Positions 1 to 64,000 of a stretch of 64,000 nucleotides of DNA are shown here, piece by piece; position 1 is the stretch's first letter, and every line of letters begins with the position of its first letter. Made by a program: the position numbers and the translations under genes. The stretch covers positions 1,282,001 through 1,346,000 of the forward strand of contig NZ_CP119082.1 of the NCBI RefSeq assembly GCF_029027965.1, written 5' to 3'. The stretch comes from Paracoccus sp. S3-43. GTDB taxonomy: Bacteria; Pseudomonadota; Alphaproteobacteria; Rhodobacterales; Rhodobacteraceae. Below the pieces are notes generated by a model. That model made no database searches and was not told where the DNA came from. It was given only the letters and a program-made list of their open reading frames with translations.

Positions 1-36
1 CATGGCGGCGTCTGGCTGCGCGTCGCCCCGCGCTGA
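1..36 (+). CDS. Possible 3' end of an upstream CDS (partial)
   Basis: Frame 1 stays open from the window edge to a TGA at 34-36 and encodes HGGVWLRVAPR. If real, this is the C-terminus of a gene that lies mostly outside the window. Eleven codons are too few to assign a family, and the call rests only on the open frame and its position upstream of a spaced-out next gene. Confidence 0.25.
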   Translation, partial: HGGVWLRVAPR

Positions 37-121
37 GCCCTGCCGCGGAAATGGTTAACGCGGCTGTCATCGAGAGCTGCCATAACGGTGCGGTCTTTCA
101 ACCCATCATGGAGTCCTTCGG

Positions 122-1036
122 ATGAAGACCCTTGCACTTGCCGCCGCCGCGGCCCTGTCGCTGTCCGCCGCTGCCTTCGCCGCCCCGGTTCAGCCGCTGC
201 CGCGTGCCCATGCCCATAACGATTACGAACATGAACGCCCGCTGTTCGACGCGCTGGATCACGGCTTTACCTCGGTCGAGGCCGACATCTGGCTGGTCGA
301 TGGCGAATTTCTGGTCGCTCATGACGACTGGGCACTGGATCCGTCGCGCACCCTGAAATCGCTCTATCTCGACCCGCTGCGCGATCTGATCGCGGCGAAT
401 GGCGGTTCGGTCTATGGCGAAGGCACACCCCTGAACCTGCTGATCGACGTCAAGTCCGAGGCGGTCGCCGCCTGGTCCGCGCTGGACGGGCTGCTGGCGG
501 AATATTCCGATGTCTTCACCGCCTTCAGCAAGACCGACGGCCGCAGCGAAGGCGCGGTGACCGCGCATATCTCGGGCAACCGCGATTACGAGGCGATGAA
601 GAACGACGATCTGCGTTATGCGGGCTATGATGGCCGCGCCAGCGATCTGGAATCGGGCGAGCCGCTGGATCCGAACCTCATCACCATGGTCAGCAACAAC
701 TGGACCAGCTTGTTCGACTGGAACGGCAGCGGCGAATTTTCGGCTGAAGACGAGGCGTTTCTGGCCGATTACGTCTCGCGCGTGCATGAGAATGGCCAGA
801 TCGTGCGGTTCTGGGCGACCAATGACACGCCGGGCGACGCGCGCGATGCGCTGTGGGCCAAGCTGGTTCAGCATAATGTCGACCTGATCAACACCGACGA
901 TCTGGCGGGACTTCAGTCCTTCCTGCTGGAAAACGACCAGCCTCAGCCCGCTCCGGTGCCGCTGCCCGCCGGCGTCTGGCTGCTGGGCGGGTCGCTGGCC
1001 CTGATCGCCGGTCTGCGCCGCCGCCGCCGGGCCTGA
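122..1036 (+). CDS. Secreted PI-PLC/GDPD-like phosphodiesterase with VPLPA-CTERM tail
   Basis: The 304-residue product starts with a signal peptide (about residues 1-20, AAAFAA cleavage region). The N-terminal motif HAHNDYEHERP, followed by SVEADIWL and a VAHDD element, is typical of the phosphatidylinositol phospholipase C/glycerophosphodiester phosphodiesterase superfamily, where these His, Asp and Glu residues line the active site. The last 26 residues are a sorting signal: VPLPA (about 279-283), a hydrophobic helix, then RRRRR. This is the VPLPA-CTERM class expected to be processed by an exosortase. A GGAG Shine-Dalgarno at 110-113 supports this ATG. The phosphodiesterase fold is well supported; the actual substrate is unknown. 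No exosortase lies in the window. Confidence 0.8.
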   Translation: MKTLALAAAAALSLSAAAFAAPVQPLPRAHAHNDYEHERPLFDALDHGFTSVEADIWLVDGEFLVAHDDWALDPSRTLKSLYLDPLRDLIAANGGSVYGEGTPLNLLIDVKSEAVAAWSALDGLLAEYSDVFTAFSKTDGRSEGAVTAHISGNRDYEAMKNDDLRYAGYDGRASDLESGEPLDPNLITMVSNNWTSLFDWNGSGEFSAEDEAFLADYVSRVHENGQIVRFWATNDTPGDARDALWAKLVQHNVDLINTDDLAGLQSFLLENDQPQPAPVPLPAGVWLLGGSLALIAGLRRRRRA

Positions 1037-1057
1037 TCCGCGCGTGACCCGATTCCG

Positions 1058-1085
1058 GAAGGGGGCCGGCCGGCCGGCCCCCTTC
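1058..1085. terminator. Perfect 28-bp palindrome between the phosphodiesterase gene and pheS
   Basis: Bases 1058-1085 form a perfect self-complementary 14+14 palindrome, GAAGGGGGCCGGCC and its complement. It lies 22 bp after the stop of the upstream gene. A transcript would form a very GC-rich stem, but no U-tract follows, so it is a candidate terminator or mRNA 3'-end stabiliser rather than a classical intrinsic terminator. Confidence 0.5.
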
Positions 1086-1167
1086 GTCTTCCGGCTGTTG
1101 CGCCGGCCTTTCCCATCCCCTCCGCAAATGCTAACGGATGCCCGAGACGGACCCCGAAGGCATGATG

Positions 1168-2250
1168 ATGGACAATCTGACCCCCCTGCGCCAGCAATGG
1201 CTTGACCGCATCAACGGCGCCGCCGACCCGGCCGCCATCGAGGAGGTGCGCCTTGCCGCCCTGGGCAAGAAGGGCGAGATCAGCCTGAAGATGCGCGAGC
1301 TGGGCCGCATGACGCCCGAGGAACGCCAGACCACCGGCCGTCTGCTGAACGACTTGCGCGACGAGTTGGACGCCGCCCTGCGCTCCCGCAAGCTGTCGCT
1401 GGAGGATGCGGCGTTGGAGGCGCGTCTGGCGGGCGAATGGCTGGATGTGACGCTGCCGGGCCGTCCGCGCCCGCAGGGGACCATCCATCCGATCAGCCAG
1501 GTGACCGAGGAAGTCACCGCGATCTTCGCCGACATGGGCTTCTCGGTCGCCGAGGGGCCGCAGGTCGAATCCGACTGGTATAATTTCGACGCGCTGAACA
1601 TCGCACCCGAACATCCCGCGCGCCAGGAACACGACACCTTCTTCATGCACCGCGCGCCTGGCGACGACCGGCCGCCGCATGTGCTGCGCACCCATACCAG
1701 CCCCGTCCAGATCCGCGCGATGCAGGACCACGGCGCGCCGATCCGCGTGATCTGCCCCGGCCGCGTCTATCGCATGGACATGGACCAGACCCACACGCCG
1801 ATGTTCCACCAGGTCGAGGGTCTGGCCATCGACCGCGACATCAGCATGGCGCAGCTGAAATGGACGCTGGAGGAATTCTGCCGCGCCTTCTTCGAGGTGG
1901 GCCAGGTCGAGCTGCGCTTCCGCGCCAGCCATTTCCCCTTCACCGAACCCTCGGCCGAGGTGGACATCCGCTGCGACTGGTCCGGCGGCCAGTTGAAGAT
2001 CGGCGAGGGGGATAGCTGGCTGGAGATCCTCGGATCGGGCATGGTCCATCCGAACGTGCTGCGCGCGGGCGGCATCGACCCCGACCAATGGCAGGGCTTC
2101 GCCTTCGGCATGGGCATCGACCGGATCGCGATGCTGAAATACGGGATACCCGATCTGCGGGCGTTCTTCGAAAGCGACCTGCGCTGGCTGCGCCATTACG
2201 GCTTCGCTGCGGGCGATGTCCCCAGCATCAGCGGCGGATTGTCGCGGTGA
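1168..2250 (+). CDS. pheS: Phenylalanine--tRNA ligase subunit alpha
   Basis: Catalytic alpha subunit of the cytoplasmic alpha2-beta2 PheRS, which charges tRNA-Phe. The N-terminal coiled-coil segment ([15 protein letters not shown]) is followed by class II synthetase motifs, including [14 protein letters not shown] with FHQVEG, and the motif 3 region [17 protein letters not shown] near the C-terminus. The frame is open from an ATG at 1138, but the third of three consecutive ATGs (1168) is preferred. It gives [12 protein letters not shown], matches the usual N-terminus of the family (about 360 residues), and has GAAGG at 1156-1160 spaced 7 nt away. The partner gene pheT lies about 31 kb downstream instead of adjacent, with an accessory region in between. 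Confidence 0.96.
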
Positions 2251-2298
2251 TCGGCCCGACCCCGGCGAGCCTGCGGTGCTGATCACAGCTCAAACCGT

Positions 2299-3071
2299 TC
2301 AATAGAAGTGCAGCCCCCCGTCCCGGCGCTTATCCCCACGGACCGGAATGCCATAGAGGGTGCTCAGAGCCTCGGCCGTCAGAACCGCCCGGACGGGGCC
2401 TGATGCGACAACGCCGCCCCGGTTCAGCAGGATCGCGTCGTCCCCCAGGCCGGCCGCTTGGTCGGGATCGTGGGTGGACAGGATCACCGCCGTGCCCGCC
2501 AGGGCCAGGCGGCGGATGGCGTCGTTGACCGCGATGCGGTTGGCAAAGTCGAGGCTGGCGGTCGGTTCGTCCATGATGATCGTCGCGGCGTCCTGGGCCA
2601 GGGCGCGGGCGATCAGGACCATCTGCCGCTGGCCGCCCGACAGGCGGGTGACGGGGGCCTGGGCCAGATCGGCGATACCCAGCCGGGACAGCGCCGCCAT
2701 CGCCGCCCGCGCCTCGGCCGGGCGGGGCGGGCGAAGGGGCCAAGCCGGGCCGCCGCGCCCATCAGCACGATATCCCGCGCAGTGAAGGCGAAGGGCGTGG
2801 TCAGCGATTGCGGCACATGGGCGATATGGCGGGCGATCCGGGCGCGCGACAGCCCGGACAGAGGCTGGCCCGACAGCGCGACCGTGCCGCGGATCGGGGG
2901 GATCAGGCCCAGCAGCGTGCGGAACAGCGTGGTCTTGCCCGCGCCGTTCGGACCCAGCAGGCACAGCACCCGGCCCGGCGGCAGGCTCAGGTCGATGCCG
3001 GTGATCAGCGCACGGCCCGCATGACCGATGGCAAGGTCGCGGGCCTCGATCAGGGGCGTCACCCGGTCCAT
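2299..3071 (-). pseudogene. FecE-type ABC transporter ATP-binding protein, frameshifted
   Basis: ATPase of a FecBCD/BtuCD-type importer, last gene of the leftward operon and overlapping the permease gene by 13 bp. The first frame (from ATG at 3071) carries Walker A GPNGAGKTT and the Q-loop VPQS. The signature LSGGQRQM, Walker B IIMDEP, D-loop and switch His (STHDPD) are in a different frame that runs to the TGA at 2299. The switch falls in a G/C-run stretch at about 2719-2735: adding one C restores a continuous FARPRPAEARAAM. Either this is a genuine one-base deletion that abolishes the importer's motor, or a sequencing error in a GC homopolymer region. Each half alone would lack essential ATPase motifs. 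Confidence 0.8.
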
Positions 3072-4051
3072 GCCCGCGCGTTCCTTGCCAGCAGCCAGAC
3101 GAAGACCGGCGCGCCCAGCACGGCGGTCAGGATGCCCAGCGGAACCTCGAGCGTGGCGATGGTGCGGGCGGCGGTGTCGACCAGGACCATGAAGCCCGCG
3201 CCGATCAGGATCGCGGCGGGCAGCAGCCGGTCGAAGCGCGGCCCGGTCAGCAGCCGCGCCATATGCGGGACCATCAGACCCACCCAGCCGATCACCCCCG
3301 CCATGGCGACCGCCGCCGCCGTCATCAGCGTGGCGCAGGCGATGACCAGCCCGCGCAGGCGGGTGGCGTCGATGCCCATGGCGCGGGCCTCGTCATCGCC
3401 CATCGCCAGCAGCCCGATCCGCCAGCGCAACGCCAGCAGCGGGGCGATGCCGACCAGCAGGGCGGGCAGCGCCGCCGCCACATCCGCGCGCTTGGCGCCC
3501 GCAAGGCTGCCCATCAGCCAGAAGGTGATGGCGGGCAGTTGCTGTTCGGGATCGGCCAGCAGCTTGACCAGCGAAATCCCCGCCCCCGCCAGCGCGCCGA
3601 TGGCGATGCCGCACAGCACGATCATCAGCACCTGGCCCGTGCCCCGCAGCGCCAGCGTCAGGCCGATCACCAGCCCGACCGTGGCAAGCCCCATCCCGAA
3701 GCCCAGTATCTGGATCGCCATGACCGGCAGGCCCAGCAGGATGCCCAGCACCGCGCCGAAACCCGCCCCGGCCGAGACGCCCAGGATGTCGGGCGAGACC
3801 AGCGGATTGCGGAACACCGTCTGATAGGCCGCGCCCGCCGCCGCCAGCGCCGCGCCCTCGACCGCCGCTGCCAGCACGCGGGGCAGGCGGATGTTCAGCA
3901 GGACCGTCACCGCCTGCGGGTCGCTGCGATCCCCGGCCAGCACCGCGAGGATCGTCGCCGGAGACAGCCCGAAAGGCCCGATCGCCGCGCCCAGGATCAG
4001 CGTCGCGGCCAGCCCCGCCGCCAGCAGGACGACCAGGCCGCGATCACTCAC
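3059..4051 (-). CDS. FecCD-family ABC transporter permease
   Basis: The 330-residue integral membrane protein is predicted to have about 9-10 transmembrane helices. It carries the family landmarks RLPRVLAAAVEGAALAAAG, AYQTVFRNPLVSPDILGVSAGA and GVIGWVGLMVPHMARLLTG. This BtuC/FecD fold normally dimerises in the inner membrane and moves a metal complex, siderophore, cobalamin or oxyanion delivered by a periplasmic binding protein. Its start overlaps the stop of the binding-protein gene, and its stop overlaps the ATPase start, which indicates tight translational coupling. The substrate is not readable from the permease itself. Co-location with mop and DUF2478 suggests molybdate or tungstate, as in the MolBCA class of FecCD-type importers. 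Confidence 0.88.
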   Translation of the reverse strand: MSDRGLVVLLAAGLAATLILGAAIGPFGLSPATILAVLAGDRSDPQAVTVLLNIRLPRVLAAAVEGAALAAAGAAYQTVFRNPLVSPDILGVSAGAGFGAVLGILLGLPVMAIQILGFGMGLATVGLVIGLTLALRGTGQVLMIVLCGIAIGALAGAGISLVKLLADPEQQLPAITFWLMGSLAGAKRADVAAALPALLVGIAPLLALRWRIGLLAMGDDEARAMGIDATRLRGLVIACATLMTAAAVAMAGVIGWVGLMVPHMARLLTGPRFDRLLPAAILIGAGFMVLVDTAARTIATLEVPLGILTAVLGAPVFVWLLARNARAWTG

Positions 4052-5063
4052 CCAGCAGGGCCGTCAGCGCGGCATCGTCGGGGCGCAGGCCATAGAACAG
4101 GTCATAGAACGCCGCGACCTCGGCCCGCAGATCGCCCGTGGCGGCATCGGGATAGAGCTTGTGGGCCAGCCATCTCAGCCCGATCAGCCGGTTGACCGAG
4201 GGCGGCCGGTCGATGAAGCCGAAGGGCGCGGCGGGGGCCAGATAGACCCGGCCGTTCGCCACCGCCGGGATCCCCTGCCATTCCGGCATCCGCCCGACCT
4301 TGGCCGCGAAGTCGCGGTCGATGGTGATGATGACCTCGGGCGCCCAGGCCTGCACCTGTTCGGGGGATACGGTCGCCAATCCGCGCGTCCCGGCCTCGGC
4401 CACGTTGATCGCGCCGGCGCGTTCGATGATCTCGGCATTGATCGAACCTTTCGCCGCCGTTTCCAGCCCCTCGGGGCCGCGCGCCAGATAGACGGTCGGG
4501 CGCGCATCCTGCGGGATCCCGGCCAGCAGCGCGTCCAGATCGGCCAGCGTCCGTTCGGCATAGGCGGCCAGCGTCTCGCCCCGGTCCGGCACCGCCAGCA
4601 GGTCGGCCATCCGGCGGATGCCGCCCGGCAGGTCGGCAAGGCTGCCGTCGACCAGCACATAGGGCAGGCCGGTCTGGTCCTGGATGCGGCTTGCCAGGTC
4701 CACATAGGTGGCGTCGACGGTGCCGTAATCGACGATCAGGTCGGGCCTGGCCGACAGCAGCACTTCCAGATTCAGCGTGTCGCCCCGGCCGGTCAACATG
4801 CCAAGCTGGGGCAGGGCCGCGGCCTCGGGGCGCAGGAAGCGCAGGTCTTCGGGCGTCGGCGCGCGGACCCAGCCGACCATGGCGTCGGGCTTCAGCGTAT
4901 AGAGCAGCGTCGCGGCGGGCGGTCCGGCGGCGAAGACGCGGGCGGGGGCGGCGGGAACCGAGACCGCGCGCCCCGTGGCATCGGTGACGGTCCGGTCCTG
5001 GGCAAGGGCCAGGGCCGGGGCCGCAAGCAGCAGGGCGGCGATCAGCAGGCGGGGATGGATCAT
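4044..5063 (-). CDS. Periplasmic substrate-binding protein of a FecBCD-type importer
   Basis: 339 residues with a clear signal peptide (MIHPRLLIAALLLAAPALALAQ without a lipobox cysteine), followed by the RTVTDATGRAVSVP start typical of periplasmic binding protein family 2 (TroA/FecB superfamily). LLSARPDLIVDYG and the later VIITIDRDFAAKVGRMPEW, AVANGRVYLAP segments are the usual lobes. The ATG at 5063 was chosen because translation from further upstream would run through the trmO remnant in the wrong frame. The ATG overlaps the trmO stop (ATGA). Family members bind siderophores, haem, cobalamin or oxyanions. Neighbours (mop, DUF2478, Mo-boxes) make molybdate/tungstate, or a Mo-complex, the favoured inference. 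Confidence 0.87.
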   Translation of the reverse strand: MIHPRLLIAALLLAAPALALAQDRTVTDATGRAVSVPAAPARVFAAGPPAATLLYTLKPDAMVGWVRAPTPEDLRFLRPEAAALPQLGMLTGRGDTLNLEVLLSARPDLIVDYGTVDATYVDLASRIQDQTGLPYVLVDGSLADLPGGIRRMADLLAVPDRGETLAAYAERTLADLDALLAGIPQDARPTVYLARGPEGLETAAKGSINAEIIERAGAINVAEAGTRGLATVSPEQVQAWAPEVIITIDRDFAAKVGRMPEWQGIPAVANGRVYLAPAAPFGFIDRPPSVNRLIGLRWLAHKLYPDAATGDLRAEVAAFYDLFYGLRPDDAALTALLGE

Positions 5064-5429
5064 GGCGTGGCTCCGAAGTCGGCCTTGATGTCGATCAGCG
5101 GCGTGCCGTCCAGGCAGTCCGGCCCGCGCACCGCCAGCACCGGTCCCTCGACGGCCAGCAGCCGCACCACCGAGAAGGCGACCCGATTCGGCCGCACGGG
5201 CGAGCGCGGGGCAAAGGTGCCCGTCGCGCGGTCGCCGAAATTCGGGTTCTGCAACACCAGGTCGCGCCGCGCCCGGTCCATCCAATAGAGCAGTTGCAGC
5301 CGCTCGCGCCCCTCGACCCCGCGCAGCCCTTCGGATGCGGCCGATGAACCAAAGCTGCGCGTCGAAGCGGTCGGGAACGGTCACCGCCGGCTCGTGCGGG
5401 CGCAGGGCGTCCGCGCAGGCGTCAGTCAT
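5060..5429 (-). pseudogene. trmO: trmO (tRNA m6t6A37 methyltransferase), internally deleted remnant
   Basis: TrmO/TsaA-like proteins N6-methylate t6A37 in tRNA. The N-terminal part from the ATG at 5429 reads LRPHEPAV...AQLWFIGRIR. The C-terminal part, in another frame and running to a TGA at 5060, reads GLRGVEGRERLQLLYWMD, then DLVLQNP, GTFAPRSPVRPN and LDGTPLIDIK, all hallmark TrmO segments. The two parts join at about 5330-5340, and the usual connecting segment (about 35-45 residues by recollection of the family) is missing along with the frame. The ATG overlaps the mop stop (ATGACTGA) and the TGA overlaps the next ATG, so the operon architecture survives although the enzyme cannot be made intact. 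Confidence 0.72.
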
Positions 5430-5631
5430 CGACCCCCACCATGACATCGGACGCCTTGATCACCGCCGAGGCGCGGCCGCCGACCTTCAGGCCAAGCTCT
5501 TTCACCGCGTCGTTGGTGATCGAGGCGGTGACGGTGCTGCCGCCCAGGTCGATGCGGACATGGCTGGTGACGGCCCCGGTGACGATCTCGGTCACGGTGC
5601 CGGGCAGGACCTTGCGGGCGCTGAGCTTCAT
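5422..5631 (-). CDS. mop: Molbindin (Mop, TOBE-domain molybdate-binding protein)
   Basis: 69-residue single TOBE/Mop domain: MKLSARKVLPGTVTEIV, then VTSHVRIDLGGSTVTASIT and the C-terminal VIKASDVMVGVD. Stand-alone molbindins assemble into hexamers that bind molybdate or tungstate in the cytoplasm and are thought to buffer or store it. GGAG lies 7-8 nt before the ATG. The gene sits 26 bp downstream of the DUF2478 gene and overlaps the trmO remnant, placing it in the leftward operon. In Rhodobacter the mop gene is controlled through a Mo-box, and Mo-box-like dyads are present upstream here. This is the strongest functional clue for the locus. Confidence 0.88.
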   Translation of the reverse strand: MKLSARKVLPGTVTEIVTGAVTSHVRIDLGGSTVTASITNDAVKELGLKVGGRASAVIKASDVMVGVDD

Positions 5632-5657
5632 GGGCTTTCTCCGAACAGGGTGGTGGT

Positions 5658-6170
5658 TCACAAGGCGGCCTGCCGGCAGGACTGGCGCAGCCACGAAAGG
5701 ATCCGCGCCTCGTCCGCCGGCAGTTCCTGCGCGCGCCCGTCGGCAAAGGCCAGAAAGGCGTCGCGCCATTGCGGAGAGACGCCGACCAGCACCGGAATGC
5801 CCCGTTCGCAGGCTTCGCCGATGGCCGGGACCAGGCCGCGCCCCGCAGCCTCTTGCTTGCCGAACTTGTTGACGATCAGCGCCTGCGCGCCCGCCACCCG
5901 GCCTTGGACGACCATGACGGCCTGCTCCAACGCGCCGGGATCCAGGCGGCAGCCCGTCACCTCGGGCGACAGCGGGACGCTGACATCGCGCAACTCTCGA
6001 TCCGGCAGCAGGGCCAGGACGATGTGGCACTGTTCGCCGGGGTGCCGCGCCTCGGGCGGTTGCAGGGTGCCCGCGAGCCGGATCCCTTCGGCCGCCAACG
6101 CATCCGCCACGGCGCACAGCACCGCATCGGTGCGCTTCTCTTCGTCCGAGCAAAGGTAACGGATGTCCAT
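5658..6170 (-). CDS. DUF2478 domain protein (Mo-associated, putative NTP-binding)
   Basis: 170-residue protein from the ATG at 6170 (MDIRYLCSDEEKRTD). An in-frame ATG at 6185 has no Shine-Dalgarno and would almost abut the upstream dyad. Visible features are an ADALAAEGIRLAGTLQP segment, LDPGALEQAV, LIVNKFGKQEAAGRGL and a C-terminal LPADEARILSWLR. The GIRLAG...VNKFGKQEA arrangement matches the DUF2478 family, found next to molybdate transport and molbindin genes in alphaproteobacteria. The biochemical activity is not established. It is the first gene of the leftward operon and therefore the one most directly controlled by the divergent promoter region. Confidence 0.75.
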   Translation of the reverse strand: MDIRYLCSDEEKRTDAVLCAVADALAAEGIRLAGTLQPPEARHPGEQCHIVLALLPDRELRDVSVPLSPEVTGCRLDPGALEQAVMVVQGRVAGAQALIVNKFGKQEAAGRGLVPAIGEACERGIPVLVGVSPQWRDAFLAFADGRAQELPADEARILSWLRQSCRQAAL

Positions 6171-6194
6171 GAAGCCCCCGATCATGCCGCGCCG

Positions 6195-6222
6195 TTCGAT
6201 AGGAATGATGGAACATATCGCA
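6195..6222 (-). promoter_or_regulatory. Weak Mo-box-like dyad upstream of DUF2478-mop operon
   Basis: Read on the minus strand, an 11-6-11 arrangement is present: TGCGATATGTT, six bases, TTCCTATCGAA. Against the ModE consensus half-sites ATCGnTATATA and TATATAACGAT, about 12 of 21 fixed positions match. Its left half shares CGATATGT with the stronger box at 6312-6339. It lies 25 bp upstream of the DUF2478 ATG. Weak on its own; the paired arrangement is what makes it notable. Confidence 0.4.
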
Positions 6223-6311
6223 GGGCCTTGGCAAGGGGTTGCCGTCCCGCCTGTCCTGCGGCTTCGGAAGAGAGTCTTTCGCCCGAATTGGGCCCTTGCA
6301 TTCCGCCAGGC

Positions 6312-6339
6312 TTCGATATGTCTGTCGGGATATAACGAT
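6312..6339 (+). promoter_or_regulatory. Mo-box (ModE/MopAB-type operator) upstream of TonB receptor remnant
   Basis: TTCGATATGTC (6312-6322), six bases, GATATAACGAT (6329-6339). The 11-6-11 geometry is exactly that of the ModE consensus (ATCGnTATATA, N6, TATATAACGAT). The right half matches 10 of 11 positions and the left half 7 of 10. The centre is about 55 bp upstream of the receptor start, a position compatible with repression by molybdate-loaded ModE/Mop-type regulators. No modE/mopAB gene is in the window. Confidence 0.65.
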
Positions 6340-6379
6340 TCGTCCTTGAGCCAAGGACAGCGCGGTCAGGAGGGGACAG

Positions 6380-7069
6380 ATGCGCATGACGATGCGGGCG
6401 GGGCTGCTGGGGGCGGCCGTCTGGGTGATCCCGGCGGTGATCCCGGCGGTGGTCCTGGCACAGGATGCCGTGACGGGCGCGTGGCCCTTCGTGCTGGGGA
6501 CCATCGTGCTGACCGCCGACGCCCCTCAGGATCGCGGCGGCACGTCCTCGACGATCAGCGACGGGGACATGCTGTTCTACAGCAAGGTCGCCGACATGAT
6601 CCAGTCGGTGCCGACCGGCGCCCTGGACGACGAGGGCGGGCCGATCACCCAAAGCCGCAACGTGGGCGACGGCACCTACAAGGGCTTCGAGATCGCGGCC
6701 AGTTGGGACATCACCGACCGGATCGGTCTCGTGGCGAACTATACCTGGCTGGATCGCGACATCTCGGACCCGGTGCTGGCCGACCTGCGGCCCACGGACA
6801 CGCCGCGCCAGACCGCCTTCCTGCGCCTCGACTGGCGGGCCACCGACCGCCTGACGGTCTCGCCCTCGCCGGAGGTCTCGGGGTCGCGGCTGTCGGAAAG
6901 CGCGGTCCAGCCCGAGGATCCGACCCTCATCGCCTATACCCGCATGGACGGCTCCGGGCTGGCGAATGTCGATGTGGACTGGCAGGCGACCGACCGGGCC
7001 AGCGTCGTCTTCGGCGTCAGGAACATCTTCGACCGCGACCACCAACTGGTCGTGCGCTTTCCCGGATAG
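6380..7069 (+). pseudogene. TonB-dependent receptor remnant (plug and most of barrel deleted)
   Basis: A strong Shine-Dalgarno (AGGAGGGG) precedes an ATG, a signal peptide ending in VVLAQ, and a TonB-box-like segment LGTIVLTAD at about residues 40-47. The protein then jumps directly to late barrel strands: FYSKVADMIQSV, GTYKGFEIAASWDITDR, VANYTWLDRD, VFGVRNIFDRDHQL. The plug domain and roughly 400-450 residues expected of the barrel are absent. The last strand is lost by a frameshift: RGLLVGGVRP continues in another frame after the TAG at 7067. Such receptors import metal chelates in concert with FecBCD-type importers such as the one across the divergent promoter. This copy can hardly function. 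Confidence 0.78.
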
Positions 7070-7098
7070 AGGACTCTTGGTCGGGGGTGTCCGCCCCC

Positions 7099-8205
7099 TC
7101 AGATGGCGTTTGCCGGCTGTCGGCGGTCCGTCGGCGTTTCGCCGAGCAGAGGCAGCAGGGACCGGCCCTGCCTGGCGATCTCTTGCAGATAGGGGGTGTC
7201 GGACAGGATGAACTTGCTGATCCCCAGTTGCGCATATTTGCGCAGCGAGGATGCGACCTCTTCGGCCGTGCCGACCAGCCATGTGGTCGCAGCCCCGCCG
7301 GCACCGAACTTGCCGGGGGTGGTGTAAAGGTTCTCGTCCAGCACCTCGCCCTGCTGTTGCAGATCCAGAAGCCGCTGCTGCCCCTCGGCCACGACGCGGC
7401 GGTGATCGTGCCAGCCCGCGCCCTCGATCTGGGCCATCTTCGCCACCTTGGCCTCGGCCTCGCGCCAGGCTTGCTCGCTGGTATCGCGGATGAAGGTGGT
7501 GATGCGCAGCCCGAATTCCAGCGGCGGGCGGTCGCGGTCCAATTCGCGCGACAGCGACTTCAGCCGGGCGATGCGTTCGGCGATGCCGTCGCGCGGCTCG
7601 CCCCAGAACAGCTGCACATCGGCCTCGGCCGCGGCGACCCGTTCGGCGGCGGCCGAGGCCCCGCCGAAGTAAAGCGGCGGGTGCAGGCGGTCGCCGCGCG
7701 GCGTGATCCGAGGTTCTGCGGTGGAGTTCGTGACGCTGTAATGCTGGCCCCGATGGGTCACGTCGCGTTCCGTCCACAAGTGGCGCACCAGCCGCATGAA
7801 TTCGCGGGTCCGGCCATAGCGATGCGCCTGGTCGCCCTCGCTGTCGCCATAGGCCTCGAAATCGTCCTTGCCCGAGACGATGTTGATGCGCACCCGCCCG
7901 CCGGACAGCTGGTCCAGGGTCGCCGCGGCCGAGGCGAACTGCGCGGGCTGCCAATAACCGGGGCGGATCGCGATCAGCGGGTTGAAGCGGGTGGTGCGCG
8001 CAGCCAGCGCCGTGCCGACGGTGAAGGTGTCGGGCCTGCCCCAGCCGGTGCCGATCAGCGCGCCCGCCCAGCCGTTATCCTCGACCGCGCGGGCCTGCGC
8101 CGTCAGGGTGTCCAGGCTGTTATGGTCGGGCACCGCCTCGTCGCCGCGATGGCCCGCGACCGCCTGGTTGGGGATATACCAAAGAAATTCAAGGTTCTGG
8201 GTCAT
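7099..8205 (-). CDS. SsuD-like FMNH2-dependent alkanesulfonate monooxygenase (LLM family)
   Basis: 368-residue bacterial luciferase-like monooxygenase beginning MTQNLEFLWYIPN, the usual SsuD start. Landmarks are FNPLIAIRPGYWQPAQFASAAATLDQ, SGGRVRINIVSG, ADVQLFWGEP and ISKFILSDTPYLQE. SsuD-type enzymes use FMNH2 and oxygen to cleave C-S bonds of alkanesulfonates, releasing sulfite and an aldehyde. It is the last gene of a leftward SBP-ATPase-permease-monooxygenase operon, 22 bp after the permease stop. No dedicated SsuE flavin reductase is adjacent; the NfsA-like nitroreductase at 22.1 kb could supply reduced flavin, but that is inference. The start at 8205 avoids a long unconserved extension. 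Confidence 0.88.
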   Translation of the reverse strand: MTQNLEFLWYIPNQAVAGHRGDEAVPDHNSLDTLTAQARAVEDNGWAGALIGTGWGRPDTFTVGTALAARTTRFNPLIAIRPGYWQPAQFASAAATLDQLSGGRVRINIVSGKDDFEAYGDSEGDQAHRYGRTREFMRLVRHLWTERDVTHRGQHYSVTNSTAEPRITPRGDRLHPPLYFGGASAAAERVAAAEADVQLFWGEPRDGIAERIARLKSLSRELDRDRPPLEFGLRITTFIRDTSEQAWREAEAKVAKMAQIEGAGWHDHRRVVAEGQQRLLDLQQQGEVLDENLYTTPGKFGAGGAATTWLVGTAEEVASSLRKYAQLGISKFILSDTPYLQEIARQGRSLLPLLGETPTDRRQPANAI

Positions 8206-8227
8206 GGTCTTCAACTTTGCGGCCGGG

Positions 8228-9097
8228 TCAGCGCTGCTGGCCCCAGCGGTGGATGGTGGCGCGTTCCAGCGTGGCGAAGACGACGTTTTCAACCAGCAGG
8301 CCGATCAGGATGACCATGGCGAGGCCCGCGAAGACCTGGTCGGTGTAAAGCTCGTTGCGGCTTTGGAAGATATACCAGCCCAGGCCGCCACGACCCGAGG
8401 ATGCGCCGAAGACCAGTTCGGCCGCGATCAGCGTGCGCCAGGCGAAGGCCCAGCCGATCCGCAGCCCCGACACGATCGAGGGCAGGGCGGCGGGCACCAG
8501 GATCTGCGCGACGAAGCGCCAGCCGGTCAGCCCATAGTTGCGGCCCGCCATGCGCAGCGTTTCGGGCACCGCCTGAAAGCCGGAAAAGATGTTCAGCGCC
8601 AGCGGCCACAGCACCGAATGGACCAGCACGAAGACCAGGCTGGCCTGTCCCAGCCCGAACCACAGCAGCGCCAGCGGCAGCAGCGCGATGGCGGGCAACG
8701 GGTTGAACATCGCCGTCAGCGTCGACAGCAGGTCGCGCCCGAACCGGGTCGAGATCGCCAGCGTCGTCAGCAGGAACGCCAGCACGATCCCGGCCAGATA
8801 GCCCTTGAGCAGCACCCCGATCGAAATCGCGGCCCGTTCCAGCAGCACGCCGTCGCGGATGCCGTCGACAAAGACGCGGGCGGTGGCGGTGAAGGTCGGC
8901 AGCAGCAGCGGGTTGCCTTGCAGCCGGGCGGCGGCTTCCCAGATCAGGGCGATGGCGGCGATGATGACCAGGCGGCGCAGCCAGTCCTGCGACCACAGCC
9001 GGGCGGTCAGCGGAATGACGCGTTCGACCGGAGCATCCTCGAAGGGCGGCAGATCGCGTTCGTATTCGGGCCGGATCGGCGGGTGCAGGGCGGTCAT
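8228..9097 (-). CDS. SsuC/TauC-type ABC transporter permease
   Basis: 289-residue inner-membrane permease of the aliphatic sulfonate/taurine/nitrate ABC class (binding-protein-dependent transport family BPD_transp_1). After an N-terminal cytoplasmic stretch and a first helix (VIIAAIALIWEAAA), the EAA-loop region reads ALNIFSGFQAVPETLRMAGRNYG...LPSIVSGLRIGWAFAWRTLIAAELV. The ATG at 9097 overlaps the end of the ATPase gene (4 bp, ATGA-type), so expression is coupled. The stop is followed 22 bp later by the SsuD-like gene. Substrate inferred from the neighbouring monooxygenase, not visible in the permease. Confidence 0.9.
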   Translation of the reverse strand: MTALHPPIRPEYERDLPPFEDAPVERVIPLTARLWSQDWLRRLVIIAAIALIWEAAARLQGNPLLLPTFTATARVFVDGIRDGVLLERAAISIGVLLKGYLAGIVLAFLLTTLAISTRFGRDLLSTLTAMFNPLPAIALLPLALLWFGLGQASLVFVLVHSVLWPLALNIFSGFQAVPETLRMAGRNYGLTGWRFVAQILVPAALPSIVSGLRIGWAFAWRTLIAAELVFGASSGRGGLGWYIFQSRNELYTDQVFAGLAMVILIGLLVENVVFATLERATIHRWGQQR

Positions 9098-9912
9098 GCG
9101 GCCTCTACCGGGTCGGAAAACAGCATGTCGTGGATTCGGTTGGCGGCGGCTTGGAAATCGCGCCCGCCCAGGCTGTGCAGGTCCCAGCCGTGGCAGTTGA
9201 TCTCGGCCCGAACCCGGCCCGGACGCGGCGACAGCAGGGCGACGCGGTTGCCGACGACCAGGGCTTCCTCGATCGAATGGGTGACGAAGATCAGCGTGAA
9301 GCGCACCTCGTCCCACAGATGCAGCAGCTCTTCCTGCATCTTGCGCCGCGTCAGCGCGTCCAGCGCGGCGAAGGGTTCGTCCATCAGCAGCACGCGCGGG
9401 CGCGAGGCAAGCGCGCGGGCAATGGCGACGCGCTGCTTCATGCCGCCGGAAAGCTGGTGCGGATGGCTGTCGCGAAAAGCGGCCAGGCCGACCTTGGCGA
9501 TGGCGTCCAGGGCGCGTTCCCGCGCCTCGGCGCGCGGCACGCGGGTCGCCAGCAGCGGGAACATCACGTTGCCCAGCACGGTTTTCCAGGGCGGCAGCTG
9601 GTCGAATTCCTGAAACACCACGATCCGGTCGGCGCCGGGGCCGGTGACAGGGCGGCCGTCCAGGATGATGCGGCCCTCGGTCGGGGGGATGAAACCCGCG
9701 ATGGCTTTCAGCAGCGTGGACTTGCCGCAGCCTGACGGCCCCAACAGCACGAAGCGGTCGGCCTGATAGACATCCAGGTCGACGCGATGGGTTGCCCGGA
9801 TCACCCGGTCGCGGGTGGCATATTCCAGCGTCACCCCGTCGACCCGCAGCAGCGGATCGGGCAGGGGCGGCGCGGCGGTGGCCGTGCGGGCGTCAAGGCC
9901 GGTCATCAGCAT
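9094..9912 (-). CDS. SsuB/TauB-type ABC transporter ATP-binding protein
   Basis: About 272 residues: Walker A LLGPSGCGKSTLL, Q-loop FQEFDQLPPWKTVLGNV, signature LSGGMKQRVAIARAL, Walker B VLLMDEPFAALD and switch His FVTHSIEEAL, all intact. This is the sulfonate/nitrate/taurine ATPase subfamily with the typical PW after the Q-loop. The frame is open to an ATG at 9936 that overlaps the preceding gene, but a TAAGGGCG element before the ATG at 9912 makes the shorter start more likely. Second gene of the leftward operon. Confidence 0.9.
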   Translation of the reverse strand: MLMTGLDARTATAAPPLPDPLLRVDGVTLEYATRDRVIRATHRVDLDVYQADRFVLLGPSGCGKSTLLKAIAGFIPPTEGRIILDGRPVTGPGADRIVVFQEFDQLPPWKTVLGNVMFPLLATRVPRAEARERALDAIAKVGLAAFRDSHPHQLSGGMKQRVAIARALASRPRVLLMDEPFAALDALTRRKMQEELLHLWDEVRFTLIFVTHSIEEALVVGNRVALLSPRPGRVRAEINCHGWDLHSLGGRDFQAAANRIHDMLFSDPVEAA

Positions 9913-9922
9913 CGCGGCGCCC

Positions 9923-10939
9923 TTAGCTTCCCGCATCGACGCGCGGATCGGCGAAGAAATAATCCGAGATTTGCGTCGGTTCGGTGCGGATCGCGCCCAC
10001 GCGGTGCAGGAACTGGCCCAGGCCCAGGGTGTTTTCCGGCTGGATCTTGAAGGTCACCTCGTCGCTGGTGATAACGTCCAGCAACAGCTTGCGGTCGGTC
10101 TTGGCGCCGGTGACCTTCAGATAGATATCCGCCGCCTCCTGGGGATGGGCATCCACGAAGGCCGCGGCCTCCTCCAGCGCGCCCAGCAGCGCCTGATAGG
10201 TTTTCGGGCTGTCCTGATAGAAATCCTCGGTCGCGTAAAGCAGCGTCGAGGAGGCCGGCCCGCCCAGCACGTCATAGGAGCTGAGGATCACATGCGCGTC
10301 GGGGTTCTGCGCCAGTTCCTGTTCCTGGAAGGGCGGATTGGCGAAATGGCCGGTGATCTCGGTCCCGCCGGAAATGATCGCGGCGGCCGCCTCGGGATGG
10401 GGCAGCGCCACGGTGATCTCGTCCAGGCGGTCGAACTGGTCGTCGCCCCATTCCTTGGCCGCCGCGAATTGCAGGATCCGCGCCTGGACCGAGACGCCGA
10501 CGGCGGGCAAGGCGATGCGATCGCGGTCGGTCAGGTCGGCGATGGTCTTCACCTCGGGCCGGTTCGAGATCAGGTAGTTCGGGAAGTTCCCCAGCGAGGC
10601 CACCGCCTTGACGGTCTGCCCGCCCCTGGTGCGGTCCCAGATGGTGAACAGCGGCCCGACGCCGGCGGCGGCCACGTCGATGCTGCCCGACAGCAGCGCG
10701 TCGTTGACGGCGGCGCCCCCGGACAGTTGCAGGAACTCGACCTCGATATCGACGCCCTGTTCCTTGCCGTGCTTTTCGATCAGCTGCTGGTCCTTGGCGA
10801 CGTTGAGCAGCAGATAGACGACGCCGAACTGCTCGGCGATGCGCAGCTTGCCTTCCTCGGCCTGGGCGGCGACCGCCGACAGAGCGGCGATGCTGGCACC
10901 CATCACAAGGGCGGCGAGGGGACGAAAATACCGTGTCAT
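9923..10939 (-). CDS. ABC transporter substrate-binding protein, sulfonate/taurine/nitrate type
   Basis: 338-residue periplasmic protein with a signal peptide (about 27 residues, ending AAQAEE) and the NMT1/SsuA-like fold: LRIAEQFGVVYLLLNVAK, EVEFLQLSGGAAVNDALLSGSIDVAAAGVGP, TVKAVASLGNFPNYLISN. First gene of the leftward operon; an AAAGGAG Shine-Dalgarno precedes the ATG. It delivers a small oxidised sulfur or related compound to the permease/ATPase pair downstream. The exact ligand cannot be read from sequence. A second, unrelated-copy SBP of the same general class starts the rightward cluster at 14.3 kb. Confidence 0.87.
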   Translation of the reverse strand: MTRYFRPLAALVMGASIAALSAVAAQAEEGKLRIAEQFGVVYLLLNVAKDQQLIEKHGKEQGVDIEVEFLQLSGGAAVNDALLSGSIDVAAAGVGPLFTIWDRTRGGQTVKAVASLGNFPNYLISNRPEVKTIADLTDRDRIALPAVGVSVQARILQFAAAKEWGDDQFDRLDEITVALPHPEAAAAIISGGTEITGHFANPPFQEQELAQNPDAHVILSSYDVLGGPASSTLLYATEDFYQDSPKTYQALLGALEEAAAFVDAHPQEAADIYLKVTGAKTDRKLLLDVITSDEVTFKIQPENTLGLGQFLHRVGAIRTEPTQISDYFFADPRVDAGS

Positions 10940-11108
10940 CGGGCGGGCTCCTTTAATCTCTAGCGCGATAGTCGTCTAAAAACTCGGGACGGGGCAAGGG
11001 ACCGGCGGGACGGGGCGGGCAGTTTGGAACAACGCCGTCGTCAAACCGCCCCTGCGCAGAAGGGTGCTTTCGCGGGACATCCTGGAAAGAGAAGCTTCAC
11101 CCCTGCCG

Positions 11109-11471
11109 TCAGCTTCCGCCAGGCGGCGGCCCGGCCCGATAGGCGGCAATGGCTGCGGCCAGCGTGTCGCGTTCCTGGCAGCCCTGGGGGCAGAACAGCG
11201 TCAGCATCTCCAGATTGGCGCGCGCCGATTCGAGGTCGCCAAGGGTTAGAAACAGCTCGCCCTGATATTCCAGCGCCGGCCGGTGCGCCGGATCGTAGAA
11301 CAGGGCCTCTCGATACCATCTGCCGGCGTCGTATTCACCGGAATATATCCGCGCCCGGATCGCCGACAGGTCGGGCAGATCGTCCGAGGGCGGCGTGTCC
11401 ACCGCCCCCGCCGCCGAGGCCGCCAGCCTGTCGCCGCTGATCCGTCCGCTGGACCTGACCGAGGACGACAT
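11109..11471 (-). pseudogene. TPR-repeat protein remnant (signal peptide and internal segment missing)
   Basis: The conserved core is ALEYQGELFLTLGDLESARANL followed by CPQGCQERDTLAAAIAAY, a C-terminal TPR pair with two cysteines seen in a family of small periplasmic TPR proteins. The N-terminal conserved block DTPPSDDLPDLSAIRARIYSGEYDA is also present, but runs straight into the WYREALFYDP repeat, so an internal repeat appears deleted. The residues before DTPP are antisense to a cytochrome-peroxidase-like tail rather than a signal peptide. The frame remains open, so a truncated product could be made. Assignment to the family is from memory of its motifs. Confidence 0.5.
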
Positions 11472-11505
11472 CGCGGCGCTGGTGGCCTTTCTGAACGTGC
11501 TGTGA
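11386..11505 (+). pseudogene. C-terminal fragment of a dihaem cytochrome c peroxidase/MauG-like protein
   Basis: On the plus strand the frame ending at the TGA at 11503-11505 encodes LSPLIRPLDLTEDDIAALVAFLNVL-type sequence, read as SPLIRPLDLTEDD followed by IAALVAFL. This is the usual C-terminus of dihaem cytochrome c peroxidases and related c-type cytochromes. No haem motif (CxxCH) is present upstream, so only about 35-40 codons of the 3' end remain. It overlaps the 5' end of the TPR remnant antisense, which suggests a deletion fused two convergent or neighbouring genes. Confidence 0.4.
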
Positions 11506-12933
11506 TCACGCGGCGATCGCCGCCGTCGCCCGGTCGCGCAGCAGGTCCGCCAGCCCGGCGGATTGGGTCAGCTGTTCGGGGATCGAGCTGGATTCCCACG
11601 CCACCCCGCGCATCGGATGGCCTAGGGCGAACAGATCGCCCGTGACGCCGCCGTCGCGGCCGATCACCTCGCCCCGTTCGGTCGCGTCGACGCCGAAGCC
11701 CGTCGCATGGGGCCGGACCGCGCCGGATGTCAGCAACTGCCGGGGCAGGGGTGCGGTGACGCGCCGCCAGTCATGTTCCTGGTGCCCCCGGCAGTCGATC
11801 ACCGCGTCGAAACTCAGCGCCTTGCTGGCGCGCGACCCGCGCGGGCGGATGGTGGCGGTCAGCCCCTCAGGCCCGGCGGCGAGGCCGATCAGGCGCGCCG
11901 CGCTGGCGGTGAAGCGGCCCTCGGCCCGCGCGCGTTCGACGGCGGCGAAGGAGGGCGGGGCGGCGCGGTGCAGCGACACGTCCCACAGCGCGCGCAGATG
12001 GCGGTTGAAGCGCAACCGCTCGGCCGTCGCCGCCCCCTGCGACAGGGGCAGGATATGCCCCCGCAGCCCGCCCAGCAGCGATTGCCAGTCGCCCCCTGCC
12101 GCAACGATGGCCTTGCGTTGGGCGTTCACCGCCCGCAGCAACCCGCGCGCGGTCCGGGGCAGCGCCGCGGCGTCCAGAAATTCCGGCGCATCCTCGGGCG
12201 GCAGGCGGCGCGGCTCGATCAGGTGGCCCCGGCGCGAGATGGCGTGATAGCGGCCGCGATGGCCCCGCGATTCGAGGCTGGCGACCATGTCCACCATCGA
12301 CAGCGAGGCGCCGATCAGCAGCACGTCGCCAGTGCCCGCGATCCGGTCAAGCGCCTGGGGATCCCAGGGGTCGCGGACATGACGCGGATCGTCCAGGGCG
12401 GCAGCGCCATCCGCAAAGGGGAACACGCCGGTGGCAAGCACGACCTGATCGGCAGCGATGCGTTTGTCGCCTGCCGTGCGGGCGATCCATCCGCCGCCTT
12501 CGCGCGTCAGGGCGGTCAGGCTGTCGCGCAGATGCTCGACCGTGGCGCGTCCCTGGGCGGTGTGGATGGCGCGGTCCAGTTCCCGGACGACATAGGTGCC
12601 GAAGACGCGGCGGGGAATGAAGCTGTCGGTCAGATCGCCATTCGGCGGGGTCCAGTCGCCATCGGGGCCGTGGCTGCGCACCCAGTCCGCCAGATGGTCC
12701 GGCGCGTCGGGATGAACCGAGAAATGTAAGGTCGGGCCGTTCACCAGATGCACCGTCTCGGCCGTGCTGTAGGCGAGGCCGCGCCCGATCTCGGGCCTTG
12801 GCTCGGCGATGACGATGCGCAGCGGACGGTCCTGTTCCAGCAGGCGCAGGGCCAGCACGGCCCCCGCAAAGCCGCCGCCGACGATCAGGATGGTCGGCGG
12901 AACGGGAACGGCGGGCGGCGGGGCGATGTTCAT
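11506..12933 (-). CDS. FAD/NAD(P)-binding protein (NAD_binding_9 family)
   Basis: 475 residues. The N-terminal dinucleotide-binding motif is ILIVGGGFAGAVLALRLL (GxGxxG-like), followed by the FAD-family segment IGRGLAYSTAETVHLVNGP and a second nucleotide-binding stretch DVLLIGASLSMVDMVASL. C-terminal FALGHPMRGVAWESSSIPEQ is the conserved end. Members are flavoproteins of unassigned substrate often found with organosulfur or amino-acid gene clusters. It lies 25 bp downstream of the LysR gene on the same strand, so the two are probably co-transcribed. A role in oxidising or reducing an organosulfur intermediate is only an inference from position. Confidence 0.78.
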   Translation of the reverse strand: MNIAPPPAVPVPPTILIVGGGFAGAVLALRLLEQDRPLRIVIAEPRPEIGRGLAYSTAETVHLVNGPTLHFSVHPDAPDHLADWVRSHGPDGDWTPPNGDLTDSFIPRRVFGTYVVRELDRAIHTAQGRATVEHLRDSLTALTREGGGWIARTAGDKRIAADQVVLATGVFPFADGAAALDDPRHVRDPWDPQALDRIAGTGDVLLIGASLSMVDMVASLESRGHRGRYHAISRRGHLIEPRRLPPEDAPEFLDAAALPRTARGLLRAVNAQRKAIVAAGGDWQSLLGGLRGHILPLSQGAATAERLRFNRHLRALWDVSLHRAAPPSFAAVERARAEGRFTASAARLIGLAAGPEGLTATIRPRGSRASKALSFDAVIDCRGHQEHDWRRVTAPLPRQLLTSGAVRPHATGFGVDATERGEVIGRDGGVTGDLFALGHPMRGVAWESSSIPEQLTQSAGLADLLRDRATAAIAA

Positions 12934-12958
12934 CAGAGTCCTTTCGGTCTTGGAAAAA

Positions 12959-13936
12959 TCAGGCTGCGTCCGACCAGGCGGGCGACCAGGCGGGGACGGC
13001 GCCCGCTTCCTGCCGCAGCCATGTCAGAAGGTCGGCGATGGCGGGGTCGTGCAGCGCGTGGTCGGGCGCCACGAAGTAGTAGGCGGCCGAGATCGGCCAG
13101 GGTTCGCCGAACGGGCTGACCAGCCGCCCGCTGGCCAGATCGGCCTCGGCCAGGCGCAGCTTGCCCAACGCCAAGCCCTTGCCGGCCGCCGCCGCCTCGA
13201 GCGCCAGCGAGGATTGCTGCAACCGGATGCCGCTGCGCGCCGTCTCGGCGGGCGGCACGTCATGGCCGGTCAGCCAGCGTTCCCAGTCGGGGCAGGAGGT
13301 GTCGTTTTCGGGGCCGGTCTCGTGCAGCAGCACCACGTCATGGGCCAGCGCGGCGGGACCGCGCGCGGCCAGGTCATGCGCGGCGGCCAGATCGGGGCTG
13401 CATACCGGCAGCACGGCCTCGGACATCAGGTGATGGACCTGAAGGCCGGGATAATGCCCGCTGCCATAGCGGATGGCGCAATCGGCCCCGTCCTCGCCAA
13501 AGCCGGTCAGGCCGACCGATGCCTCGATCGCCAGTTCCAGCCCCGGCACCGCGTCATGCAGCGCGTCGAGGCGCGGCATCAGCCATTTCATCGCGAAGGA
13601 CGGCGGGACCGAGATCCGCAGCGGCGCCGTATGCCGGGCCACGCCCGACAGCGTGCCCAGCATCAACTGGAACGCCTCGTCCAGGCCGGGCAGGATCGCC
13701 TGGGCCAGCGGCGTCGGTTCCAGCACCCCCCGGTTGCGCAGGAACAGCGGCCCGCCCAGATGATCCTCCAGCAGGCGGACCTGCTGGCCGATGGCGGCGG
13801 TCGAGACGTGCAGTTCCGCCGCCGCCGCGCCGAAACTGCGGTGCCGCGCCGACACAACGAAGGCGCGCAGCGCGTTCAGCGACGGCATCCGCGCCATGGT
13901 CATCCGCCTGGCAAGATCGGCGTCCCCTGTCGGCAT
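12959..13936 (-). CDS. LysR-family transcriptional regulator (GcvA-like)
   Basis: 325 residues. The N-terminal winged helix-turn-helix reads PSLNALRAFVVSARHRSFGAAAAELHVSTAAIGQQVRLLE. The effector-binding domain follows (LRISVPPSFAMKWLMPRL, GADCAIRYGSGHYPGL), typical of the GcvA/AmpR subgroup. The ATG at 13936 has AAAGGA upstream; ATGs at 13903 and 13897 are alternatives closer to the conserved start. It is divergent from the transporter/monooxygenase operon starting at 14275 across a 338-bp intergenic region, the classical LysR arrangement, so it most likely controls that operon in response to a sulfur compound or O-acetylserine-like signal (inference). Confidence 0.88.
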   Translation of the reverse strand: MPTGDADLARRMTMARMPSLNALRAFVVSARHRSFGAAAAELHVSTAAIGQQVRLLEDHLGGPLFLRNRGVLEPTPLAQAILPGLDEAFQLMLGTLSGVARHTAPLRISVPPSFAMKWLMPRLDALHDAVPGLELAIEASVGLTGFGEDGADCAIRYGSGHYPGLQVHHLMSEAVLPVCSPDLAAAHDLAARGPAALAHDVVLLHETGPENDTSCPDWERWLTGHDVPPAETARSGIRLQQSSLALEAAAAGKGLALGKLRLAEADLASGRLVSPFGEPWPISAAYYFVAPDHALHDPAIADLLTWLRQEAGAVPAWSPAWSDAA

Positions 13937-14200
13937 CCCCGGCCATTTCCTTTCGCGTGTTCCGTCCGAAACCTAAGCAACGGCAGGGCCGATGCCGATT
14001 CCAAAGACCGGCGGAAAAGGGAAAGCCGCGACCTGCCGAGGCGGGGGATCGGGGAAGATTAAACCCAAGGGGCGGGGCGCCCGGCCACCACCCTGGCGGA
14101 AAGATTTTCTTTCTTCCGCGCAATGCTGAACTGTCCGCAGGCAGGTTCTTCTCCGTGAGCGCGATTGCGGGACAGATTCCTCCCCCAGCGGGGCGCAATT

Positions 14201-14217
14201 AAACTACAGTGAAACTA
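14201..14217. promoter_or_regulatory. AAACTA direct repeats in the LysR/SBP divergent intergenic region
   Basis: The 338-bp intergenic region 13937-14274 holds no gene. Near its right end AAACTA occurs twice (14201-14206 and 14212-14217), 11 bp apart, one helical turn, in an otherwise GC-rich context and 58 bp upstream of the binding-protein ATG. This is a reasonable operator candidate for the divergent LysR regulator. The rest of the region shows only a short GCGGAA/TTCCGC dyad around 14097-14122. Confidence 0.35.
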
Positions 14218-14274
14218 TCGACATTACCCGGCCGCTCCCTGACCTTTGGGGGCAGACAAAACGGAAGGTTGCCC

Positions 14275-15324
14275 ATGCCCCGCATCACATATCCCCTGCT
14301 TTCCCTGGCCCTTGGCCTTGCGGTCGCATCGCCGATGGCCCACGCCGCCGAGCCGCTGCTGGACGAGGTTCCGCCCGGCACCGTCCTGCGCATCGGCGAT
14401 CCGGTCACCCAGAAGGCGCTGGAGATCTCGGGTCTGATCGACGAGTTGAGCTTCGAGGTGGAATGGGCCAATATCAGCGGCGGCCCGCAGGGCAGCGAGG
14501 CGTTCCGGGCCAAGGCGCTCGACGTGTCCACCGTGGCCGAGATCCCCTCGATCCACGCCACCTGGACCGACCTGCCGGTGCGCAACATCGCCTATCGCGA
14601 ACGCGAGGATCCGATCGCCCATCCCGTCTATCGCTTTGGCGTCACCCCGGCGCTCGGCGATCAGATCGACGGCCTTGAAGATTTCAAGGGCCGCCGCGTC
14701 GCCTATAGTCCCGGCCAGGCGCAGGGTGCGCTTGTGTTGCGCGCGCTGGAGGCGGCGGGCCTGACCCGCGACGACGTGACGCTGGTCGAACTGCCCAGCA
14801 CCGGCGATGTCTATCCCGTCGCCTTGGCGGCGGGACAGGTGGACATCGCGCCGCTGGGCGGCGTCAATATCGCCCGCTATCTGTCGCAATACGGCGATGA
14901 CGGCGCGCGGACCATCGACCACGGGTTGCGCGACGATCCCAGCCATCTCTGGGCGCCGCAAGAGGTTCTGGACGATCCCGCCAAGGCGGCGGCCTTGGCC
15001 GAATATGTCAGGCTGTGGGCGCGGGCGACCGAATGGATCAACGACCACCCCGAGGAATACATCCAGGGCTATTACGTCAAGGACCAGAACCTGTCCTACG
15101 AGGATGGCAAGGCCGCCGTCGAGCAGACCGGCCGGCAGGTGATCCCGTCCAACTGGGACGAGGTGATCGAACGCCATACCCACACCATCGCCCTGCTGGC
15201 CGAAGCCACCGGCAACGAACCCTTCGACGCCGAGGACCTCTTCGACCGCCGCTTTGAAAAGCTGGCCGCCGAGGCCCTGTCCGAGGGATCCAGCGCGACG
15301 AAGAAACAGGAACTGATCCAATGA
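14275..15324 (+). CDS. ABC transporter substrate-binding protein (aliphatic sulfonate type)
   Basis: 349 residues from the ATG at 14275, with GGAAGG at 14263-14268. Signal peptide is MPRITYPLLSLALGLAV... ending at about AHAAE. The mature protein has NMT1/SsuA features: LRIGDPVTQKALEISG, EVEWANISGGPQGSEAFRA, DVSTVAEIPSIHA, LEDFKGRRVAYSPGQAQG, LPSTGDVYPVALAAGQVDIAPLG. It starts a rightward operon and its stop overlaps the permease ATG by 4 bp. The sequence differs from the SBP at 9.9-10.9 kb, so the two importers probably recognise different compounds. Ligand unknown; C-S compound uptake is inferred from the downstream monooxygenases. Confidence 0.87.
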   Translation: MPRITYPLLSLALGLAVASPMAHAAEPLLDEVPPGTVLRIGDPVTQKALEISGLIDELSFEVEWANISGGPQGSEAFRAKALDVSTVAEIPSIHATWTDLPVRNIAYREREDPIAHPVYRFGVTPALGDQIDGLEDFKGRRVAYSPGQAQGALVLRALEAAGLTRDDVTLVELPSTGDVYPVALAAGQVDIAPLGGVNIARYLSQYGDDGARTIDHGLRDDPSHLWAPQEVLDDPAKAAALAEYVRLWARATEWINDHPEEYIQGYYVKDQNLSYEDGKAAVEQTGRQVIPSNWDEVIERHTHTIALLAEATGNEPFDAEDLFDRRFEKLAAEALSEGSSATKKQELIQ

Positions 15325-16178
15325 CCCTGATCGCGACCGACGATTTCAAGCCGCGCGCCGAGCCGGCCTCGACCCTCGATCCCCGGCGGCGCAGCAGCGC
15401 GCGGGTCCGGCTTGGCCCCGGCCCGGCCATCCCCTTCGGAATGCAGATCGGCAGCATCGGGCTGGTGGTGCTGTGGACGCTGGGATCGGCCCTGGGGCTG
15501 ATCGACCCGCGTATCCTGTCGGCGCCCTGGACGGTGATCGAGGCGTTCGGCAAGCTGATCGCCGAGGGACGGTTGCAGGAGCATTTCACCATCTCGACCT
15601 GGCGGGCGGTCACCGGGCTGGTGATCGGCGTCGCCATCGGCACGGTGCTGGCGGTGATCGCCGGGCTGTCGCGGTGGGGCGAGGCGATCATCGACGGCCC
15701 CGTCCAGATCAAGCGTGCGGTGCCGACGCTGGCGCTGATCCCGCTTCTGATGCTGTGGTTCGGCATCGGCGAGGAGATGAAGATCATCACCATCGTGCTG
15801 GCGGTGATCGTGCCGATCTATATCCACACCCACAACGCCCTGCGCGGCATCGACAACCGCTATGTCGAGCTGGCCGAGACGCTGAACCTGTCGCGATGGG
15901 CCTTCATCCGGCAGGTGGTGCTGCCCGGCGCGCTTCCCGGATTTCTGCTGGGGCTGCGCTTTGCCGTCACGCTGTGCTGGGTGTCGCTGGTCGTGGTGGA
16001 ACAGGTGAACGCCACCAGCGGCCTCGGCTACATGATCAACCTGGCGCGCACCTATGGCCAGACCGAGATCATCATCGCCGGCATCGTCGTCTATGCGGTC
16101 CTGGGCCTTGCATCCGACGCCGCCGTCCGCCTTGTCGAAAGGAGGGCCCTGTCATGGCGCCGCACCCTGTCCCAGTGA
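15321..16178 (+). CDS. SsuC-type ABC transporter permease
   Basis: 285 residues with a cytoplasmic N-terminus and about six transmembrane helices. The EAA-type loop is NALRGIDNRYVELAETLNLSRWAFIRQVVLPGALP, and the WxxGxGEEMKI segment (LWFGIGEEMKIITI) is characteristic of the SsuC/NrtB group. ATGA overlaps with the binding-protein gene upstream and a 25-bp overlap with the ATPase gene downstream show that the three are one transporter. The inner-membrane channel for the organosulfur ligand delivered by the preceding protein. Confidence 0.9.
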   Translation: MTLIATDDFKPRAEPASTLDPRRRSSARVRLGPGPAIPFGMQIGSIGLVVLWTLGSALGLIDPRILSAPWTVIEAFGKLIAEGRLQEHFTISTWRAVTGLVIGVAIGTVLAVIAGLSRWGEAIIDGPVQIKRAVPTLALIPLLMLWFGIGEEMKIITIVLAVIVPIYIHTHNALRGIDNRYVELAETLNLSRWAFIRQVVLPGALPGFLLGLRFAVTLCWVSLVVVEQVNATSGLGYMINLARTYGQTEIIIAGIVVYAVLGLASDAAVRLVERRALSWRRTLSQ

Positions 16179-16876
16179 CCCGCTTCACGGTCGAGACGCA
16201 CAACCTCTATCGCGGCTTCAACGGCCGCACCATCCTGGCCGGTCTGGACCTGACCATCCGGCGGGGCGAGTTCGTGGCCCTGCTGGGCCGGTCCGGGTCG
16301 GGCAAAAGCACCTTCCTGAAGGCGCTGGCCGAACTGGACCATGACGTGACCGGATCGGGCCGCCTGGACGTGCCGCAGAACCGCTCGGTGGTGTTCCAGG
16401 ACGCCCGCTTGCTGCCCTGGCGCACGGTGTTGCAGAACGTCACCCTGGGCCTGCGCCATGCCGACGATGCCGGGCGGCGGATGCTGCGAGAGGTCGGGCT
16501 GGCCGGGCGCGAGGCGTCCTGGCCGGTGGAACTGTCGGGCGGCGAACAGCAGCGGGTGGCGCTGGCGCGGTCGCTGGTGCGCGAACCCGAACTGCTGCTG
16601 GCGGACGAACCCTTCGGCGCGCTGGACGCGCTGACCCGGATCAGGATGCATGTCCTGCTCAAGGAACTCTGCGCCCGCCATCAGCCCTCGGTCCTGTTGG
16701 TGACGCATGATGTGGACGAGGCGATCGCGCTCGCCGACCGGATCCTGGTGCTGGAGGACGGCGCCTTCGTCGAGGATCTGGCCATCGACCTGCCCAGCCC
16801 CCGCGAACCCGACAACCCGCGCTTCGGCCAGCTTCGCCGCCACCTGCTGGGCAAGCTGGGCGTCGCCACGCATTGA
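16154..16876 (+). CDS. SsuB-type ABC transporter ATP-binding protein
   Basis: 240 residues from the ATG at 16154, preceded by GGAGGG at 16141-16146. Walker A LLGRSGSGKSTFLKAL, Q-loop FQDARLLPWRTVLQNV, signature LSGGEQQRVALARSL, Walker B LLLADEPFGALD and switch LVTHDVDEAI are intact. It is the shorter SsuB form, ending in RRHLLGKLGVATH. It overlaps the permease gene, and its stop touches the next gene's Shine-Dalgarno region, so transporter and monooxygenases are co-expressed. Confidence 0.9.
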   Translation: MAPHPVPVTRFTVETHNLYRGFNGRTILAGLDLTIRRGEFVALLGRSGSGKSTFLKALAELDHDVTGSGRLDVPQNRSVVFQDARLLPWRTVLQNVTLGLRHADDAGRRMLREVGLAGREASWPVELSGGEQQRVALARSLVREPELLLADEPFGALDALTRIRMHVLLKELCARHQPSVLLVTHDVDEAIALADRILVLEDGAFVEDLAIDLPSPREPDNPRFGQLRRHLLGKLGVATH

Positions 16877-16887
16877 GGAACACCGCC

Positions 16888-18228
16888 GTGACCAAGCGAC
16901 AACTGAACCTGAACCTGTTCATCTATCCCGGCGGCCATCACGAGGCGGGCTGGCGTTACCACGGGTCCGATCCCGGCCGGGTGCTGGACATCCGCTTCTA
17001 TCAGGAACTGGCGCAAAAGGCCGAGGCCGCGAAATTCGACGCGCTGTTCTTCGCCGACGGCCCGGCGCTGGCCGACAACATCCGCCATGCCGCGCGCTTC
17101 CGGCTGGAGCCGCTGACCACCATCACCGCGCTGGCCACCGCGACCAGCCGGATCGGCCTGATCGCCACGGCCTCGACCACCTATAACGAGCCCTACAACC
17201 TGGCGCGGTTCTTCGCCTCGGTCGATCATATCTCGGGCGGGCGCGTGGGCTGGAACATCGTCACCACAAGCGCCCGGCAGGCGGCCGAGAATTTCGGCCT
17301 CGACGCCCATCCCGCCCATGGCGACCGCTATGGCCGCGCGCATGAATTCCTGGACGTGGTGACGAAGCTGTGGGACAGCTGGCAGGACGACGCTGTCGTC
17401 AACGACCCCGACAGCGGCGTCTTTGCCGACGACACGCGCATCCATGCCATCGACCACCGGGGCGAACATTTCCGGGTGCGCGGTCCGCTGAACATCCCGC
17501 GCGGCCCGCAGGGACGCCCGGTCTATGTCCAGGCCGGATCCTCCGAGGACGGCCGCCATTTCGCCGCGCTTCACGCCGAGGCGATCTTCACCGCGCACCA
17601 GACGCTGGCAAGCGCGCAGGCCTTCTATGCCGACATCAAGGCGCGGGCGCGCAGCGTCGGGCGCAACCCCGACCATATCAAGGTGCTGCCGGGGATCAGC
17701 CCCTACATCGGGTCCACCGAGGCCGAGGCGCAGGCGCTGCATGACGAATTCAACAGCCTGACGCAGCCCGCCTATTCGCTGCATGTGTTGCGGCAGATGA
17801 CCGGGCTGGATCTCTTGGGCCACGACCTCGACGGTCCCTTCCCGCGCCACCTGATCGCCCCCGACAACGACCGGGCCGAGGCCAGCCGCTTCAAGCTGGT
17901 CCTGGACATCGTCGACCGCGAAAGCCCCACGATCCGGCAGTTGATGCACCGGCTGGCCGGCGCGCGCGGCCATTGGGTCGTAGTGGGCACCCCGGAACAG
18001 ATCGCCGACGCCATCCAGACCTGGTTCGAGGGCGGCGCGGCCGACGGCTTCAACGTGATGCCGCCCTGGATCCATGGCGGCTTCGACGCCTTCGTCGATC
18101 ATGTCCTGCCGATCCTGCGCCGGCGCGGCCTGTTCCGCGACGATTACGACGCGGACACCCTGCGCGGCCATTACGGCCTGCCGCGCCCCGACAGCCTTTA
18201 CGCCAACCCCATCAAGAAAAGCGCCTGA
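16888..18228 (+). CDS. NtaA/SnaA/DszA-family FMN-dependent monooxygenase
   Basis: 446-residue luciferase-like (LLM) monooxygenase of the nitrilotriacetate/dimethylsulfone/dibenzothiophene-sulfone group. It starts with NLNLFIYPGGHHEAGWRYHG and has ALFFADG, FRLEPLTTITALA, GLIATASTTYNEPYNLARFFASVDHISGGR, VGWNIVTTS and RGPLNIPRGPQGRPVYVQAG. Such enzymes use reduced flavin and oxygen to cleave C-N or C-S bonds. The GTG at 16888 is chosen over a TTG at 16873 because GAGGAA sits 7 nt upstream of it and the protein then begins at the conserved MTKRQLNLN. It follows the importer without a gap and is paired with a paralogue immediately downstream. Confidence 0.85.
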   Translation: MTKRQLNLNLFIYPGGHHEAGWRYHGSDPGRVLDIRFYQELAQKAEAAKFDALFFADGPALADNIRHAARFRLEPLTTITALATATSRIGLIATASTTYNEPYNLARFFASVDHISGGRVGWNIVTTSARQAAENFGLDAHPAHGDRYGRAHEFLDVVTKLWDSWQDDAVVNDPDSGVFADDTRIHAIDHRGEHFRVRGPLNIPRGPQGRPVYVQAGSSEDGRHFAALHAEAIFTAHQTLASAQAFYADIKARARSVGRNPDHIKVLPGISPYIGSTEAEAQALHDEFNSLTQPAYSLHVLRQMTGLDLLGHDLDGPFPRHLIAPDNDRAEASRFKLVLDIVDRESPTIRQLMHRLAGARGHWVVVGTPEQIADAIQTWFEGGAADGFNVMPPWIHGGFDAFVDHVLPILRRRGLFRDDYDADTLRGHYGLPRPDSLYANPIKKSA

Positions 18229-18229
18229 C

Positions 18230-19591
18230 ATGACCCAACCACGCCAGATCAAGCTGGGCGCCTTCCTGATGGCGACCGGCCACCATGTCGCCGCCTGGCG
18301 CCACCCGGATGCCCAGGCCGATGCCGGGGTGAACGTCGCCCATTACCGTCAGATCGTCCAGACCGCCGAAAAGGCCAGGTTCGACTTGGTCTTCGTGGCC
18401 GACAGCCCGGCGGGCTGGCCCCGCGCCAAAGAGCCCGAGGCCCGGCAGCGGTCCAGCCAGGGCGCCCATTTCGAACCGCTGACGCTGTGGTCGGCACTGT
18501 CGCAGGTGACGGAGAACATCGGCTTCGTCGCCACCGCCTCGACCACCTACGAGGATCCCTACCTGCTGGCTCGCCGCTTCGCCTCGCTGGATCACCTGTC
18601 GGGCGGGCGGGCGGCCTGGAATGTGGTGACGACCGGCGCGGATGTGTCACACAACTTTTCCATCTCGGGCCATCCGGCCCATGCCGACCGCTATGCCCGG
18701 GCCGAAGAGTTCGTGGATCTGGTCCTGGACCTGTGGGATTCGCACGAGGACGGGGCGTTTCTGCGCGACAAGGACAGCGGCATCTATGTCGATCTGGACC
18801 GCGTGCATCAGGTGAACCACAAGGGCACGCATTTCTCGGTCCGCGGGCCGCTGAACATTCCGCGACCGCCGCAGGGCCATCCGGTGGTGGTACAGGCCGG
18901 CGCATCCGAGCCCGGCCGCCGGCTGGCCGCCCGCACGGCGGAGGTGATCTTTACCGCCAACCAGACGCTGGCCGACGCACAGGCTTTCTATGCCGATATC
19001 AAGGGCCGGCTGGCCGCCTTTGGCCGGCACCCGGACCAGTTGCTGATCGCGCCGGGGATCTTTCCCGTGCTGGGGGGAACCGAGGCCGAGGCGCGCCGCA
19101 ACCACGAGGAAATCCAGAACCTGATCCATCCGGCCATCGCATGGGAGATACTGTCGCGCCATTACCAGGGCCGCGACCTGTCGGGCTATTCTCTGGACGA
19201 CAGGGCACCGCCGCTTCCCGACAGCACCGAGCTGAACAAGAGCCGCCTGGCCCTTGTCACCGATCTGGTCGAACGCGGCAACCTGACGCTGCGTCAGCTT
19301 TACCTTGCCGTCGCGGGCGCGCGCGGGCACCGCGAGGTGGTGGGCACGCCCGAACAGATCGCCGAGGCGATGCAGGACTGGTTCGACCACGGCGCGGCGG
19401 ATGCCTTCAACATCATGCCGCCGGTCCTGCCCAAGGGCCTTGACGACTTCGTGGCCGAGGTCGTGCCGATCCTGCGCCGGCGCGGGCTGTTCCGCGAGGA
19501 TTACGAAGGCCCGACCCTGCGCGAGAACCTGGGCCTCGCGCGGCCCCAGAACCGCTTCGCGGCACGGCGCAGGGTGACGGCGGCGGAATGA
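18230..19591 (+). CDS. NtaA/SnaA/DszA-family FMN-dependent monooxygenase (second, tandem)
   Basis: 453 residues, clearly homologous to the preceding gene product but diverged: KLGAFLMATGHHVAAWRHP, FVADSPAGW, HFEPLTLWSALSQVTENIGF, STTYEDPYLLARRFASLDHLSGGRAAWNVVTT, RGPLNIPRPPQGHPVVVQAG. It resembles the DszA/DmoA/SfnG-like side of the family. Only one base separates the stop of the first monooxygenase from this ATG, and its own stop overlaps the MFS gene by 4 bp. Two tandem enzymes on one transcript suggest sequential or alternative substrates. Which sulfone, sulfonate or amine they act on cannot be determined here. Confidence 0.85.
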   Translation: MTQPRQIKLGAFLMATGHHVAAWRHPDAQADAGVNVAHYRQIVQTAEKARFDLVFVADSPAGWPRAKEPEARQRSSQGAHFEPLTLWSALSQVTENIGFVATASTTYEDPYLLARRFASLDHLSGGRAAWNVVTTGADVSHNFSISGHPAHADRYARAEEFVDLVLDLWDSHEDGAFLRDKDSGIYVDLDRVHQVNHKGTHFSVRGPLNIPRPPQGHPVVVQAGASEPGRRLAARTAEVIFTANQTLADAQAFYADIKGRLAAFGRHPDQLLIAPGIFPVLGGTEAEARRNHEEIQNLIHPAIAWEILSRHYQGRDLSGYSLDDRAPPLPDSTELNKSRLALVTDLVERGNLTLRQLYLAVAGARGHREVVGTPEQIAEAMQDWFDHGAADAFNIMPPVLPKGLDDFVAEVVPILRRRGLFREDYEGPTLRENLGLARPQNRFAARRRVTAAE

Positions 19592-21009
19592 CGGATGCGA
19601 AGAAGGGCGCGGCCGCGCGTCCGCAATGGCTGGTGCCGCTGGTCCTGTCGGTGGCGCTGTTCATGGAGAACATGGATTCGACCGTGATCGCGACATCCCT
19701 GCCGGCGATCGCGGCCGATATCGGCACGACGCCCATCGCGCTGAAGCTGGCCTTCACCGCCTATTTCCTGGCGCTGGCGATCTTCATCCCGATCAGCGCC
19801 TGGGCGGGCGACCGCTTCGGTCCGACGCGGGTGTTCCGCGCGGCGATCCTGGTGTTCATGCTGGGATCGCTGGGCTGCGCCTTCGCCACCTCGCTGGAGG
19901 GCTTCGTCGCCGCGCGGTTTCTGGGCGGGATGGGCGGGGCAATGATGACGCCGCTGGCCCGGCTGATGCTGTATCGCATCACGCCCCGCGCCGGGCTGAT
20001 GCGGGCGACGGCGACGATGACCATTCCGGCGGTCGTCGCGCCGCTGGTCGGGCCGCTGGTCGGCGGGGCGCTGACCACCTTCGCGGGCTGGCAGTGGATC
20101 TTCCTGGTCAACCTGCCGGTCGGACTGGCGGGGATCGTCGCCGTCGGGCTTCTGGTCCGCGACGTGCCCCCTGTGCCGGTGCGGGCGCTGGACCGGCGCG
20201 GCTTCGTGCTGCTGGCGGCGGCGTTTTCCGGGCTGATGTCGGGGCTGTCGCTGGTCAGCCTGCCGATCTTGCCGGTCTGGGCGGCGCTGGCGCTGACCGC
20301 GTTCGGGCTGGCCTCGGGCGGGGCCTATCTGCGCCATGCCGCGCGCCATCCCGCGCCGCTTCTGGATCCGGCGCTGTTTCGCGACCCGGTGTTTCGCGGC
20401 GCCACCACGGCCACGATGATGTTTCTCATCGGCGCGGGGGCGGTGCCGTTCCTGCTGCCGCTGATGCTGCAACTGGGCTTCGGCCTGACCGCCTATCAGG
20501 CGGGCGCGATCACCTTCGCGGGCGGAATCGGCGCGATCAGCGCCAAGCTGATCTCGACCCAGGTCTTCGCCAGCCACGGCTTTCGCAACCCGCTGATCCT
20601 GGCGGTGGTGCTGTCGGCGATGGGGCTGGCGATCAAGGGGTGGCTCACGCCCGAGACGCCGCATCTGCTGATCGCCGGGCTGCTGGTGACCGGCGGCGTT
20701 CTGCGGTCGCTGTTCTTCACCGGCCAGCATGTGCTGACCATATCCGAGATCCCCGCCGAAAGCGCGGGCGCCGCCCTGGCGCTGACCACCGTGTTGCGCC
20801 CCATCGCCACCGCGCTTGGCGTGGCCCTGGCGGGGGGCGTTCTGGAACAGGTCAGCCAGGGCGGAGCGCTGACGCTGGACGCCTTTCACATGGCGTTCTT
20901 CGTGCTGGCCTGCTTTTCTGCGGCTGCCATCCTGCCGCTGCTGCGGCTGCCCGCCGGGTCCGGCGGCGAAATGTCCGGCCATGTCCTGCCCGGCCGGGCC
21001 ACCCCTTGA
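19588..21009 (+). CDS. MFS transporter, DHA2 (EmrB/QacA) family
   Basis: 473-residue inner-membrane transporter with about 13-14 predicted helices. Motifs include SVALFMENMDSTVIATSLPAIAADI (TM1, acidic residue typical of DHA2), the loop AGDRFGPTRVFRA (motif A) and TMTIPAVVAPLVGPLVGGALTTFAGWQWIFLVNLP (motif C and following loop). DHA2 proteins are proton-driven drug/metabolite exporters. Its ATG overlaps the upstream monooxygenase stop (ATGA), so it may export a toxic product or analogue generated by the cluster; that is inference from position only. Confidence 0.88.
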   Translation: MTDAKKGAAARPQWLVPLVLSVALFMENMDSTVIATSLPAIAADIGTTPIALKLAFTAYFLALAIFIPISAWAGDRFGPTRVFRAAILVFMLGSLGCAFATSLEGFVAARFLGGMGGAMMTPLARLMLYRITPRAGLMRATATMTIPAVVAPLVGPLVGGALTTFAGWQWIFLVNLPVGLAGIVAVGLLVRDVPPVPVRALDRRGFVLLAAAFSGLMSGLSLVSLPILPVWAALALTAFGLASGGAYLRHAARHPAPLLDPALFRDPVFRGATTATMMFLIGAGAVPFLLPLMLQLGFGLTAYQAGAITFAGGIGAISAKLISTQVFASHGFRNPLILAVVLSAMGLAIKGWLTPETPHLLIAGLLVTGGVLRSLFFTGQHVLTISEIPAESAGAALALTTVLRPIATALGVALAGGVLEQVSQGGALTLDAFHMAFFVLACFSAAAILPLLRLPAGSGGEMSGHVLPGRATP

Positions 21010-21022
21010 ACGGAGAGAATGA

Positions 21023-22078
21023 ATGACCCTCGACCACCGCCCCCTTGGCCGCACCGGCATCACGGTCTCGTCCCTTGCGCTTGGCACGATGACCTGGGGC
21101 GAACAGAACACCGAAGCCGAGGGCCATGCCCAGCTGGACCGCGCGCTGGATTTCGGCATCACCCTGATCGACACGGCCGAGAACTATTCGATCCCGCCCA
21201 GGGCCGAGACGCAGGGATCGACCGAACGGATCATCGGCACCTGGCTGAAGGCGCGCGGCGGGCGCGACCGGATCGTGCTGGCCTCCAAGGTCTCGGGCCC
21301 CAGCGACCGCACCTATCTGCGCGCCGACGGCCAGCCGCCGCGCCTGGATGCGAAGAACATCGCCGAGGCGATCGACGGATCCCTGCGCCGCTTGCAGACC
21401 GATTACCTGGATCTTTACCAGATCCACTGGCCGAACCGCCCGGTTCCGCTGTTCGGCAGCGGCAGGCACGCGCCCTCGCGCGGCCATGACGGATCCGAGG
21501 TGCCCATCGAGGAGACGCTGGAGGCGCTCGACGCCGTGGTGAAATCCGGCAAGGTCCGCCATATCGGCCTGTCGAACGAGACCGCCTGGGGCCTGTCGCG
21601 GTTCCTGCACCTGTCGGACAGGCGGGGGCTGGCGCGCGTCGCATCCGTCCAGAACGCCTATAACCTGCTGAACCGCACCTATGAGCAGGGTCTGGCCGAG
21701 TTCCATGCGCGCGAGGACGTGGGTCTGCTGGCCTATTCGCCGCTGGCCCAGGGCTTCCTGACCGGCAAATACCGGAACGGCGCCCGCCCCGAGGGCGCGC
21801 GGCTGACGCTTTTCGACCGGGGCGACCGCTATCAGAAGCCCGGCGTGGCCGAGGCGGTGGACGCCTACCTTCAGATCGCCCGCGATTTCGGGCTGGACCC
21901 GGCCCAGCTTGCCATCGCCTGGGTGACAAGCCGCGATTTCGTCACCGCCACCATCATCGGCGCGACCCGGCCCGACCAGTTGGAAGCCGACCTGCGATCC
22001 GTCGATGTCACGATCACCCCCGAGATCGCAGAGCGTATCGAGGCGGTCTTCCAGCTGCACGGCAGCCCCGCCCCCTGA
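21023..22078 (+). CDS. Aldo/keto reductase (Tas-like)
   Basis: 351 residues with the AKR (beta/alpha)8 landmarks: the catalytic Asp and Tyr in LIDTAENYSIP, the Lys in VLASKVSG, and the His in YQIHWPNRP. C-terminal IIGATRPDQLEADL contributes to NADPH binding. Closest in length and motif spacing to Tas/YghZ-like NADPH-dependent reductases. A GGAGAG element precedes the ATG, which is 14 bp after the MFS stop. In this operon it could reduce aldehydes released by oxidative desulfonation, an inference from context. Confidence 0.85.
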   Translation: MTLDHRPLGRTGITVSSLALGTMTWGEQNTEAEGHAQLDRALDFGITLIDTAENYSIPPRAETQGSTERIIGTWLKARGGRDRIVLASKVSGPSDRTYLRADGQPPRLDAKNIAEAIDGSLRRLQTDYLDLYQIHWPNRPVPLFGSGRHAPSRGHDGSEVPIEETLEALDAVVKSGKVRHIGLSNETAWGLSRFLHLSDRRGLARVASVQNAYNLLNRTYEQGLAEFHAREDVGLLAYSPLAQGFLTGKYRNGARPEGARLTLFDRGDRYQKPGVAEAVDAYLQIARDFGLDPAQLAIAWVTSRDFVTATIIGATRPDQLEADLRSVDVTITPEIAERIEAVFQLHGSPAP

Positions 22079-22090
22079 GAGGAGAATCCC

Positions 22091-22930
22091 ATGAACATTT
22101 GCGTCGATACCCCGCGTCCGGCGGACGCCGCCACGGCAATCCGCGCCCGCTATCGCGAGGACGCGCCTGCGGTCGGCTGGAATCCGGTGATCGCCAGCCT
22201 GCTGAACCACCGATCCGTCCGCGCCTATCTGCCCGATCCGCCGGCGCCCGGCACGGTGGCGACGCTGGTCGCCGCCGCGTCCTCGGCCCCCACCTCGTCG
22301 AACATCCAGGCGTGGAGCGTGGTGGCCGTCACCGATCCGGGCAAGCGCGACGAACTGGCCCGGATCGCGGGCGGACAGGCGCATATCCGCCAGGCGCCGC
22401 TGATCCTGGTCTGGATCGCCGACCTGTCGCGGGCCGAGGCGGTCGCAGGCCGCGCGGGGGTGACCCTGGGCGGCCTCGGCTATACCGAAACCTTCCTGCT
22501 GGCCGCCATCGACGCGGCGCTTGCCGCGCAGAACGCCCTGGTCGCGGCCGAATCGCTGGGTCTCGGCACCGTCTATATCGGCGCGCTGCGCAACGACCCC
22601 GAGGCGGTGGCGCGTCTTCTGGACCTGCCGCCGCGCGCGGTCGCGATCTTCGGCCTGGTTGTCGGCCATCCCGACCCGGCGGTGCCTACGGCGGTCAAGC
22701 CGCGCCTGCCGCAGCAGGCGGTGCTGCACCGAGAGGTCTATTCCGCCGCCGCCCAGCCCGATGCCATCGCCCGCCACGATGCCGCCACCGTGGCGTTCCG
22801 GGCGGAACAGGGCCTTCCCGCCCGGGGCTGGACCGACCTGCTGGTCGCCCGGCTGCGCGACGTGGCCGCCTTGAAAGGCCGCCACCGCCTGCGCGAGGTG
22901 TTCGAGCGGCTGGGGATCAGGCTGGGCTGA
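22091..22930 (+). CDS. NfsA-like NADPH nitroreductase/flavin reductase
   Basis: 279 residues with the FMN-binding nitroreductase fold: NHRSVRAYLPDPPAPGTV near residue 39, SSAPTSSNIQAWSVVAV, AALAAQNALVAAESLGLG and LFGLVVGHP-like AIFGLVVGHPDP. It matches the NfsA/FRP type (oxygen-insensitive NADPH nitroreductase). The gene is 13 bp downstream of the aldo/keto reductase with a GGAG ribosome site. Members can reduce FMN, so it is a candidate source of FMNH2 for the LLM monooxygenases in the same cluster, which otherwise lack an obvious SsuE-type partner. Confidence 0.82.
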   Translation: MNICVDTPRPADAATAIRARYREDAPAVGWNPVIASLLNHRSVRAYLPDPPAPGTVATLVAAASSAPTSSNIQAWSVVAVTDPGKRDELARIAGGQAHIRQAPLILVWIADLSRAEAVAGRAGVTLGGLGYTETFLLAAIDAALAAQNALVAAESLGLGTVYIGALRNDPEAVARLLDLPPRAVAIFGLVVGHPDPAVPTAVKPRLPQQAVLHREVYSAAAQPDAIARHDAATVAFRAEQGLPARGWTDLLVARLRDVAALKGRHRLREVFERLGIRLG

Positions 22931-22995
22931 AGGATCTGGCGGCTGGGGCGGGTGGCGCAGAGAAGCATATTCTCCTTTCGGGTCGAACAAAACAC

Positions 22996-23011
22996 GACGC
23001 ATATTATCGTC
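22996..23011. promoter_or_regulatory. AT-rich dyad upstream of the small-gene/epsC operon
   Basis: GACG (22996-22999), CATATTAT, CGTC (23008-23011) stands out as AT-rich in the 131-bp gap between the nitroreductase gene and the next operon. It lies about 50 bp upstream of the following ATG and may be part of its promoter or an operator. Short and unproven. Confidence 0.25.
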
Positions 23012-23061
23012 ATTCGCCCGTGCCTGTGTCATTCTGGGGGCATCCCGATGAAGGATAGCCC

Positions 23062-23619
23062 ATGCCACCCCCCGACGACATCGCCAGCCTGATTTCCGCC
23101 TTGGGCCTTGATGCGGATCTTCATGCCGCGCTGCTGGCCCGGCTGGGCGATCTGGACCAGGACGGCTTCACCGATGCCGAGTTGCTGTCGCCCGTCGCGC
23201 CCGGCCCGGTGTCGCTGACCGAACGGCGGGCGGTGGCCTATCATGCCGCCGTGCTGCTGGGCGACAGGGCGCTGACGGCGCGCTATCGCGCCCTGCTGGT
23301 GCAAAGCATCGGCGAAGGCAGCGCCCAGTGGCACGAGATCGACATCGAGACGCGCCGCGCCGCCGCGACCTTTCCCGAAGCGGCGGCCCTGGGTCCGGCC
23401 AGCCGGGCGATCATCGGCGACCGGCTGGCGGGGGCCTTTCGCTATGTCCAGGCGTCGCTGGCGGGCGATCCGCGCGGGGCGCGGATCCCGCGCGACTGGG
23501 ACGCCGAATCCGCCGATATCCTGTCCCGGCTGCTGACCCTGGTCACCTTCCGGGCGCGGCTGCTGGCGGGGCTGGAGCAATTCGCCGCCACGGACCGCCC
23601 GCTTTACGCCGCCGAATAG
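23062..23619 (+). CDS. Uncharacterised protein, possibly CMD/AhpD-superfamily
   Basis: 185 residues, no signal peptide and no membrane helix. The N-terminal part is helical (IASLISALGLDADLHAALLARLG). The middle, VSLTERRAVAYHAAVLLGDRALTARYRALL, resembles the first helices of carboxymuconolactone-decarboxylase/AhpD-like proteins, and its partner gene 10 bp downstream is more clearly of that kind. It recalls the paired CMD-domain/alkylhydroperoxidase-domain proteins found with transport gene clusters. No CxxC redox pair is present. First gene of a four-gene operon ending in the serine acetyltransferase gene. Function unknown. Confidence 0.6.
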   Translation: MPPPDDIASLISALGLDADLHAALLARLGDLDQDGFTDAELLSPVAPGPVSLTERRAVAYHAAVLLGDRALTARYRALLVQSIGEGSAQWHEIDIETRRAAATFPEAAALGPASRAIIGDRLAGAFRYVQASLAGDPRGARIPRDWDAESADILSRLLTLVTFRARLLAGLEQFAATDRPLYAAE

Positions 23620-23628
23620 GGGACAGCC

Positions 23629-24075
23629 ATGCAGATCCTTCCCGACCATACCGCTGCCGCCTCCGCCGCGGGATCGCGCCTTGTCCGGCTGCTTGGCCCC
23701 CGGCGCGGCATCCTGCGGCGCCGTCGCGGCTTGGACGAGGGCGAACGCGCCCTGGTGGCGATGGTCGCCGCGCGCGAGGCGCATCATCACGCCATCGCCC
23801 AGGCCTATGCCCGGCGGGCGATGGCGGTGCTGGGCGACGATTTCGCCGTCGCGCTTGTGCTGGAGGAAGGTCTGGCCGCGCCTCTGACCGGGCGGATCGG
23901 CGCCCTGGCCGATGCCGCCGGGGCCCTGGCGCAGAACCCGCCGCGTCTTGGCCCGGCCCAGACCCGTCGCCTGAAGGCGCAGCGCCTGGATGCCGACGAA
24001 CTGGCCGACCTGTTCGTGACGGTGGCCTTGGTCCAGGCCAACCTGCACCGCGCCGCAGCGGTCCCCGACGCATGA
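23629..24075 (+). CDS. AhpD/CMD-like protein lacking the CxxC pair
   Basis: 148 residues. The pattern LDEGERALVAMVAAREAHHHAIAQAYARRAM, a central helix pair, then LDADELADLFVTVALVQANLHRAA matches the helical core of the AhpD/carboxymuconolactone-decarboxylase superfamily. The redox-active CxxC of AhpD is replaced by an EAHHHAI stretch, so a thiol-peroxidase activity is unlikely; histidines could bind a metal or act as base. Its stop overlaps the next gene's ATG (ATGA), indicating coupling. Physiological role unknown; position before epsC suggests a link to sulfur assimilation. Confidence 0.6.
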   Translation: MQILPDHTAAASAAGSRLVRLLGPRRGILRRRRGLDEGERALVAMVAAREAHHHAIAQAYARRAMAVLGDDFAVALVLEEGLAAPLTGRIGALADAAGALAQNPPRLGPAQTRRLKAQRLDADELADLFVTVALVQANLHRAAAVPDA

Positions 24076-24752
24076 GCGGTCGGGGCCTTTGGCAGACCGG
24101 CAGCCGGCCGCCTGTCCCGGCGGTCCCCGCCCGGCAGGCCGCCGTCGGCGCGCGAGGCATGACCGCCGAGGCGCTGCGGCTGATGCTGGCGATGAAGGGC
24201 CGGGCCTGGGGCGGGCAGGGCGGGGCGACCCCCTGCGCGCTGCCGGAACCGCTGCCGGAGCCTTCGACCGACCCGCTGGCCCTGCTGGTCGAAACGGCGA
24301 CGGCGGGCATCGACGATCCCCGAACGATCCGGGCCGAAACCGCCTGGCTGGCCCTGGCCGTGGCGGCGGCGCGGCACCTGGATCAGGTCATGGCGGCCAG
24401 GAACCCCCGCGATCTCGACCTTGCCATCCATCAGCTTCGCACCGCGCTGCTGCGGATCCTTCGGCGGTCCGGCCTGAATGTCGGCCCCGACCTGCGCGAC
24501 GCCGCGCTGGCCCCGGTGCTGTGGCGGATGGCCGTGCTGGACCGGGCCTTTGGCAGCTATCTGGGCATCGGCCTGGACCCGCTGGCCCGGCGCGCCGCGC
24601 TGCTGCTGGCGCGCCATGACGGCGGCCGCATCCTGGGCGAGACGGCGGCGCGGCAACTGGTCGATTCGCTGCGCGCAGAGGGCGCCTTCATCGCCCGGCC
24701 CGAGGCGCGTTGCGACTGGTCCCGCGCGCTTGGCCCGGCGGGGCGGGCTTGA
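24072..24752 (+). CDS. Hypothetical protein in the epsC operon
   Basis: 226 residues from an ATG overlapping the preceding stop. I do not recognise the family. The N-terminal 60 residues are Pro/Ala/Gly-rich (RPPVPAVPARQA, CALPEPLPEPSTDP) and probably flexible. The rest is predicted all-helical with many Ala, Leu and Arg: ETAWLALAVAAARHLDQVM, LDLAIHQLRTALLRILRR, LWRMAVLDRAFGSYLGIGLD. No signal peptide or membrane helix is evident. The tight spacing with both neighbours indicates it acts with the CMD-like pair and the serine acetyltransferase. Confidence 0.55.
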   Translation: MSGRGLWQTGSRPPVPAVPARQAAVGARGMTAEALRLMLAMKGRAWGGQGGATPCALPEPLPEPSTDPLALLVETATAGIDDPRTIRAETAWLALAVAAARHLDQVMAARNPRDLDLAIHQLRTALLRILRRSGLNVGPDLRDAALAPVLWRMAVLDRAFGSYLGIGLDPLARRAALLLARHDGGRILGETAARQLVDSLRAEGAFIARPEARCDWSRALGPAGRA

Positions 24753-24782
24753 CCGGGCGCGCAGGGTGATGACAGGAATGTC

Positions 24783-25724
24783 ATGAACAGATTGACCGCG
24801 ATCCCGGATCCCAGGGCGACTATCATCGACCAGCCGCAGCCCGATCCCGCCCTCGACGCCATCGCCGATCGGTTGAAGCTGATCCGGCTGACCTCGCAGC
24901 AGCGCCGCTATCCGGGCCGCGCGGTGCCGAAGCTGCCCTCCAAGCCCGCGATCATCCAGATCCTGGGCGACGTGATCGGGCTGCTCTATCCCCGGCATTT
25001 CGGCCCCGAGGGGCTGGACAGCGATGCGATCGAGACGCATGTCCGCCGCGCGCTGGCCCGCATCCGGCTGCGGCTGGCCGAACAGATCGAGCTGGAATGG
25101 CTGCTGGCCCCCGAGGCCGAACCGGCTGATACCGCCGCAAGCGCGCAGGACGCCGCCGACGCCTTCCTGCACGCCCTGCCGCAGATCCGCGACCTGCATG
25201 ACACCGACATCGCCGCCGCCTATCGCGGCGATCCCTCGGCCAGAAGCCTGGACGAGGTGGTGTTCTGCTATCCCGGCGTCGCGGCGATGCTGCGCCACCG
25301 CATCGCGCATCGGCTGGGCGGGCTGGGGGCGCGGATGATCGCCCGGATCATGGCGGAATATTCGCACGCGCTGTCGGGCATCGACATCCATCCCGGCGCG
25401 CAGATCGGACCGGCCTGCTTCATCGATCACGGCACCGGCGTGGTGATCGGCGAAACCGCTGTGGTCGGCCGCAATGTCCGGCTGTACCAGCAGGTGACGC
25501 TGGGTGCCAAGCGGTTCGAGGACGACGGCAATGGCGGCCTGGTCAAGGGCCAGCCGCGCCATCCGGTGATCGGCGACGACGTGGTGATCTATGCCGGGGC
25601 GACCATCCTGGGCCGGATCGAGATCGGCAAGGGCGCCATCATCGGCGGCGGCGTCTGGGTGACCGATCCCGTCGCGCCGGGCAGCGTCGTCAGCCAGGCC
25701 CGCCTCCGCTTGGACCAGCCCTAG
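24783..25724 (+). CDS. epsC: Serine O-acetyltransferase, EpsC type
   Basis: 313 residues. The N-terminal helical region ends in the conserved block ARSLDEVVFCYPGVAAMLRHRIAHRL, followed by the left-handed beta-helix hexapeptide domain: EYSHALSGIDIHPGAQIGPACFIDHGTGVVIGET, then LYQQVTLGAKRF, GDDVVIYAGATILG and IGGGVWVTDPVAPGSVV. It makes O-acetylserine from serine and acetyl-CoA, the acceptor onto which sulfide is added to form cysteine. Its placement 30 bp after three uncharacterised genes and next to the organosulfur island ties the island to cysteine synthesis. Confidence 0.92.
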   Translation: MNRLTAIPDPRATIIDQPQPDPALDAIADRLKLIRLTSQQRRYPGRAVPKLPSKPAIIQILGDVIGLLYPRHFGPEGLDSDAIETHVRRALARIRLRLAEQIELEWLLAPEAEPADTAASAQDAADAFLHALPQIRDLHDTDIAAAYRGDPSARSLDEVVFCYPGVAAMLRHRIAHRLGGLGARMIARIMAEYSHALSGIDIHPGAQIGPACFIDHGTGVVIGETAVVGRNVRLYQQVTLGAKRFEDDGNGGLVKGQPRHPVIGDDVVIYAGATILGRIEIGKGAIIGGGVWVTDPVAPGSVVSQARLRLDQP

Positions 25725-25750
25725 CCCGGCCGGCCGTATGCGCTCCGCCC

Positions 25751-26848
25751 TCAGGGCGTCAGCAGATACTTCGCCCCGGTCGATTTGCGGACATAGGCGG
25801 CGACCGTTTCCGGATCCAGCATCTGTTCCAGCGTGATCCGCGCGGTATAGTGGCTGGCGAAGGTCGTCGTCATTTCGTCGACGACCCGTTGCCGCATCCG
25901 CCCGACCACCGCCGGATCCAGCCGTTGCAGGGCTTGGAACAGCAGCCAGCCGCCGATGGACCAGCGAAAGCCGAAGCCCCGGCGCAGGACCGTCGGGCCG
26001 GTATCCAGAGAGCCATAGATATAGCCCTGCTTCGGCACCGCCGAGCCATACAGGTTATAGCCCGTGGCGTTGCGCGCCGTCGCGGCCTCCATGGCGTTCA
26101 GGACGATGCTGGTCGTCTCGCCCCCGCCGATGGCGTCGAAGGACAGGGTGGCGCCGGTCTCGGCGATGGCCTGGGTCAGGTCGTCGCGGAAGCTGTCGGC
26201 GCTGCTGTCCACCACATGCGCGGCCCCCATGCCGCGCAGCAGGGCGACCTGTTCGGGGCTGCGGACGATGTTCACCAGGCCGATCCCGTCCGCCCGGCAG
26301 ATCCGCAGCAGCATCTGCCCCAGGTTCGACGCGGCGGGCGCATGGACGATGGCGCCATGCCCCTCGGCCCGCATCGTCTCGACGAAGCCGAGCGCGGTCA
26401 GCGGGTTGACGAACAGCGCGGCGCCATCCTCGGGGCTTGCGCCGTCGGGAAGGACCAGGCAATCCCCGGCGCCGATCAGGCGCAGGCGGGCATACATCGC
26501 GCCGCCCAGCATCGCCACCCGCTTGCCCAGCAGGTGCTGCTGGTCGGGCCCCGCCCCGATCACGGTGCCCGCGCCTTCGTTGCCGGGGGCCAGCGACTGG
26601 CCGATCCGGGCGCGCATGGCGGGCATGGCGGCGTCGGGGATGCGCGCGGTCAGCGCCTGGCCGTCGCGCGACAGGCTGGTCATGTCGGCCGGGCCGAACA
26701 TCAGCCCCAGATCCGAGGGGTTGATCGGCGCGGCCTCGACCCGGACCAGCACCTGGCCGGGGCCGGGCTCGGGCAGTTCGACAGGTTCCAGGTTCAGCCG
26801 CAGCGTGCCGTCGGGCTGGACGGTCGATCTCAGTTCCAGGCTTTCCAT
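25751..26848 (-). CDS. Zinc-type alcohol dehydrogenase-like protein/quinone oxidoreductase (MDR family)
   Basis: 365 residues of the medium-chain dehydrogenase/reductase superfamily. The GroES-like part contains GPGQVLVRVEAAPINPSDLG and LAPGNEGAGTVIGAG. The Rossmann part has GAIVHAPAASNLGQMLLRICRADGIGLVNIV and VDSSADSF. The structural and catalytic zinc cysteines are absent, pointing to the NADPH:quinone reductase/enoyl reductase-like branch. It is monocistronic and convergent with epsC, 26 bp away. Substrate unknown. Confidence 0.85.
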   Translation of the reverse strand: MESLELRSTVQPDGTLRLNLEPVELPEPGPGQVLVRVEAAPINPSDLGLMFGPADMTSLSRDGQALTARIPDAAMPAMRARIGQSLAPGNEGAGTVIGAGPDQQHLLGKRVAMLGGAMYARLRLIGAGDCLVLPDGASPEDGAALFVNPLTALGFVETMRAEGHGAIVHAPAASNLGQMLLRICRADGIGLVNIVRSPEQVALLRGMGAAHVVDSSADSFRDDLTQAIAETGATLSFDAIGGGETTSIVLNAMEAATARNATGYNLYGSAVPKQGYIYGSLDTGPTVLRRGFGFRWSIGGWLLFQALQRLDPAVVGRMRQRVVDEMTTTFASHYTARITLEQMLDPETVAAYVRKSTGAKYLLTP

Positions 26849-27007
26849 ATGGCCTCCGATCCGTTTCGGCCATCTTTCCGCAGTCGCGGGCCGGGTTCAA
26901 CCGGGTGCCGTCACCCTGTCTTCATACCAGCGTGAATTGACCGCGACCGCGACATGCGACACTGATCCCCTGTCCCGGCCGCATACCGGCGCGAGGAAGA
27001 GGTTCGG

Positions 27008-28033
27008 ATGGCTGGCCTGTTCAAGATGCTTGTCAAGGCGACGCGGCCCGCCCGGAAGCGGCTGCGCCTTCCCGCGGTCCCGGCTTTGCCGAAAATGCCC
27101 AAGCCCCCGGCGATCAAGCGGATGGCGGCCGGTCTGGCCCGGCGAAAGACCCAGGAATCCCGCCCGCCGCGCCCCGCGCCGGGCAGCTTCGTCGCCGACA
27201 TCTTCGCCTGCCCGGAAGGCCAGGTCAGCTATCGCTTCTATACGCCGACAGGTTCGGCAGGGCGGCGGATGCCGCTGGTCGTGATGCTGCACGGCTGTTC
27301 GCAGACGGCGGCGGATTTCGCGGTTGGCACCGGCATGAACCGGCTGGCGGACGAGCTGGGCTTTCTGGTCCTGTATCCCCAGCAATCGCCCAGGGCGAAT
27401 ATCGGGCGCTGCTGGAACTGGCACGACCCGCGGAACCAGGCGCGCGGTCGGGGCGAACCGGCGGTGATCGCGGCCCTGACCCGCCATGCCGTCCGGCTGG
27501 GGCGGGCCAATCCGGCGCGGGTCTATATCGCCGGGATTTCGGCGGGCGGGACCGCCGCTGCCATCATCGGCGCCGCCTATCCCGATCTTTACGCGGCGGT
27601 CGGCGTGCATTCCGGCGTGCCGATGGGCAATATCCGGTCGCTGCGCTCGGCGGTGTCGGCGATGCGCGGCAAGCGCGGGCCGGGAAGCACCGCGAGGCTG
27701 CCGCCGCAACTGCCGACCATCGTCTTTCACGGCGACAGCGACCCCATCGTGCATCCCAGCAATGCCGGCGGCTTTCTGGCCAACCTGGAACGCTCGCGCC
27801 CCGGTCCGCTGACCTGCCGCATCGCCTCGGGCCGGACGGAGCGGGGCCGAGAGTTCACGCAGCGCAGCTATCAGAACCGGGCCGGCCGGACGCTGCTTGA
27901 GGACTGGACGGTGCATGGCAGCGGCCACGGCTGGTCGGGCGGCCGGGCGGCGGGATCGCATACCGACCCGGCCGGTCCCGACGCCTCGCGCGAGATGCTG
28001 CGGTTCTTCCTGGCCCGGCGGCGCGGCGGCTAG
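27008..28033 (+). CDS. PHB depolymerase-family esterase (LpqC-like)
   Basis: 341 residues. An N-terminal basic region (KATRPARKRLRLPAV) precedes an alpha/beta-hydrolase of the esterase_phb family. The oxyanion-hole segment is PLVVMLHGCSQTAADFA, the nucleophile is Ser in YIAGISAGGTAAA (GxSxG), and later acid/base residues lie in FHGDSDPIVHPSN and HGSGHGWSGG. Also conserved is GRCWNWHDPRNQARGRGEPA. Family members hydrolyse polyhydroxybutyrate oligomers or aromatic/feruloyl esters. No clear signal peptide, so it may act inside the cell on stored PHB; a 3-hydroxybutyrate dehydrogenase lies at 48 kb. Confidence 0.86.
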   Translation: MAGLFKMLVKATRPARKRLRLPAVPALPKMPKPPAIKRMAAGLARRKTQESRPPRPAPGSFVADIFACPEGQVSYRFYTPTGSAGRRMPLVVMLHGCSQTAADFAVGTGMNRLADELGFLVLYPQQSPRANIGRCWNWHDPRNQARGRGEPAVIAALTRHAVRLGRANPARVYIAGISAGGTAAAIIGAAYPDLYAAVGVHSGVPMGNIRSLRSAVSAMRGKRGPGSTARLPPQLPTIVFHGDSDPIVHPSNAGGFLANLERSRPGPLTCRIASGRTERGREFTQRSYQNRAGRTLLEDWTVHGSGHGWSGGRAAGSHTDPAGPDASREMLRFFLARRRGG

Positions 28034-28035
28034 CA

Positions 28036-28290
28036 TTACAGTTGCGTTTTCGGTTTGATATGAGCCTGTCTTGCCGCGGCCTGATGCGCCCTTCGCCACA
28101 GCGACCATGCGATGATCTGTGCGGGCTGGATGTGACGCTGTGCCATGCGGTTGGCGATGCAGCAGATTTCCTGGACAGCCCATCGGATCAGGGGTGGTGA
28201 TGGGGCCTGCGCATTGTTTTTGGGGGCAGGCGGCATCAGCAGGTCGGCGCGGTCCGTATGGGTGCGCGCGCGTCCGGCAGTTTTCGCCAC
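28036..28290 (-). pseudogene. IS transposase C-terminal remnant
   Basis: The minus-strand frame ends with IANRMAQRHIQPAQIIAWSLWRRAHQAAARQAHIK, read in pieces as AQRHIQPAQIIAWS and WRRAHQAAARQAHIK. The AWSxWRRxHQ signature is the tail of a family of DDE transposases (IS701/DDE_5-like). The catalytic domain is missing; about 50 meaningful codons remain and the rest of the frame is unrelated. With the neighbouring 308-bp gap (28034-28341) it marks an old insertion sequence at the edge of the accessory region. No terminal inverted repeats were found by eye. Confidence 0.5.
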
Positions 28291-28341
28291 GCGGGGGCGT
28301 GCGGACGGGATCTCATGTCGCGGTTCGCGGCACCGTTGCCC

Positions 28342-30036
28342 TCATCCGGGCAGGATCTCGAACCGCGTCACGTCGATCATTCCCCGGTCGGTGATCTTCA
28401 GGGCCGGGATGACGGGCAGGGCCAGGAAAGCCAGTTGCAGGAAGGGCTCCTCCAGCGCGACCCCCAGCGACCTGGCCGCGTCGCGCAGCAGGATCAGCCG
28501 GTCGCGCACCGATTCGAACGGATCGAGGCTCATCAGCCCCGCGACCGGCAAGGGCAGTTCCGCCAGGATGCGGCCGCCGCCCGCCACGACGAAGCCGCCC
28601 TCGATCCCGGTCAGGCGGTTGGCGGCCAAGGCCATGTCGTCGTAATCGGCGCCGACGACGGCGATGTTGTGATGGTCGTGGCACACGGTCGAGGCGATGG
28701 CCCCGCGCCGGATGCCGAAGCCCTGGACAAAGCCCGTGGCGATATTGCCATTCCTGCCGTGCCGTTCGATCACCGCGATGCGGGCCAGGTCGCGGGCCGG
28801 ATCGGGGCGCTTGTCGCCGTCCTGGGGCGCGATGTCATGGGTCAGGTGGGCGGTGATGATCTTGCCTTCGATGATGCCGATCACCGGGGTTTCGCGGCGG
28901 TTTCCGGCGCAGCGAAAGTCCTGCGGCCCGACATGCGGCGCCTTGACCGAGGCGCGGGCCACCGGCTCCAGCGGCCGCCGCGCGGCAAAGGCCGCATCGT
29001 CGACGACCCGCCCGCCGCACAGCACCACCCGCGCCCGGCAGCTTTCCAGGCTGTCCACCGCCACGATGTCGGCGCGCAGCCCCGGCGCGATCAGCCCGCG
29101 ATCCTTCAGCCCGAAAGCCTCGGCCGCCGACAGAGAGGCCGCGCGATAGACCGCCAGCACCGGGCTGCCGCGCCGGATCAGCTCGCGGATCATATGGTCC
29201 AGATGGCCGTGTTCGGCGATGTCCAGCGGGTTCCGGTCGTCGGTGCAAAGGCACAGATAGGGCGCGGTCACATCGGTCAGCACCGGCTGCAGCGCCGCCA
29301 GATCCTTGCTGACCGAGCCTTCGCGGATCAGGACGCGCATCCCTTGGCGCAGCTTCTCCAGCGCCTCGGCGGCAGTGGTGGCCTCGTGTTCCGTGCGGAT
29401 GCCCGCCGCGACATAGGCCGACAGGTCGCGCCCCGTCAGTTGCGGGCAATGGCCGTCGACATGGCCCCCCGCGAACAGCCGCAGCTTGGCCATGGCGGCG
29501 GAATCGCGATGGATGACGCCCGGATAGTTCATGAATTCCGCCAGCCCGATGGCCGAGGGGTGGCCCATCACCGCGCGCAGATCCGCCGCCTCGATTCGCG
29601 CGCCCGAGGTTTCCATCTCGGTCGAGGGCACGCAGGACGACAGCTGCACGCGCAGGTCCATCAGCAGGCATTCGCTGGCCTTTTGGAACCAGCGGATGCC
29701 GTCCAGGCCGATGACATTGGCGATCTCGTGCGGGTCGCAGATGGCGGTGGTGATGCCGCGCGGCGTCACGCAGCGGTCGAATTCATGCGGTGTGACCAGG
29801 CTGCTTTCGACATGCAGGTGCGTGTCGATGAAACCCGGCACCAGGATCAGGCCGGTCACGTCGATCACCTGCCGGGCCTCGTAATCGCCGATCCCCGCGA
29901 TCCGGTCGCCGCAGATCGCCACATCTCCTGTCATCAGCGTGCCGGTGATCAGGTCGAACACCCGCCCGCCCCGCAGCAGCAGATCGGCAGGCTCGTCCCC
30001 CCGCGCCTGGGCTATGCGGCGTTCCAGATCGTCCAT
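28342..30036 (-). CDS. ade: Adenine deaminase
   Basis: 564 residues of the amidohydrolase superfamily; converts adenine to hypoxanthine and ammonia. Metal-binding HxH is in [14 protein letters not shown]. Further conserved blocks are [51 protein letters not shown] and [10 protein letters not shown]. The C-terminal adenine-deaminase domain includes [27 protein letters not shown], ending [11 protein letters not shown]. The ATG at 30036 has GAGGGGGT upstream and gives the conserved N-terminus; an in-frame ATG at 30072 is less likely. Monocistronic by spacing. Confidence 0.93.
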
Positions 30037-30106
30037 AGGCACCCCCTCCGTTCGCGTCAGAAGACCTGACACAAGGCGTGGCGTCCAGAGGGGATCAGGA
30101 ATGGTA

Positions 30107-30150
30107 TGGAGGAGCGGATTTGCAATCGCCTCGAACCACTGCCCGGTCCC
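30107..30150 (-). pseudogene. tRNA-Cys-like relic lacking the T arm
   Basis: Read on the minus strand: GGGCAGTGGTTCGAGG resembling a D-arm, then GATTGCAAATC, the typical GCA anticodon stem-loop of tRNA-Cys, followed at once by CGCTCCTCCA, an acceptor end plus CCA. The variable region and T arm (about 25 nt) are missing, and no matching 5' acceptor strand was found. It would not fold as a tRNA. Could be a deleted tRNA-Cys copy or an old integration scar; chance similarity cannot be excluded. Confidence 0.35.
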
Positions 30151-30216
30151 GGCAGCCCCAGATCCAGCAGGTGCGGGGGCGGGCCTTCAGGAATGCCGCC
30201 AGCGGTCGAGGGGCCG

Positions 30217-30864
30217 TCACCGCATCACGGCCTTGACCTGGTCGAGGGCCTGGCGCAGCAGGTCGGGATTGCTTCCGGCGGTTTCGACCAGGCGCCTCAG
30301 CGTGGCCTTCTGCGTCTCGCTGATGGCGGCCTCGTCGATCAGCCGGGCCACTTCGGTCGCGTCGAACCCCTCGGGCGTCAGCAGCGTCTGGATGCGCGCG
30401 GCGGTGACGGCGGCGGTCGCGGCCTGGTCCGTGGCCGTGGCGGCATCGTTGGCGGCTTGGGCCGCGGCGTCGGCGGCCTGGGCGACGGGGGCGGCCGCGC
30501 CGCTGGCGGCGGTGGCTGCGGCGTCCGCCGCGCGATCGGCCGCGTCCAGGGCCGCTTCGGCGGCGGCCTCGGCCTCGGCGGCGGCGTCGCTGACGGGGGC
30601 CACCCCGGCATCCTCGGACGCCTGCACCGCCTCGGCCGCGACATCGGCGGCGATGGCGGCGGCATCGGCCGCGGCGTCGGCGGCAGCCTCGGTCGCCTGA
30701 CTGGCCGCAGGGGCTGCGTCGGCCGCAGGCGCTTCCGTCACGGCAGGCGCTTCCGTTACGGCAGGCGCTTCGGGCGCGGCGGTTTCCCTGCGCCCGTCCC
30801 GCCAGATCCACCATCCCCCCAGGCCAAGAGCCAGGATCACGATCAGGGCCAGAAGAATGCGCAT
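30217..30864 (-). CDS. Alanine-rich membrane-anchored protein of unknown function
   Basis: 215 residues. One N-terminal transmembrane anchor ([18 protein letters not shown]) is followed by a short basic stretch and a repeat-like [17 protein letters not shown] segment. About 100 residues are then composed mostly of Ala with Asp/Glu at regular spacing ([19 protein letters not shown]), likely a long helix or coiled coil reaching into the periplasm. A small C-terminal domain ([21 protein letters not shown]...LDQVKAVMR) closes the protein. No family recognised. Similar low-complexity proteins are common in Paracoccus-type genomes. It stands alone between ade and infC. Confidence 0.65.
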
Positions 30865-31054
30865 GGCAGGGCTGTTCCTTGCAGGGGTTCGCCAAACCTA
30901 TGCCACAGGGGCGCGGCGCGGAAAAGCCGCCGGGCGCCCAAGGCGGGGCCAAATCCGCGACGCGGACGGCTTCCGGCATCAAATCCGGTTGAATCATCCC
31001 GCTGTGACGCTTATTTTCCGTCCATTCCGCATTGGCTATCCAAGGAGCATCGCC

Positions 31055-31594
31055 ATAGCCCGCCGACCGCATAACGCACCGCCCACCCGTGATACCGGAC
31101 CCCGCGTGAACGAACGCATCCGCGTATCCGAAATTCGCCTGATCGGCGCCGACGGAGAGAATGTCGGCGTGGTTCCGCCCTCGGTCGGGTTGCAGATGGC
31201 GCAGGACGCCGGGCTGGATCTGGTCGAAATCTCGCCCAACGCGACGCCGCCCGTCTGCAAGGTCATGGATCTGGGCAAGTTCAAATATGAACAGCAAAAG
31301 CGCGAGGCCGAGGCCCGCAAGAAGCAGAAGATCATCGAGATCAAGGAGATCAAGTTCCGTCCGGGAACCGATACCCACGATTACGATGTGAAGATGCGGT
31401 CGGTCATGAAATTCCTGGGCGAAGGCGACAAGGTCAAGGTGACGCTGCGCTTTCGGGGCCGCGAGATGGCCCACCAGGATCTGGGGCTGGAACTGCTGAA
31501 CCGCGTCCGCGACGACGTGGGCGAGGCGGGCAAGATCGAAGCCATGCCCAAGCTGGAAGGCCGGCAGATGGTGATGATGATCGCCCCCAAATAG
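31055..31594 (+). CDS. infC: Translation initiation factor IF-3
   Basis: 179 residues. It binds the 30S subunit and proofreads the initiator codon and tRNA. N-domain [20 protein letters not shown], linker rich in Lys/Glu ([14 protein letters not shown]), C-domain [23 protein letters not shown] through [11 protein letters not shown]. The start is a rare ATA at 31055, preceded by AAGGAG at 31042-31047 with 7-nt spacing and followed by [18 protein letters not shown], the usual N-terminus. No ATG or GTG in frame fits better. Non-canonical start codons in infC are the basis of IF3 autoregulation, so control by the same mechanism is likely. Confidence 0.95.
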
Positions 31595-31609
31595 GGCGAT
31601 CCGGCATCG

Positions 31610-31647
31610 AAAAAGGGCCGCGCGGCGATTGCCGGCGCGGCCTTTTT
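31610..31647 (+). terminator. Intrinsic terminator after infC
   Basis: AAAAAGGGCCGCGC pairs with GCGCGGCCTTTTT around a short loop, and the 3' arm ends in five T. It begins 16 bp after the infC stop, and the A-run on the other side may let it serve the convergent TM2 gene as well. Confidence 0.85.
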
Positions 31648-31648
31648 G

Positions 31649-31978
31649 TCAGAAACGACCCGCCATCAGCCGCTGGCGGATCACCGCCTGGTCGTCGCGG
31701 ATCATGCCGGGGATCAGGAACAGGTCGATCACCGCCCAGACCCAGACGAAGGCCAAGGGAATCCAGCCGATCAGGATCGGCGCGGTCAGCCAGCCGATGC
31801 CCGACAGGGCCAGCATGATGATTCCGCTGGCCCAGCGGCCCAGATACATCCGGTGAACGCCAAGTCCCCACAGCAGGATCGCCAGCAGATAGGCGACCAG
31901 TTGCGATTTCGATTCGTTGGCAACGCGCTGTTCGATCAAAAGCTGTTGCTGAACAGTATCCGGCAAGGGCCTCTCCAT
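31649..31978 (-). CDS. TM2 domain-containing membrane protein
   Basis: 109 residues. A soluble N-terminus (LPDTVQQQLLIEQRVANESKS) precedes two transmembrane helices in the TM2 pattern: AYLLAILLWGLGVHRMYLGRW, a short GxxxG-containing turn with GIIMLALSGIGWLT, and a second helix FVWVWAVIDLFLIPGMI. The LGxHRxYLGR motif is diagnostic of TM2. Function is not known in bacteria. Convergent with infC and sharing its terminator. Confidence 0.85.
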   Translation of the reverse strand: MERPLPDTVQQQLLIEQRVANESKSQLVAYLLAILLWGLGVHRMYLGRWASGIIMLALSGIGWLTAPILIGWIPLAFVWVWAVIDLFLIPGMIRDDQAVIRQRLMAGRF

Positions 31979-32039
31979 GGATGGGGGCGACAGCCGCCCC
32001 TTTGCCCATAGATAGGAACCTCTGCGTCGGCTGCAAGGA

Positions 32040-33302
32040 TCACTCGGCCCGCAGGAAGCGGTCGAAGGTCAGGCCGATGGGGCGGATCGGCCCGGTGCTG
32101 CCATCGTTGCGGCCCACATCGACGACCCCCAGGTGATAGCGGCCCGGTTCCAGCAGGACCGGCCCCAGCCGGGCGTCGGTGCCGCCATCCGCGTCGTCGT
32201 TCTCGGCCATGACCCCGCCCGAGGCGGCGAACAGGACCAGCTTGGGATCGGCCCCGACCAGCCCGCCATAGGCGTTGACGATCACCACGGTCGGCTGGTC
32301 CAGATCGAACCCCAGCCATTGCGTCGCGCCGTCATGCAGCACCACCGTCTGCTTGGCCTGCGACAGATCGACCGCCTGGATCGGATAGCTGCCGTCGGCA
32401 GGCGGGCTCAACTCTCCCTTGCGATAGGCGTTGCGCAGGAAGGCATTCACGTCCAGCCGTTCGGCGCTGACCGTCAGTTCGCCGGGCTGCGCGCTCAGCG
32501 CCGCGACGGCCAGGCAATAATCCCCCGCCGCCAGCGGCGCCGCGAAATCCAGCCGCGAATTCAGCCCGTCGGCATCGTCGTTTTCCGCCAGCAGCCCGCC
32601 CTGACCGTCATAGAGGCGCAGCACGGGATCCAGATCGGGGCTTGCCGCGCGCAAGGTCACCGGCGCGGGCTGCGCCAGCGTAAAGCGGTAATAGCCCGTC
32701 TGCGTCCCGTCCAGCGTCGCGATGGCGGCGCCCTGATCCAGTCGTTCGTCCAACGCGCCGCCGGGCACCAGTGCCGTGGCCGGGGTGTCGGCGGTGCAGG
32801 CGGCGATCCGGTCGATCCCCGCGTCCCCTCCGCCCTCGGCCAGCAGCGGCGCCTGTTCCGGCCGGGCAACCTGGACGGTCGCCGTCATCGCATCATTGTC
32901 CACCGACCGCAGCGCGACGCAATAGACGCCCGGCCCGACCGTGGTTTCCAGGGCCGAATTCAGCGACACCGGCGTGTCGTCGTTCTCGGCGATCAGGTCG
33001 CCGTCCTCGGTCAGCAGCGAAATCGCCGGATCGCCATCGTCGGCGCTTGCCTCGACCCGCAGGGCCTGGCTGTCGGCGCCGACGCGAAAGGCGAACAGGG
33101 CCTGACCGCCGGCGACCTGGGCCTGGGCCGACAAGGGATCGGGGCTGGCGGCGATGTCCTGGCCCTCTCCGCCGCCCAGCCATTGCGGATCGCCGCCGCA
33201 TATCCGGGGGCTGTCGGGGGACTGCTGCGCGGCGGCGGGCAGGCCCAGGCAAAGGACGGCGGCGGCCAGACCGGCAAGGACGGGGCAGGGGCGATGCGGC
33301 AT
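32040..33302 (-). CDS. Secreted protein with three PPC-like repeats
   Basis: 420 residues with a signal peptide (about 1-25, ending AAAQQ). The body holds three similar beta-sandwich modules, each with an AENDD element: LIAENDDTPVSLNSALE, LLAENDDADGLNSRLD and VMAENDDADGGTDARLG, followed by PGxYxxxV strands. This is the bacterial pre-peptidase C-terminal (PPC)-like pattern, here not attached to a protease. The Asp-rich loops may bind calcium. No catalytic domain is visible, so it is probably a periplasmic or exported structural/adhesive protein. The gene is divergent from pheT and stands alone. Confidence 0.7.
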   Translation of the reverse strand: MPHRPCPVLAGLAAAVLCLGLPAAAQQSPDSPRICGGDPQWLGGGEGQDIAASPDPLSAQAQVAGGQALFAFRVGADSQALRVEASADDGDPAISLLTEDGDLIAENDDTPVSLNSALETTVGPGVYCVALRSVDNDAMTATVQVARPEQAPLLAEGGGDAGIDRIAACTADTPATALVPGGALDERLDQGAAIATLDGTQTGYYRFTLAQPAPVTLRAASPDLDPVLRLYDGQGGLLAENDDADGLNSRLDFAAPLAAGDYCLAVAALSAQPGELTVSAERLDVNAFLRNAYRKGELSPPADGSYPIQAVDLSQAKQTVVLHDGATQWLGFDLDQPTVVIVNAYGGLVGADPKLVLFAASGGVMAENDDADGGTDARLGPVLLEPGRYHLGVVDVGRNDGSTGPIRPIGLTFDRFLRAE

Positions 33303-33479
33303 GATGGACTCTGTCGACAAGGGAACCGATTGGGGCGGACTGTGGCATTCGCCGGGGGCCGCGACAATCGGGGCCGCGATAAATTCGGCGGATCCGGGCG
33401 GCTTGACGCTTGACCATCCTGCCCCGGAACGGTTCAACGCTGGCAAACGCCCGTGCGGGCGAAACCGGAAAGCTGCGTC

Positions 33480-35867
33480 ATGAAGTTCACCCTCTCCTGG
33501 CTCAAAGAGCATCTCGACACCACCGCGACCCTCGATGAGATCACCGAGGCGCTGACCGACCTGGGTCTGGAGGTCGAAGAGGTCCGCGATCCGGCGGCGA
33601 AGCTGCGGACCTTCACCCTGGCCCGCGTGCTGCACGCCCAGCAGCATCCCGACGCCGACCGGCTGCGCGTCTGCCGCGTGCTGACCGACGAGGGCGAGAA
33701 GCAGATCGTCTGCGGCGCGCCCAACGCCCGCGAAGGCATCACGGTGGTGCTGGCCAAGCCCGGCGATTACGTTCCCGGCATCGACGTGACCCTGGGCGTG
33801 GGCAAGATCCGCGGCGTCGAAAGCCACGGCATGATGGCCTCGGAACGGGAACTGGAACTGTCGGACGAACATGACGGCATCATCGAACTGCCCTCGGGTC
33901 AGGTCGGGCAGCGCTTCGTGGACTGGCTGGCCGAAAACGCGCCCGAGAAGGTGGATCCGATGATCCACATCAAGATCACGCCCAACCGCCCCGACGCGCT
34001 TGGCGTCCACGGCATCGCCCGCGATCTGGCGGCGCGCGGCCTGGGCAGGCTGAAGCCGGTGGCCGATGCGGCGGTGCCGGGCCGCTTCGCCTGCCCGATC
34101 GCCGTGACCATCGACCCGGCGATTGCCGAAAAGGCGCCCTATTTCGCGGGCCGGGTGATCCGGGGCGTCAGGAACGGCCCGTCGCCCGACTGGCTGCAAC
34201 AGCGCCTGAAGGCCATCGGCCTGCGCCCCATCAACATGCTGGTGGATGTCACGAACCTGTTCACCTATGACCTGAACAGGCCGCTGCATGTCTTTGATGT
34301 GGCAAAGGTGTCCGGCGATCTGCATGTCCGCCCCGCGGCGGCGGACGAGGAGATCCTGGCCCTTGACGGCAAGACCTATGCGCTGCCCCAAGGCGCGATG
34401 GTGATCGCCGACGACAACGGTCCCGAAAGCATCGCGGGCATCATGGGCGGCGAGGCCTCGGGCTGTTCCGACGACACGACGGACGTGTTTCTGGAAAGCG
34501 CCTATTGGGATCCCATCGCCATTGCCGCCACCGGCCGGGCGATGAAGATCAACAGCGATGCCCGTTACCGCTTCGAACGCGGCGTGGACCCGGCCTTCAC
34601 CCGGCCTGGGCTGGAACTGGCTACTCAGTTGATCCTTGATCTCTGCGGCGGCGAGCTGTCCGAGGTGGTCGAGGCTGGCGCCGTTCCCGACACCGCCCGC
34701 GCCTATCGCCTGGACACCGCCCGAACGGCCAGCCTGGTCGGCCTCGACATTCCGGCGGATGTGCAGCGCGCGACCCTGACCGCGCTCGGCTTCCGGATGG
34801 AGGGCGATCTGGCCCATGTCCCCTCTTGGCGCCCCGATGTGCTGGGCGAGGCCGATCTGGTCGAGGAAATCGCCCGCATCGCCAGCCTGACCCGGTTGCA
34901 GGGCCAGCCCCTGCCGCGTCCGCGTCCCGGCGTGCCCCAGCCTGTCCTGACGCCCTTGCAGGTCCGCGAGAAATCCGCGCGGCGGCAGGCGGCGGCGCTC
35001 GGCTATAACGAATGCGTGACCTACAGCTTCATCGACAGCAATGCGGCGGCCCTGTTCGGCGGCGGTGCGGACGCGGTGCGGGTCGAAAACCCGATCAGCA
35101 GCGAGATGACGCATCTGCGCCCCGACCTGCTGCCGGGCCTTCTGGCCGCCGCCGCCCGCAACCAGGCGCGCGGCTTCGCCGATCTGGCGCTGTTCGAGCT
35201 TGGCCCCGTCTTCGCGGGCGGCGAACCGGGCGAGCAGGCCACCCGGATCTCCGGCCTGATGGTCGGCCATACCGCGCGGCGCGATCCCTTCGGCAGCCGC
35301 CGCAAGGTGGATCTCTATGACGCCAAGGCCGATGCCGAGGCCGTGCTGGCCGCCATCGGCGCCCCCGCCAAGGTCCAGGTGAACCGCAAGCTGGACGCGT
35401 GGTGGCATCCCGGCCGCGCGGGCAATATCGCGCTTGGCCCCAACGTGCTGGCAACCTTCGGCGAAATCCACCCCCGCATCCTGCGCGCCTTCGACGTGAA
35501 GGGCGCGGCGGTCGCCTTCACCGTCCGCATCGCCAGCCTGCCTTCCCCGAAAGTCCGCACGGCGACCCGCCCGGCGCTGAACATCTCGGAATTGCAGGCG
35601 GTCGAACGCGACTTCGCCTTCGTCGTGGACCCGCAGGTCGAGGCGCTGACCCTGGTCAATGCCGCCGCCGGGGCCGACAAGGCGCTGATCGACAGCGTGA
35701 CGGTCTTCGACCAGTTCACCGGGCTGGAGGGCGGCCGGAAATCCATCGCGATCACCGCCCGCCTGCAACCGCGCGACAAGACCCTGACGGATGCCGAAAT
35801 CGAGGCCGTCAGCCAGAAGATCATCGACAAGGTGCAAAAGGCGACGGGCGGCACCCTGCGCGGCTAA
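33480..35867 (+). CDS. pheT: Phenylalanine--tRNA ligase subunit beta
   Basis: 795 residues. The start MKFTLSWLKEHLDT is the standard one; domains are the tRNA-binding OB fold (about 39-150, VLHAQQHPDADRLRVC...ICGAPN-like IVCGAPNAREG), B3/B4 editing domain (INMLVDVTNLFTYDLNRPLHVFD), B5 (DVLGEADLVEEIARIASL), catalytic-like domain (EMTHLRPDLLPGLLAAAARN) and a C-terminal anticodon-binding FDX-ACB domain (AVERDFAFVVD...ITARLQP). The beta subunit binds tRNA-Phe and edits misactivated tyrosine. It is not next to pheS, which ends at 2250. Confidence 0.96.
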   Translation: MKFTLSWLKEHLDTTATLDEITEALTDLGLEVEEVRDPAAKLRTFTLARVLHAQQHPDADRLRVCRVLTDEGEKQIVCGAPNAREGITVVLAKPGDYVPGIDVTLGVGKIRGVESHGMMASERELELSDEHDGIIELPSGQVGQRFVDWLAENAPEKVDPMIHIKITPNRPDALGVHGIARDLAARGLGRLKPVADAAVPGRFACPIAVTIDPAIAEKAPYFAGRVIRGVRNGPSPDWLQQRLKAIGLRPINMLVDVTNLFTYDLNRPLHVFDVAKVSGDLHVRPAAADEEILALDGKTYALPQGAMVIADDNGPESIAGIMGGEASGCSDDTTDVFLESAYWDPIAIAATGRAMKINSDARYRFERGVDPAFTRPGLELATQLILDLCGGELSEVVEAGAVPDTARAYRLDTARTASLVGLDIPADVQRATLTALGFRMEGDLAHVPSWRPDVLGEADLVEEIARIASLTRLQGQPLPRPRPGVPQPVLTPLQVREKSARRQAAALGYNECVTYSFIDSNAAALFGGGADAVRVENPISSEMTHLRPDLLPGLLAAAARNQARGFADLALFELGPVFAGGEPGEQATRISGLMVGHTARRDPFGSRRKVDLYDAKADAEAVLAAIGAPAKVQVNRKLDAWWHPGRAGNIALGPNVLATFGEIHPRILRAFDVKGAAVAFTVRIASLPSPKVRTATRPALNISELQAVERDFAFVVDPQVEALTLVNAAAGADKALIDSVTVFDQFTGLEGGRKSIAITARLQPRDKTLTDAEIEAVSQKIIDKVQKATGGTLRG

Positions 35868-35884
35868 AGGCTCTTTGCCTTGGC

Positions 35885-36163
35885 TTAAGTATCCTCTGGG
35901 GGTCCGGGGGGCGAAGCGCCCCCGGCCTTCGCGGGACGCAATTCCGCGACCACGAACAACCGCAGCGCCGTCGCCAGCCCGACCTCGGGCGGGCGGGCGT
36001 GGTCGATCTGCCCGATCAGCTGCGCCCGCGTCATGCCCCGCGCGCGGGCGGCATCCGCGACGCCCCGCCAGAACGCATCCTCCAGCGAAACCGAGGTGCG
36101 GTGCCCGTCGATCGTCACCGACCGCTTCACGGGCGGGGTCATCGGCGGCAGGTCAATCGGCAT
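35885..36163 (-). CDS. Ribbon-helix-helix domain protein
   Basis: About 92 residues from the ATG at 36163. The core VKRSVTIDGHRTSVSLEDAFWRGVADAARARGMTRAQLIGQID is the RHH_4 (DUF4170-like/Arc-type) DNA-binding domain of a family found in Rhodobacterales. The C-terminal AGGASPPGPPEDT overlaps the GC hairpin at 35904-35925. It overlaps the DUF4169 gene by 11 bp, and the two always appear as a pair in related genomes by my recollection. Probably a small transcriptional regulator; no toxin partner is evident. Confidence 0.75.
   Translation of the reverse strand: MPIDLPPMTPPVKRSVTIDGHRTSVSLEDAFWRGVADAARARGMTRAQLIGQIDHARPPEVGLATALRLFVVAELRPAKAGGASPPGPPEDT
35904..35925. terminator. GC-rich hairpin at the pheT/RHH convergent ends
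   Basis: CCGGGGGGCG, AA, GCGCCCCCGG forms a stem with one bulge just after pheT (stop 35867) and inside the last codons of the convergent RHH gene. No U-run follows. It could stop or stabilise transcripts from both directions. Confidence 0.45.
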
Positions 36164-36344
36164 CCGGCCCGTCGTCGCGCCGATGCGCGTCAAGCCTGCG
36201 CCCGGCCCGCTCTGCCTCGGCCTGCCGAAGCTCGCGCAGGGGCTTGGCCTCGCCGAATTTCACGGCATTGGCGTCGCCCGCCACGCGGCGCGCATCGCGG
36301 TCGCGCTGTTTGCGGGCCTGGCGCAGGTTGATGATCTGGGTCAT
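36153..36344 (-). CDS. DUF4169 family protein
   Basis: 63 residues: MTQIINLRQARKQRDRDARR at the N-terminus, then ANAVKFGEAK and a helical Arg/Glu/Ala-rich tail (LRQAEAERAGRRLDAHRRD). This is the conserved pattern of DUF4169, a short, very basic, probably all-helical protein of alphaproteobacteria. It is 77 bp downstream of the fumC stop on the same strand and overlaps the RHH gene, so the three may be co-transcribed. Function unknown. Confidence 0.8.
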   Translation of the reverse strand: MTQIINLRQARKQRDRDARRVAGDANAVKFGEAKPLRELRQAEAERAGRRLDAHRRDDGPDAD

Positions 36345-36421
36345 GGCGGTCCAACGGGAAACGGCGCGGCCATCATACCGCGCCCAAGCCGGTTCCGGTC
36401 AAGCCCCGGCTCTGCCCGTTC

Positions 36422-37816
36422 TCAGCCCTTGGGGCTGATCATGTCCTCGGGACGTACCACGCGGTCGAAGGTCTCGCCGTCCACGAAGCCCAGGGCGATG
36501 GCTTCCTCGCGCAGGGTGGTGCCGTTCCTGTGGGCGGTCTTGGCGACCTTGGTGGCGTTGTCATAGCCGATGGTCGGCGCCAGGGCCGTCACCAGCATCA
36601 GCGATTCCTGCATCAGCTTCTGGATCCGCGCGACATTGGCTTGGGTGCCCACGACCATGTTGTCGGTGAACGACCCCGCCGCGTCGCCCAGAAGCTGCAT
36701 GGACTGCAGCACGTTATAGGACATCATCGGGTTATAGACGTTCAGTTCGAAATGCCCCTGCGACCCGGCGAAGGTGACGGCGGCGTCATTGCCCATCACA
36801 TGCGCGCAGACCATGGTCAGCGCCTCGGCCTGGGTGGGGTTGACCTTGCCCGGCATGATCGAGGATCCCGGCTCGTTCTCGGGCAGGATCAGCTCGCCCA
36901 GGCCGGAACGCGGGCCGGATCCCAGCAGGCGCATGTCGTTGGCGATCTTGAACAGCGAGGCCGCCACGGTCTTCAGCGCGCCCGAGAAGAACACCATCGC
37001 GTCATGCGCGGCCAGCGCCTCGAACTTGTTGGGCGCGGTGACGAAGGGCAGGTCGGTGATCCTGGCGATTTCCGCCGCGATGGCGGTGTCCCAGCCCTTC
37101 TTGGTGTTCAGCCCGGTGCCGACCGCGGTGCCGCCCTGGGCCAGTTCATAGATGTCGGTCAGGGCCAGCTTCACCCGCTCGATCCCCTTGGCGACCTGAT
37201 GGGCATAGCCGCCGAATTCCTGGCCCAGCGTCAGCGGCGTCGCGTCCTGGGTATGAGTGCGGCCGATCTTGATGATGTCCTTGAACTCTTCGGACTTCGC
37301 GACCAGGGCCTTGTGCAGCTTTTCCAGGCCGGGGATCAGCCTGTCGCGCGCCATCATGGCGATGGCCACATGCATCGCGGTCGGGAAGGTGTCGTTCGAG
37401 GACTGGCCCATGTTCACATGGTCGTTCGGATGGACCGGCTTTTTCGACCCCAGTTCGCCGCCCAGGATCTCGATGGCGCGGTTCGAGATCACCTCGTTCG
37501 CGTTCATGTTCGACTGCGTGCCCGAGCCCGTCTGCCAGACGACCAGCGGGAAGTTGTCGTCGAACCTGCCCTCGAAGACCTCGGTCGCGGCCTGCTCCAC
37601 CGCCTTGCCGATCGCCGGGTGCAGATCGCCGTTTGCCTGGTTCACCCGCGCCGCCGCCAGCTTGATCGCGCCAAGCGCGCGGATGATGGCGACCGGCTGG
37701 CGTTCCCAGCCGATGGGAAAGTTCTGGATCGAACGCTGGGTCTGCGCGCCCCAGTATTTGTTCGCGTCAACCTCCAGCGGGCCGAAGCTGTCGGTCTCAA
37801 GGCGGGTCTTGGTCAT
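36422..37816 (-). CDS. fumC: Class II fumarate hydratase
   Basis: 464 residues; reversible hydration of fumarate to malate in the TCA cycle, homotetramer without Fe-S cluster. Conserved regions: [57 protein letters not shown], and the superfamily signature [16 protein letters not shown]. The ATG at 37816 gives the normal [16 protein letters not shown] start. Upstream 32 bp lies the DapA-family gene on the same strand. Confidence 0.96.
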
Positions 37817-37847
37817 CGGATCGTTCCCTCGCAATTTTGCCAGGGTT

Positions 37848-38780
37848 CTAGCCGCCGCCGCGCGGATAGGCAATTCGTATGCGATGGTATGCCTGGATCG
37901 ACTCCAAGGCTTCCATGGCCCGACGCAGCGCCGGATCGTCGGCGAAAGGCAGGATCGGGCGCGGTGGCTGGGCGTCGGACAGGCCCAGCAGATTGGCGGC
38001 CCGGTGGACGACACGGATGCTGCCCGCCTGCCGGAACAGCGTCCACAGCGGATCGAAGGCCGCGTCGATCCGCGCGGTTTCCGCCGCCGCGCCGTCCTGC
38101 GCGGCTCGGACAAGGCGCAGTATCTGGGCAGGCCAGATGCCCGCCGCCACGCTGTGGAAGGCATCCGCCCCGGCCAGCATCGCCGCGCCGCAGCCCCAGT
38201 CGCCGCTGTAGCCCAGCGAAAACCCATTTGGCAGCGTTGCGCGCAGGTCGGCGATCTGGGTCGCGAAGGCGTCGCCCGCGGGAAGCGGCATCTTGACCGC
38301 GCGAATCGTCGGAATGGCGGCCAGACGCCGCAGCAGGTCGAGGGAAAAGCTGAAATGCGTCGTCGTCGGATTGTTATAGATGCAGATCGGCAGGGCGCTG
38401 GCCTCGGCAATCGCGGCGTAATGGGCAAAAACCTCATCCTCGGTCAGCGGCGTATAGGAGATCGGCGCGACCAGAAGCGCATCGGCGCCGCTGTCCTGGG
38501 CATGGCGCGCGAGCGATTGGGCCATCTCGGTCCGTAGCGCGCCCACCCCGACAATGACGGGCACCTGTCCGCCGATCTCGGCCATCGTGGCCTCGACCGT
38601 GGCGCGCCGCTGGTCGGGGTCCAGATAGGCATAGCCGCCGGTGCTGCCCAGGACGCAGACCGAATCGACCCCGGCATCGGCGCAGCGGCGCAGGAGGACG
38701 CGCAGATCGGGGGTCAGAACCCGGCCCTGTGGGTCGGCGGGGGTGATCGGAAAGGCCGACAGGCCGTGAAAGTTGGACAT
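37848..38780 (-). CDS. DapA-family lyase/aldolase
   Basis: 310 residues with the N-acetylneuraminate lyase/dihydrodipicolinate synthase TIM barrel: [92 protein letters not shown], and the Schiff-base lysine region [13 protein letters not shown]. The GSTGGYAYL and NNPTTTH variants differ from true DapA (GTTGE, YNVPxRT), so it probably acts on another 2-oxo acid, such as a sugar-acid or 4-hydroxy-2-oxo compound. Start at 38780; 32 bp upstream of fumC. Confidence 0.85.
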
Positions 38781-38839
38781 GGGATCCTCGGGGGTTGCCG
38801 CGCGCCCAGATGGCCCGGCGGCAGGCCGGTTGACAAGGA

Positions 38840-39682
38840 TCAGGCGAACAGCATCCCGTCCAGTTCGTTGCCCTGTTCGTCGACGGGATGGCACCAGACC
38901 TTGAAGACGGTCAGGGCATGGGGACCGAAGGTGTTGATCAGGGGCACGTCCGCCGCGTCCAGCCCGCGCGCCACGACCACCCGGCCGATGCGGCGGTCGT
39001 TGTTGCGGGGATCGAAGGTCCACCACTTGCCGCCCAGGAACACCTCGATCCAGGCGGCGAAATCCATCGGGGCGGGGACCGGCGGCACGCCGATGTCGCC
39101 GACATAGCCGTTGACGTATCGCGCCGGGATGTTCAGGGCCCGCAGATAGGCCAGCGTCAGATGTGCGAAATCCCGGCAGACGGCCACCCGGTCGCTGCGC
39201 GCGCTTGCGGCGGTGCGGAATTGCGAGGCCAGCTTGTAGTCGAAGACCAGGCTGCCGTTCACATGATCGACGATATGCTGGACCCGGTTCCAGCCGGGGG
39301 CGATATGGCCGAACAACTGCCAGGCCTCGTCGCTGACCAGATCGGTTTCGACATAGCGGGACGCGGTCAGGAAGCCCAGAACCTCGGGCGGAAGCGCCTC
39401 AATCGGCCATTCCGCGGCGTTGAAATCGGTCTCGTCCCGTGTGCCGGGATCGCTGAGGGTGATGTCGCTGAACAGGGTGAAACTTCCCGCCGGCGCCACC
39501 AGGCGCCGGCAGATATTGCCGAAACGGTCGACATAGCTCTGGACGGGCACCGAGGGCGTGGTCCTGAAATCCTCGGGAAAGACGTAATCGCGGTGACGCG
39601 CCGCTTCCGGGGTGGTGAGACTGATCAGGGGCGTGTCCTGAGGCGTCTCTATCGTCATCTCGTGCCCGACCCGGATACGCAT
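38840..39682 (-). CDS. Transglutaminase-like domain protein
   Basis: 280 residues. An N-terminal beta-rich region (FRTTPSVPVQSYVDRFGNICRR) is followed by the transglutaminase-like cysteine protease core: Cys in VAVCRDFAHLTLAYLRALNIPARYV, His in DFAAWIEVFLGGKWWTFDPR (family usually FHAW; here FAAW, so the catalytic His is not in its usual place), Asp in DPRNN. The FAAW substitution may affect activity or reflect a subfamily. Its ATG shares one base with the OsmC stop (TGATG), so the genes are coupled. No signal peptide, hence cytoplasmic. Confidence 0.8.
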   Translation of the reverse strand: MRIRVGHEMTIETPQDTPLISLTTPEAARHRDYVFPEDFRTTPSVPVQSYVDRFGNICRRLVAPAGSFTLFSDITLSDPGTRDETDFNAAEWPIEALPPEVLGFLTASRYVETDLVSDEAWQLFGHIAPGWNRVQHIVDHVNGSLVFDYKLASQFRTAASARSDRVAVCRDFAHLTLAYLRALNIPARYVNGYVGDIGVPPVPAPMDFAAWIEVFLGGKWWTFDPRNNDRRIGRVVVARGLDAADVPLINTFGPHALTVFKVWCHPVDEQGNELDGMLFA

Positions 39683-40104
39683 CAGGCGACCGTCGCGTCC
39701 ATGGTGACTTCGGCGTTCAGAAGCTTGGAAATGGGGCAGCCGGCCTTGGCCTGCCGGGCCAGATCCTCGATCCGGGCCTTGTCGCCATCGCCCGATATCT
39801 GCGTGAGCAGATGCGCCTTGGTGACGGTGAAGCCCTCGCCCTCCTGTTCCAGCGTGATCTTCGAGGTGGTCTTGATGTCGATATCGCCGATCCCCGCCTC
39901 GCCCAGCATCTTGGACAGGGCCATGCTGAAACAGGCGGCATGGGCCGCGCCGATCAGCTCCTCGGGGTTGGTGCCGGGGGTGTCGCCGAAACGGGTGTTG
40001 AAGCCATAGGACAGATCCTTCAGCGCCCCCGACTGGGTCGAGACCGTGCCCTTGCCGTCCTTCAGCCCGCCTTGCCATTCGGCCGATCCGCTGCGTGTGA
40101 CCAT
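39682..40104 (-). CDS. OsmC-family peroxiredoxin
   Basis: 140 residues. The two redox cysteines lie in AAHAACFSMALSKML and AKAGCPISKLLNAEV, with FNTRFGDTPGTNPEELIGAAHA as the conserved N-terminal dimerisation/active-site segment. It detoxifies organic hydroperoxides in the cytoplasm using thiol chemistry. Closest to the OsmC/YhfA-like branch (not Ohr). First gene of a two-gene unit with the transglutaminase-like gene. Confidence 0.9.
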   Translation of the reverse strand: MVTRSGSAEWQGGLKDGKGTVSTQSGALKDLSYGFNTRFGDTPGTNPEELIGAAHAACFSMALSKMLGEAGIGDIDIKTTSKITLEQEGEGFTVTKAHLLTQISGDGDKARIEDLARQAKAGCPISKLLNAEVTMDATVA

Positions 40105-40253
40105 GATCGTCTCCTTCGCCTGGTGGTCTTCGGGGTCTAACGCGGCCGGGGGATCAGGGTTCGGCGCGGCGGACGCGATTTATCGCCGCAGCCTGTCACG
40201 AAGCCGTTTCGATTGCGGATCATGGTGAGGCACCCCATCACCGGAGTGTTTCC

Positions 40254-41042
40254 ATGACCCTGCGTCCTGTTCTTGTTTTCGCCGCCGCCTCCCTTGGGTT
40301 TGCCGCCCTGGCCGATACCGCCGATGCGGCGACGTTCTATTTCATCCGTCACGCGGAAAGCACCGCCAACGCCGGAACCGCCTCGACCCCCGAAGAAATG
40401 CTGGACCCGCCCCTGACCGATCTGGGCAAGCAACAGGCTCTGGACCTGGTGCGGACGCTGGCCGACACGCCGCTGACCCATGTCTATGTCAGCGGCTATC
40501 AGCGCACCGCGCTGACCATCGCCCCGACCGTCGCCGACCACGGGCTGACCCCGGTGGTCAAGCCCGAGATCGGCGAATGGCTGTTCGGCGGTTCCCTGAG
40601 CGGCGATCTCTATGCGCAGCTGGCCGAGGTGATGGGCAAATGGGCGGCGGGCGACACCGCCGCCAAGATCGAAGGCGCCGAGTCGCTGGACGAGCTGAAC
40701 GCCCGCGTCCTGCCCGGCTATCGCGAGATCATCGAGCGTCACAAGGACGAGGACGGCGTCGTCGCCATCGTCGGCCATGGCGGCTCCATCGGCTGGACGA
40801 TGCCCTTCTTCGCCAGCAACGTCCCGTCGGGCTATGGCCTGGCGCATGGGCTGCGCAACACCGCCATCGTGCAGGTCGTGCTGGATTCCCAGGGCAATCC
40901 GCTGGTCAGCGACTGGGACGGCACGCCCTTCGACGCGGCTGGCCCGATCCCCGCGCCGGTTCCGCTGCCCGCCTCGGGTGTGCTGCTGGTCGCGGCCATC
41001 GGTGGCCTGGGGGCCGCGCGCCGGTTCCGCAAGGCGGCCTGA
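40254..41042 (+). CDS. Secreted histidine phosphatase with VPLPA-CTERM tail
   Basis: 262 residues. A signal peptide (about 1-25, ADTADAA) precedes a histidine phosphatase domain: catalytic RHAES in FYFIRHAESTANAG, second Arg in VSGYQRTALTIAPT, and the distal His in VVAIVGHGGSIGW. The C-terminal 27 residues, VPLPA (about 236-240), a hydrophobic helix and RRFRKAA, form a VPLPA-CTERM sorting signal. The product is thus exported, held in the membrane and probably released or attached by an exosortase/archaeosortase-like enzyme. Substrate unknown. It is the second VPLPA-CTERM hydrolase in the window. Confidence 0.85.
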   Translation: MTLRPVLVFAAASLGFAALADTADAATFYFIRHAESTANAGTASTPEEMLDPPLTDLGKQQALDLVRTLADTPLTHVYVSGYQRTALTIAPTVADHGLTPVVKPEIGEWLFGGSLSGDLYAQLAEVMGKWAAGDTAAKIEGAESLDELNARVLPGYREIIERHKDEDGVVAIVGHGGSIGWTMPFFASNVPSGYGLAHGLRNTAIVQVVLDSQGNPLVSDWDGTPFDAAGPIPAPVPLPASGVLLVAAIGGLGAARRFRKAA

Positions 41043-41093
41043 GCCCACCCTTGAGCAGCAGGGCCGGGGCCGCGCAAGGCCCCGGCCAACCCG

Positions 41094-42251
41094 TCAGCCA
41101 TGCCCGAACAGCCGCTGGTGTTCGGCGATGGCGAAGCGGTCGGTCATGCCCGCGACGTAATCCAGGACGATCCGCGCGCATTGCGTTTCGTCCCCCGCCT
41201 CGCGGGCGATACGGGACCACTGGTCGGGCATCTGGCCCGGATCGCGCAGGAACAGCGGGAACAGGTCGTTCAGCATCGCGGTCACCGTGCCGCGTTCGAC
41301 CACGACCGAGGGCGCGCGATACATGCGCGCGAACAGGAACGACTTGATCGCCTTGATGTTCTGATACAGCGGCTTGGAAAAGCGGATGATCGGGCCGTCC
41401 ATGTCGCGGATGTCTTGCGCGGATTGCGGCTGCAACCCCGCCAGCCGGTTCTGGGCCACGGCGATCACATCCTCGACCATGACGCCGAAGACGCGGCGCA
41501 GCGCCTCGTAGCGGCGGCGCGTGGGGTCCAGGCCGGGGTAAAGGCGGTCCACCTCGGCGAAGGCGGGGCCGACCACGGGCAGTTCTGCCAGATCGTCCTC
41601 GGTGAACAGTTCGGCGCGCAGCCCGTCATGCAGGTCGTGATGGTTATAGGCCACGTCGTCCGCCACCGCCGCCACCTGCGCCTCGGCGCTGGCATTGGTA
41701 TGCAGTTCCAGATCCCATTCGGCATTCACCTCGGCCAGGGCATAGGGCAGGGGGCGGGTGACGGGACCGTTGTGTTTGGCGATGCCCTCAAGGGCTTCCC
41801 AGGTCAGGTTCAACCCGTCGAAATCGGCGTAATGGCGTTCCAGCCGCGTGACGATGCGCAGCGCCTGGGCGTTGTGGTCGAAGCCGCCATAGGGCTGCAT
41901 CAACGCGGCCAGGGCGTCTTCGCCGGTATGGCCGAAGGGCGGGTGGCCCAGGTCGTGGGCCAGGGCCACGGTCTCGGCCAGGTCGGTGTTCAACCCAAGC
42001 GCGCCCGCGATGGTGCGGGCGACCTGGGCCACCTCGATCGTGTGGGTCAGGCGGGTGCGGAAATAATCGCCGCGATAGGCCTCTCCGTCATGTTCCACGA
42101 AAACCTGGGTCTTGTGCTTCAGGCGGCGGAAGGCGGACGAATGGATGATCCGGTCGCGATCGCGCTGCCAGGGGCTGCGGAAGGTCGACATCCGTTCGGG
42201 ATGCAGCCGCCCGCGGCTGGCATCGGGATGGCAGGCATAGGGGGCATTCAC
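41094..42251 (-). CDS. dgt: Deoxyguanosinetriphosphate triphosphohydrolase-like protein
   Basis: 385 residues with an HD domain: RTRLTHTIEVAQVARTIAGAL (His), VALAHDLGHPPFGHTGEDAL (HD plus second His pair) and VADDVAYNHHDLHDGL (distal Asp), the metal-binding set of dNTP triphosphohydrolases. The N-terminal SPWQRDRDRIIHSSAFRRLKHKTQVF and the C-terminal antiviral-type region are complete. Start is GTG at 42251 (VNAPYACHPD), the only good candidate near the conserved start. It lies head to head with the IscA-like gene, 75 bp apart. Controls dNTP pools. Confidence 0.92.
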   Translation of the reverse strand: MNAPYACHPDASRGRLHPERMSTFRSPWQRDRDRIIHSSAFRRLKHKTQVFVEHDGEAYRGDYFRTRLTHTIEVAQVARTIAGALGLNTDLAETVALAHDLGHPPFGHTGEDALAALMQPYGGFDHNAQALRIVTRLERHYADFDGLNLTWEALEGIAKHNGPVTRPLPYALAEVNAEWDLELHTNASAEAQVAAVADDVAYNHHDLHDGLRAELFTEDDLAELPVVGPAFAEVDRLYPGLDPTRRRYEALRRVFGVMVEDVIAVAQNRLAGLQPQSAQDIRDMDGPIIRFSKPLYQNIKAIKSFLFARMYRAPSVVVERGTVTAMLNDLFPLFLRDPGQMPDQWSRIAREAGDETQCARIVLDYVAGMTDRFAIAEHQRLFGHG

Positions 42252-42326
42252 AGGGGCAGGGCCTTCCTTGCAACAGGTGCTGTCGAGCCTATATCTAGGG
42301 CAGGCCTTCGAAAACGGAAACGTCCC

Positions 42327-42650
42327 ATGAACCTGCCGCCGAAAGTCACCGAACGCGCCTTCGCCCGCTTGGCCGAGATCAACGAATCGGGCGATGCCCG
42401 GCCGCTGCGCGTGGCGGTGGCGGGGGGCGGCTGTTCGGGCTTCCAATACGACATCCGCCTGGACCAGGCCGAGGCCGACGATCTGGTGCTGGAGGGCGCA
42501 GGCCAGCGGGTGGTGGTGGACCCGGTGTCGCTGCCCTATCTGGCGGGCGCGACCATCGACTTTGCGGACGAGCTGATCGGCGCGCGTTTCGTGATCGACA
42601 ATCCCAACGCCTCGTCCAGCTGCGGCTGCGGCACGTCCTTTTCCATCTAG
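42327..42650 (+). CDS. IscA/ErpA-type iron-sulfur cluster assembly protein
   Basis: 107 residues. A-type carrier motif: the three conserved cysteines are in GGGCSGFQYDI and ASSSCGCGTSF. Conserved VDPVSLPYLAGATIDF also present. Carries [2Fe-2S]/[4Fe-4S] clusters to target apoproteins. The position next to the dgt-type gene is the typical arrangement of ErpA-like proteins in alphaproteobacteria. Its stop overlaps the stop region of the convergent secreted-protein gene by 4 bp. Confidence 0.92.
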   Translation: MNLPPKVTERAFARLAEINESGDARPLRVAVAGGGCSGFQYDIRLDQAEADDLVLEGAGQRVVVDPVSLPYLAGATIDFADELIGARFVIDNPNASSSCGCGTSFSI

Positions 42651-43216
42651 CCGCAGACGCGGCTGCGGGTGTCCAGGTCGATGTCCAGCCTGCGAAGGCC
42701 GGGCGTGGGCAGGCGGTTGGGATCGTCGCGTTCGTCGTCCAGGTCGATTCGTTCGGTGGTCAGGATCAGCCCCTGGCACAGATCCAGCGGCCCGGCGGAC
42801 ACGATCTGCATCCGGCCGCCATTTTCGATCAGGCGGATGATGTGGCCCTGCTTGCGCGCGACGCCCGCGCCGAAGGTCATCGGCCGGTCCATCCGGGTCC
42901 ACTCGGTCAGTGGGCCGAACAGCGCGTCGTCGCCCTGCCATTCGCGGCCATGGGCGAACAGCACCGTCCAAGTCCCCGGCGGCACCAGCAGCCGGAAAAA
43001 TTCGCCGCCGTGGATATAGCCCGCCATGACCGGATCGCCGCCCTCCCGCGGGGTCAGGAACACGACGTAATCGCGGCCCGGCATGGTCTTGACCACCAGC
43101 GGCAGGGTCGCGGGCAGGCCGCTGCGGTTCCACATCAGCCCGGCACGCGGCCGATCCTCGGCCCAGGCGGGCAGGGCCAGGGCGATCATCATCAGCAGGG
43201 CGAACAGGCGGCGCAT
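42647..43216 (-). CDS. Secreted protein of unknown function
   Basis: 189 residues from the ATG at 43216: a signal peptide (MRRLFALLMMIALALPAWAED) and a small, probably all-beta domain. Distinct features are LPLVVKTMPGRDYVVFLTPREGGDPVMAGYIHGGEFFRLLVPPGTWTVLFAHG, quoted here by parts: MPGRDYVVFL, GYIHGGEFFRLLVPPG and WTVLFAHG. Two cysteines (DLCQG and SRVCG) may form a disulfide. A conserved periplasmic protein by look, but I do not recognise a named family. Divergent from xthA (62 bp). Confidence 0.65.
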   Translation of the reverse strand: MRRLFALLMMIALALPAWAEDRPRAGLMWNRSGLPATLPLVVKTMPGRDYVVFLTPREGGDPVMAGYIHGGEFFRLLVPPGTWTVLFAHGREWQGDDALFGPLTEWTRMDRPMTFGAGVARKQGHIIRLIENGGRMQIVSAGPLDLCQGLILTTERIDLDDERDDPNRLPTPGLRRLDIDLDTRSRVCG

Positions 43217-43278
43217 GGCGCATCGTAACCGCCCGCCGCGCGGTTGCCAATCGGCGCGGGGCCAGTCATGGTGCCGCC

Positions 43279-44064
43279 ATGAAGATCGCGACATTCAACA
43301 TCAACGGCGTCAAGGCGCGTATCCAGGCGCTGACCGACTGGCTGGCCGGTGCGGGCGCCGACGTGGTGGTCTTGCAGGAAATCAAGTCGGTGGACGAAGC
43401 TTTCCCGCGCGAGCATTTCGAGGATCTGGGCTGGACCGTCGAAACCCATGGGCAAAAGGGCTTCAACGGCGTGGCGGTCCTGTCCAGGCTGCCGATCCAG
43501 GACGTGACGCGCGGCCTGCCCGGCGACGATGCCGACGAACAGGCCCGCTATATCGAGGCGACGGTGATCGATTCGATCCCGGTCCGCATCGCCGGGCTGT
43601 ATCTGCCGAACGGCAATCCCGCGCCGGGGCCGAAATACGACTACAAGCTGGCCTGGATGGAGCGGCTGCGCCTGCGTGGCGCCGAGTTGCTGGCCAGCGA
43701 GATGCCGGTGGTGATGCTGGGCGATTTCAACATCATCCCCGAACCCCGCGACGCGGCCCGGCCGCAGACCTGGGTTGATGACGCGCTGTTCCTGCCGGAA
43801 AGCCGTGCGGCCTTCCGGCGGATCCTCCATCAGGGCTGGACGGACGCGGTGCGGATCCGCGACCCTTGGGCCACGCGCGGGCCGTTCACCTTCTGGGATT
43901 ATCAGGCGGGCGCCTGGTCGCGCGACGACGGCATCCGCATCGACCACCTGCTGCTGTCCCCGCAGGCCGCCGACCTGCTGATCGAGACCGGAATCGACAA
44001 GGAAGCCCGCGCGGGCGAAAAGCCCAGCGATCACGTTCCCGTCTGGGTCAGGCTGGCCGCCTGA
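43279..44064 (+). CDS. xthA: Exodeoxyribonuclease III
   Basis: 261 residues of the Mg-dependent endonuclease/exonuclease/phosphatase fold: MKIATFNINGVKARIQAL, LQEIKSVDEAFP (metal-binding Glu), GLYLPNGN, VMLGDFNIIPEPRDA (catalytic Asp/Asn), and IRIDHLLLS with EKPSDHVPVWV (terminal Asp-His). It cleaves AP sites and degrades 3' ends in base-excision repair. Length and spacing match the alphaproteobacterial XthA. Convergent with the CDF gene, 2 bp between stops. Confidence 0.94.
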   Translation: MKIATFNINGVKARIQALTDWLAGAGADVVVLQEIKSVDEAFPREHFEDLGWTVETHGQKGFNGVAVLSRLPIQDVTRGLPGDDADEQARYIEATVIDSIPVRIAGLYLPNGNPAPGPKYDYKLAWMERLRLRGAELLASEMPVVMLGDFNIIPEPRDAARPQTWVDDALFLPESRAAFRRILHQGWTDAVRIRDPWATRGPFTFWDYQAGAWSRDDGIRIDHLLLSPQAADLLIETGIDKEARAGEKPSDHVPVWVRLAA

Positions 44065-44066
44065 GC

Positions 44067-44954
44067 CTAGATCACCAGCACGCCCGAATGCTTGGCCTTG
44101 TGTTCGGGTTCGACATGGATGGTGATCTGGGCGTCGTCCAGTTTCCGCTTCAGCGCGGCCTCGATCCGGTCGCAGATGGCATGGGCCTGGGCGACCGGCG
44201 TGTCGCCGTCCACCACCAGATGAAAGTCGATGAAGGTCATGCTGCCCGCGTGGCGGGTGCGCAGGTCATGCGCCTCGATCGCGCCCTCGGCATGGTCCGC
44301 GATCGTGGCCCGGATGTCGCGCAGCAGGTCGTCGGACACCGCCTCGTCCATCAGCCCGCCCAGGGATGCGGTCATGACCTTCCATCCCGACCACAGGATA
44401 TGGACCGCGACCACCGCCGCCAGGATCGGATCCAGGATCGCATGGCCCGTGGCGGCCGCCAGCGCGACCCCCAGGATCACCCCGGCCGAGGTCACGACAT
44501 CCGACAGCAGATGCCGCCCGTCCGCCAAAAGCGCGGGCGACTTCAGGCGCCGCCCCTGGCGGATCAGGACGCCGCACCAGACCGCGTTCATGACCCCCGC
44601 CAGGGCGTTGACCGCCAGTCCCAGGACGGGGGCGTCCAGCGGGCGGGGGTCGCGGATGCCGTGATAGGCCTCTTGCAGGATCAGCATCGCGGCGACGATG
44701 ATCATGACGCCTTCCAGCACGGCCGAGAGGAATTCCGCCTTGTGATGGCCATAGGGGTGGCCGGGGTCGGCGGGCCGCTGGGCGATGCGGATCGCGATCA
44801 GCGCGGCCAAGGCGGTGGCGACGTTGACGGTGCTTTCCAGGGCGTCCGACAGCAGCGCCACCGACCCCGTCAGCCGCCAGGCGAGGGTCTTCAGGCCCAG
44901 GACCGCGATCCCGACTGCGATGCTGCCCATGGCGATCCTGAGGGTGCGGTTCAT
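44067..44954 (-). CDS. Cation diffusion facilitator (CDF) transporter
   Basis: 295 residues with six transmembrane helices and a cytoplasmic C-terminal domain. Metal-site motifs: ALLSDALESTVNVATALAAL in TM2, HPYGHHKAEFLSAVLEG in the TM2-3 loop, and LLADGRHLLSDVVTSAGVILG in TM5. The C-terminal domain carries HDLRTRHAGSMTFIDFHLVVDG and HVEPEH. Exports divalent metal (zinc, iron or cobalt) with proton exchange; the HxxxD/DxxxD pairing here does not by itself fix the metal. Start chosen at 44954 over 44975. Confidence 0.9.
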   Translation of the reverse strand: MNRTLRIAMGSIAVGIAVLGLKTLAWRLTGSVALLSDALESTVNVATALAALIAIRIAQRPADPGHPYGHHKAEFLSAVLEGVMIIVAAMLILQEAYHGIRDPRPLDAPVLGLAVNALAGVMNAVWCGVLIRQGRRLKSPALLADGRHLLSDVVTSAGVILGVALAAATGHAILDPILAAVVAVHILWSGWKVMTASLGGLMDEAVSDDLLRDIRATIADHAEGAIEAHDLRTRHAGSMTFIDFHLVVDGDTPVAQAHAICDRIEAALKRKLDDAQITIHVEPEHKAKHSGVLVI

Positions 44955-45068
44955 CGCGACGGTCCTTCGTGTCATCCCCCGTCGGGCGGCATCTGACAGA
45001 ATCGGGCGCCAGTTGCAACTGGAAAGGGGTGCTGGACGGCGCCGGGCGCTTTGACTAGCCAGGGCGGG

Positions 45069-45395
45069 ATGCAGACATTCGCGCTTTACCTGGCCGCCGC
45101 CCTGGCCGAGATCGTCGGTTGCTTCGCCTTCTGGGCCTGGCTGCGGCTGGACCGGTCGCCCTGGTGGCTGGCCCCCGGTATGGCGTCGCTGGCGCTGTTC
45201 GCCTGGCTTCTGACGCTCAGCCCGGCGGATCATGCGGGCCGGGCCTATGCGGTTTATGGCGGGATCTACATCACCGCCTCGGTGCTGTGGATGTGGCTGG
45301 CCGAGGGGCGCAGGCCGGATCAATTGGACGTGATCGGCACCGCGATCTGCCTGGCGGGCGCGGCGCTGATCCTGTGGGGACCGCGCGCGCCCTGA
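45069..45395 (+). CDS. YnfA family membrane protein
   Basis: 108 residues, four transmembrane helices: [65 protein letters not shown] and [19 protein letters not shown]. These match the UPF0060/YnfA family, related to small multidrug resistance proteins. EIxGC at the first helix and YAxYGGIYI are the family landmarks. Role not established. Divergent from the CDF gene. Confidence 0.9.
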
Positions 45396-45398
45396 CGG

Positions 45399-45740
45399 TC
45401 AATCGTCGCCGTCGTCGGGATATTCGTCGTCATCGCCGAAGCGGGCGTCGTCGGCATACTCATCCTCGCCCTCGCCCACATATTTGGCGCTGAGCGCGAT
45501 GGAGTGATTGTCATGCGCAGGGTCCATGACGACGTCGGACGGGATTTCCCCGGCCAGCCATTCGCGCAATTCCTCGCGGATTTCGGACGGCTCCTGCCCG
45601 GTCGCCTCGGCCAGATAGGTCACGAAGGCGCGCTGATCGCCGTCGATCTCGTCCAGCTCGGATTCGTCGACCTCGGGCCATTTTTCCACGATCGCCTCGT
45701 AGAAAGCGGCCCAGTTCTGCTGCACATGCTGCCATTTCAT
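45399..45740 (-). CDS. CsbD-like small protein with acidic tail
   Basis: 113 residues. The first 60 resemble CsbD-family stress proteins: WQHVQQNWAAFYEAIVEKWP, ELDEIDGDQRAFVTYLAEATG and IREELREWLAGE. The tail is extremely acidic (DEYADDARFGDDDEYPDDGDD). Its ATG is fused to the stop of the entericidin-like gene (TGATG), so the three genes yejA-like, entericidin-like and this one are translated in series. CsbD proteins accumulate in stress; function unknown. Confidence 0.65.
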   Translation of the reverse strand: MKWQHVQQNWAAFYEAIVEKWPEVDESELDEIDGDQRAFVTYLAEATGQEPSEIREELREWLAGEIPSDVVMDPAHDNHSIALSAKYVGEGEDEYADDARFGDDDEYPDDGDD

Positions 45741-45868
45741 CAGTATCCGCCTCCCATCGACGACTGCGCCCAGTTGGCGACGCCGGTTATGTCCTCGCCC
45801 ACGCCCGCAACCGTATTGCACCCGGCCAGCATCGCGCAGGCCAGTGCCACGCCTATCACTGCTCTCAT
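45740..45868 (-). CDS. Entericidin-like lipoprotein
   Basis: 42 residues, too short for routine gene calling. It has a lipoprotein signal peptide ending in the lipobox LAGC (ALACAMLAGCN), and then the entericidin signature GCNTVAGVGEDITGVANW. Entericidin A/B are small membrane lipoproteins of the inner/outer membrane linked to stationary-phase stress. Its ATG overlaps the stop of the peptide-binding protein gene (ATGA) and its stop overlaps the ATG of the CsbD-like gene, so it depends on translation of the upstream gene. Confidence 0.82.
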   Translation of the reverse strand: MRAVIGVALACAMLAGCNTVAGVGEDITGVANWAQSSMGGGY

Positions 45869-47727
45869 TCCTCTGCCTCCTGCCACCATAGCTCGGGCAT
45901 GAAGCCCGGCCAATCTCCGTAAAGCGGCGTTGTTCCGGCAGGATAGCGCAGGTCCGCGGCATGGGCCAGCCGCGAGACCGGCGAGAACCCGGCCGGTATC
46001 ACGTAACGCCCCGCCGTCAGGATTCGATCCAGCGCCTCGACGGCGGCGGTGAAGTCGGCATCCGTCCGCGACCCGACCATGGCGGCGATCACGGATTCGG
46101 CGGCGGGGCTTTTCATGCCCATCCAGTTGCGGCTGCCGGGCTGGTCGGCGGCGGCCGATCCCCAATACAGCATTTGTTCGTTGCCGGGCGACAGCGACAG
46201 CGCCCGTTCGTACCAGGTCATGTCGAACTGGAACTGGTTGGTGCGCTGCACGAACTGCGCCGAATCCAGCAGGGTGATGCGCGCCTGCATCCCCAGGTTC
46301 CGCAGCGCCTGGACATAGATGTCGGCGATCTGCTGGGTTTCGGACGCCGTGCGCATCGCGGTGCCCGACTGGTTCAGCAGGATCTCGAACGCGAAGGGGC
46401 GGCCCTGGGCGTCGCGCAGGACGCCGTCCCGGACGGTCCAGCCGGCATCGGACAGCAGCGCGATGGCCCGGCGCAGGCCCGCCCTGTCAAGCGCGCGGTC
46501 CGATCCTTCGGGCAGGGCATAGCCTTCGATGGTGCCGGGCGGCAGGTCGGCGGCGAAGGGCGCCAGCAGGTCGGCCACGCGTCCGGTGGCGGGACCGGGC
46601 TGCATCGCCAGGCTGGAATTCGCGAAATAAGAGGTGATGCGCCGGTCCTTGCCGCCGTTCAGCGTCTCGTTGATGAAGCGGAAATTGAACGCCTCGATCA
46701 TCGCCTGCCGGACGCGCCAGTCGGCGAACAGCGGATTGCGGGTGTTCATCACCAGCCCCATGATCCCCGAGGGACGCCCGTTCGGGATTTCCGCCTTGAT
46801 CGCATCGCCGCGCGCGATCAGCGGAACGTGATAGTCCCGGTCCCATTTCAACGCCGAAAGCTCTCTCCAGACGGTGATCTCGCCTGCCTTGAACGCCTCG
46901 AACATGGCGTTCGCGTCGCCGAAATAGTCATAGCGGATCACGTCCAGGTTGTTGCGCCCGCGATTGACCGCCAGATTCTTGCCCCAGTAATCGGGGTTGC
47001 GCCGGAACGTGATCATGCGCCCCGGATCGACCTGATCCACGACATAGGGGCCGGACCCGATGGGCGCCTCCAGCCCGGATGCGGCGAAATCCTTGCCCTC
47101 CCACTGGGCCTTCTTCAGGACCGGGCGCAGGCCCATCAGCATGGCCAGTTCCCGGTCGTTTTCGGCGAAGGTGAAGCGGATGCCGCGGTCGCCGGTCTGT
47201 TCCATCTTCACGACCTTGGACCAGGCGCCATGATAGCGCGGGTGGCCCTGCGTCCCCAGGGTCTCGTAAGACCACATCACATCCGCGACCGTGACGGGCG
47301 AGCCGTCCGAGAAACGCGCCTCGGGGCGCAGGGTGAATTCGACCCAGGACCGGTCCGGCGCGACCTCGACCGACTGCGCCAGAAGGCCATAGAGGGTGAA
47401 CGGCTCGTCCAGGGTGCGATACATCAGGGTTTCGGTGACATGCACGCCGATTGCCCATGCAGCATTGCCCTTGAGCACCCAGGGTTTGAGCGAGTCGAAG
47501 CCGCCCGGTTCGGCCAGACGAATCATTCCGCCCTGGGGGGCCTCGGGATTGACATAGGGAAGCGAAGAAAATCCCTGCGGCAGAGCGGGTTCGCCATACA
47601 TCGCAAGCCCGTGGAGAGGTTCGGCGCGGCTTGCCAGCGACATTGATGCAACACCCAGAAAAGCGCCGGAAATCAGGCACAAGGCGCGGATAATCGCGGA
47701 TTTGTTAAGGTTTCTTAAGATTCTCAT
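45865..47727 (-). CDS. Extracellular solute-binding protein family 5 (YejA-like)
   Basis: 620 residues with an N-terminal signal peptide (MRILRNLNKSAIIRALCLISG onwards, cleavage near SRAEP). Motifs of the oligopeptide/microcin-C binding proteins: HGLAMYGEPALPQGFSSLPYVNPEAPQGG (YejA start), RPEARFSDGSPVTVADV, GSGPYVVDQVDPGRMITFRRNPDYWGKNL, and MNTRNPLFADWRVRQAMIEAFNF. It binds peptides in the periplasm. No permease or ATPase genes are adjacent, so it is an orphan that must share a transporter encoded elsewhere. It is co-transcribed with entericidin-like and CsbD-like genes. A TTGACG/TTGAAT promoter candidate lies upstream. Confidence 0.9.
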   Translation of the reverse strand: MRILRNLNKSAIIRALCLISGAFLGVASMSLASRAEPLHGLAMYGEPALPQGFSSLPYVNPEAPQGGMIRLAEPGGFDSLKPWVLKGNAAWAIGVHVTETLMYRTLDEPFTLYGLLAQSVEVAPDRSWVEFTLRPEARFSDGSPVTVADVMWSYETLGTQGHPRYHGAWSKVVKMEQTGDRGIRFTFAENDRELAMLMGLRPVLKKAQWEGKDFAASGLEAPIGSGPYVVDQVDPGRMITFRRNPDYWGKNLAVNRGRNNLDVIRYDYFGDANAMFEAFKAGEITVWRELSALKWDRDYHVPLIARGDAIKAEIPNGRPSGIMGLVMNTRNPLFADWRVRQAMIEAFNFRFINETLNGGKDRRITSYFANSSLAMQPGPATGRVADLLAPFAADLPPGTIEGYALPEGSDRALDRAGLRRAIALLSDAGWTVRDGVLRDAQGRPFAFEILLNQSGTAMRTASETQQIADIYVQALRNLGMQARITLLDSAQFVQRTNQFQFDMTWYERALSLSPGNEQMLYWGSAAADQPGSRNWMGMKSPAAESVIAAMVGSRTDADFTAAVEALDRILTAGRYVIPAGFSPVSRLAHAADLRYPAGTTPLYGDWPGFMPELWWQEAEE

Positions 47728-47762
47728 CGTCCGTCTGCCCGCTTTTCTTGTTTTCGATACAA

Positions 47763-47791
47763 ATTCAACAAACTCGGATGGGGATCGTCAA
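47763..47791 (-). promoter_or_regulatory. Candidate sigma70-type promoter of the YejA-like operon
   Basis: On the minus strand TTGACG (47786-47791) and TTGAAT (47763-47768) are separated by 17 bp, ending about 36 bp upstream of the YejA-like ATG. The -35 hexamer is close to consensus; the -10 is moderate. It lies back to back with the small-RNA promoter on the plus strand. Confidence 0.4.
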
Positions 47792-47811
47792 TGGCAGGTC
47801 AAACTTCTCGG

Positions 47812-47840
47812 TTGGACTCTGAACGGCGTTGGCGTATAAA
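47812..47840 (+). promoter_or_regulatory. Candidate promoter of the small RNA
   Basis: TTGGAC (47812-47817), 17 bp, TATAAA (47835-47840). Spacing is ideal and the -10 box matches 5 of 6 positions of TATAAT. A start around 47846-47848 gives an RNA of about 75 nt ending at the terminator at 47893-47921. Confidence 0.55.
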
Positions 47841-47846
47841 TGGCTT

Positions 47847-47921
47847 ACTGCTCGATAGGTTTCTTGCCTGTATGAAACCTGCCTCATGACTTGCGCCCGC
47901 CTTGTGCGGGCGCTTTTTTTT
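47847..47921 (+). ncRNA. Candidate small RNA (about 75 nt) with two hairpins
   Basis: There is no protein-coding gene on this strand between 47728 and 47993, yet the region holds a complete transcription unit: promoter (47812-47840), then a first hairpin AGGTTTC (47857-47863) pairing with GAAACCT (47874-47880) across a 10-nt loop. A single-stranded GCCTCATGACTT linker follows, and then a strong intrinsic terminator with eight T. The layout (5' hairpin, C/U-containing linker, Rho-independent terminator) is that of an Hfq-type trans-acting sRNA. The alternative is a leader/attenuator of the 3-hydroxybutyrate dehydrogenase gene starting at 47994. Confidence 0.6.
47893..47921 (+). terminator. Strong intrinsic terminator of the small RNA
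   Basis: GCGCCCGC, loop CTTGT, GCGGGCGC, followed by eight T (47914-47921). It functions only in the plus direction because the other side has no T-run. It lies 72 bp before the next gene's ATG. Confidence 0.9.
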
Positions 47922-47993
47922 CCCCATGCTGCATGTGCAAACGGCTTGGCACCCCTTGTCAGGCCCTTAAAGCGATCAGTCAGGAGGGGCGCG

Positions 47994-48776
47994 ATGTTCC
48001 AGAAGTTTCTAGGCGGTAAAACCGCAATCGTGACGGGGTCCAACTCGGGAATCGGGCTGGGGATCGCGCATCGTCTGGCGATGGCCGGGGCCGACATCGT
48101 CCTGAACAGCTTCACCGACCGGGACGAGGATCATGCCCTGGCCGAGTCCCTGGCGCGGGACCATGGCGTGACCGTCCGCTATGCCAAGGCGGACATGTCC
48201 AAGGGCGACGAATGCCGCGCGCTGATCGAACAGGCGGGCCGCTGCGACATCCTGGTCAACAACGCGGGCATTCAGCATGTCGCGCCGATCCCGGATTTTC
48301 CGACTGAGAAATGGGACGCGATCATCGCGATCAACCTGTCCTCGGCCTTTCACACCACGGCGGCCGCCCTGCCGCTGATGCGCGCCGCGGGATGGGGCCG
48401 GATCGTCAATATCGCATCGGCCCACGGACTGACGGCAAGCGCCTTCAAATCGGCCTATGTCGCGGCCAAGCACGGGATCGTCGGTCTGTCCAAGGTGACG
48501 GCCTTGGAAACTGCCAGGGAACCGATCACCTGCAACGCGGTCTGCCCCGGCTATGTCCTGACGCCGCTGGTCGAGGCGCAGATCCCCGACACCATGAAGG
48601 AATACGGCATGGACCGGGAGGAGGTGATCCAGAAGGTGATGCTGGAACGCCAGCCCTCTAAGGAATTCGTGACGGTCGAACAGTTGGGCGACACCGCGGT
48701 TTTCCTGTGCAGCGACGCGGCGGCGCAGATCACCGGCACGGCCATCAGCGTCGATGGGGGCTGGACGGCGATGTGA
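47994..48776 (+). CDS. bdhA: 3-hydroxybutyrate dehydrogenase
   Basis: 260-residue short-chain dehydrogenase: NAD-binding TGSNSGIGLGIA, NNAGIQHVAPI, catalytic Ser/Tyr/Lys in IASAHGLTASAFKSAYVAAKHG, and PGYVLTPLVEAQI. The segment QIPDTMKEYGMDREEV and LERQPSKEFVTVEQLG is characteristic of bacterial D-3-hydroxybutyrate dehydrogenase, which oxidises PHB-derived hydroxybutyrate to acetoacetate. AGGAGGGG precedes the ATG. The upstream small-RNA unit may regulate or precede it. Confidence 0.92.
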   Translation: MFQKFLGGKTAIVTGSNSGIGLGIAHRLAMAGADIVLNSFTDRDEDHALAESLARDHGVTVRYAKADMSKGDECRALIEQAGRCDILVNNAGIQHVAPIPDFPTEKWDAIIAINLSSAFHTTAAALPLMRAAGWGRIVNIASAHGLTASAFKSAYVAAKHGIVGLSKVTALETAREPITCNAVCPGYVLTPLVEAQIPDTMKEYGMDREEVIQKVMLERQPSKEFVTVEQLGDTAVFLCSDAAAQITGTAISVDGGWTAM

Positions 48777-48812
48777 CGGAAACGCCGCTCCGGTCGGGGG
48801 CGGCGTTCGCGG

Positions 48813-49193
48813 TCAGGCCAGCGCGTCCTCGATGGCGCGCAGGTCGGAATTGGTCAGGTTCTTGGTCACTTCCTTGCGCAGGCGGAACTGCAACTCCTTG
48901 TGATACCGCTTGCGCAGCACGCCCAGGGTCGAGGGATCGGCGATCACCGCGATGTCGTCAACCTTGTGTTTCAGCACCATGGCATTCAGGTGATCGGCCA
49001 GCTGGGCTGCGAACAGGTCGGGATCGTCGCCCGGAACCACATCGGGGATGGCATCGCCTGCCTTGGGCCTGTTCAGGCTTGCCAGCGTGACCTGTTCGGT
49101 CTCTGTCAGTTCCAGGCCATGCTTGGCCGTATTGCGGAACAACCTCGCGGAATGGCCGTCAGCCACGACAACCAAGGCGTTATGGGGCAGCAT
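48813..49193 (-). CDS. Host attachment family protein
   Basis: 126 residues: LPHNALVVVADGHSARLFRNT, GLELTETEQVTLASL, FAAQLADHLNAMVLKHKVDDIAVIADPSTLGVLRKRYHKEL, and TNSDLRAIEDAL at the end. This is the Host_attach family (named after an Agrobacterium protein needed for attachment to plant cells), related to the eRF1-like/Dom34-type small protein fold. Cytoplasmic and widespread in alphaproteobacteria; function in this organism unknown. Single gene between bdhA and the aminotransferase. Confidence 0.85.
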   Translation of the reverse strand: MLPHNALVVVADGHSARLFRNTAKHGLELTETEQVTLASLNRPKAGDAIPDVVPGDDPDLFAAQLADHLNAMVLKHKVDDIAVIADPSTLGVLRKRYHKELQFRLRKEVTKNLTNSDLRAIEDALA

Positions 49194-49238
49194 GTCAGTC
49201 TCCGTCTTGTGCTGCCGGTTAACGCGCCGCCGCGCGGG

Positions 49239-50480
<1,242 letters not shown>

Positions 50481-50527
50481 TTATGCTGCCCGGCCAGCGA
50501 CGGCAAGCGCGGCGGAAGGATGGAACA

Positions 50528-50824
50528 ATGATCGAATCGGCTGAGACCCGTCTGCGCCGCCTGAAGATGCGCAGCTGGCGCAGGGGGATGAAGGAAATGG
50601 ACCTGATCCTGGGCCGTTTCGCCGACGGTCCCTTGGCGACGCTGGGCGCGGCGGAACTGGATGCCTACGAGGTCGTGCTGTCGGAAAACGACCAGGATCT
50701 GTATCTGTGGATCACCGCGCGGATCCATGGTGGGGCCGGGGCCGGGCGCGGTCCTGCCGGGATCGCGGCCATCCTGGACCGCATCGCCGGTCACGCGGCG
50801 GACCGCCTGAAACCCGTTCGCTAA
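50528..50824 (+). CDS. sdhE: FAD assembly factor SdhE
   Basis: 98 residues: ETRLRRLKMRSWRRGMKEMDLILGRFADG carries the RGxxE motif (RGMKE) of SdhE/Sdh5, needed for covalent attachment of FAD to succinate dehydrogenase and fumarate reductase flavoprotein subunits. The second half, YEVVLSENDQDLYLWI, completes the five-helix fold. ATG at 50528 chosen: it is where the family starts, although the frame is open upstream. Confidence 0.9.
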   Translation: MIESAETRLRRLKMRSWRRGMKEMDLILGRFADGPLATLGAAELDAYEVVLSENDQDLYLWITARIHGGAGAGRGPAGIAAILDRIAGHAADRLKPVR

Positions 50825-50849
50825 AATTTTCCTCAATCTTCTGCGGAAG

Positions 50850-50887
50850 TTTTGCGGCATTAACTGAAGATTTTCATTTTTGCGGCA
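50850..50887. repeat. Two TTTTGCGGCA direct repeats upstream of the MarR gene
   Basis: TTTTGCGGCA occurs at 50850-50859 and 50878-50887 in an AT-rich gap between sdhE and the MarR gene. The 28-bp spacing places both on nearly the same helix face. A third, partly similar TTCTGCGGAA lies at 50839. Likely operator or promoter elements for autoregulation of the MarR-family gene starting at 50899. Confidence 0.4.
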
Positions 50888-50898
50888 ATCATGCGGAC

Positions 50899-51453
50899 AT
50901 GACGAACACATCAGGACCGCGAGCCGCCATGATTTCCCCCGCGCCGCACGATATGCGCCCCCAGGCCGATGTTCAGGCCCTGCCGGATCTGGCAGACACG
51001 ACCGAAGCCTATCTGGAATCCCTGCAACTTCTGGAACGGCTGCACCGGCTGATGCTGGATCTGGTCAAGGACGAATTCGAACGGCTGGGCCAGAACGACC
51101 TGACCCCGGTCCAGGCGATGATCCTCTATAACCTGGGCGGGGCCGAGGTGTCGGCGGGCGAATTGCGGACCCGCGGCATGTATCAGGGATCGAATGTCAG
51201 CTATAACCTGAAAAAGCTGGTGGCGATGGGCTATGTCCATCACGAACGCTGCGACATGGATCGCCGCTCGGTGCGGGTCAAGCTGACCGGGCAGGGCCAG
51301 GCGGTGCGCGACATGGTCCACCGCCTGTTCCTGCGCCACGCGGAGGGCCTGGCGATGTCCGGCGTGCTGGAAGATCCGCCGCTGGAGCGGGTCAACCTGC
51401 AAAGCCGCCGGATCGAACGGTTCTGGCTGGAACAGATCCGCTATATCTATTGA
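50899..51453 (+). CDS. MarR-family transcriptional regulator (LdtR-like)
   Basis: 184 residues. The core MARR domain is LMLDLVKDEFERLGQNDLTPVQAMILYNLGGAEVSAGELRTRGMYQGSNVSYNLKKLVAMGYVHHERCDMDRRSVRVKLTGQGQ. Recognisable parts are YQGSNVSYNLKKLVAMGYV (recognition helix and wing) and CDMDRRSVRVKLT. The start and the ERFWLEQIRYIY end match LdtR, the Liberibacter/alphaproteobacterial regulator of L,D-transpeptidases, which responds to small ligands. An in-frame ATG at 50929 is an alternative start. Direct repeats upstream suggest autoregulation. Confidence 0.88.
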   Translation: MTNTSGPRAAMISPAPHDMRPQADVQALPDLADTTEAYLESLQLLERLHRLMLDLVKDEFERLGQNDLTPVQAMILYNLGGAEVSAGELRTRGMYQGSNVSYNLKKLVAMGYVHHERCDMDRRSVRVKLTGQGQAVRDMVHRLFLRHAEGLAMSGVLEDPPLERVNLQSRRIERFWLEQIRYIY

Positions 51454-51465
51454 TCGGCGGCGGCC

Positions 51466-51894
51466 CTACCAGTGGCCGGTGTTTTCCATGCTGGCCCAGG
51501 GCTCGGCTGGGGGCAGGGCATCGCCTTCCTGCAACAGCTCGATCGAGATATTGTCCGGGCTGCGCACGAAAGCCATATGCCCGTCGCGCGGCGGCCGGTT
51601 GATGATGACGCCCGCGTCCATCAGCGTCTGGCACAGGTCATAGATATTGCCCACGCGATAGGCCAGGTGGCCGAAATGGCGGCTGTCCGAGGGCAGGCCC
51701 TCGTCGCCGTCCCAGTTATAGGTCAGTTCGACCGGGCATTCCGGCTGGCCCGGCGGCGCCATGAAGACCAGGGTGAAGCGGCCCTTGTCGTTGTCGACGC
51801 GGCGGGTTTCCTCAAGCCCCAGCAGCTTGAAGAATTCCATGGTCCTGTCCAGATCCCGGACCCGGACCATGGTGTGCAGATAGCGGATGTTCAT
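51466..51894 (-). CDS. gloA: Lactoylglutathione lyase (glyoxalase I)
   Basis: 142 residues: YLHTMVRVRDLDRTMEFFKLLGLEE, FTLVFMAPPGQ, VELTYNWDGD, HFGHLAYRVGNIYD, and DNISIELLQEG, with metal ligands His (YLHTM), Glu (VELTYNW), His (GHLAYR) and Glu (IELLQ). It isomerises the methylglyoxal-glutathione hemithioacetal to S-lactoylglutathione. ATG at 51894 is the conserved start (MNIRYLHTM). Convergent with the MarR gene. Confidence 0.93.
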   Translation of the reverse strand: MNIRYLHTMVRVRDLDRTMEFFKLLGLEETRRVDNDKGRFTLVFMAPPGQPECPVELTYNWDGDEGLPSDSRHFGHLAYRVGNIYDLCQTLMDAGVIINRPPRDGHMAFVRSPDNISIELLQEGDALPPAEPWASMENTGHW

Positions 51895-51914
51895 CGGGTA
51901 TCCTCCTTTTGGGG

Positions 51915-52394
51915 TCAGCGGCGGCGCAGGTATTCGAACAGGGTGCAGCGCGGCGCGTCGGCGCGCAGGTCGACGGACCCAAGGCAATCCCATCGGTCCT
52001 TGTCGAAGCCAGGGAAAAACGCGTCGGCATCCTGCACGGCCAGATCCACCTCGGTCAGCAACAGCCGGTCCGCCAGGGGCAGCAGCGCCCGATAGATGCC
52101 CGCCCCGCCGATGCCATAGACCCGGCGATGGCCCGCGCGATGGGCGTGATTGACCGCGGCATCCGGCGTGGCGAAAACCTGTTCGGCCGTCGCGGGATCC
52201 GAGGATACGACCAGGTTCAGACGGTTCTTCAACGGCCTGACCGGCAGGCTTTCCCAGGTCTTCCGGCCCATGACGACCGCCCCGCCGGTCGTCTCGCGCT
52301 GGAAGAAGGCCAGATCCTCGGGCGCGCGCCAGGGGATGTCATTGTCCTTGCCGATGGCGCCGTTGCGGTCGCGGGCTGCGATCAGGGTCAGCAT
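51915..52394 (-). CDS. folA: Dihydrofolate reductase
   Basis: 159 residues: MLTLIAARDRNGAIGKDNDIPWRAPEDLAFF (substrate-binding loop, with the acidic residue), GAVVMGRKTWESLP, LVVSSDP, and VYGIGGAGIYRALLPLADRLLLTEVDLAVQDADAFFP in the C-terminal half. It reduces dihydrofolate to tetrahydrofolate. The preceding thyA stop (TGA) is separated from this ATG by one base, so the two folate-cycle genes form an operon. Confidence 0.95.
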   Translation of the reverse strand: MLTLIAARDRNGAIGKDNDIPWRAPEDLAFFQRETTGGAVVMGRKTWESLPVRPLKNRLNLVVSSDPATAEQVFATPDAAVNHAHRAGHRRVYGIGGAGIYRALLPLADRLLLTEVDLAVQDADAFFPGFDKDRWDCLGSVDLRADAPRCTLFEYLRRR

Positions 52395-52395
52395 C

Positions 52396-53229
52396 TCAGA
52401 CCGCCACCGGCGCCTTGATGGCCGGATCGGGGTCATAATCCAGAACCTCGAAATCCTCATAGCGGAAATCGAAGATCGACGGCACCTCGCGGCGCAGGCG
52501 AATCCGGGGCAGGGGCTTCGGGGTCCGCGCAAGCTGGGTGCGCACCTGTTCCAGATGGTTGGAGTAGATATGCGCGTCGCCGATGGCGTGGATGAAATCG
52601 CCCGGTTCATAGCCCGTCACATGGGCCAGCATCACCTGCAACAGCGCATAGGAGGCGATGTTGAACGGCACCCCCAGGAACATGTCGGCCGAGCGTTGAT
52701 ACAGTTGCAGATGCAGCCTGCCCGCCAGGATCCGCACCTGCCACAGCGTATGACAGGGCGGCAGCGCCATGTCGGGCACATCGCCGGGGTTCCAGGCCGA
52801 CACGATCAGCCGCCGCGAATCCGGGGTCTTGCGGATCGCCTCGACCAGATCGGCGATCTGATCGATCTGGCCCGCGAAGAACAGCGGCCGTCCGTCGGCA
52901 TCCAGGCCGCTGGGCACCAGCTTCGGGAAATGCCGCCATTGTCGGCCATAGACCGGTCCCAGATCGCCGTTTTCGTCCGCCCATTCGTCCCAGATCGAGA
53001 CGCCGTTCTGCTGCAAATACCGGACATTCGTGTCGCCCGACAGGAACCATAGCAGCTCGTGGATGATCGACTTCAGGTGCAGCTTCTTGGTCGTCACCAG
53101 CGGAAAGCCGTCCGACAGGCGGTAACGGCATTGCAGCCCGAAATGGCTGATCGTGCCGGTTCCGGTGCGGTCGGTGCTTTCCTGCCCCTGTTCCAGCACC
53201 CTGCGCAGGGCGTCATGATACTGCCGCAT
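52396..53229 (-). CDS. thyA: Thymidylate synthase
   Basis: 277 residues: [65 protein letters not shown], nucleophilic Cys in [33 protein letters not shown] and the C-terminal IKAPVAV. The short form (about 264-280) is the bacterial type. Methylates dUMP to dTMP with methylene-tetrahydrofolate, coupled to folA downstream. Start [12 protein letters not shown] at 53229 preferred over longer frames. Confidence 0.95.
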
Positions 53230-53230
53230 C

Positions 53231-55189
53231 CTAGACGTCCAGCTCTTCGGCGAAACGCGCGTTTTCCTGGATGTATTCAAAGCGCAGTTCCGGCTTCTTG
53301 CCCATCAGCCGTTCCACCAGATCGCCGGTTTCGCCACCTTCGTCATCGTCGATGCTGACCCGGATCAGCTTGCGCGTCTTCGGGTTCATCGTCGTGTCCT
53401 TCAGATCCTTGGCGTCCATTTCGCCCAGACCCTTGAAGCGCTGCACGTCGATCTTGCCGCGACCGCCCAGGCCCTTGGCCAGCATCCGTTCCTTTTCCGC
53501 ATCGTCGGCGACATAGACCCGGTGCGCCCCCTGCGTCAGCCGATAGAGCGGCGGGCAGGCGAGATACAGGTGCCCCTTGTCGATCATCGGCCGCATCTGG
53601 GTAAAGAAGAACGTCATCAGCAGGCTGGCGATATGCGCGCCGTCCACATCGGCGTCGGTCATGATGATGACCTTGTCGTAACGCAGGTCGTCGATCTTGA
53701 ATCGGGATCCCATATCGACGCCAAGCGCCTGACACAGATTGCCGATTTCCTGGTTGGCCCCCATCTTCGTGGACGCCGCGCCCAGCACGTTCAGGATCTT
53801 GCCGCGCAGGGGCAGCAGCGCCTGGGTGGTCCGGTCGCGGGCCATCTTGGCCGACCCGCCGGCGCTGTCGCCTTCGACGATGAACAGTTCCGTCCCGTCG
53901 CGGCTGGTCGCGCTGCAATCCACCAGCTTGCCGGGCAGGCGCAGCTTCTTCGTGGCGGTCTTGCGCGCGGTTTCCTTTTCCTGCTTGCGGCGCAGGCGCT
54001 CGTCGGCCCGCAGGATCAGGAAATCCAGGATCGCGCCCGCCGATTTCGTATCCGCCGCCAGCCAGGTATCGAAATGGTCGCGCACGGCGTTCTCGACCAG
54101 CCGGGCGGCCTCGGTCGTGGCCAGCCGGTCCTTGGTCTGGCCCACGAATTCCGGTTCCCGGATGAAGCAGGACACCAGGGCGCAGCCGCCGGTCAGCAGA
54201 TCCTCTCGGGTGATGTTGGCGGCCTTCTTGTTGCTGATCCGCTCGCCATAGGCGCGCACGCCTTTCAGGATCGCGGCCCAGAAACCCGCCTCGTGCGTGC
54301 CGCCTTCGGGGGTGGGGACGGTGTTGCAATAGGACTGGATGAAGCCGTCGCGCAGCGGTGTCCAGTTGATCGCCCAGTCGACCTTGCCCGGCGCGCCCTG
54401 GCGGCGGAAATCGACGCTGCCCGCGAAGGGGCGGTCGGCATAGGTGCTGGCGCCGGTCAGGGTTTCGGACAGATAGTCCGCCAGGCCGCCGGGAAAATGG
54501 AACGTGGCCTCGCGCGGGGTTTCGCCATCGTCGATCTCCGATTTCCAGCGGATTTCGACGCCGCTGAACAGATAGGCCTTGGACTTCACCATCTTCAGCA
54601 GCCGCGCGGGCTTGAAGCGGTGATGGCCGAAGATCTCCTCGTCCGCATGGAAGGTGACGGTGGTCCCGCGCCGGTTGGGGGCGGCGCCGATCTTCGCCAC
54701 CGGTCCCTGGGGAATCCCGCGCGAGAACCGCTGTTCGAACAGTTCCTTGTTGCGGGCGACCTGGACGACCATGCTGTCGGACAGCGCGTTCACCACCGAC
54801 GCGCCGACCCCGTGCAGCCCGCCCGAGGTCTGATAGGCGTCGCCCGAAAACTTGCCCCCTGCGTGCAGCGTGCAGAGGATCACCTCAAGCGCGGACTTGC
54901 CCGGAAACTTGGGATGCGGGTCGATGGGGATGCCGCGCCCGTTGTCGCGCACGACCACGCTGTAGTCGGCCAGCAACTCGACCTCGATCCGGCTGGCATG
55001 GCCTGCCACCGCCTCGTCCATCGAGTTGTCGAGGATTTCCGCCACCAGATGATGCAGCGCGCGTTCGTCGGTGCCGCCGATATACATGCCGGGGCGCTTG
55101 CGGACGGGCTCCAGCCCCTCCAGCACCTCGATCGAGGCGGCGGAATAGCTGTCGGTCGCGTCAACGGCGGAAAGAAGGTCGTCGGCCAT
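53231..55189 (-). CDS. parE: DNA topoisomerase IV subunit B
   Basis: 652 residues: ATPase region with [72 protein letters not shown]. Toprim region [23 protein letters not shown] and [18 protein letters not shown]-terminal [23 protein letters not shown]. GyrB would carry an extra insert and a different motif set; the spacing fits ParE. It decatenates sister chromosomes. 1 bp separates its stop from the thyA start, so it may be in the same operon. Confidence 0.93.
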
Positions 55190-55309
55190 CGGGTTCTGCT
55201 CTTGTTCTTGGTGGGGGGACTATCTCATGGGGAAAGGACCAAGACCAGTCCCGCCGGATCAGGCCCTGTCGCGCAGCCAGCAGGCCAGGTCGCCATGCGT
55301 ATTTCAGGA

Positions 55310-55969
55310 TCATTCGGGTTCGGCGAGCCGTGCGTCCCACATCTTTCGGAACGCCGGGCGCGACTGGCAGGACTCCAGCCAGGCCATGACGGCGGGAAAC
55401 TGGCCCATCAGTTCGCCATAACCTTGAGCGTATCGCAGAATCTCGGCCAGGTTCAGGTCGGCCACGGTGAAGCGCCCGCCAACCAGATTCTGATGTGTCG
55501 CAAGATGACCCTCGATCACCCTCAGCGGCCGGATCAGCCGTTCGGCGGCATTCGCGACATGGGCCTGATCCTCGCCCGCTTGCAGGCGCGACCGGCCGTG
55601 CAGGAACAGGATGGTCAGCGCATCGGGTTCGACGGCAGTCGCGGCATAGAAGCTCCACTGCATCATCAGGGCGTCTTCGGAGAGGTCCGCGGGGCCAAGA
55701 CCGCCGCCGTATCTGCGCGCCAGATACAGCGTCGCGGCCAGGGATTCGCTCAGGGTCAGGCCGTCATCCTCGATCACCGGAACGGTTCCGGCGGGCGACA
55801 GCGCCAGGAAGCACGGCGAATGGGTGTTCAGGGGCGCGTCCGGCGCATCGGGATCGGCCAGGCGATAGGCCTGGATGACGGGGTTTTGGCGGAACTCCAG
55901 CCCGATTTCATGGCACAGCCAGATGATGCGCGAGGCGCGCGAACGGGTGACGCCGTGGATAGTCAGCAT
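55310..55969 (-). CDS. Glutathione S-transferase
   Basis: 219 residues with an N-terminal thioredoxin-like domain (ITIHGVTRSRASRIIWLCHEIGLEF, read as LTIHGVTRSRASRI and WLCHEIG) including the SerArg-type active-site motif RSRASR, and cis-Pro motif GTVPVIEDDGLTLSESLA. The C-terminal helical domain (WSFYAATAVEPDALTILFLHG...FTVADLNLAEILRYA) carries the N-capping/hydrophobic staple region. A cytoplasmic glutathione transferase of unassigned class. Divergent from the ccoG operon. Confidence 0.88.
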   Translation of the reverse strand: MLTIHGVTRSRASRIIWLCHEIGLEFRQNPVIQAYRLADPDAPDAPLNTHSPCFLALSPAGTVPVIEDDGLTLSESLAATLYLARRYGGGLGPADLSEDALMMQWSFYAATAVEPDALTILFLHGRSRLQAGEDQAHVANAAERLIRPLRVIEGHLATHQNLVGGRFTVADLNLAEILRYAQGYGELMGQFPAVMAWLESCQSRPAFRKMWDARLAEPE

Positions 55970-56139
55970 GAAACGCTCCTTCGTGGAAGGTGCAGGTTAT
56001 GTCAGCAGAAGATCGCCGGAAAGCACGATGATTTGGCGCGCGGCGGCGCCCCCATCCAGGGTCGCGCGTTGCATCCCCACATCCGCAGGACCGCCGGTCG
56101 TTACGCCCGACGCGGCGGACGGGGCGCGCCGACCTGCGT

Positions 56140-56153
56140 TTGATGCAGGTCAA
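56140..56153 (+). promoter_or_regulatory. FNR/FnrL-type box upstream of ccoG
   Basis: TTGATGCAGGTCAA matches the consensus TTGAT-N4-ATCAA at 9 of 10 positions. Located 57 bp upstream of the ccoG ATG, it fits activation by FnrL at low oxygen, as known for cco genes in Rhodobacter and Paracoccus. No other box for this operon was seen. Confidence 0.75.
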
Positions 56154-56209
56154 GGAATCCCCCGCCCGCCCGGTCTAGACCCGACGGGCGAAACAGGAGC
56201 GATTCTTCA

Positions 56210-57760
56210 ATGTCCACCCCCGAGATGGACCCCCCCAGCCTTTACGCCAAGCGGGAACCGATCTTCCCCAAGCGTGTGCAAGGGCGGTTCAGGAACCTCA
56301 AGTGGATCGTCATGGCCCTGGCCCTGACGGTCTATTACGTCATGCCCTGGCTGCGGTGGGACCGAGGCCCGACCATGCCCGACCAGGCGGTGCTGGTCGA
56401 TCTTGCCAACCGCCGGTTCTTCTTCTTCTGGATCGAGATCTGGCCCCACGAATTCTATTTCGTCGCGGGCCTGCTGGTCATGGCGGGGCTGGGCCTGTTC
56501 CTGTTCACCTCGGCCCTGGGGCGGGTCTGGTGCGGCTATGCCTGCCCGCAGACCGTCTGGACCGACCTGTTCATCCTGGTCGAACGCTGGATCGAGGGCG
56601 ACCGCAACGCCCGGATCCGCCTGCACCGCCAGAAATGGGACGCGCAGAAAATCCGCCTCAGCCTGGCGAAATGGACGGTCTGGCTGGTGATCGCGCTGAT
56701 GACCGGCGGGGCCTGGATCTTCTACTTCACCGACGCGCCGACGCTGCTGCGCAACCTGCTGACCGGCGACGCGCATCCGGTCGCCTATATCACCATGGCG
56801 ATCCTGACCGCGACGACCTTCTTCTTCGGCGGCTTCGCGCGAGAGCAGATCTGCATCTATGCCTGCCCGTGGCCGCGCATCCAGGCGGCGATGATGGACG
56901 AGGATACGCTGACCGTCGCCTATCGCGAATGGCGCGGAGAGCCGCGCGGCAAGACCAATGTCCGCCACCGCCCCGCCGCCCTGGCCTTCCAAGCCGAGGC
57001 CGAGAGCCACGCGGCCGGTCCCGAGGCGGGCGGCAAATATCCGCCGGTGCCCTATCCCGGCGTGCGCACCGGCGTCGGCGGGCCGATTCCCCCGGATTCG
57101 CCGGGCGACTGCATCGACTGCATGGCCTGTGTGAACGTCTGCCCGATGGGCATCGACATCCGCGACGGCCAGCAGATGGAATGCATCACCTGCGCGCTGT
57201 GCATCGACGCCTGCGACGAGATCATGGACAAGATCGGCAAGCCGCGCGGGCTGATCGACTATATGGCCCTGAAGGACGAGACCGCCGAACGCGCCGGCGC
57301 CGCGCCGAAATCGGTCTGGAGGCATATCTTCCGCCCCCGCACGATCCTGTATTTCACGCTGTGGTCCGGAATCGGCATCGCGCTGATCGTCGCGCTGTTC
57401 GTGCGCTCGCCCTTGGATCTGAACGTCTCGCCGGTGCGCAATCCGCTGTTCGTCACCCTGTCGGACGGCGCCATCCGCAACACCTACGAGGTGCGCCTGC
57501 GCAACAAGCAGCACGAGGCCCGCAGCTTCAGCTTCGCGGTCGAGGGCGCAGACGACCTGAACCTCGCGGTCGAGGGCGCGGCCTCCGGCACGGTCCAGGT
57601 GCCGGCCGACGAAACCCTCAGCGGCAGGCTCTATGTGACCGCACCGGTCGGATCGCCGCTTGCGTCGGCGGAAACGACAGCGTTGGATCTGGTGGTGCGC
57701 GACGACATCGACGGAACGACCGCCTCGGTCGGCACCGTCTTCCACGGAAGGGGCGAATGA
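56210..57760 (+). CDS. ccoG: Cytochrome c oxidase accessory protein CcoG (RdxA)
   Basis: 516 residues: five transmembrane helices and ferredoxin-like cysteine clusters. Cysteine motifs: CGYACPQTVWTDLF, CIYACPWPRIQAAM, then DCIDCMACVNVCPMGID and CITCALCIDACDEIMDKIG (two 4Fe-4S sites). CcoG reduces copper for insertion into the CuB site of cbb3 oxidase. The C-terminal part is a periplasmic immunoglobulin-like domain. First gene of ccoGHIS, preceded by an FNR box. It overlaps ccoH. Confidence 0.94.
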   Translation: MSTPEMDPPSLYAKREPIFPKRVQGRFRNLKWIVMALALTVYYVMPWLRWDRGPTMPDQAVLVDLANRRFFFFWIEIWPHEFYFVAGLLVMAGLGLFLFTSALGRVWCGYACPQTVWTDLFILVERWIEGDRNARIRLHRQKWDAQKIRLSLAKWTVWLVIALMTGGAWIFYFTDAPTLLRNLLTGDAHPVAYITMAILTATTFFFGGFAREQICIYACPWPRIQAAMMDEDTLTVAYREWRGEPRGKTNVRHRPAALAFQAEAESHAAGPEAGGKYPPVPYPGVRTGVGGPIPPDSPGDCIDCMACVNVCPMGIDIRDGQQMECITCALCIDACDEIMDKIGKPRGLIDYMALKDETAERAGAAPKSVWRHIFRPRTILYFTLWSGIGIALIVALFVRSPLDLNVSPVRNPLFVTLSDGAIRNTYEVRLRNKQHEARSFSFAVEGADDLNLAVEGAASGTVQVPADETLSGRLYVTAPVGSPLASAETTALDLVVRDDIDGTTASVGTVFHGRGE

Positions 57761-58224
57761 TGACCAGGGAACTGACCGGGCGGCATGTTCTGATCATCAC
57801 GCTGGCGGCCTTCGGCGTCATCATCGCCGTCAACCTGGTCATGGCCTTCCTGGCCGTCGGCAGCTTTCCGGGGCTTGAGGTCAAGAACAGCTATGTCGCG
57901 TCCCAGGAATTCGACCGCGACCGGCAGGCGCAGGAAAGCCTGGGCTGGACCGCCAGGGCCAGCTATGACGGCAAGGACGTCGCCATCGAGATCGTCGACC
58001 GCAGCGGCGCCCATCCGATCCTGCGCGATTTCACCGCGACGATCGGACGGCCCACGCACAAGCGCGCCGACGTGACGCCGCAGTTCCAGGTGGCGGGGGG
58101 CGTCTATCGCGCGCCGCTGGTGCTGGAGCCGGGGATCTGGAACATCCATGTCCAGGCGATGTCGCCGGACGGCACTCCGTTCCGGCAGCGGCTGGACCAT
58201 TACGCCGGGGCACGGGTGAACTGA
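57757..58224 (+). CDS. ccoH: FixH/CcoH family protein
   Basis: 155 residues: one N-terminal transmembrane helix (LIITLAAFGVIIAVNLVMAFLAVG) and a periplasmic domain: VKNSYVASQEFDRDRQAQESLGW, then RPTHKRADVT and IWNIHVQAMSPDGTPFRQR. FixH/CcoH is needed for a stable cbb3 oxidase complex. The ATG overlaps the ccoG stop (ATGA); ATG at 57760 is an equivalent alternative. 2 bp upstream of ccoI. Confidence 0.92.
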   Translation: MMTRELTGRHVLIITLAAFGVIIAVNLVMAFLAVGSFPGLEVKNSYVASQEFDRDRQAQESLGWTARASYDGKDVAIEIVDRSGAHPILRDFTATIGRPTHKRADVTPQFQVAGGVYRAPLVLEPGIWNIHVQAMSPDGTPFRQRLDHYAGARVN

Positions 58225-58225
58225 C

Positions 58226-60421
58226 ATGGCCGACCTGACAGCCTCGGGCTTCAGCGCCTGCCCTGCCTGCGATGCCGCGCCCCTGGCCCAACGCCTGGCC
58301 GACCGGACCCAGAACGCGCAGGGCACGGGCACGGTCATCCTGTCCCTGCCGACCGCCCATTGCGCGGCCTGCATCACCGATGTGGAAACCGCGCTGACCG
58401 CCCATCCGGGCGTCAAGGCGGCGCGCGTCAACCTGACCCTGCGCCGGGTCACGGTCGATGCGCCGGGCCTGACGGCCGACGACCTGATCCCGGTGCTGGC
58501 GGGCGTGGGATATGAGGCGCATGAGCTGGACCCCGATGCGCTGTCGGCCACCACCGCCGACCGGCAGGGCCGCGACCTGCTGATGCGCATCGGCGTGTCG
58601 GGCTTCGCGATGATGAACATCATGATCCTGTCCGTCGCCGTCTGGTCGGGGGCCGAGGCCGCGACCCGCGATCTGTTCCACTGGATCAGCGGCGCCATCG
58701 CGCTGCCCACGGTGTTCTTCGCGGGCCAGCCCTTCTTCCGCAGCGCCTGGTCCGCGCTGCGGGTGGGGCGGTTGGGCATGGACGTGCCGATCTCGCTGGC
58801 GCTGATCCTGGCCAGCGCGATCTCGGTCTATGAGACGATGAATTCCGGCCATCACGCCTATTTCGACGGCGTGACGATGCTGTGCTTCTTCCTGCTGATC
58901 GGCCGCTATCTGGACCACCGCACCCGCGCCATCGCCCGGTCGGCCGCCGCCGAACTGACCGCGCTGGAGGTTCCGCGCGCCACGCTGCTGGCAGACGGGA
59001 CCGAACAAGTGGTCCCCGTCGCCATGCTGCGTCCCGGCGACCTGATCCGCATCCGCCCCGGCGCCCGGATCCCCGCCGATGGCGAGATCGTCGAGGGCCG
59101 GTCGGAAATCGACCGCGCCCTGCTGACCGGAGAAACCCTGCCGGTGCTGGCCGCGCCCGGCCAGATGCTGTCGGCGGGCGAGGTGAACCTGACTGGCCCG
59201 CTGGTGCTGCGCGTGACGGCGGCGGGGCGCGATTCGTCGCTGGCCCGCCTGACCGCCCTGGTCGAGGCGGCGGAATCCGCGCGCGGACGCTATACCTCGC
59301 TAGCCGATCGGGCCTCGCGCGCCTATTCGCCCAGCGTCCACCTGATCGCGCTGTGCAGCTTTGCGGGCTGGTTCTGGGCCACGGGCGACCTGCGCCTGGC
59401 CGTGAACATCGCGGCGGCGGTGCTGATCGTGACCTGCCCCTGCGCGCTTGGCCTGGCGGTTCCGGCGGTCGCCACGGCGGCTTCGGGCCGGTTGTTCCGG
59501 CGCGGGCTGCTGATCAAGGACGGCACCGCCCTGGAACGGCTGGCCGAGGTCGATACGGTCGTCTTCGACAAGACCGGCACGCTGACGCTGAGCCGTCCGG
59601 TTCTGGTCAGCGCCGATCCGCTGCCCGCCGATCTGCGCCCGGTCGCCCGCGCCCTGGCGCAGGCTTCTTCACATCCGCTGTCGGTCGCCTTGGCCACGGC
59701 CTTGCAGGATCGGCCGGCCAACCTGACCGAGGTGACCGAGCATCCGGGCTTCGGCGTCTCGGGCCGCTGGCAAGGGCGGGTGGTCCGGCTGGGCCGCGCC
59801 GACTGGCTGGGCGTGGCCGAGGACGATGAAAACAGGCCCACCAGTGCGACCTGGCTGGCGGTCGAGGGCCAGCCCGCCGTTCGGCTGGACTTCACCGACG
59901 AACTGCGCCCCGGAGCGGCGGACTGCGTGGCGGCGCTGCGCAAGGCCGGGCTGCGGGTCGTGCTGATCTCGGGCGACCGGCAGGCGGCGGTGGCGGATCT
60001 GGCCGGTCGCCTGGCTATCCAGGACTTCCGCGCCGCCGTCGATCCCCAGGGGAAAGAGGCGATGGTCGCCGATCTTGCCGCCCAGGGCGCGCGCGTCCTG
60101 ATGGTGGGCGACGGGTTGAACGACACGGCCGCGCTTGCCCGCGCCCATGCCTCGATCTCGCCCGCAAGCGCCCTGGATGCAGCGCGGGTCGCCAGCGACA
60201 TGGTGCTGACCGGCAGCGACCTGGCGCCCGTGGCCCAGGCGGTGGCGACCGCCCGCCTTGCCACCCGGCGCATCCGGCAGAACTTTGCGATCTCGATCGC
60301 CTATAATATCGTGGCGGTGCCTCTGGCCGTGGCTGGACTGGTGACGCCGCTGATCGCGGCGCTGGCGATGTCGATCAGCTCGATCACAGTGACGCTGAAC
60401 GCGCTGCGCCTGCGGGACTGA
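58226..60421 (+). CDS. ccoI: Cu-transporting P-type ATPase CcoI (FixI)
   Basis: 731 residues. An N-terminal CPAC motif (FSACPACDAAP) precedes a heavy-metal-associated domain with AHCAACITDVE. Eight transmembrane helices include the CPC translocation site in IVTCPCALGLAVP. The P-domain has DKTGTLTLS, GDGLNDTAALA, and the actuator has LLTGETLPV. The CcoI/CopA2 type moves copper toward the periplasm for CuB of cbb3 oxidase, at a slow rate. Third gene of the ccoGHIS operon. Confidence 0.95.
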   Translation: MADLTASGFSACPACDAAPLAQRLADRTQNAQGTGTVILSLPTAHCAACITDVETALTAHPGVKAARVNLTLRRVTVDAPGLTADDLIPVLAGVGYEAHELDPDALSATTADRQGRDLLMRIGVSGFAMMNIMILSVAVWSGAEAATRDLFHWISGAIALPTVFFAGQPFFRSAWSALRVGRLGMDVPISLALILASAISVYETMNSGHHAYFDGVTMLCFFLLIGRYLDHRTRAIARSAAAELTALEVPRATLLADGTEQVVPVAMLRPGDLIRIRPGARIPADGEIVEGRSEIDRALLTGETLPVLAAPGQMLSAGEVNLTGPLVLRVTAAGRDSSLARLTALVEAAESARGRYTSLADRASRAYSPSVHLIALCSFAGWFWATGDLRLAVNIAAAVLIVTCPCALGLAVPAVATAASGRLFRRGLLIKDGTALERLAEVDTVVFDKTGTLTLSRPVLVSADPLPADLRPVARALAQASSHPLSVALATALQDRPANLTEVTEHPGFGVSGRWQGRVVRLGRADWLGVAEDDENRPTSATWLAVEGQPAVRLDFTDELRPGAADCVAALRKAGLRVVLISGDRQAAVADLAGRLAIQDFRAAVDPQGKEAMVADLAAQGARVLMVGDGLNDTAALARAHASISPASALDAARVASDMVLTGSDLAPVAQAVATARLATRRIRQNFAISIAYNIVAVPLAVAGLVTPLIAALAMSISSITVTLNALRLRD

Positions 60422-60432
60422 AGGGGAACGCC

Positions 60433-60594
60433 ATGGAGATCCTGTCCATCCTGATCCCGGTTTCGCTGGCCCTGGGCGCGGCGGGCCTTGTCGCCTTCAT
60501 CTGGGCCTTGCGGTCGCGCCAGTTCGAGGATCCGAAAGGCGATGCGGAACGGATTCTCAGCGACAAATGGGACGACCGCCCCAAGCCCGACTGA
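60433..60594 (+). CDS. ccoS: cbb3-type cytochrome oxidase assembly protein CcoS
   Basis: 53 residues: one transmembrane helix (LSILIPVSLALGAAGLVAFIWALRS) and the family tail QFEDPKGDAERILSD. CcoS is needed for haem and copper insertion into the cbb3 oxidase. It is the last gene of the operon; the ATG is 12 bp after ccoI with AAGGGG as ribosome site. The gene is short enough to be overlooked. A strong terminator follows. Confidence 0.93.
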   Translation: MEILSILIPVSLALGAAGLVAFIWALRSRQFEDPKGDAERILSDKWDDRPKPD

Positions 60595-60606
60595 TCGGAC
60601 CCTGGC

Positions 60607-60646
60607 ACGGAAACGGGGGCGGAGCCATCTCCGCCCCCGTTTCCGT
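60607..60646. terminator. Bidirectional terminator between ccoS and dacC-type gene
   Basis: ACGGAAACGGGGGCGGA (60607-60623), a 6-nt loop and its perfect complement (60630-60646): a 17-bp perfect stem. The convergent genes ccoS and the D,D-carboxypeptidase end on both sides. No long T-run in either direction, so it is a strong-stem terminator. Confidence 0.75.
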
Positions 60647-60662
60647 TCAGAAAGCCGGGCTT

Positions 60663-62303
60663 TCAGCGCCCGACCACCTGGCATTCCTGCGACCGGCTGG
60701 CGAAGCGTTCGCAGACCAGTTCGGCATTGGCCTTGGTCAGGTTCGCGAAGCTGGGCTGGAAGCCCCGCTTGGTGTCGGCGACATGGCGCGCGGCCCCGCC
60801 CAGGATCGCGCCGTCCTGCAAGGCGCTGCGAAGAAGCAGCTTTTCAGCCTCGGTCCTGGAGGTGAACAGGCCCAGCGTCACGCCCCAGCCGCGACCGCTG
60901 TTGGCGGGGCGAGAGACGATCTCCAAAGCCTCGGGATCGGCCAGATCGCCTTCGCCCATCGCGGCCAGAATCACCGTTTCCGACCGGGGCTTGGGCGCGG
61001 GAGAGGCCAGCAGCGACAGCGACGTGCCGCCATTCTGCGGGACGGCCTCGGCCACGGCGCGGGCGATGGCCTGGGGATCGGCGCCGGGATTGGCAACCTG
61101 GGCCGTGGCGGTGCGGGACCGGGGCGCCGGGGCAGGGCGGACGGATGCCGCCAGGACAGGGGCCGCAAGGCTGGCCGATTGCGCCTGCGGCGCGGCTTCG
61201 GGGGCAGCGGCCACGGCGACCGGCTCAGGCGCGCGGCGGCTGGCGGGACGGGCACTGGCCGACAGGGTCAGGCCGCCCGTCGGGGCCGCCTGAGGCGCGG
61301 CCTGCGGGGCCTGGGCCACGGCGGCGGTCGACGCCAGGGCAGGGCGGCTGACCCGCACCGGCGGGGCCGAGGCCGACAGCACCAGCCGTTGCGGCTGGGG
61401 CGCGGTCGCCGCGGCCGACGGTTCGACCTGCGCGCGGCGAACGACGCGCTGCGCCAGCAGGCGCGGCGCCTCGGGGCGGACTTCGCGGACGCGATTGGGC
61501 ACGCGCGTGAAGCCCGCGTCCAGCAGTTGCGCCATGACCTGATTGCGATGCGCGGTCGAGGTGCCGCCCAGGACCGTGGCGACCAGCCGCTTGTTTCCAC
61601 GCTGCGCCGATGCGGTCAGGTTGAATCCCGCCGCGCGGGTATAGCCGGTCTTGATCCCGTCCGCGCCTTCGTAGGCGTCCAGGAACCGCTTGTTGGTCGA
61701 GGCGACCTGCGCGATCCCCGCATCCGCCGACCGGCGCGAGAAGATGTTGTAATATTGCGGGAAGTCGTAGAACAGTCGGCGGCCCAGGATGGTCATGTCA
61801 CGGGCGGTCGAATAGTGCCCTTCCTGCGTCAGGCCGTGGGCGTTGCGGAAATTGGTGTTCGTCATGCCGATCGCGCGGGCCATCTGCGTCATCTGCTGGG
61901 CAAAGGCGGCCTCGGATCCCGCCAGCCCTTCGCCGATGGTGGTGGCGGCGTCGTTGGCCGACTTGATCGCGGCGGCGCGGATCAGATAGCGCAGCTCGAT
62001 TCGTTGGCCCGCCTTCAGGCCCAGCTTGGAGGGCGGTTCCGATGCCGCATTGGTGGAAACGGGGAATTGCGAATCCAGCCGGACCTGCCCGCGTTCGATC
62101 GCGGTAAAGGCCATGTACAGCGTCATCATCTTGGTCAGGGACGCGGGATGCAGCCGCGTATCCTCGTTTTGCTTGTAGATCGGCTGGCCGGTGCGCGCGT
62201 CCATCACATAGGCGGCGAAAGGAGCCGCCGAAAGCGTCGCCGGAACAAGCAGGGCCAGCACGAGAAAGGCCCACAGCCGGGCTGTCTGGGAAATACGGAT
62301 CAC
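60663..62303 (-). CDS. D-alanyl-D-alanine carboxypeptidase with SPOR domain
   Basis: 546 residues from a GTG at 62303, giving a signal peptide (VIRISQTARLWAFLV..., ending SAAP). Serine peptidase S11 motifs: PASLTKMMT (SxxK), KSANDAATT (SxN) and GIKTGYT (KTG). A long Ala/Pro-rich linker (about 290-470) follows, and then a SPOR domain (WGVTLGLFTSRTEAEKLL...CERFASRSQECQVV), which binds septal peptidoglycan. Trims pentapeptide side chains in the periplasm, likely at division sites. Longer starts at 62333 and 62381 are possible; a TATTAT -10-like element around 62366-62371 argues against 62381. Confidence 0.9.
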   Translation of the reverse strand: MIRISQTARLWAFLVLALLVPATLSAAPFAAYVMDARTGQPIYKQNEDTRLHPASLTKMMTLYMAFTAIERGQVRLDSQFPVSTNAASEPPSKLGLKAGQRIELRYLIRAAAIKSANDAATTIGEGLAGSEAAFAQQMTQMARAIGMTNTNFRNAHGLTQEGHYSTARDMTILGRRLFYDFPQYYNIFSRRSADAGIAQVASTNKRFLDAYEGADGIKTGYTRAAGFNLTASAQRGNKRLVATVLGGTSTAHRNQVMAQLLDAGFTRVPNRVREVRPEAPRLLAQRVVRRAQVEPSAAATAPQPQRLVLSASAPPVRVSRPALASTAAVAQAPQAAPQAAPTGGLTLSASARPASRRAPEPVAVAAAPEAAPQAQSASLAAPVLAASVRPAPAPRSRTATAQVANPGADPQAIARAVAEAVPQNGGTSLSLLASPAPKPRSETVILAAMGEGDLADPEALEIVSRPANSGRGWGVTLGLFTSRTEAEKLLLRSALQDGAILGGAARHVADTKRGFQPSFANLTKANAELVCERFASRSQECQVVGR

Positions 62304-62491
62304 TGTCGCGGTCTCTCTGCCTCGGGGCGGCATGTCGTTTGTCGCATGCCCTTTCTTAACTTTCGGATAATAGCACGACATCTTTCGCCATGTAACCGCT
62401 CATTTGGTGTATTTTCCAGCCTTCGCTCGCCTCTGGGCGGGCTTTTCTCGGGCGGGAAATCGACTATATTGTTCCGCGGAGCAGGATCAGC

Positions 62492-62839
62492 ATGACCAGA
62501 TCGGACGACATGGCGCAGTGGATGACAGACGGCGACGGACCTGACGACCAGATCGAACTGGTGGTCAAGCCGCGCACGCGCACGCAGCGCCCGCCGATGT
62601 ACAAGGTCTTGATGCTGAACGACGATTTCACGCCGATGGAATTCGTGGTGCATGTGCTGGAACGGCTGTTCAACATGACCCACGCCCAGGCGATCGAGAT
62701 CATGCTGACCGTCCATCGCAAGGGGGTGGCGGTCGTCGGCGTCTTCTCGCACGAGGTCGCCGAAACCAAGGTCGCGCAGGTGATGGAACTGGCGCGGCGG
62801 CAGCAGCATCCGCTGCAATGCACCATGGAAAAAGAATAG
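62492..62839 (+). CDS. clpS: ATP-dependent Clp protease adaptor ClpS
   Basis: 115 residues: [63 protein letters not shown]. The conserved DDFTPMEFV and HRKGVAVVG motifs form the N-degron binding pocket. ClpS delivers N-degron substrates to ClpAP. No clpA follows directly in the window; the next gene is a methyltransferase. Confidence 0.95.
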
Positions 62840-62841
62840 CA

Positions 62842-63846
62842 GTGACCGTGACGCGTCTTTCCCTCGCCCTCCCGGATGGTCATCCCGGAGGCGATCTTCT
62901 TGTCATCGGGGCGCGCGGGGCAGATGACCTGTCACCGCTGGACCCGGCCCGCACCCGCATCCAGCAGGGCCATTTCTCCGACCACCGCGCCTTGGCCGCG
63001 CGCGGCTTCCGGGTTGCGCCTGTCGTCGACGGCCGCTTCGACGCGGCCCTGGCCGTCCTGCCCCGCGCCAAGGCCGAGGGGCGGGCCCGCATCGCCGATG
63101 CCGCGTCCCGCCTGTCGCCCGGCGCGGTGCTGTGGATCGACGGGCAAAAGACCGATGGCATCGATTCCATGCTGCGGGACTTGCGGCGGCTTGCCCCCGT
63201 TGACGAGGTTCACAGCAAGGCCCATGGCAAGATATTCCGCGTGACCGTGCCCGCGGGGAACTGGCTGCCACCCGACTGGACCGCGCGCCCGCAACAGGTC
63301 GCGCCGGGTTTCGTGACCCGTCCCGGCGTGTTTTCCGCCGATGGGGTCGATCCCGGATCGGCGATGCTGGCGCAGGCGCTGCCCGACCGGATGCCGACCC
63401 GCCTGGTCGACCTGGGCGCGGGATGGGGCTGGCTGTCCGCGCAGGCCCTGGCCCGTCCGGGGATCGAGGTCGTCCATCTGGTCGAGGCCGATCACGCCGC
63501 CCTGGAATCGGCGCGCGACAACCTCGCCGACCCGCGCGCCCGGTTTCACTGGGCCGATGCGCGCGACTTCACCCTGTCGGAACCCGTGAACGGCGTCATC
63601 ATGAACCCGCCCTTCCATGACGGGCGCGCGGCCGATCCCCGGATCGGCGCCGATTTCATCGCGGCCGCCGCGCGCCTGCTGACGGGGGCGGGGCGGCTGT
63701 GGATGGTCGCCAACCGGCATCTGCCCTATGAAACCGTCCTGGCGCAGCATTTCGCCCAAGTGACAGAGATGCGGGGGGACAGCCGCTTCAAGGTGATCGA
63801 GGCCACGGGTGCGGGACGCGCCGCCGCGCACAAGGGCCGCCGCTGA
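62842..63846 (+). CDS. RsmC-like class I SAM-dependent methyltransferase
   Basis: 334 residues from a GTG at 62842. The N-terminal half is a degenerate methyltransferase domain, and the C-terminal half contains the SAM motif LVDLGAGWGWLSAQAL, an acidic loop (VEADHAALESAR), and the active-site NPPF motif of N2-guanine rRNA methyltransferases (VIMNPPFHDGR). It matches RsmC/RlmG (16S rRNA m2G1207 type). GGAAAAAGA precedes the GTG; an in-frame ATG at 62818 overlaps clpS. TGATG coupling to the next gene. Confidence 0.86.
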   Translation: MTVTRLSLALPDGHPGGDLLVIGARGADDLSPLDPARTRIQQGHFSDHRALAARGFRVAPVVDGRFDAALAVLPRAKAEGRARIADAASRLSPGAVLWIDGQKTDGIDSMLRDLRRLAPVDEVHSKAHGKIFRVTVPAGNWLPPDWTARPQQVAPGFVTRPGVFSADGVDPGSAMLAQALPDRMPTRLVDLGAGWGWLSAQALARPGIEVVHLVEADHAALESARDNLADPRARFHWADARDFTLSEPVNGVIMNPPFHDGRAADPRIGADFIAAAARLLTGAGRLWMVANRHLPYETVLAQHFAQVTEMRGDSRFKVIEATGAGRAAAHKGRR

Positions 63847-64000
63847 TGAGCCTGTCGATCCAGGGCAAGACCGCCATCGTCACCGGGGCCGGGCGCGGCA
63901 TCGGCTTGGCCATCGCGCGCCATTTCGTCGAACGCGGCGCCCATGTGATGTTCGCCGATACCGACGAGGCCGCCCTGGCCGAGGCGATGTCGGATTACGA
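63846..64000 (+). CDS. SDR-family oxidoreductase (partial, cut by window end)
   Basis: The first 51 codons encode MSLSIQGKTAIVTGAGRGIG and LAIARHFVERGAHVMFADTD: an N-terminal Rossmann fold with the TGxxxGIG dinucleotide-binding motif, and an Asp after the second strand (FADTD), which suggests NAD rather than NADP. It shares one base (TGATG) with the upstream methyltransferase, so it is in the same operon. The rest is outside the window. Confidence 0.85.
   Translation, partial: MSLSIQGKTAIVTGAGRGIGLAIARHFVERGAHVMFADTDEAALAEAMSDY

Follow-up and report, generated by a model that had tools for sequence, protein, structure and literature searches.

Molybdate is generally held to need no dedicated transporter for its passage through the outer membrane. 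The described systems closest to the locus considered here are the ModE/Mo-box regulons, the MolBCA importer, and outer-membrane receptors such as BtuB, OprC and the siderophore receptors. The regulons of Escherichia coli ModE and of Rhodobacter capsulatus MopA/MopB are marked by dyads of the 11-6-11 class, the E. coli ModE consensus being ATCGNTATATA-N6-TATATANCGAT (PMC545781), and TonB-dependent receptors do not figure as targets in the accessible parts of two descriptions of such regulons (PMC545781; PMC6925177). MolBCA of Haemophilus influenzae (HI1470-1472) combines a FecB-class periplasmic binding protein (SBP) with a FecCD permease and an ABC ATPase. Its SBP, HI_1472 (MolA), binds molybdate and tungstate, and the factor behind the molybdate repression of molB is left unknown in the accessible part of the same paper (PMC4031551). 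A dedicated outer-membrane molybdate transporter is not named in the corresponding parts of PMC4031551 and PMC7759655.

The present locus shares the dyad class with the ModE and MopA/MopB regulons and the three transport components with MolBCA. It differs from the former in that a short ModE lacking Mop domains is the putative regulator and in that TonB-dependent receptors are among the putative targets. Unlike MolBCA, its transporter is part of a Mo-box locus that also has genes for Mop, DUF2478, a TrmO-like protein and a TonB-dependent receptor. The locus lies in a 64-kb stretch of Paracoccus sp. S3-43 DNA (the window, meaning the whole stretch analysed) and has the following features:

6312..6339, no strand assigned: Mo-box 1, an 11-6-11 dyad that ends 40 bp 5' of the start codon of the receptor relic
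6195..6222, no strand assigned: Mo-box 2, a weak dyad 24 bp 5' of the divergent operon's probable start codon
6380..7069, plus strand: relic of a TonB-dependent receptor gene, 229 aa, with the signal region and the last third of the barrel
5658..6170, minus strand: DUF2478 gene, first of the divergent operon (PF10649, E=7e-45)
5422..5631, minus strand: mop, for a small Mop/TOBE protein (PF03459, E=1.5e-16)
5066..5429, minus strand: TrmO-like gene, disrupted, in two frames (pieces 5346-5429 and 5066-5335)
4044..5063, minus strand: MolA-like periplasmic binding protein (SBP) of the FecB class (PF01497)
3059..4051, minus strand: FecCD-type permease (PF01032, E=4.6e-82)
2302..3071, minus strand: ABC ATPase gene with a frame change (ORFs 2733-3071 and 2302-2691)

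The minus-strand genes follow one another in the order DUF2478, mop, TrmO-like, FecB-class SBP, FecCD permease and ABC ATPase; the DUF2478 ORF extends to 6185, and its start at 6170 was set by comparison with relatives. A preliminary description had placed the dyads between a TonB-dependent receptor gene and an operon with mop. This holds on the mop/FecB-FecCD side, but the receptor gene is a relic. A TonB-dependent receptor comprises a plug and a full barrel, as the intact Paracoccus aminovorans protein does, whereas the window ORF covers only positions 292-436 of the PF00593 profile and has no Plug among the domains listed. It aligns to residues 1-61 and 519-683 (or 486-683) of the P. aminovorans protein, which has 697 aa. 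The missing parts are about residues 62-485 (or 62-518) and the C-terminal 14 residues, and no further match to the receptor was found elsewhere in the same genome. For the TrmO-like gene, tblastn with the P. aminovorans protein recovers residues 1-28 and 63-152 in different frames and finds no match to residues 29-62 at the window locus. In the ATPase gene the frame changes between residues 113 and 128 (tblastn), each ORF holding part of PF00005; a full-length ATPase is annotated in P. aminovorans. The disruptions were called against the intact plasmid locus of that species, beside whose receptor no mop or DUF2478 is annotated or detected by tblastn. Since long stretches are absent, sequencing error is a poor explanation for the damage to the receptor and TrmO genes; the ATPase frame change alone could be such an error. 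With these three genes disrupted, the window locus as it stands is unable to make the outer-membrane step, and of the MolBCA components it retains an HI_1472-homologous SBP and a FecCD permease without an intact ABC ATPase. The receptor arm has decayed in the S3-43 genome, and decay has probably begun in the transporter as well, so that the preliminary description had come upon what is left of a system that relatives have in intact form. A protein of the TrmO family (tRNA methyltransferase) is often part of Mol-type clusters, as at 5066-5429 in the window or L005:9775-10236. To the right of the locus lie two sulfonate/taurine-type ABC importer clusters, named by ORF reading (8228-10939 and 14209-16876), the first adjoined by a luciferase-like monooxygenase gene (PF00296, 7099-8292).

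Mo-box 1 reads TTCGATATGTC-TGTCGG-GATATAACGAT at 6312-6339 and has CGATATGT in common with Mo-box 2, where it stands on the minus strand; the positions and the shared motif agree with the preliminary description. The E. coli ModE consensus has 20 informative positions, of which Mo-box 1 matches 16 and Mo-box 2 matches 12; the earlier counts of 17/21 and 12/21 were made on a slightly different consensus. Mo-box 1 tops the window by 4, the runner-up 28-mers scoring 12/20, and 20,000 dinucleotide shuffles of 6169-6379 yielded not one score of 16 or more. In the whole 3.22-Mb single-contig genome it is the sole match to TCGNTATRT-N8-AYATANCGA with at most two mismatches. Judged by its sequence, Mo-box 1 is genuine, and like the operators of ModE regulons it is a consensus dyad close to a gene start. 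With Mo-box 2, at least 12/20 is attained in 1152 of the 20,000 shuffles (about 6%) and eight sites of 12/20 occur in the window, Mo-box 2 among them, so that Mo-box 2 alone is not above chance; the case for it as a putative operator comes only from conservation across loci. A sigma-70 promoter scan of 6100-6420 gave a single weak match, on the minus strand, and in the same genome a weak 12/20 site is situated directly 5' of a modA-like gene (L092 9824). As part of the best overall explanation, 6171-6379 is probably a Mo-box-controlled divergent promoter.

Relatives of the receptor were taken as the best 80 of 106 stretches of genome contigs matching the intact receptor query, with upstream counted 5' of the start of the protein match, a point that in some loci is inside the gene. 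The search for the same dyad upstream of orthologous receptors, proposed in the preliminary description, finds one of at least 13/20 within 300 bp in 66 of the 80 and one of at least 14/20 in 52, against 0.7% and 0.1%, respectively, of random same-length segments from the same loci (n=4000). Because random segments are mostly coding, the upstream stretches of other predicted genes in these loci served as an additional control; 15 of 785 have a site of at least 13, and several of the 15 precede a Mol-type operon (L025, L030, L034) or a short modE (L044), judged by position. Other TonB-dependent receptors have no such site (0/29 within 550 bp upstream, against 67/80 for the receptor family), the controls being 30 of 210 plug matches from five genomes, less L186 at a contig edge. 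When exact 5-bp dyads are counted without any consensus, TATAT-N8-ATATA ranks first (41/80 versus 4/1600), and with one locus per genus label it is found in 17/28. The identity of the best segment to the query is as low as 41%, which makes recent shared descent of intergenic DNA an unlikely cause of the sites in distant lineages. No site of at least 13 within 300 bp upstream is seen in 14 of the 80 receptors; these include all three Rhodovulum and both Neomegalonema loci, four of which adjoin a Mol-type cluster. As in a ModE regulon, the operator is thus conserved upstream of orthologues. The earlier proposal that the locus responds to molybdenum, receptor included, gains from the dyads of the relatives, whose lack would have refuted it, and loses by the state of receptor, TrmO and ATPase in S3-43 itself.

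The second dyad was surveyed in 17 Paracoccus-type loci, 13 of which retain the divergent SBP operon. A second dyad of at least 11/20, positioned 182-313 bp before the receptor match, is present in 11 of these 13, the window included, and is absent in L016 and L026. Where the operon is not adjacent, it is found in one locus of four (L011, score 11). Of the paired operators claimed earlier, Mo-box 1 goes beyond chance by itself, while Mo-box 2 draws on this recurrence.

The dyad can be followed beyond the receptor in sibling Paracoccus genomes. In the 14 of 17 receptor genomes whose receptor match is long and unbroken, TCGNTATRT-N8-AYATANCGA with at most two mismatches has 64 sites, compared to 3 for the reversed pattern. 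All 26 sites of four genomes (G103, G076, G092 and G011, the receptor site of G011 via L005) were read. Twenty of them are before or at the 5' end of genes for Mo enzymes, mod-like functions, FecCD/FecB-type transport or receptors, which ties the dyad to molybdenum in Paracoccus. Among the enzymes are formate dehydrogenase (TIGR01553 above cut-off in L149), a gene resembling sulfite dehydrogenase (under the cut-off of the SorA model), a further molybdopterin oxidoreductase and a nap-like operon, whose site is 524 bp ahead of its first ORF. The remaining genes are mod-like ones, transport genes of the FecCD or FecB/ModA type, the Mo-box receptor family itself and a second, siderophore-type receptor; some of the names (modABC, nap, unscanned copies) come from ORF reading. 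Mod-like genes and Mo enzymes are targets that these genomes have in common with the E. coli and R. capsulatus regulons. Two sites are 3' to the operon of the second receptor (L158, L165), and four fit nothing Mo-related (two in L163, one by an arginase-family gene in L150, one inside mutL in L167). In G093, the one site inspected of six precedes a FecCD gene. The second receptor (L158:6884-9220 in G076, L165:2949-5285 in G092) is flanked by two Mo-boxes and has a methyltransferase, a FecCD-like protein, an ATPase and an SBP as neighbours; the TIGR01783 cut-off is exceeded in L158.

The preliminary description had named ModE and the Rhodobacter MopA/MopB proteins as binding such dyads. In the S3-43 genome, TIGR00637 matches a single protein well (91 bits, below the cut-off of 98.5), which has 119 aa and no domain besides the DNA-binding one of ModE; a second match is weak (E=6.7e-4), while TOBE/Mop domains are confined to Mop and one ModC-like ATPase. 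From this it follows that both MopA/MopB and full-length ModE are absent from the genome. MopA/MopB are rejected as regulators here, there being no fusion of a ModE DNA-binding domain with Mop in the genome, and so is full-length ModE, since the only clear ModE match is the 119-aa protein, which has no Mo-binding domain. The short protein is a regulator of the ModE type. The short ModE of Agrobacterium and Sinorhizobium, as described by Hoffmann and colleagues in 2016, reportedly also has the DNA-binding domain only, binds Mo-boxes and responds to Moco status. The likeness is in the domain content; a point of difference is that one of the candidate targets here is an outer-membrane receptor.

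The neighbours of the receptors were surveyed in fetched flanks of up to 10 kb, often ended by contig ends. Of the 80 receptors, 23 have a MolA-like SBP (at least 100 bits) nearby, 18 have a short modE (E<=1e-6 by tblastn) and 40 have one or the other. In the two loci from Neomegalonema, the genes for Mop, TrmO, SBP, permease and ATPase come one after another behind the receptor gene, all in its orientation. Of 121 Paracoccus genomes, 17 encode the receptor (E<=1e-100) and 20 encode the SBP (E<=1e-70), with all 17 receptor genomes among the 20; the three genomes with SBP and no receptor are S3-43 and two that are under 85% complete. In G084 and G092 the two genes are on different contigs, yet both are present. 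The hypergeometric probability of this co-inheritance is 5e-18 with relatedness ignored. In G056, one of the 17, the receptor gene is interrupted by stops, and in G031 and G062 the receptor match is partial. Among solved structures, the SBP is related to HI_1472 (E=1.5e-14), its best match being an unnamed periplasmic binding protein (4pag), and further relatives are haem, B12 and ferrichrome binding proteins.

The receptor itself resembles BtuB, OprC and the siderophore receptors in having a plug and a barrel in the intact P. aminovorans relative and in its fold match to OprC. It differs from them in falling below the listed NCBIfam cut-offs and in having a Mo-box and no Rfam riboswitch at the loci examined. 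The AlphaFold model of the P. denitrificans receptor (L011, 91% identical to the P. aminovorans protein) has a mean pLDDT of 86, and its best Foldseek matches are the copper receptor OprC and receptors for siderophores, with 14-19% identity among the 50 matches listed. The structural neighbours are OprC, PirA, PfeA, FrpB and BtuB, and the best solved relatives by sequence are BtuB and Cir. In the plug, 28 aligned members have many invariant columns between residues 76 and 159. The receptor is under the cut-off of all 25 NCBIfam families among the matches listed, and given this and the low identities, its sequence gives no pointer to molybdate; nor do the AlphaFold model and Foldseek reveal the ligand. 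Control by a cobalamin or other known riboswitch was considered and rejected: at gathering score, Rfam gave no riboswitch and one tRNA only in six loci (L005, L013, L022, L032, L061, L075) and no match in the window.

The reading that we consider probable, from comparison of sequences, is that of a Mo-repressed family of TonB-dependent receptors feeding a MolBCA-type importer. In a Mo-sufficient cell, the short ModE, with its DNA-binding domain only, would occupy Mo-box 1, ahead of the receptor gene, as well as Mo-box 2, ahead of the DUF2478-mop-TrmO-molABC-like operon. Its occupancy is predicted to repress both divergent units, which would be expressed upon Mo shortage, and sufficiency may be sensed via the status of the molybdenum cofactor, by analogy with Agrobacterium. 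In intact relatives, molybdate, tungstate or a Mo complex would pass the outer membrane through the TonB-dependent receptor, a protein of about 700 aa; the MolA-like SBP and the FecCD-type ABC importer would then bring the substrate into the cytoplasm, where Mop would hold it. The substrate and the direction of transport are predicted. The presence of this type of switch at intact relatives of the receptor suggests a little-known outer-membrane step in molybdenum uptake. A wider proposal is more tentative, and we give it slightly less than an even chance: a widespread alphaproteobacterial family of TonB-dependent receptors, repressed by Mo through short ModE, may consist of dedicated outer-membrane importers of molybdate, tungstate or a Mo complex. 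Their partners would be MolBCA-type transporters in Paracoccus and relatives, whereas in sphingomonads a MauG-like protein and a secreted one of the HGHGPxC type would take that place.

Molybdate is small enough for passage through porins, which counts against the importer reading. A type II importer and a TonB-dependent receptor are the usual pairing for chelates, and the receptor could accordingly take a Mo chelate (a metallophore complex) and not bare molybdate, the FecBCD-type importer then taking the complex. The Mo-boxes flanking the second, siderophore-type receptor operon in two siblings (L158, L165) also agree with a chelate, which we nevertheless think unlikely, the SBP having in HI_1472 MolA a relative that binds molybdate and tungstate (PMC4031551, accessible part). 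A ligand without molybdenum is a still poorer prospect. The receptor would then be Mo-regulated while importing iron, copper, a haem compound or something cobalamin-like that is needed under Mo shortage or for Mo enzymes, and its neighbours would share only the regulator with it. Such a ligand is compatible with the structural neighbours (OprC, PirA, PfeA, FrpB, BtuB), the sequence relatives (BtuB, Cir) and the haem, B12 and ferrichrome binders among solved SBP relatives, as well as with the Pfam-confirmed MauG-like and di-haem oxidoreductase neighbours in a sphingomonad and Reyranella. It is harder to reconcile with the MolA-like SBP in 17/17 receptor Paracoccus genomes, even where unlinked, with Mop and DUF2478 within the same cluster, and with the lack of any riboswitch reaching the Rfam gathering score in the six loci and the window.

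As to S3-43 itself, the Mo-box and the locus may be non-functional leftovers of a decayed system, a view to which we give a substantial share of belief, if less than half. The disrupted receptor, TrmO and ATPase genes speak for it, as do modABC-like genes elsewhere in the genome (ORF reading), while Mo-box 1 is intact, the frames of mop, DUF2478, SBP and permease are unbroken, and mop may still be used. It is very improbable that the dyad is a chance AT-rich palindrome. Mo-box 2 alone would allow it, but Mo-box 1 does not fit with its score, its uniqueness in the genome, the shuffles and the dyads of relatives as compared to controls, and for Mo-box 1 chance is rejected by the conservation in relatives.

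For the Mo-repressed receptor feeding a MolBCA-type importer, the co-inheritance of the Mo-box receptor family with a MolA-like protein makes active outer-membrane uptake of Mo testable now in Paracoccus denitrificans. A candidate is also gained for the factor behind the molybdate repression of MolBCA-type operons, and receptors annotated by default as siderophore receptors acquire a new substrate to try. A Mo-box-controlled TonB-dependent receptor was not found in the literature searched (Mo-boxes, ModE, molybdate uptake), a search of partial coverage that leaves room for an earlier prediction, and none is described in the accessible parts of PMC10781756, PMC8233155, PMC7759655 and PMC4031551.

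In sphingomonads the surroundings of the receptor are different. In ten sphingomonad genomes, CGNTATAT-N8-ATATANCG with at most two mismatches has 66 sites versus 67 for the reversed control, so that no regulon is visible with that pattern, and a MolA-like SBP was found in none of the flanks (up to 10 kb) of the sphingomonad receptor loci. A short modE is within about 6 kb in 13 loci of the sphingomonad type. A secreted protein, often encoded divergently from the receptor, is present in 34 of the 80 loci, mostly in sphingomonads with a few outside. This family of about 165-210 aa has a motif like HGHGPxCSGIRKMVDF with variants (for example L061:9402-9896 and 33 other loci), and the one member scanned, that of L061, has no Pfam or NCBIfam match. 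A MauG-like di-haem protein occurs in 25 loci (one member scanned, L075). At outlying loci, a di-haem oxidoreductase (L037:8537-9886) is a neighbour of one receptor, and a cytochrome c protein (L076:8921-9790) with a weak molybdopterin-domain match, below cut-off, lies by another.
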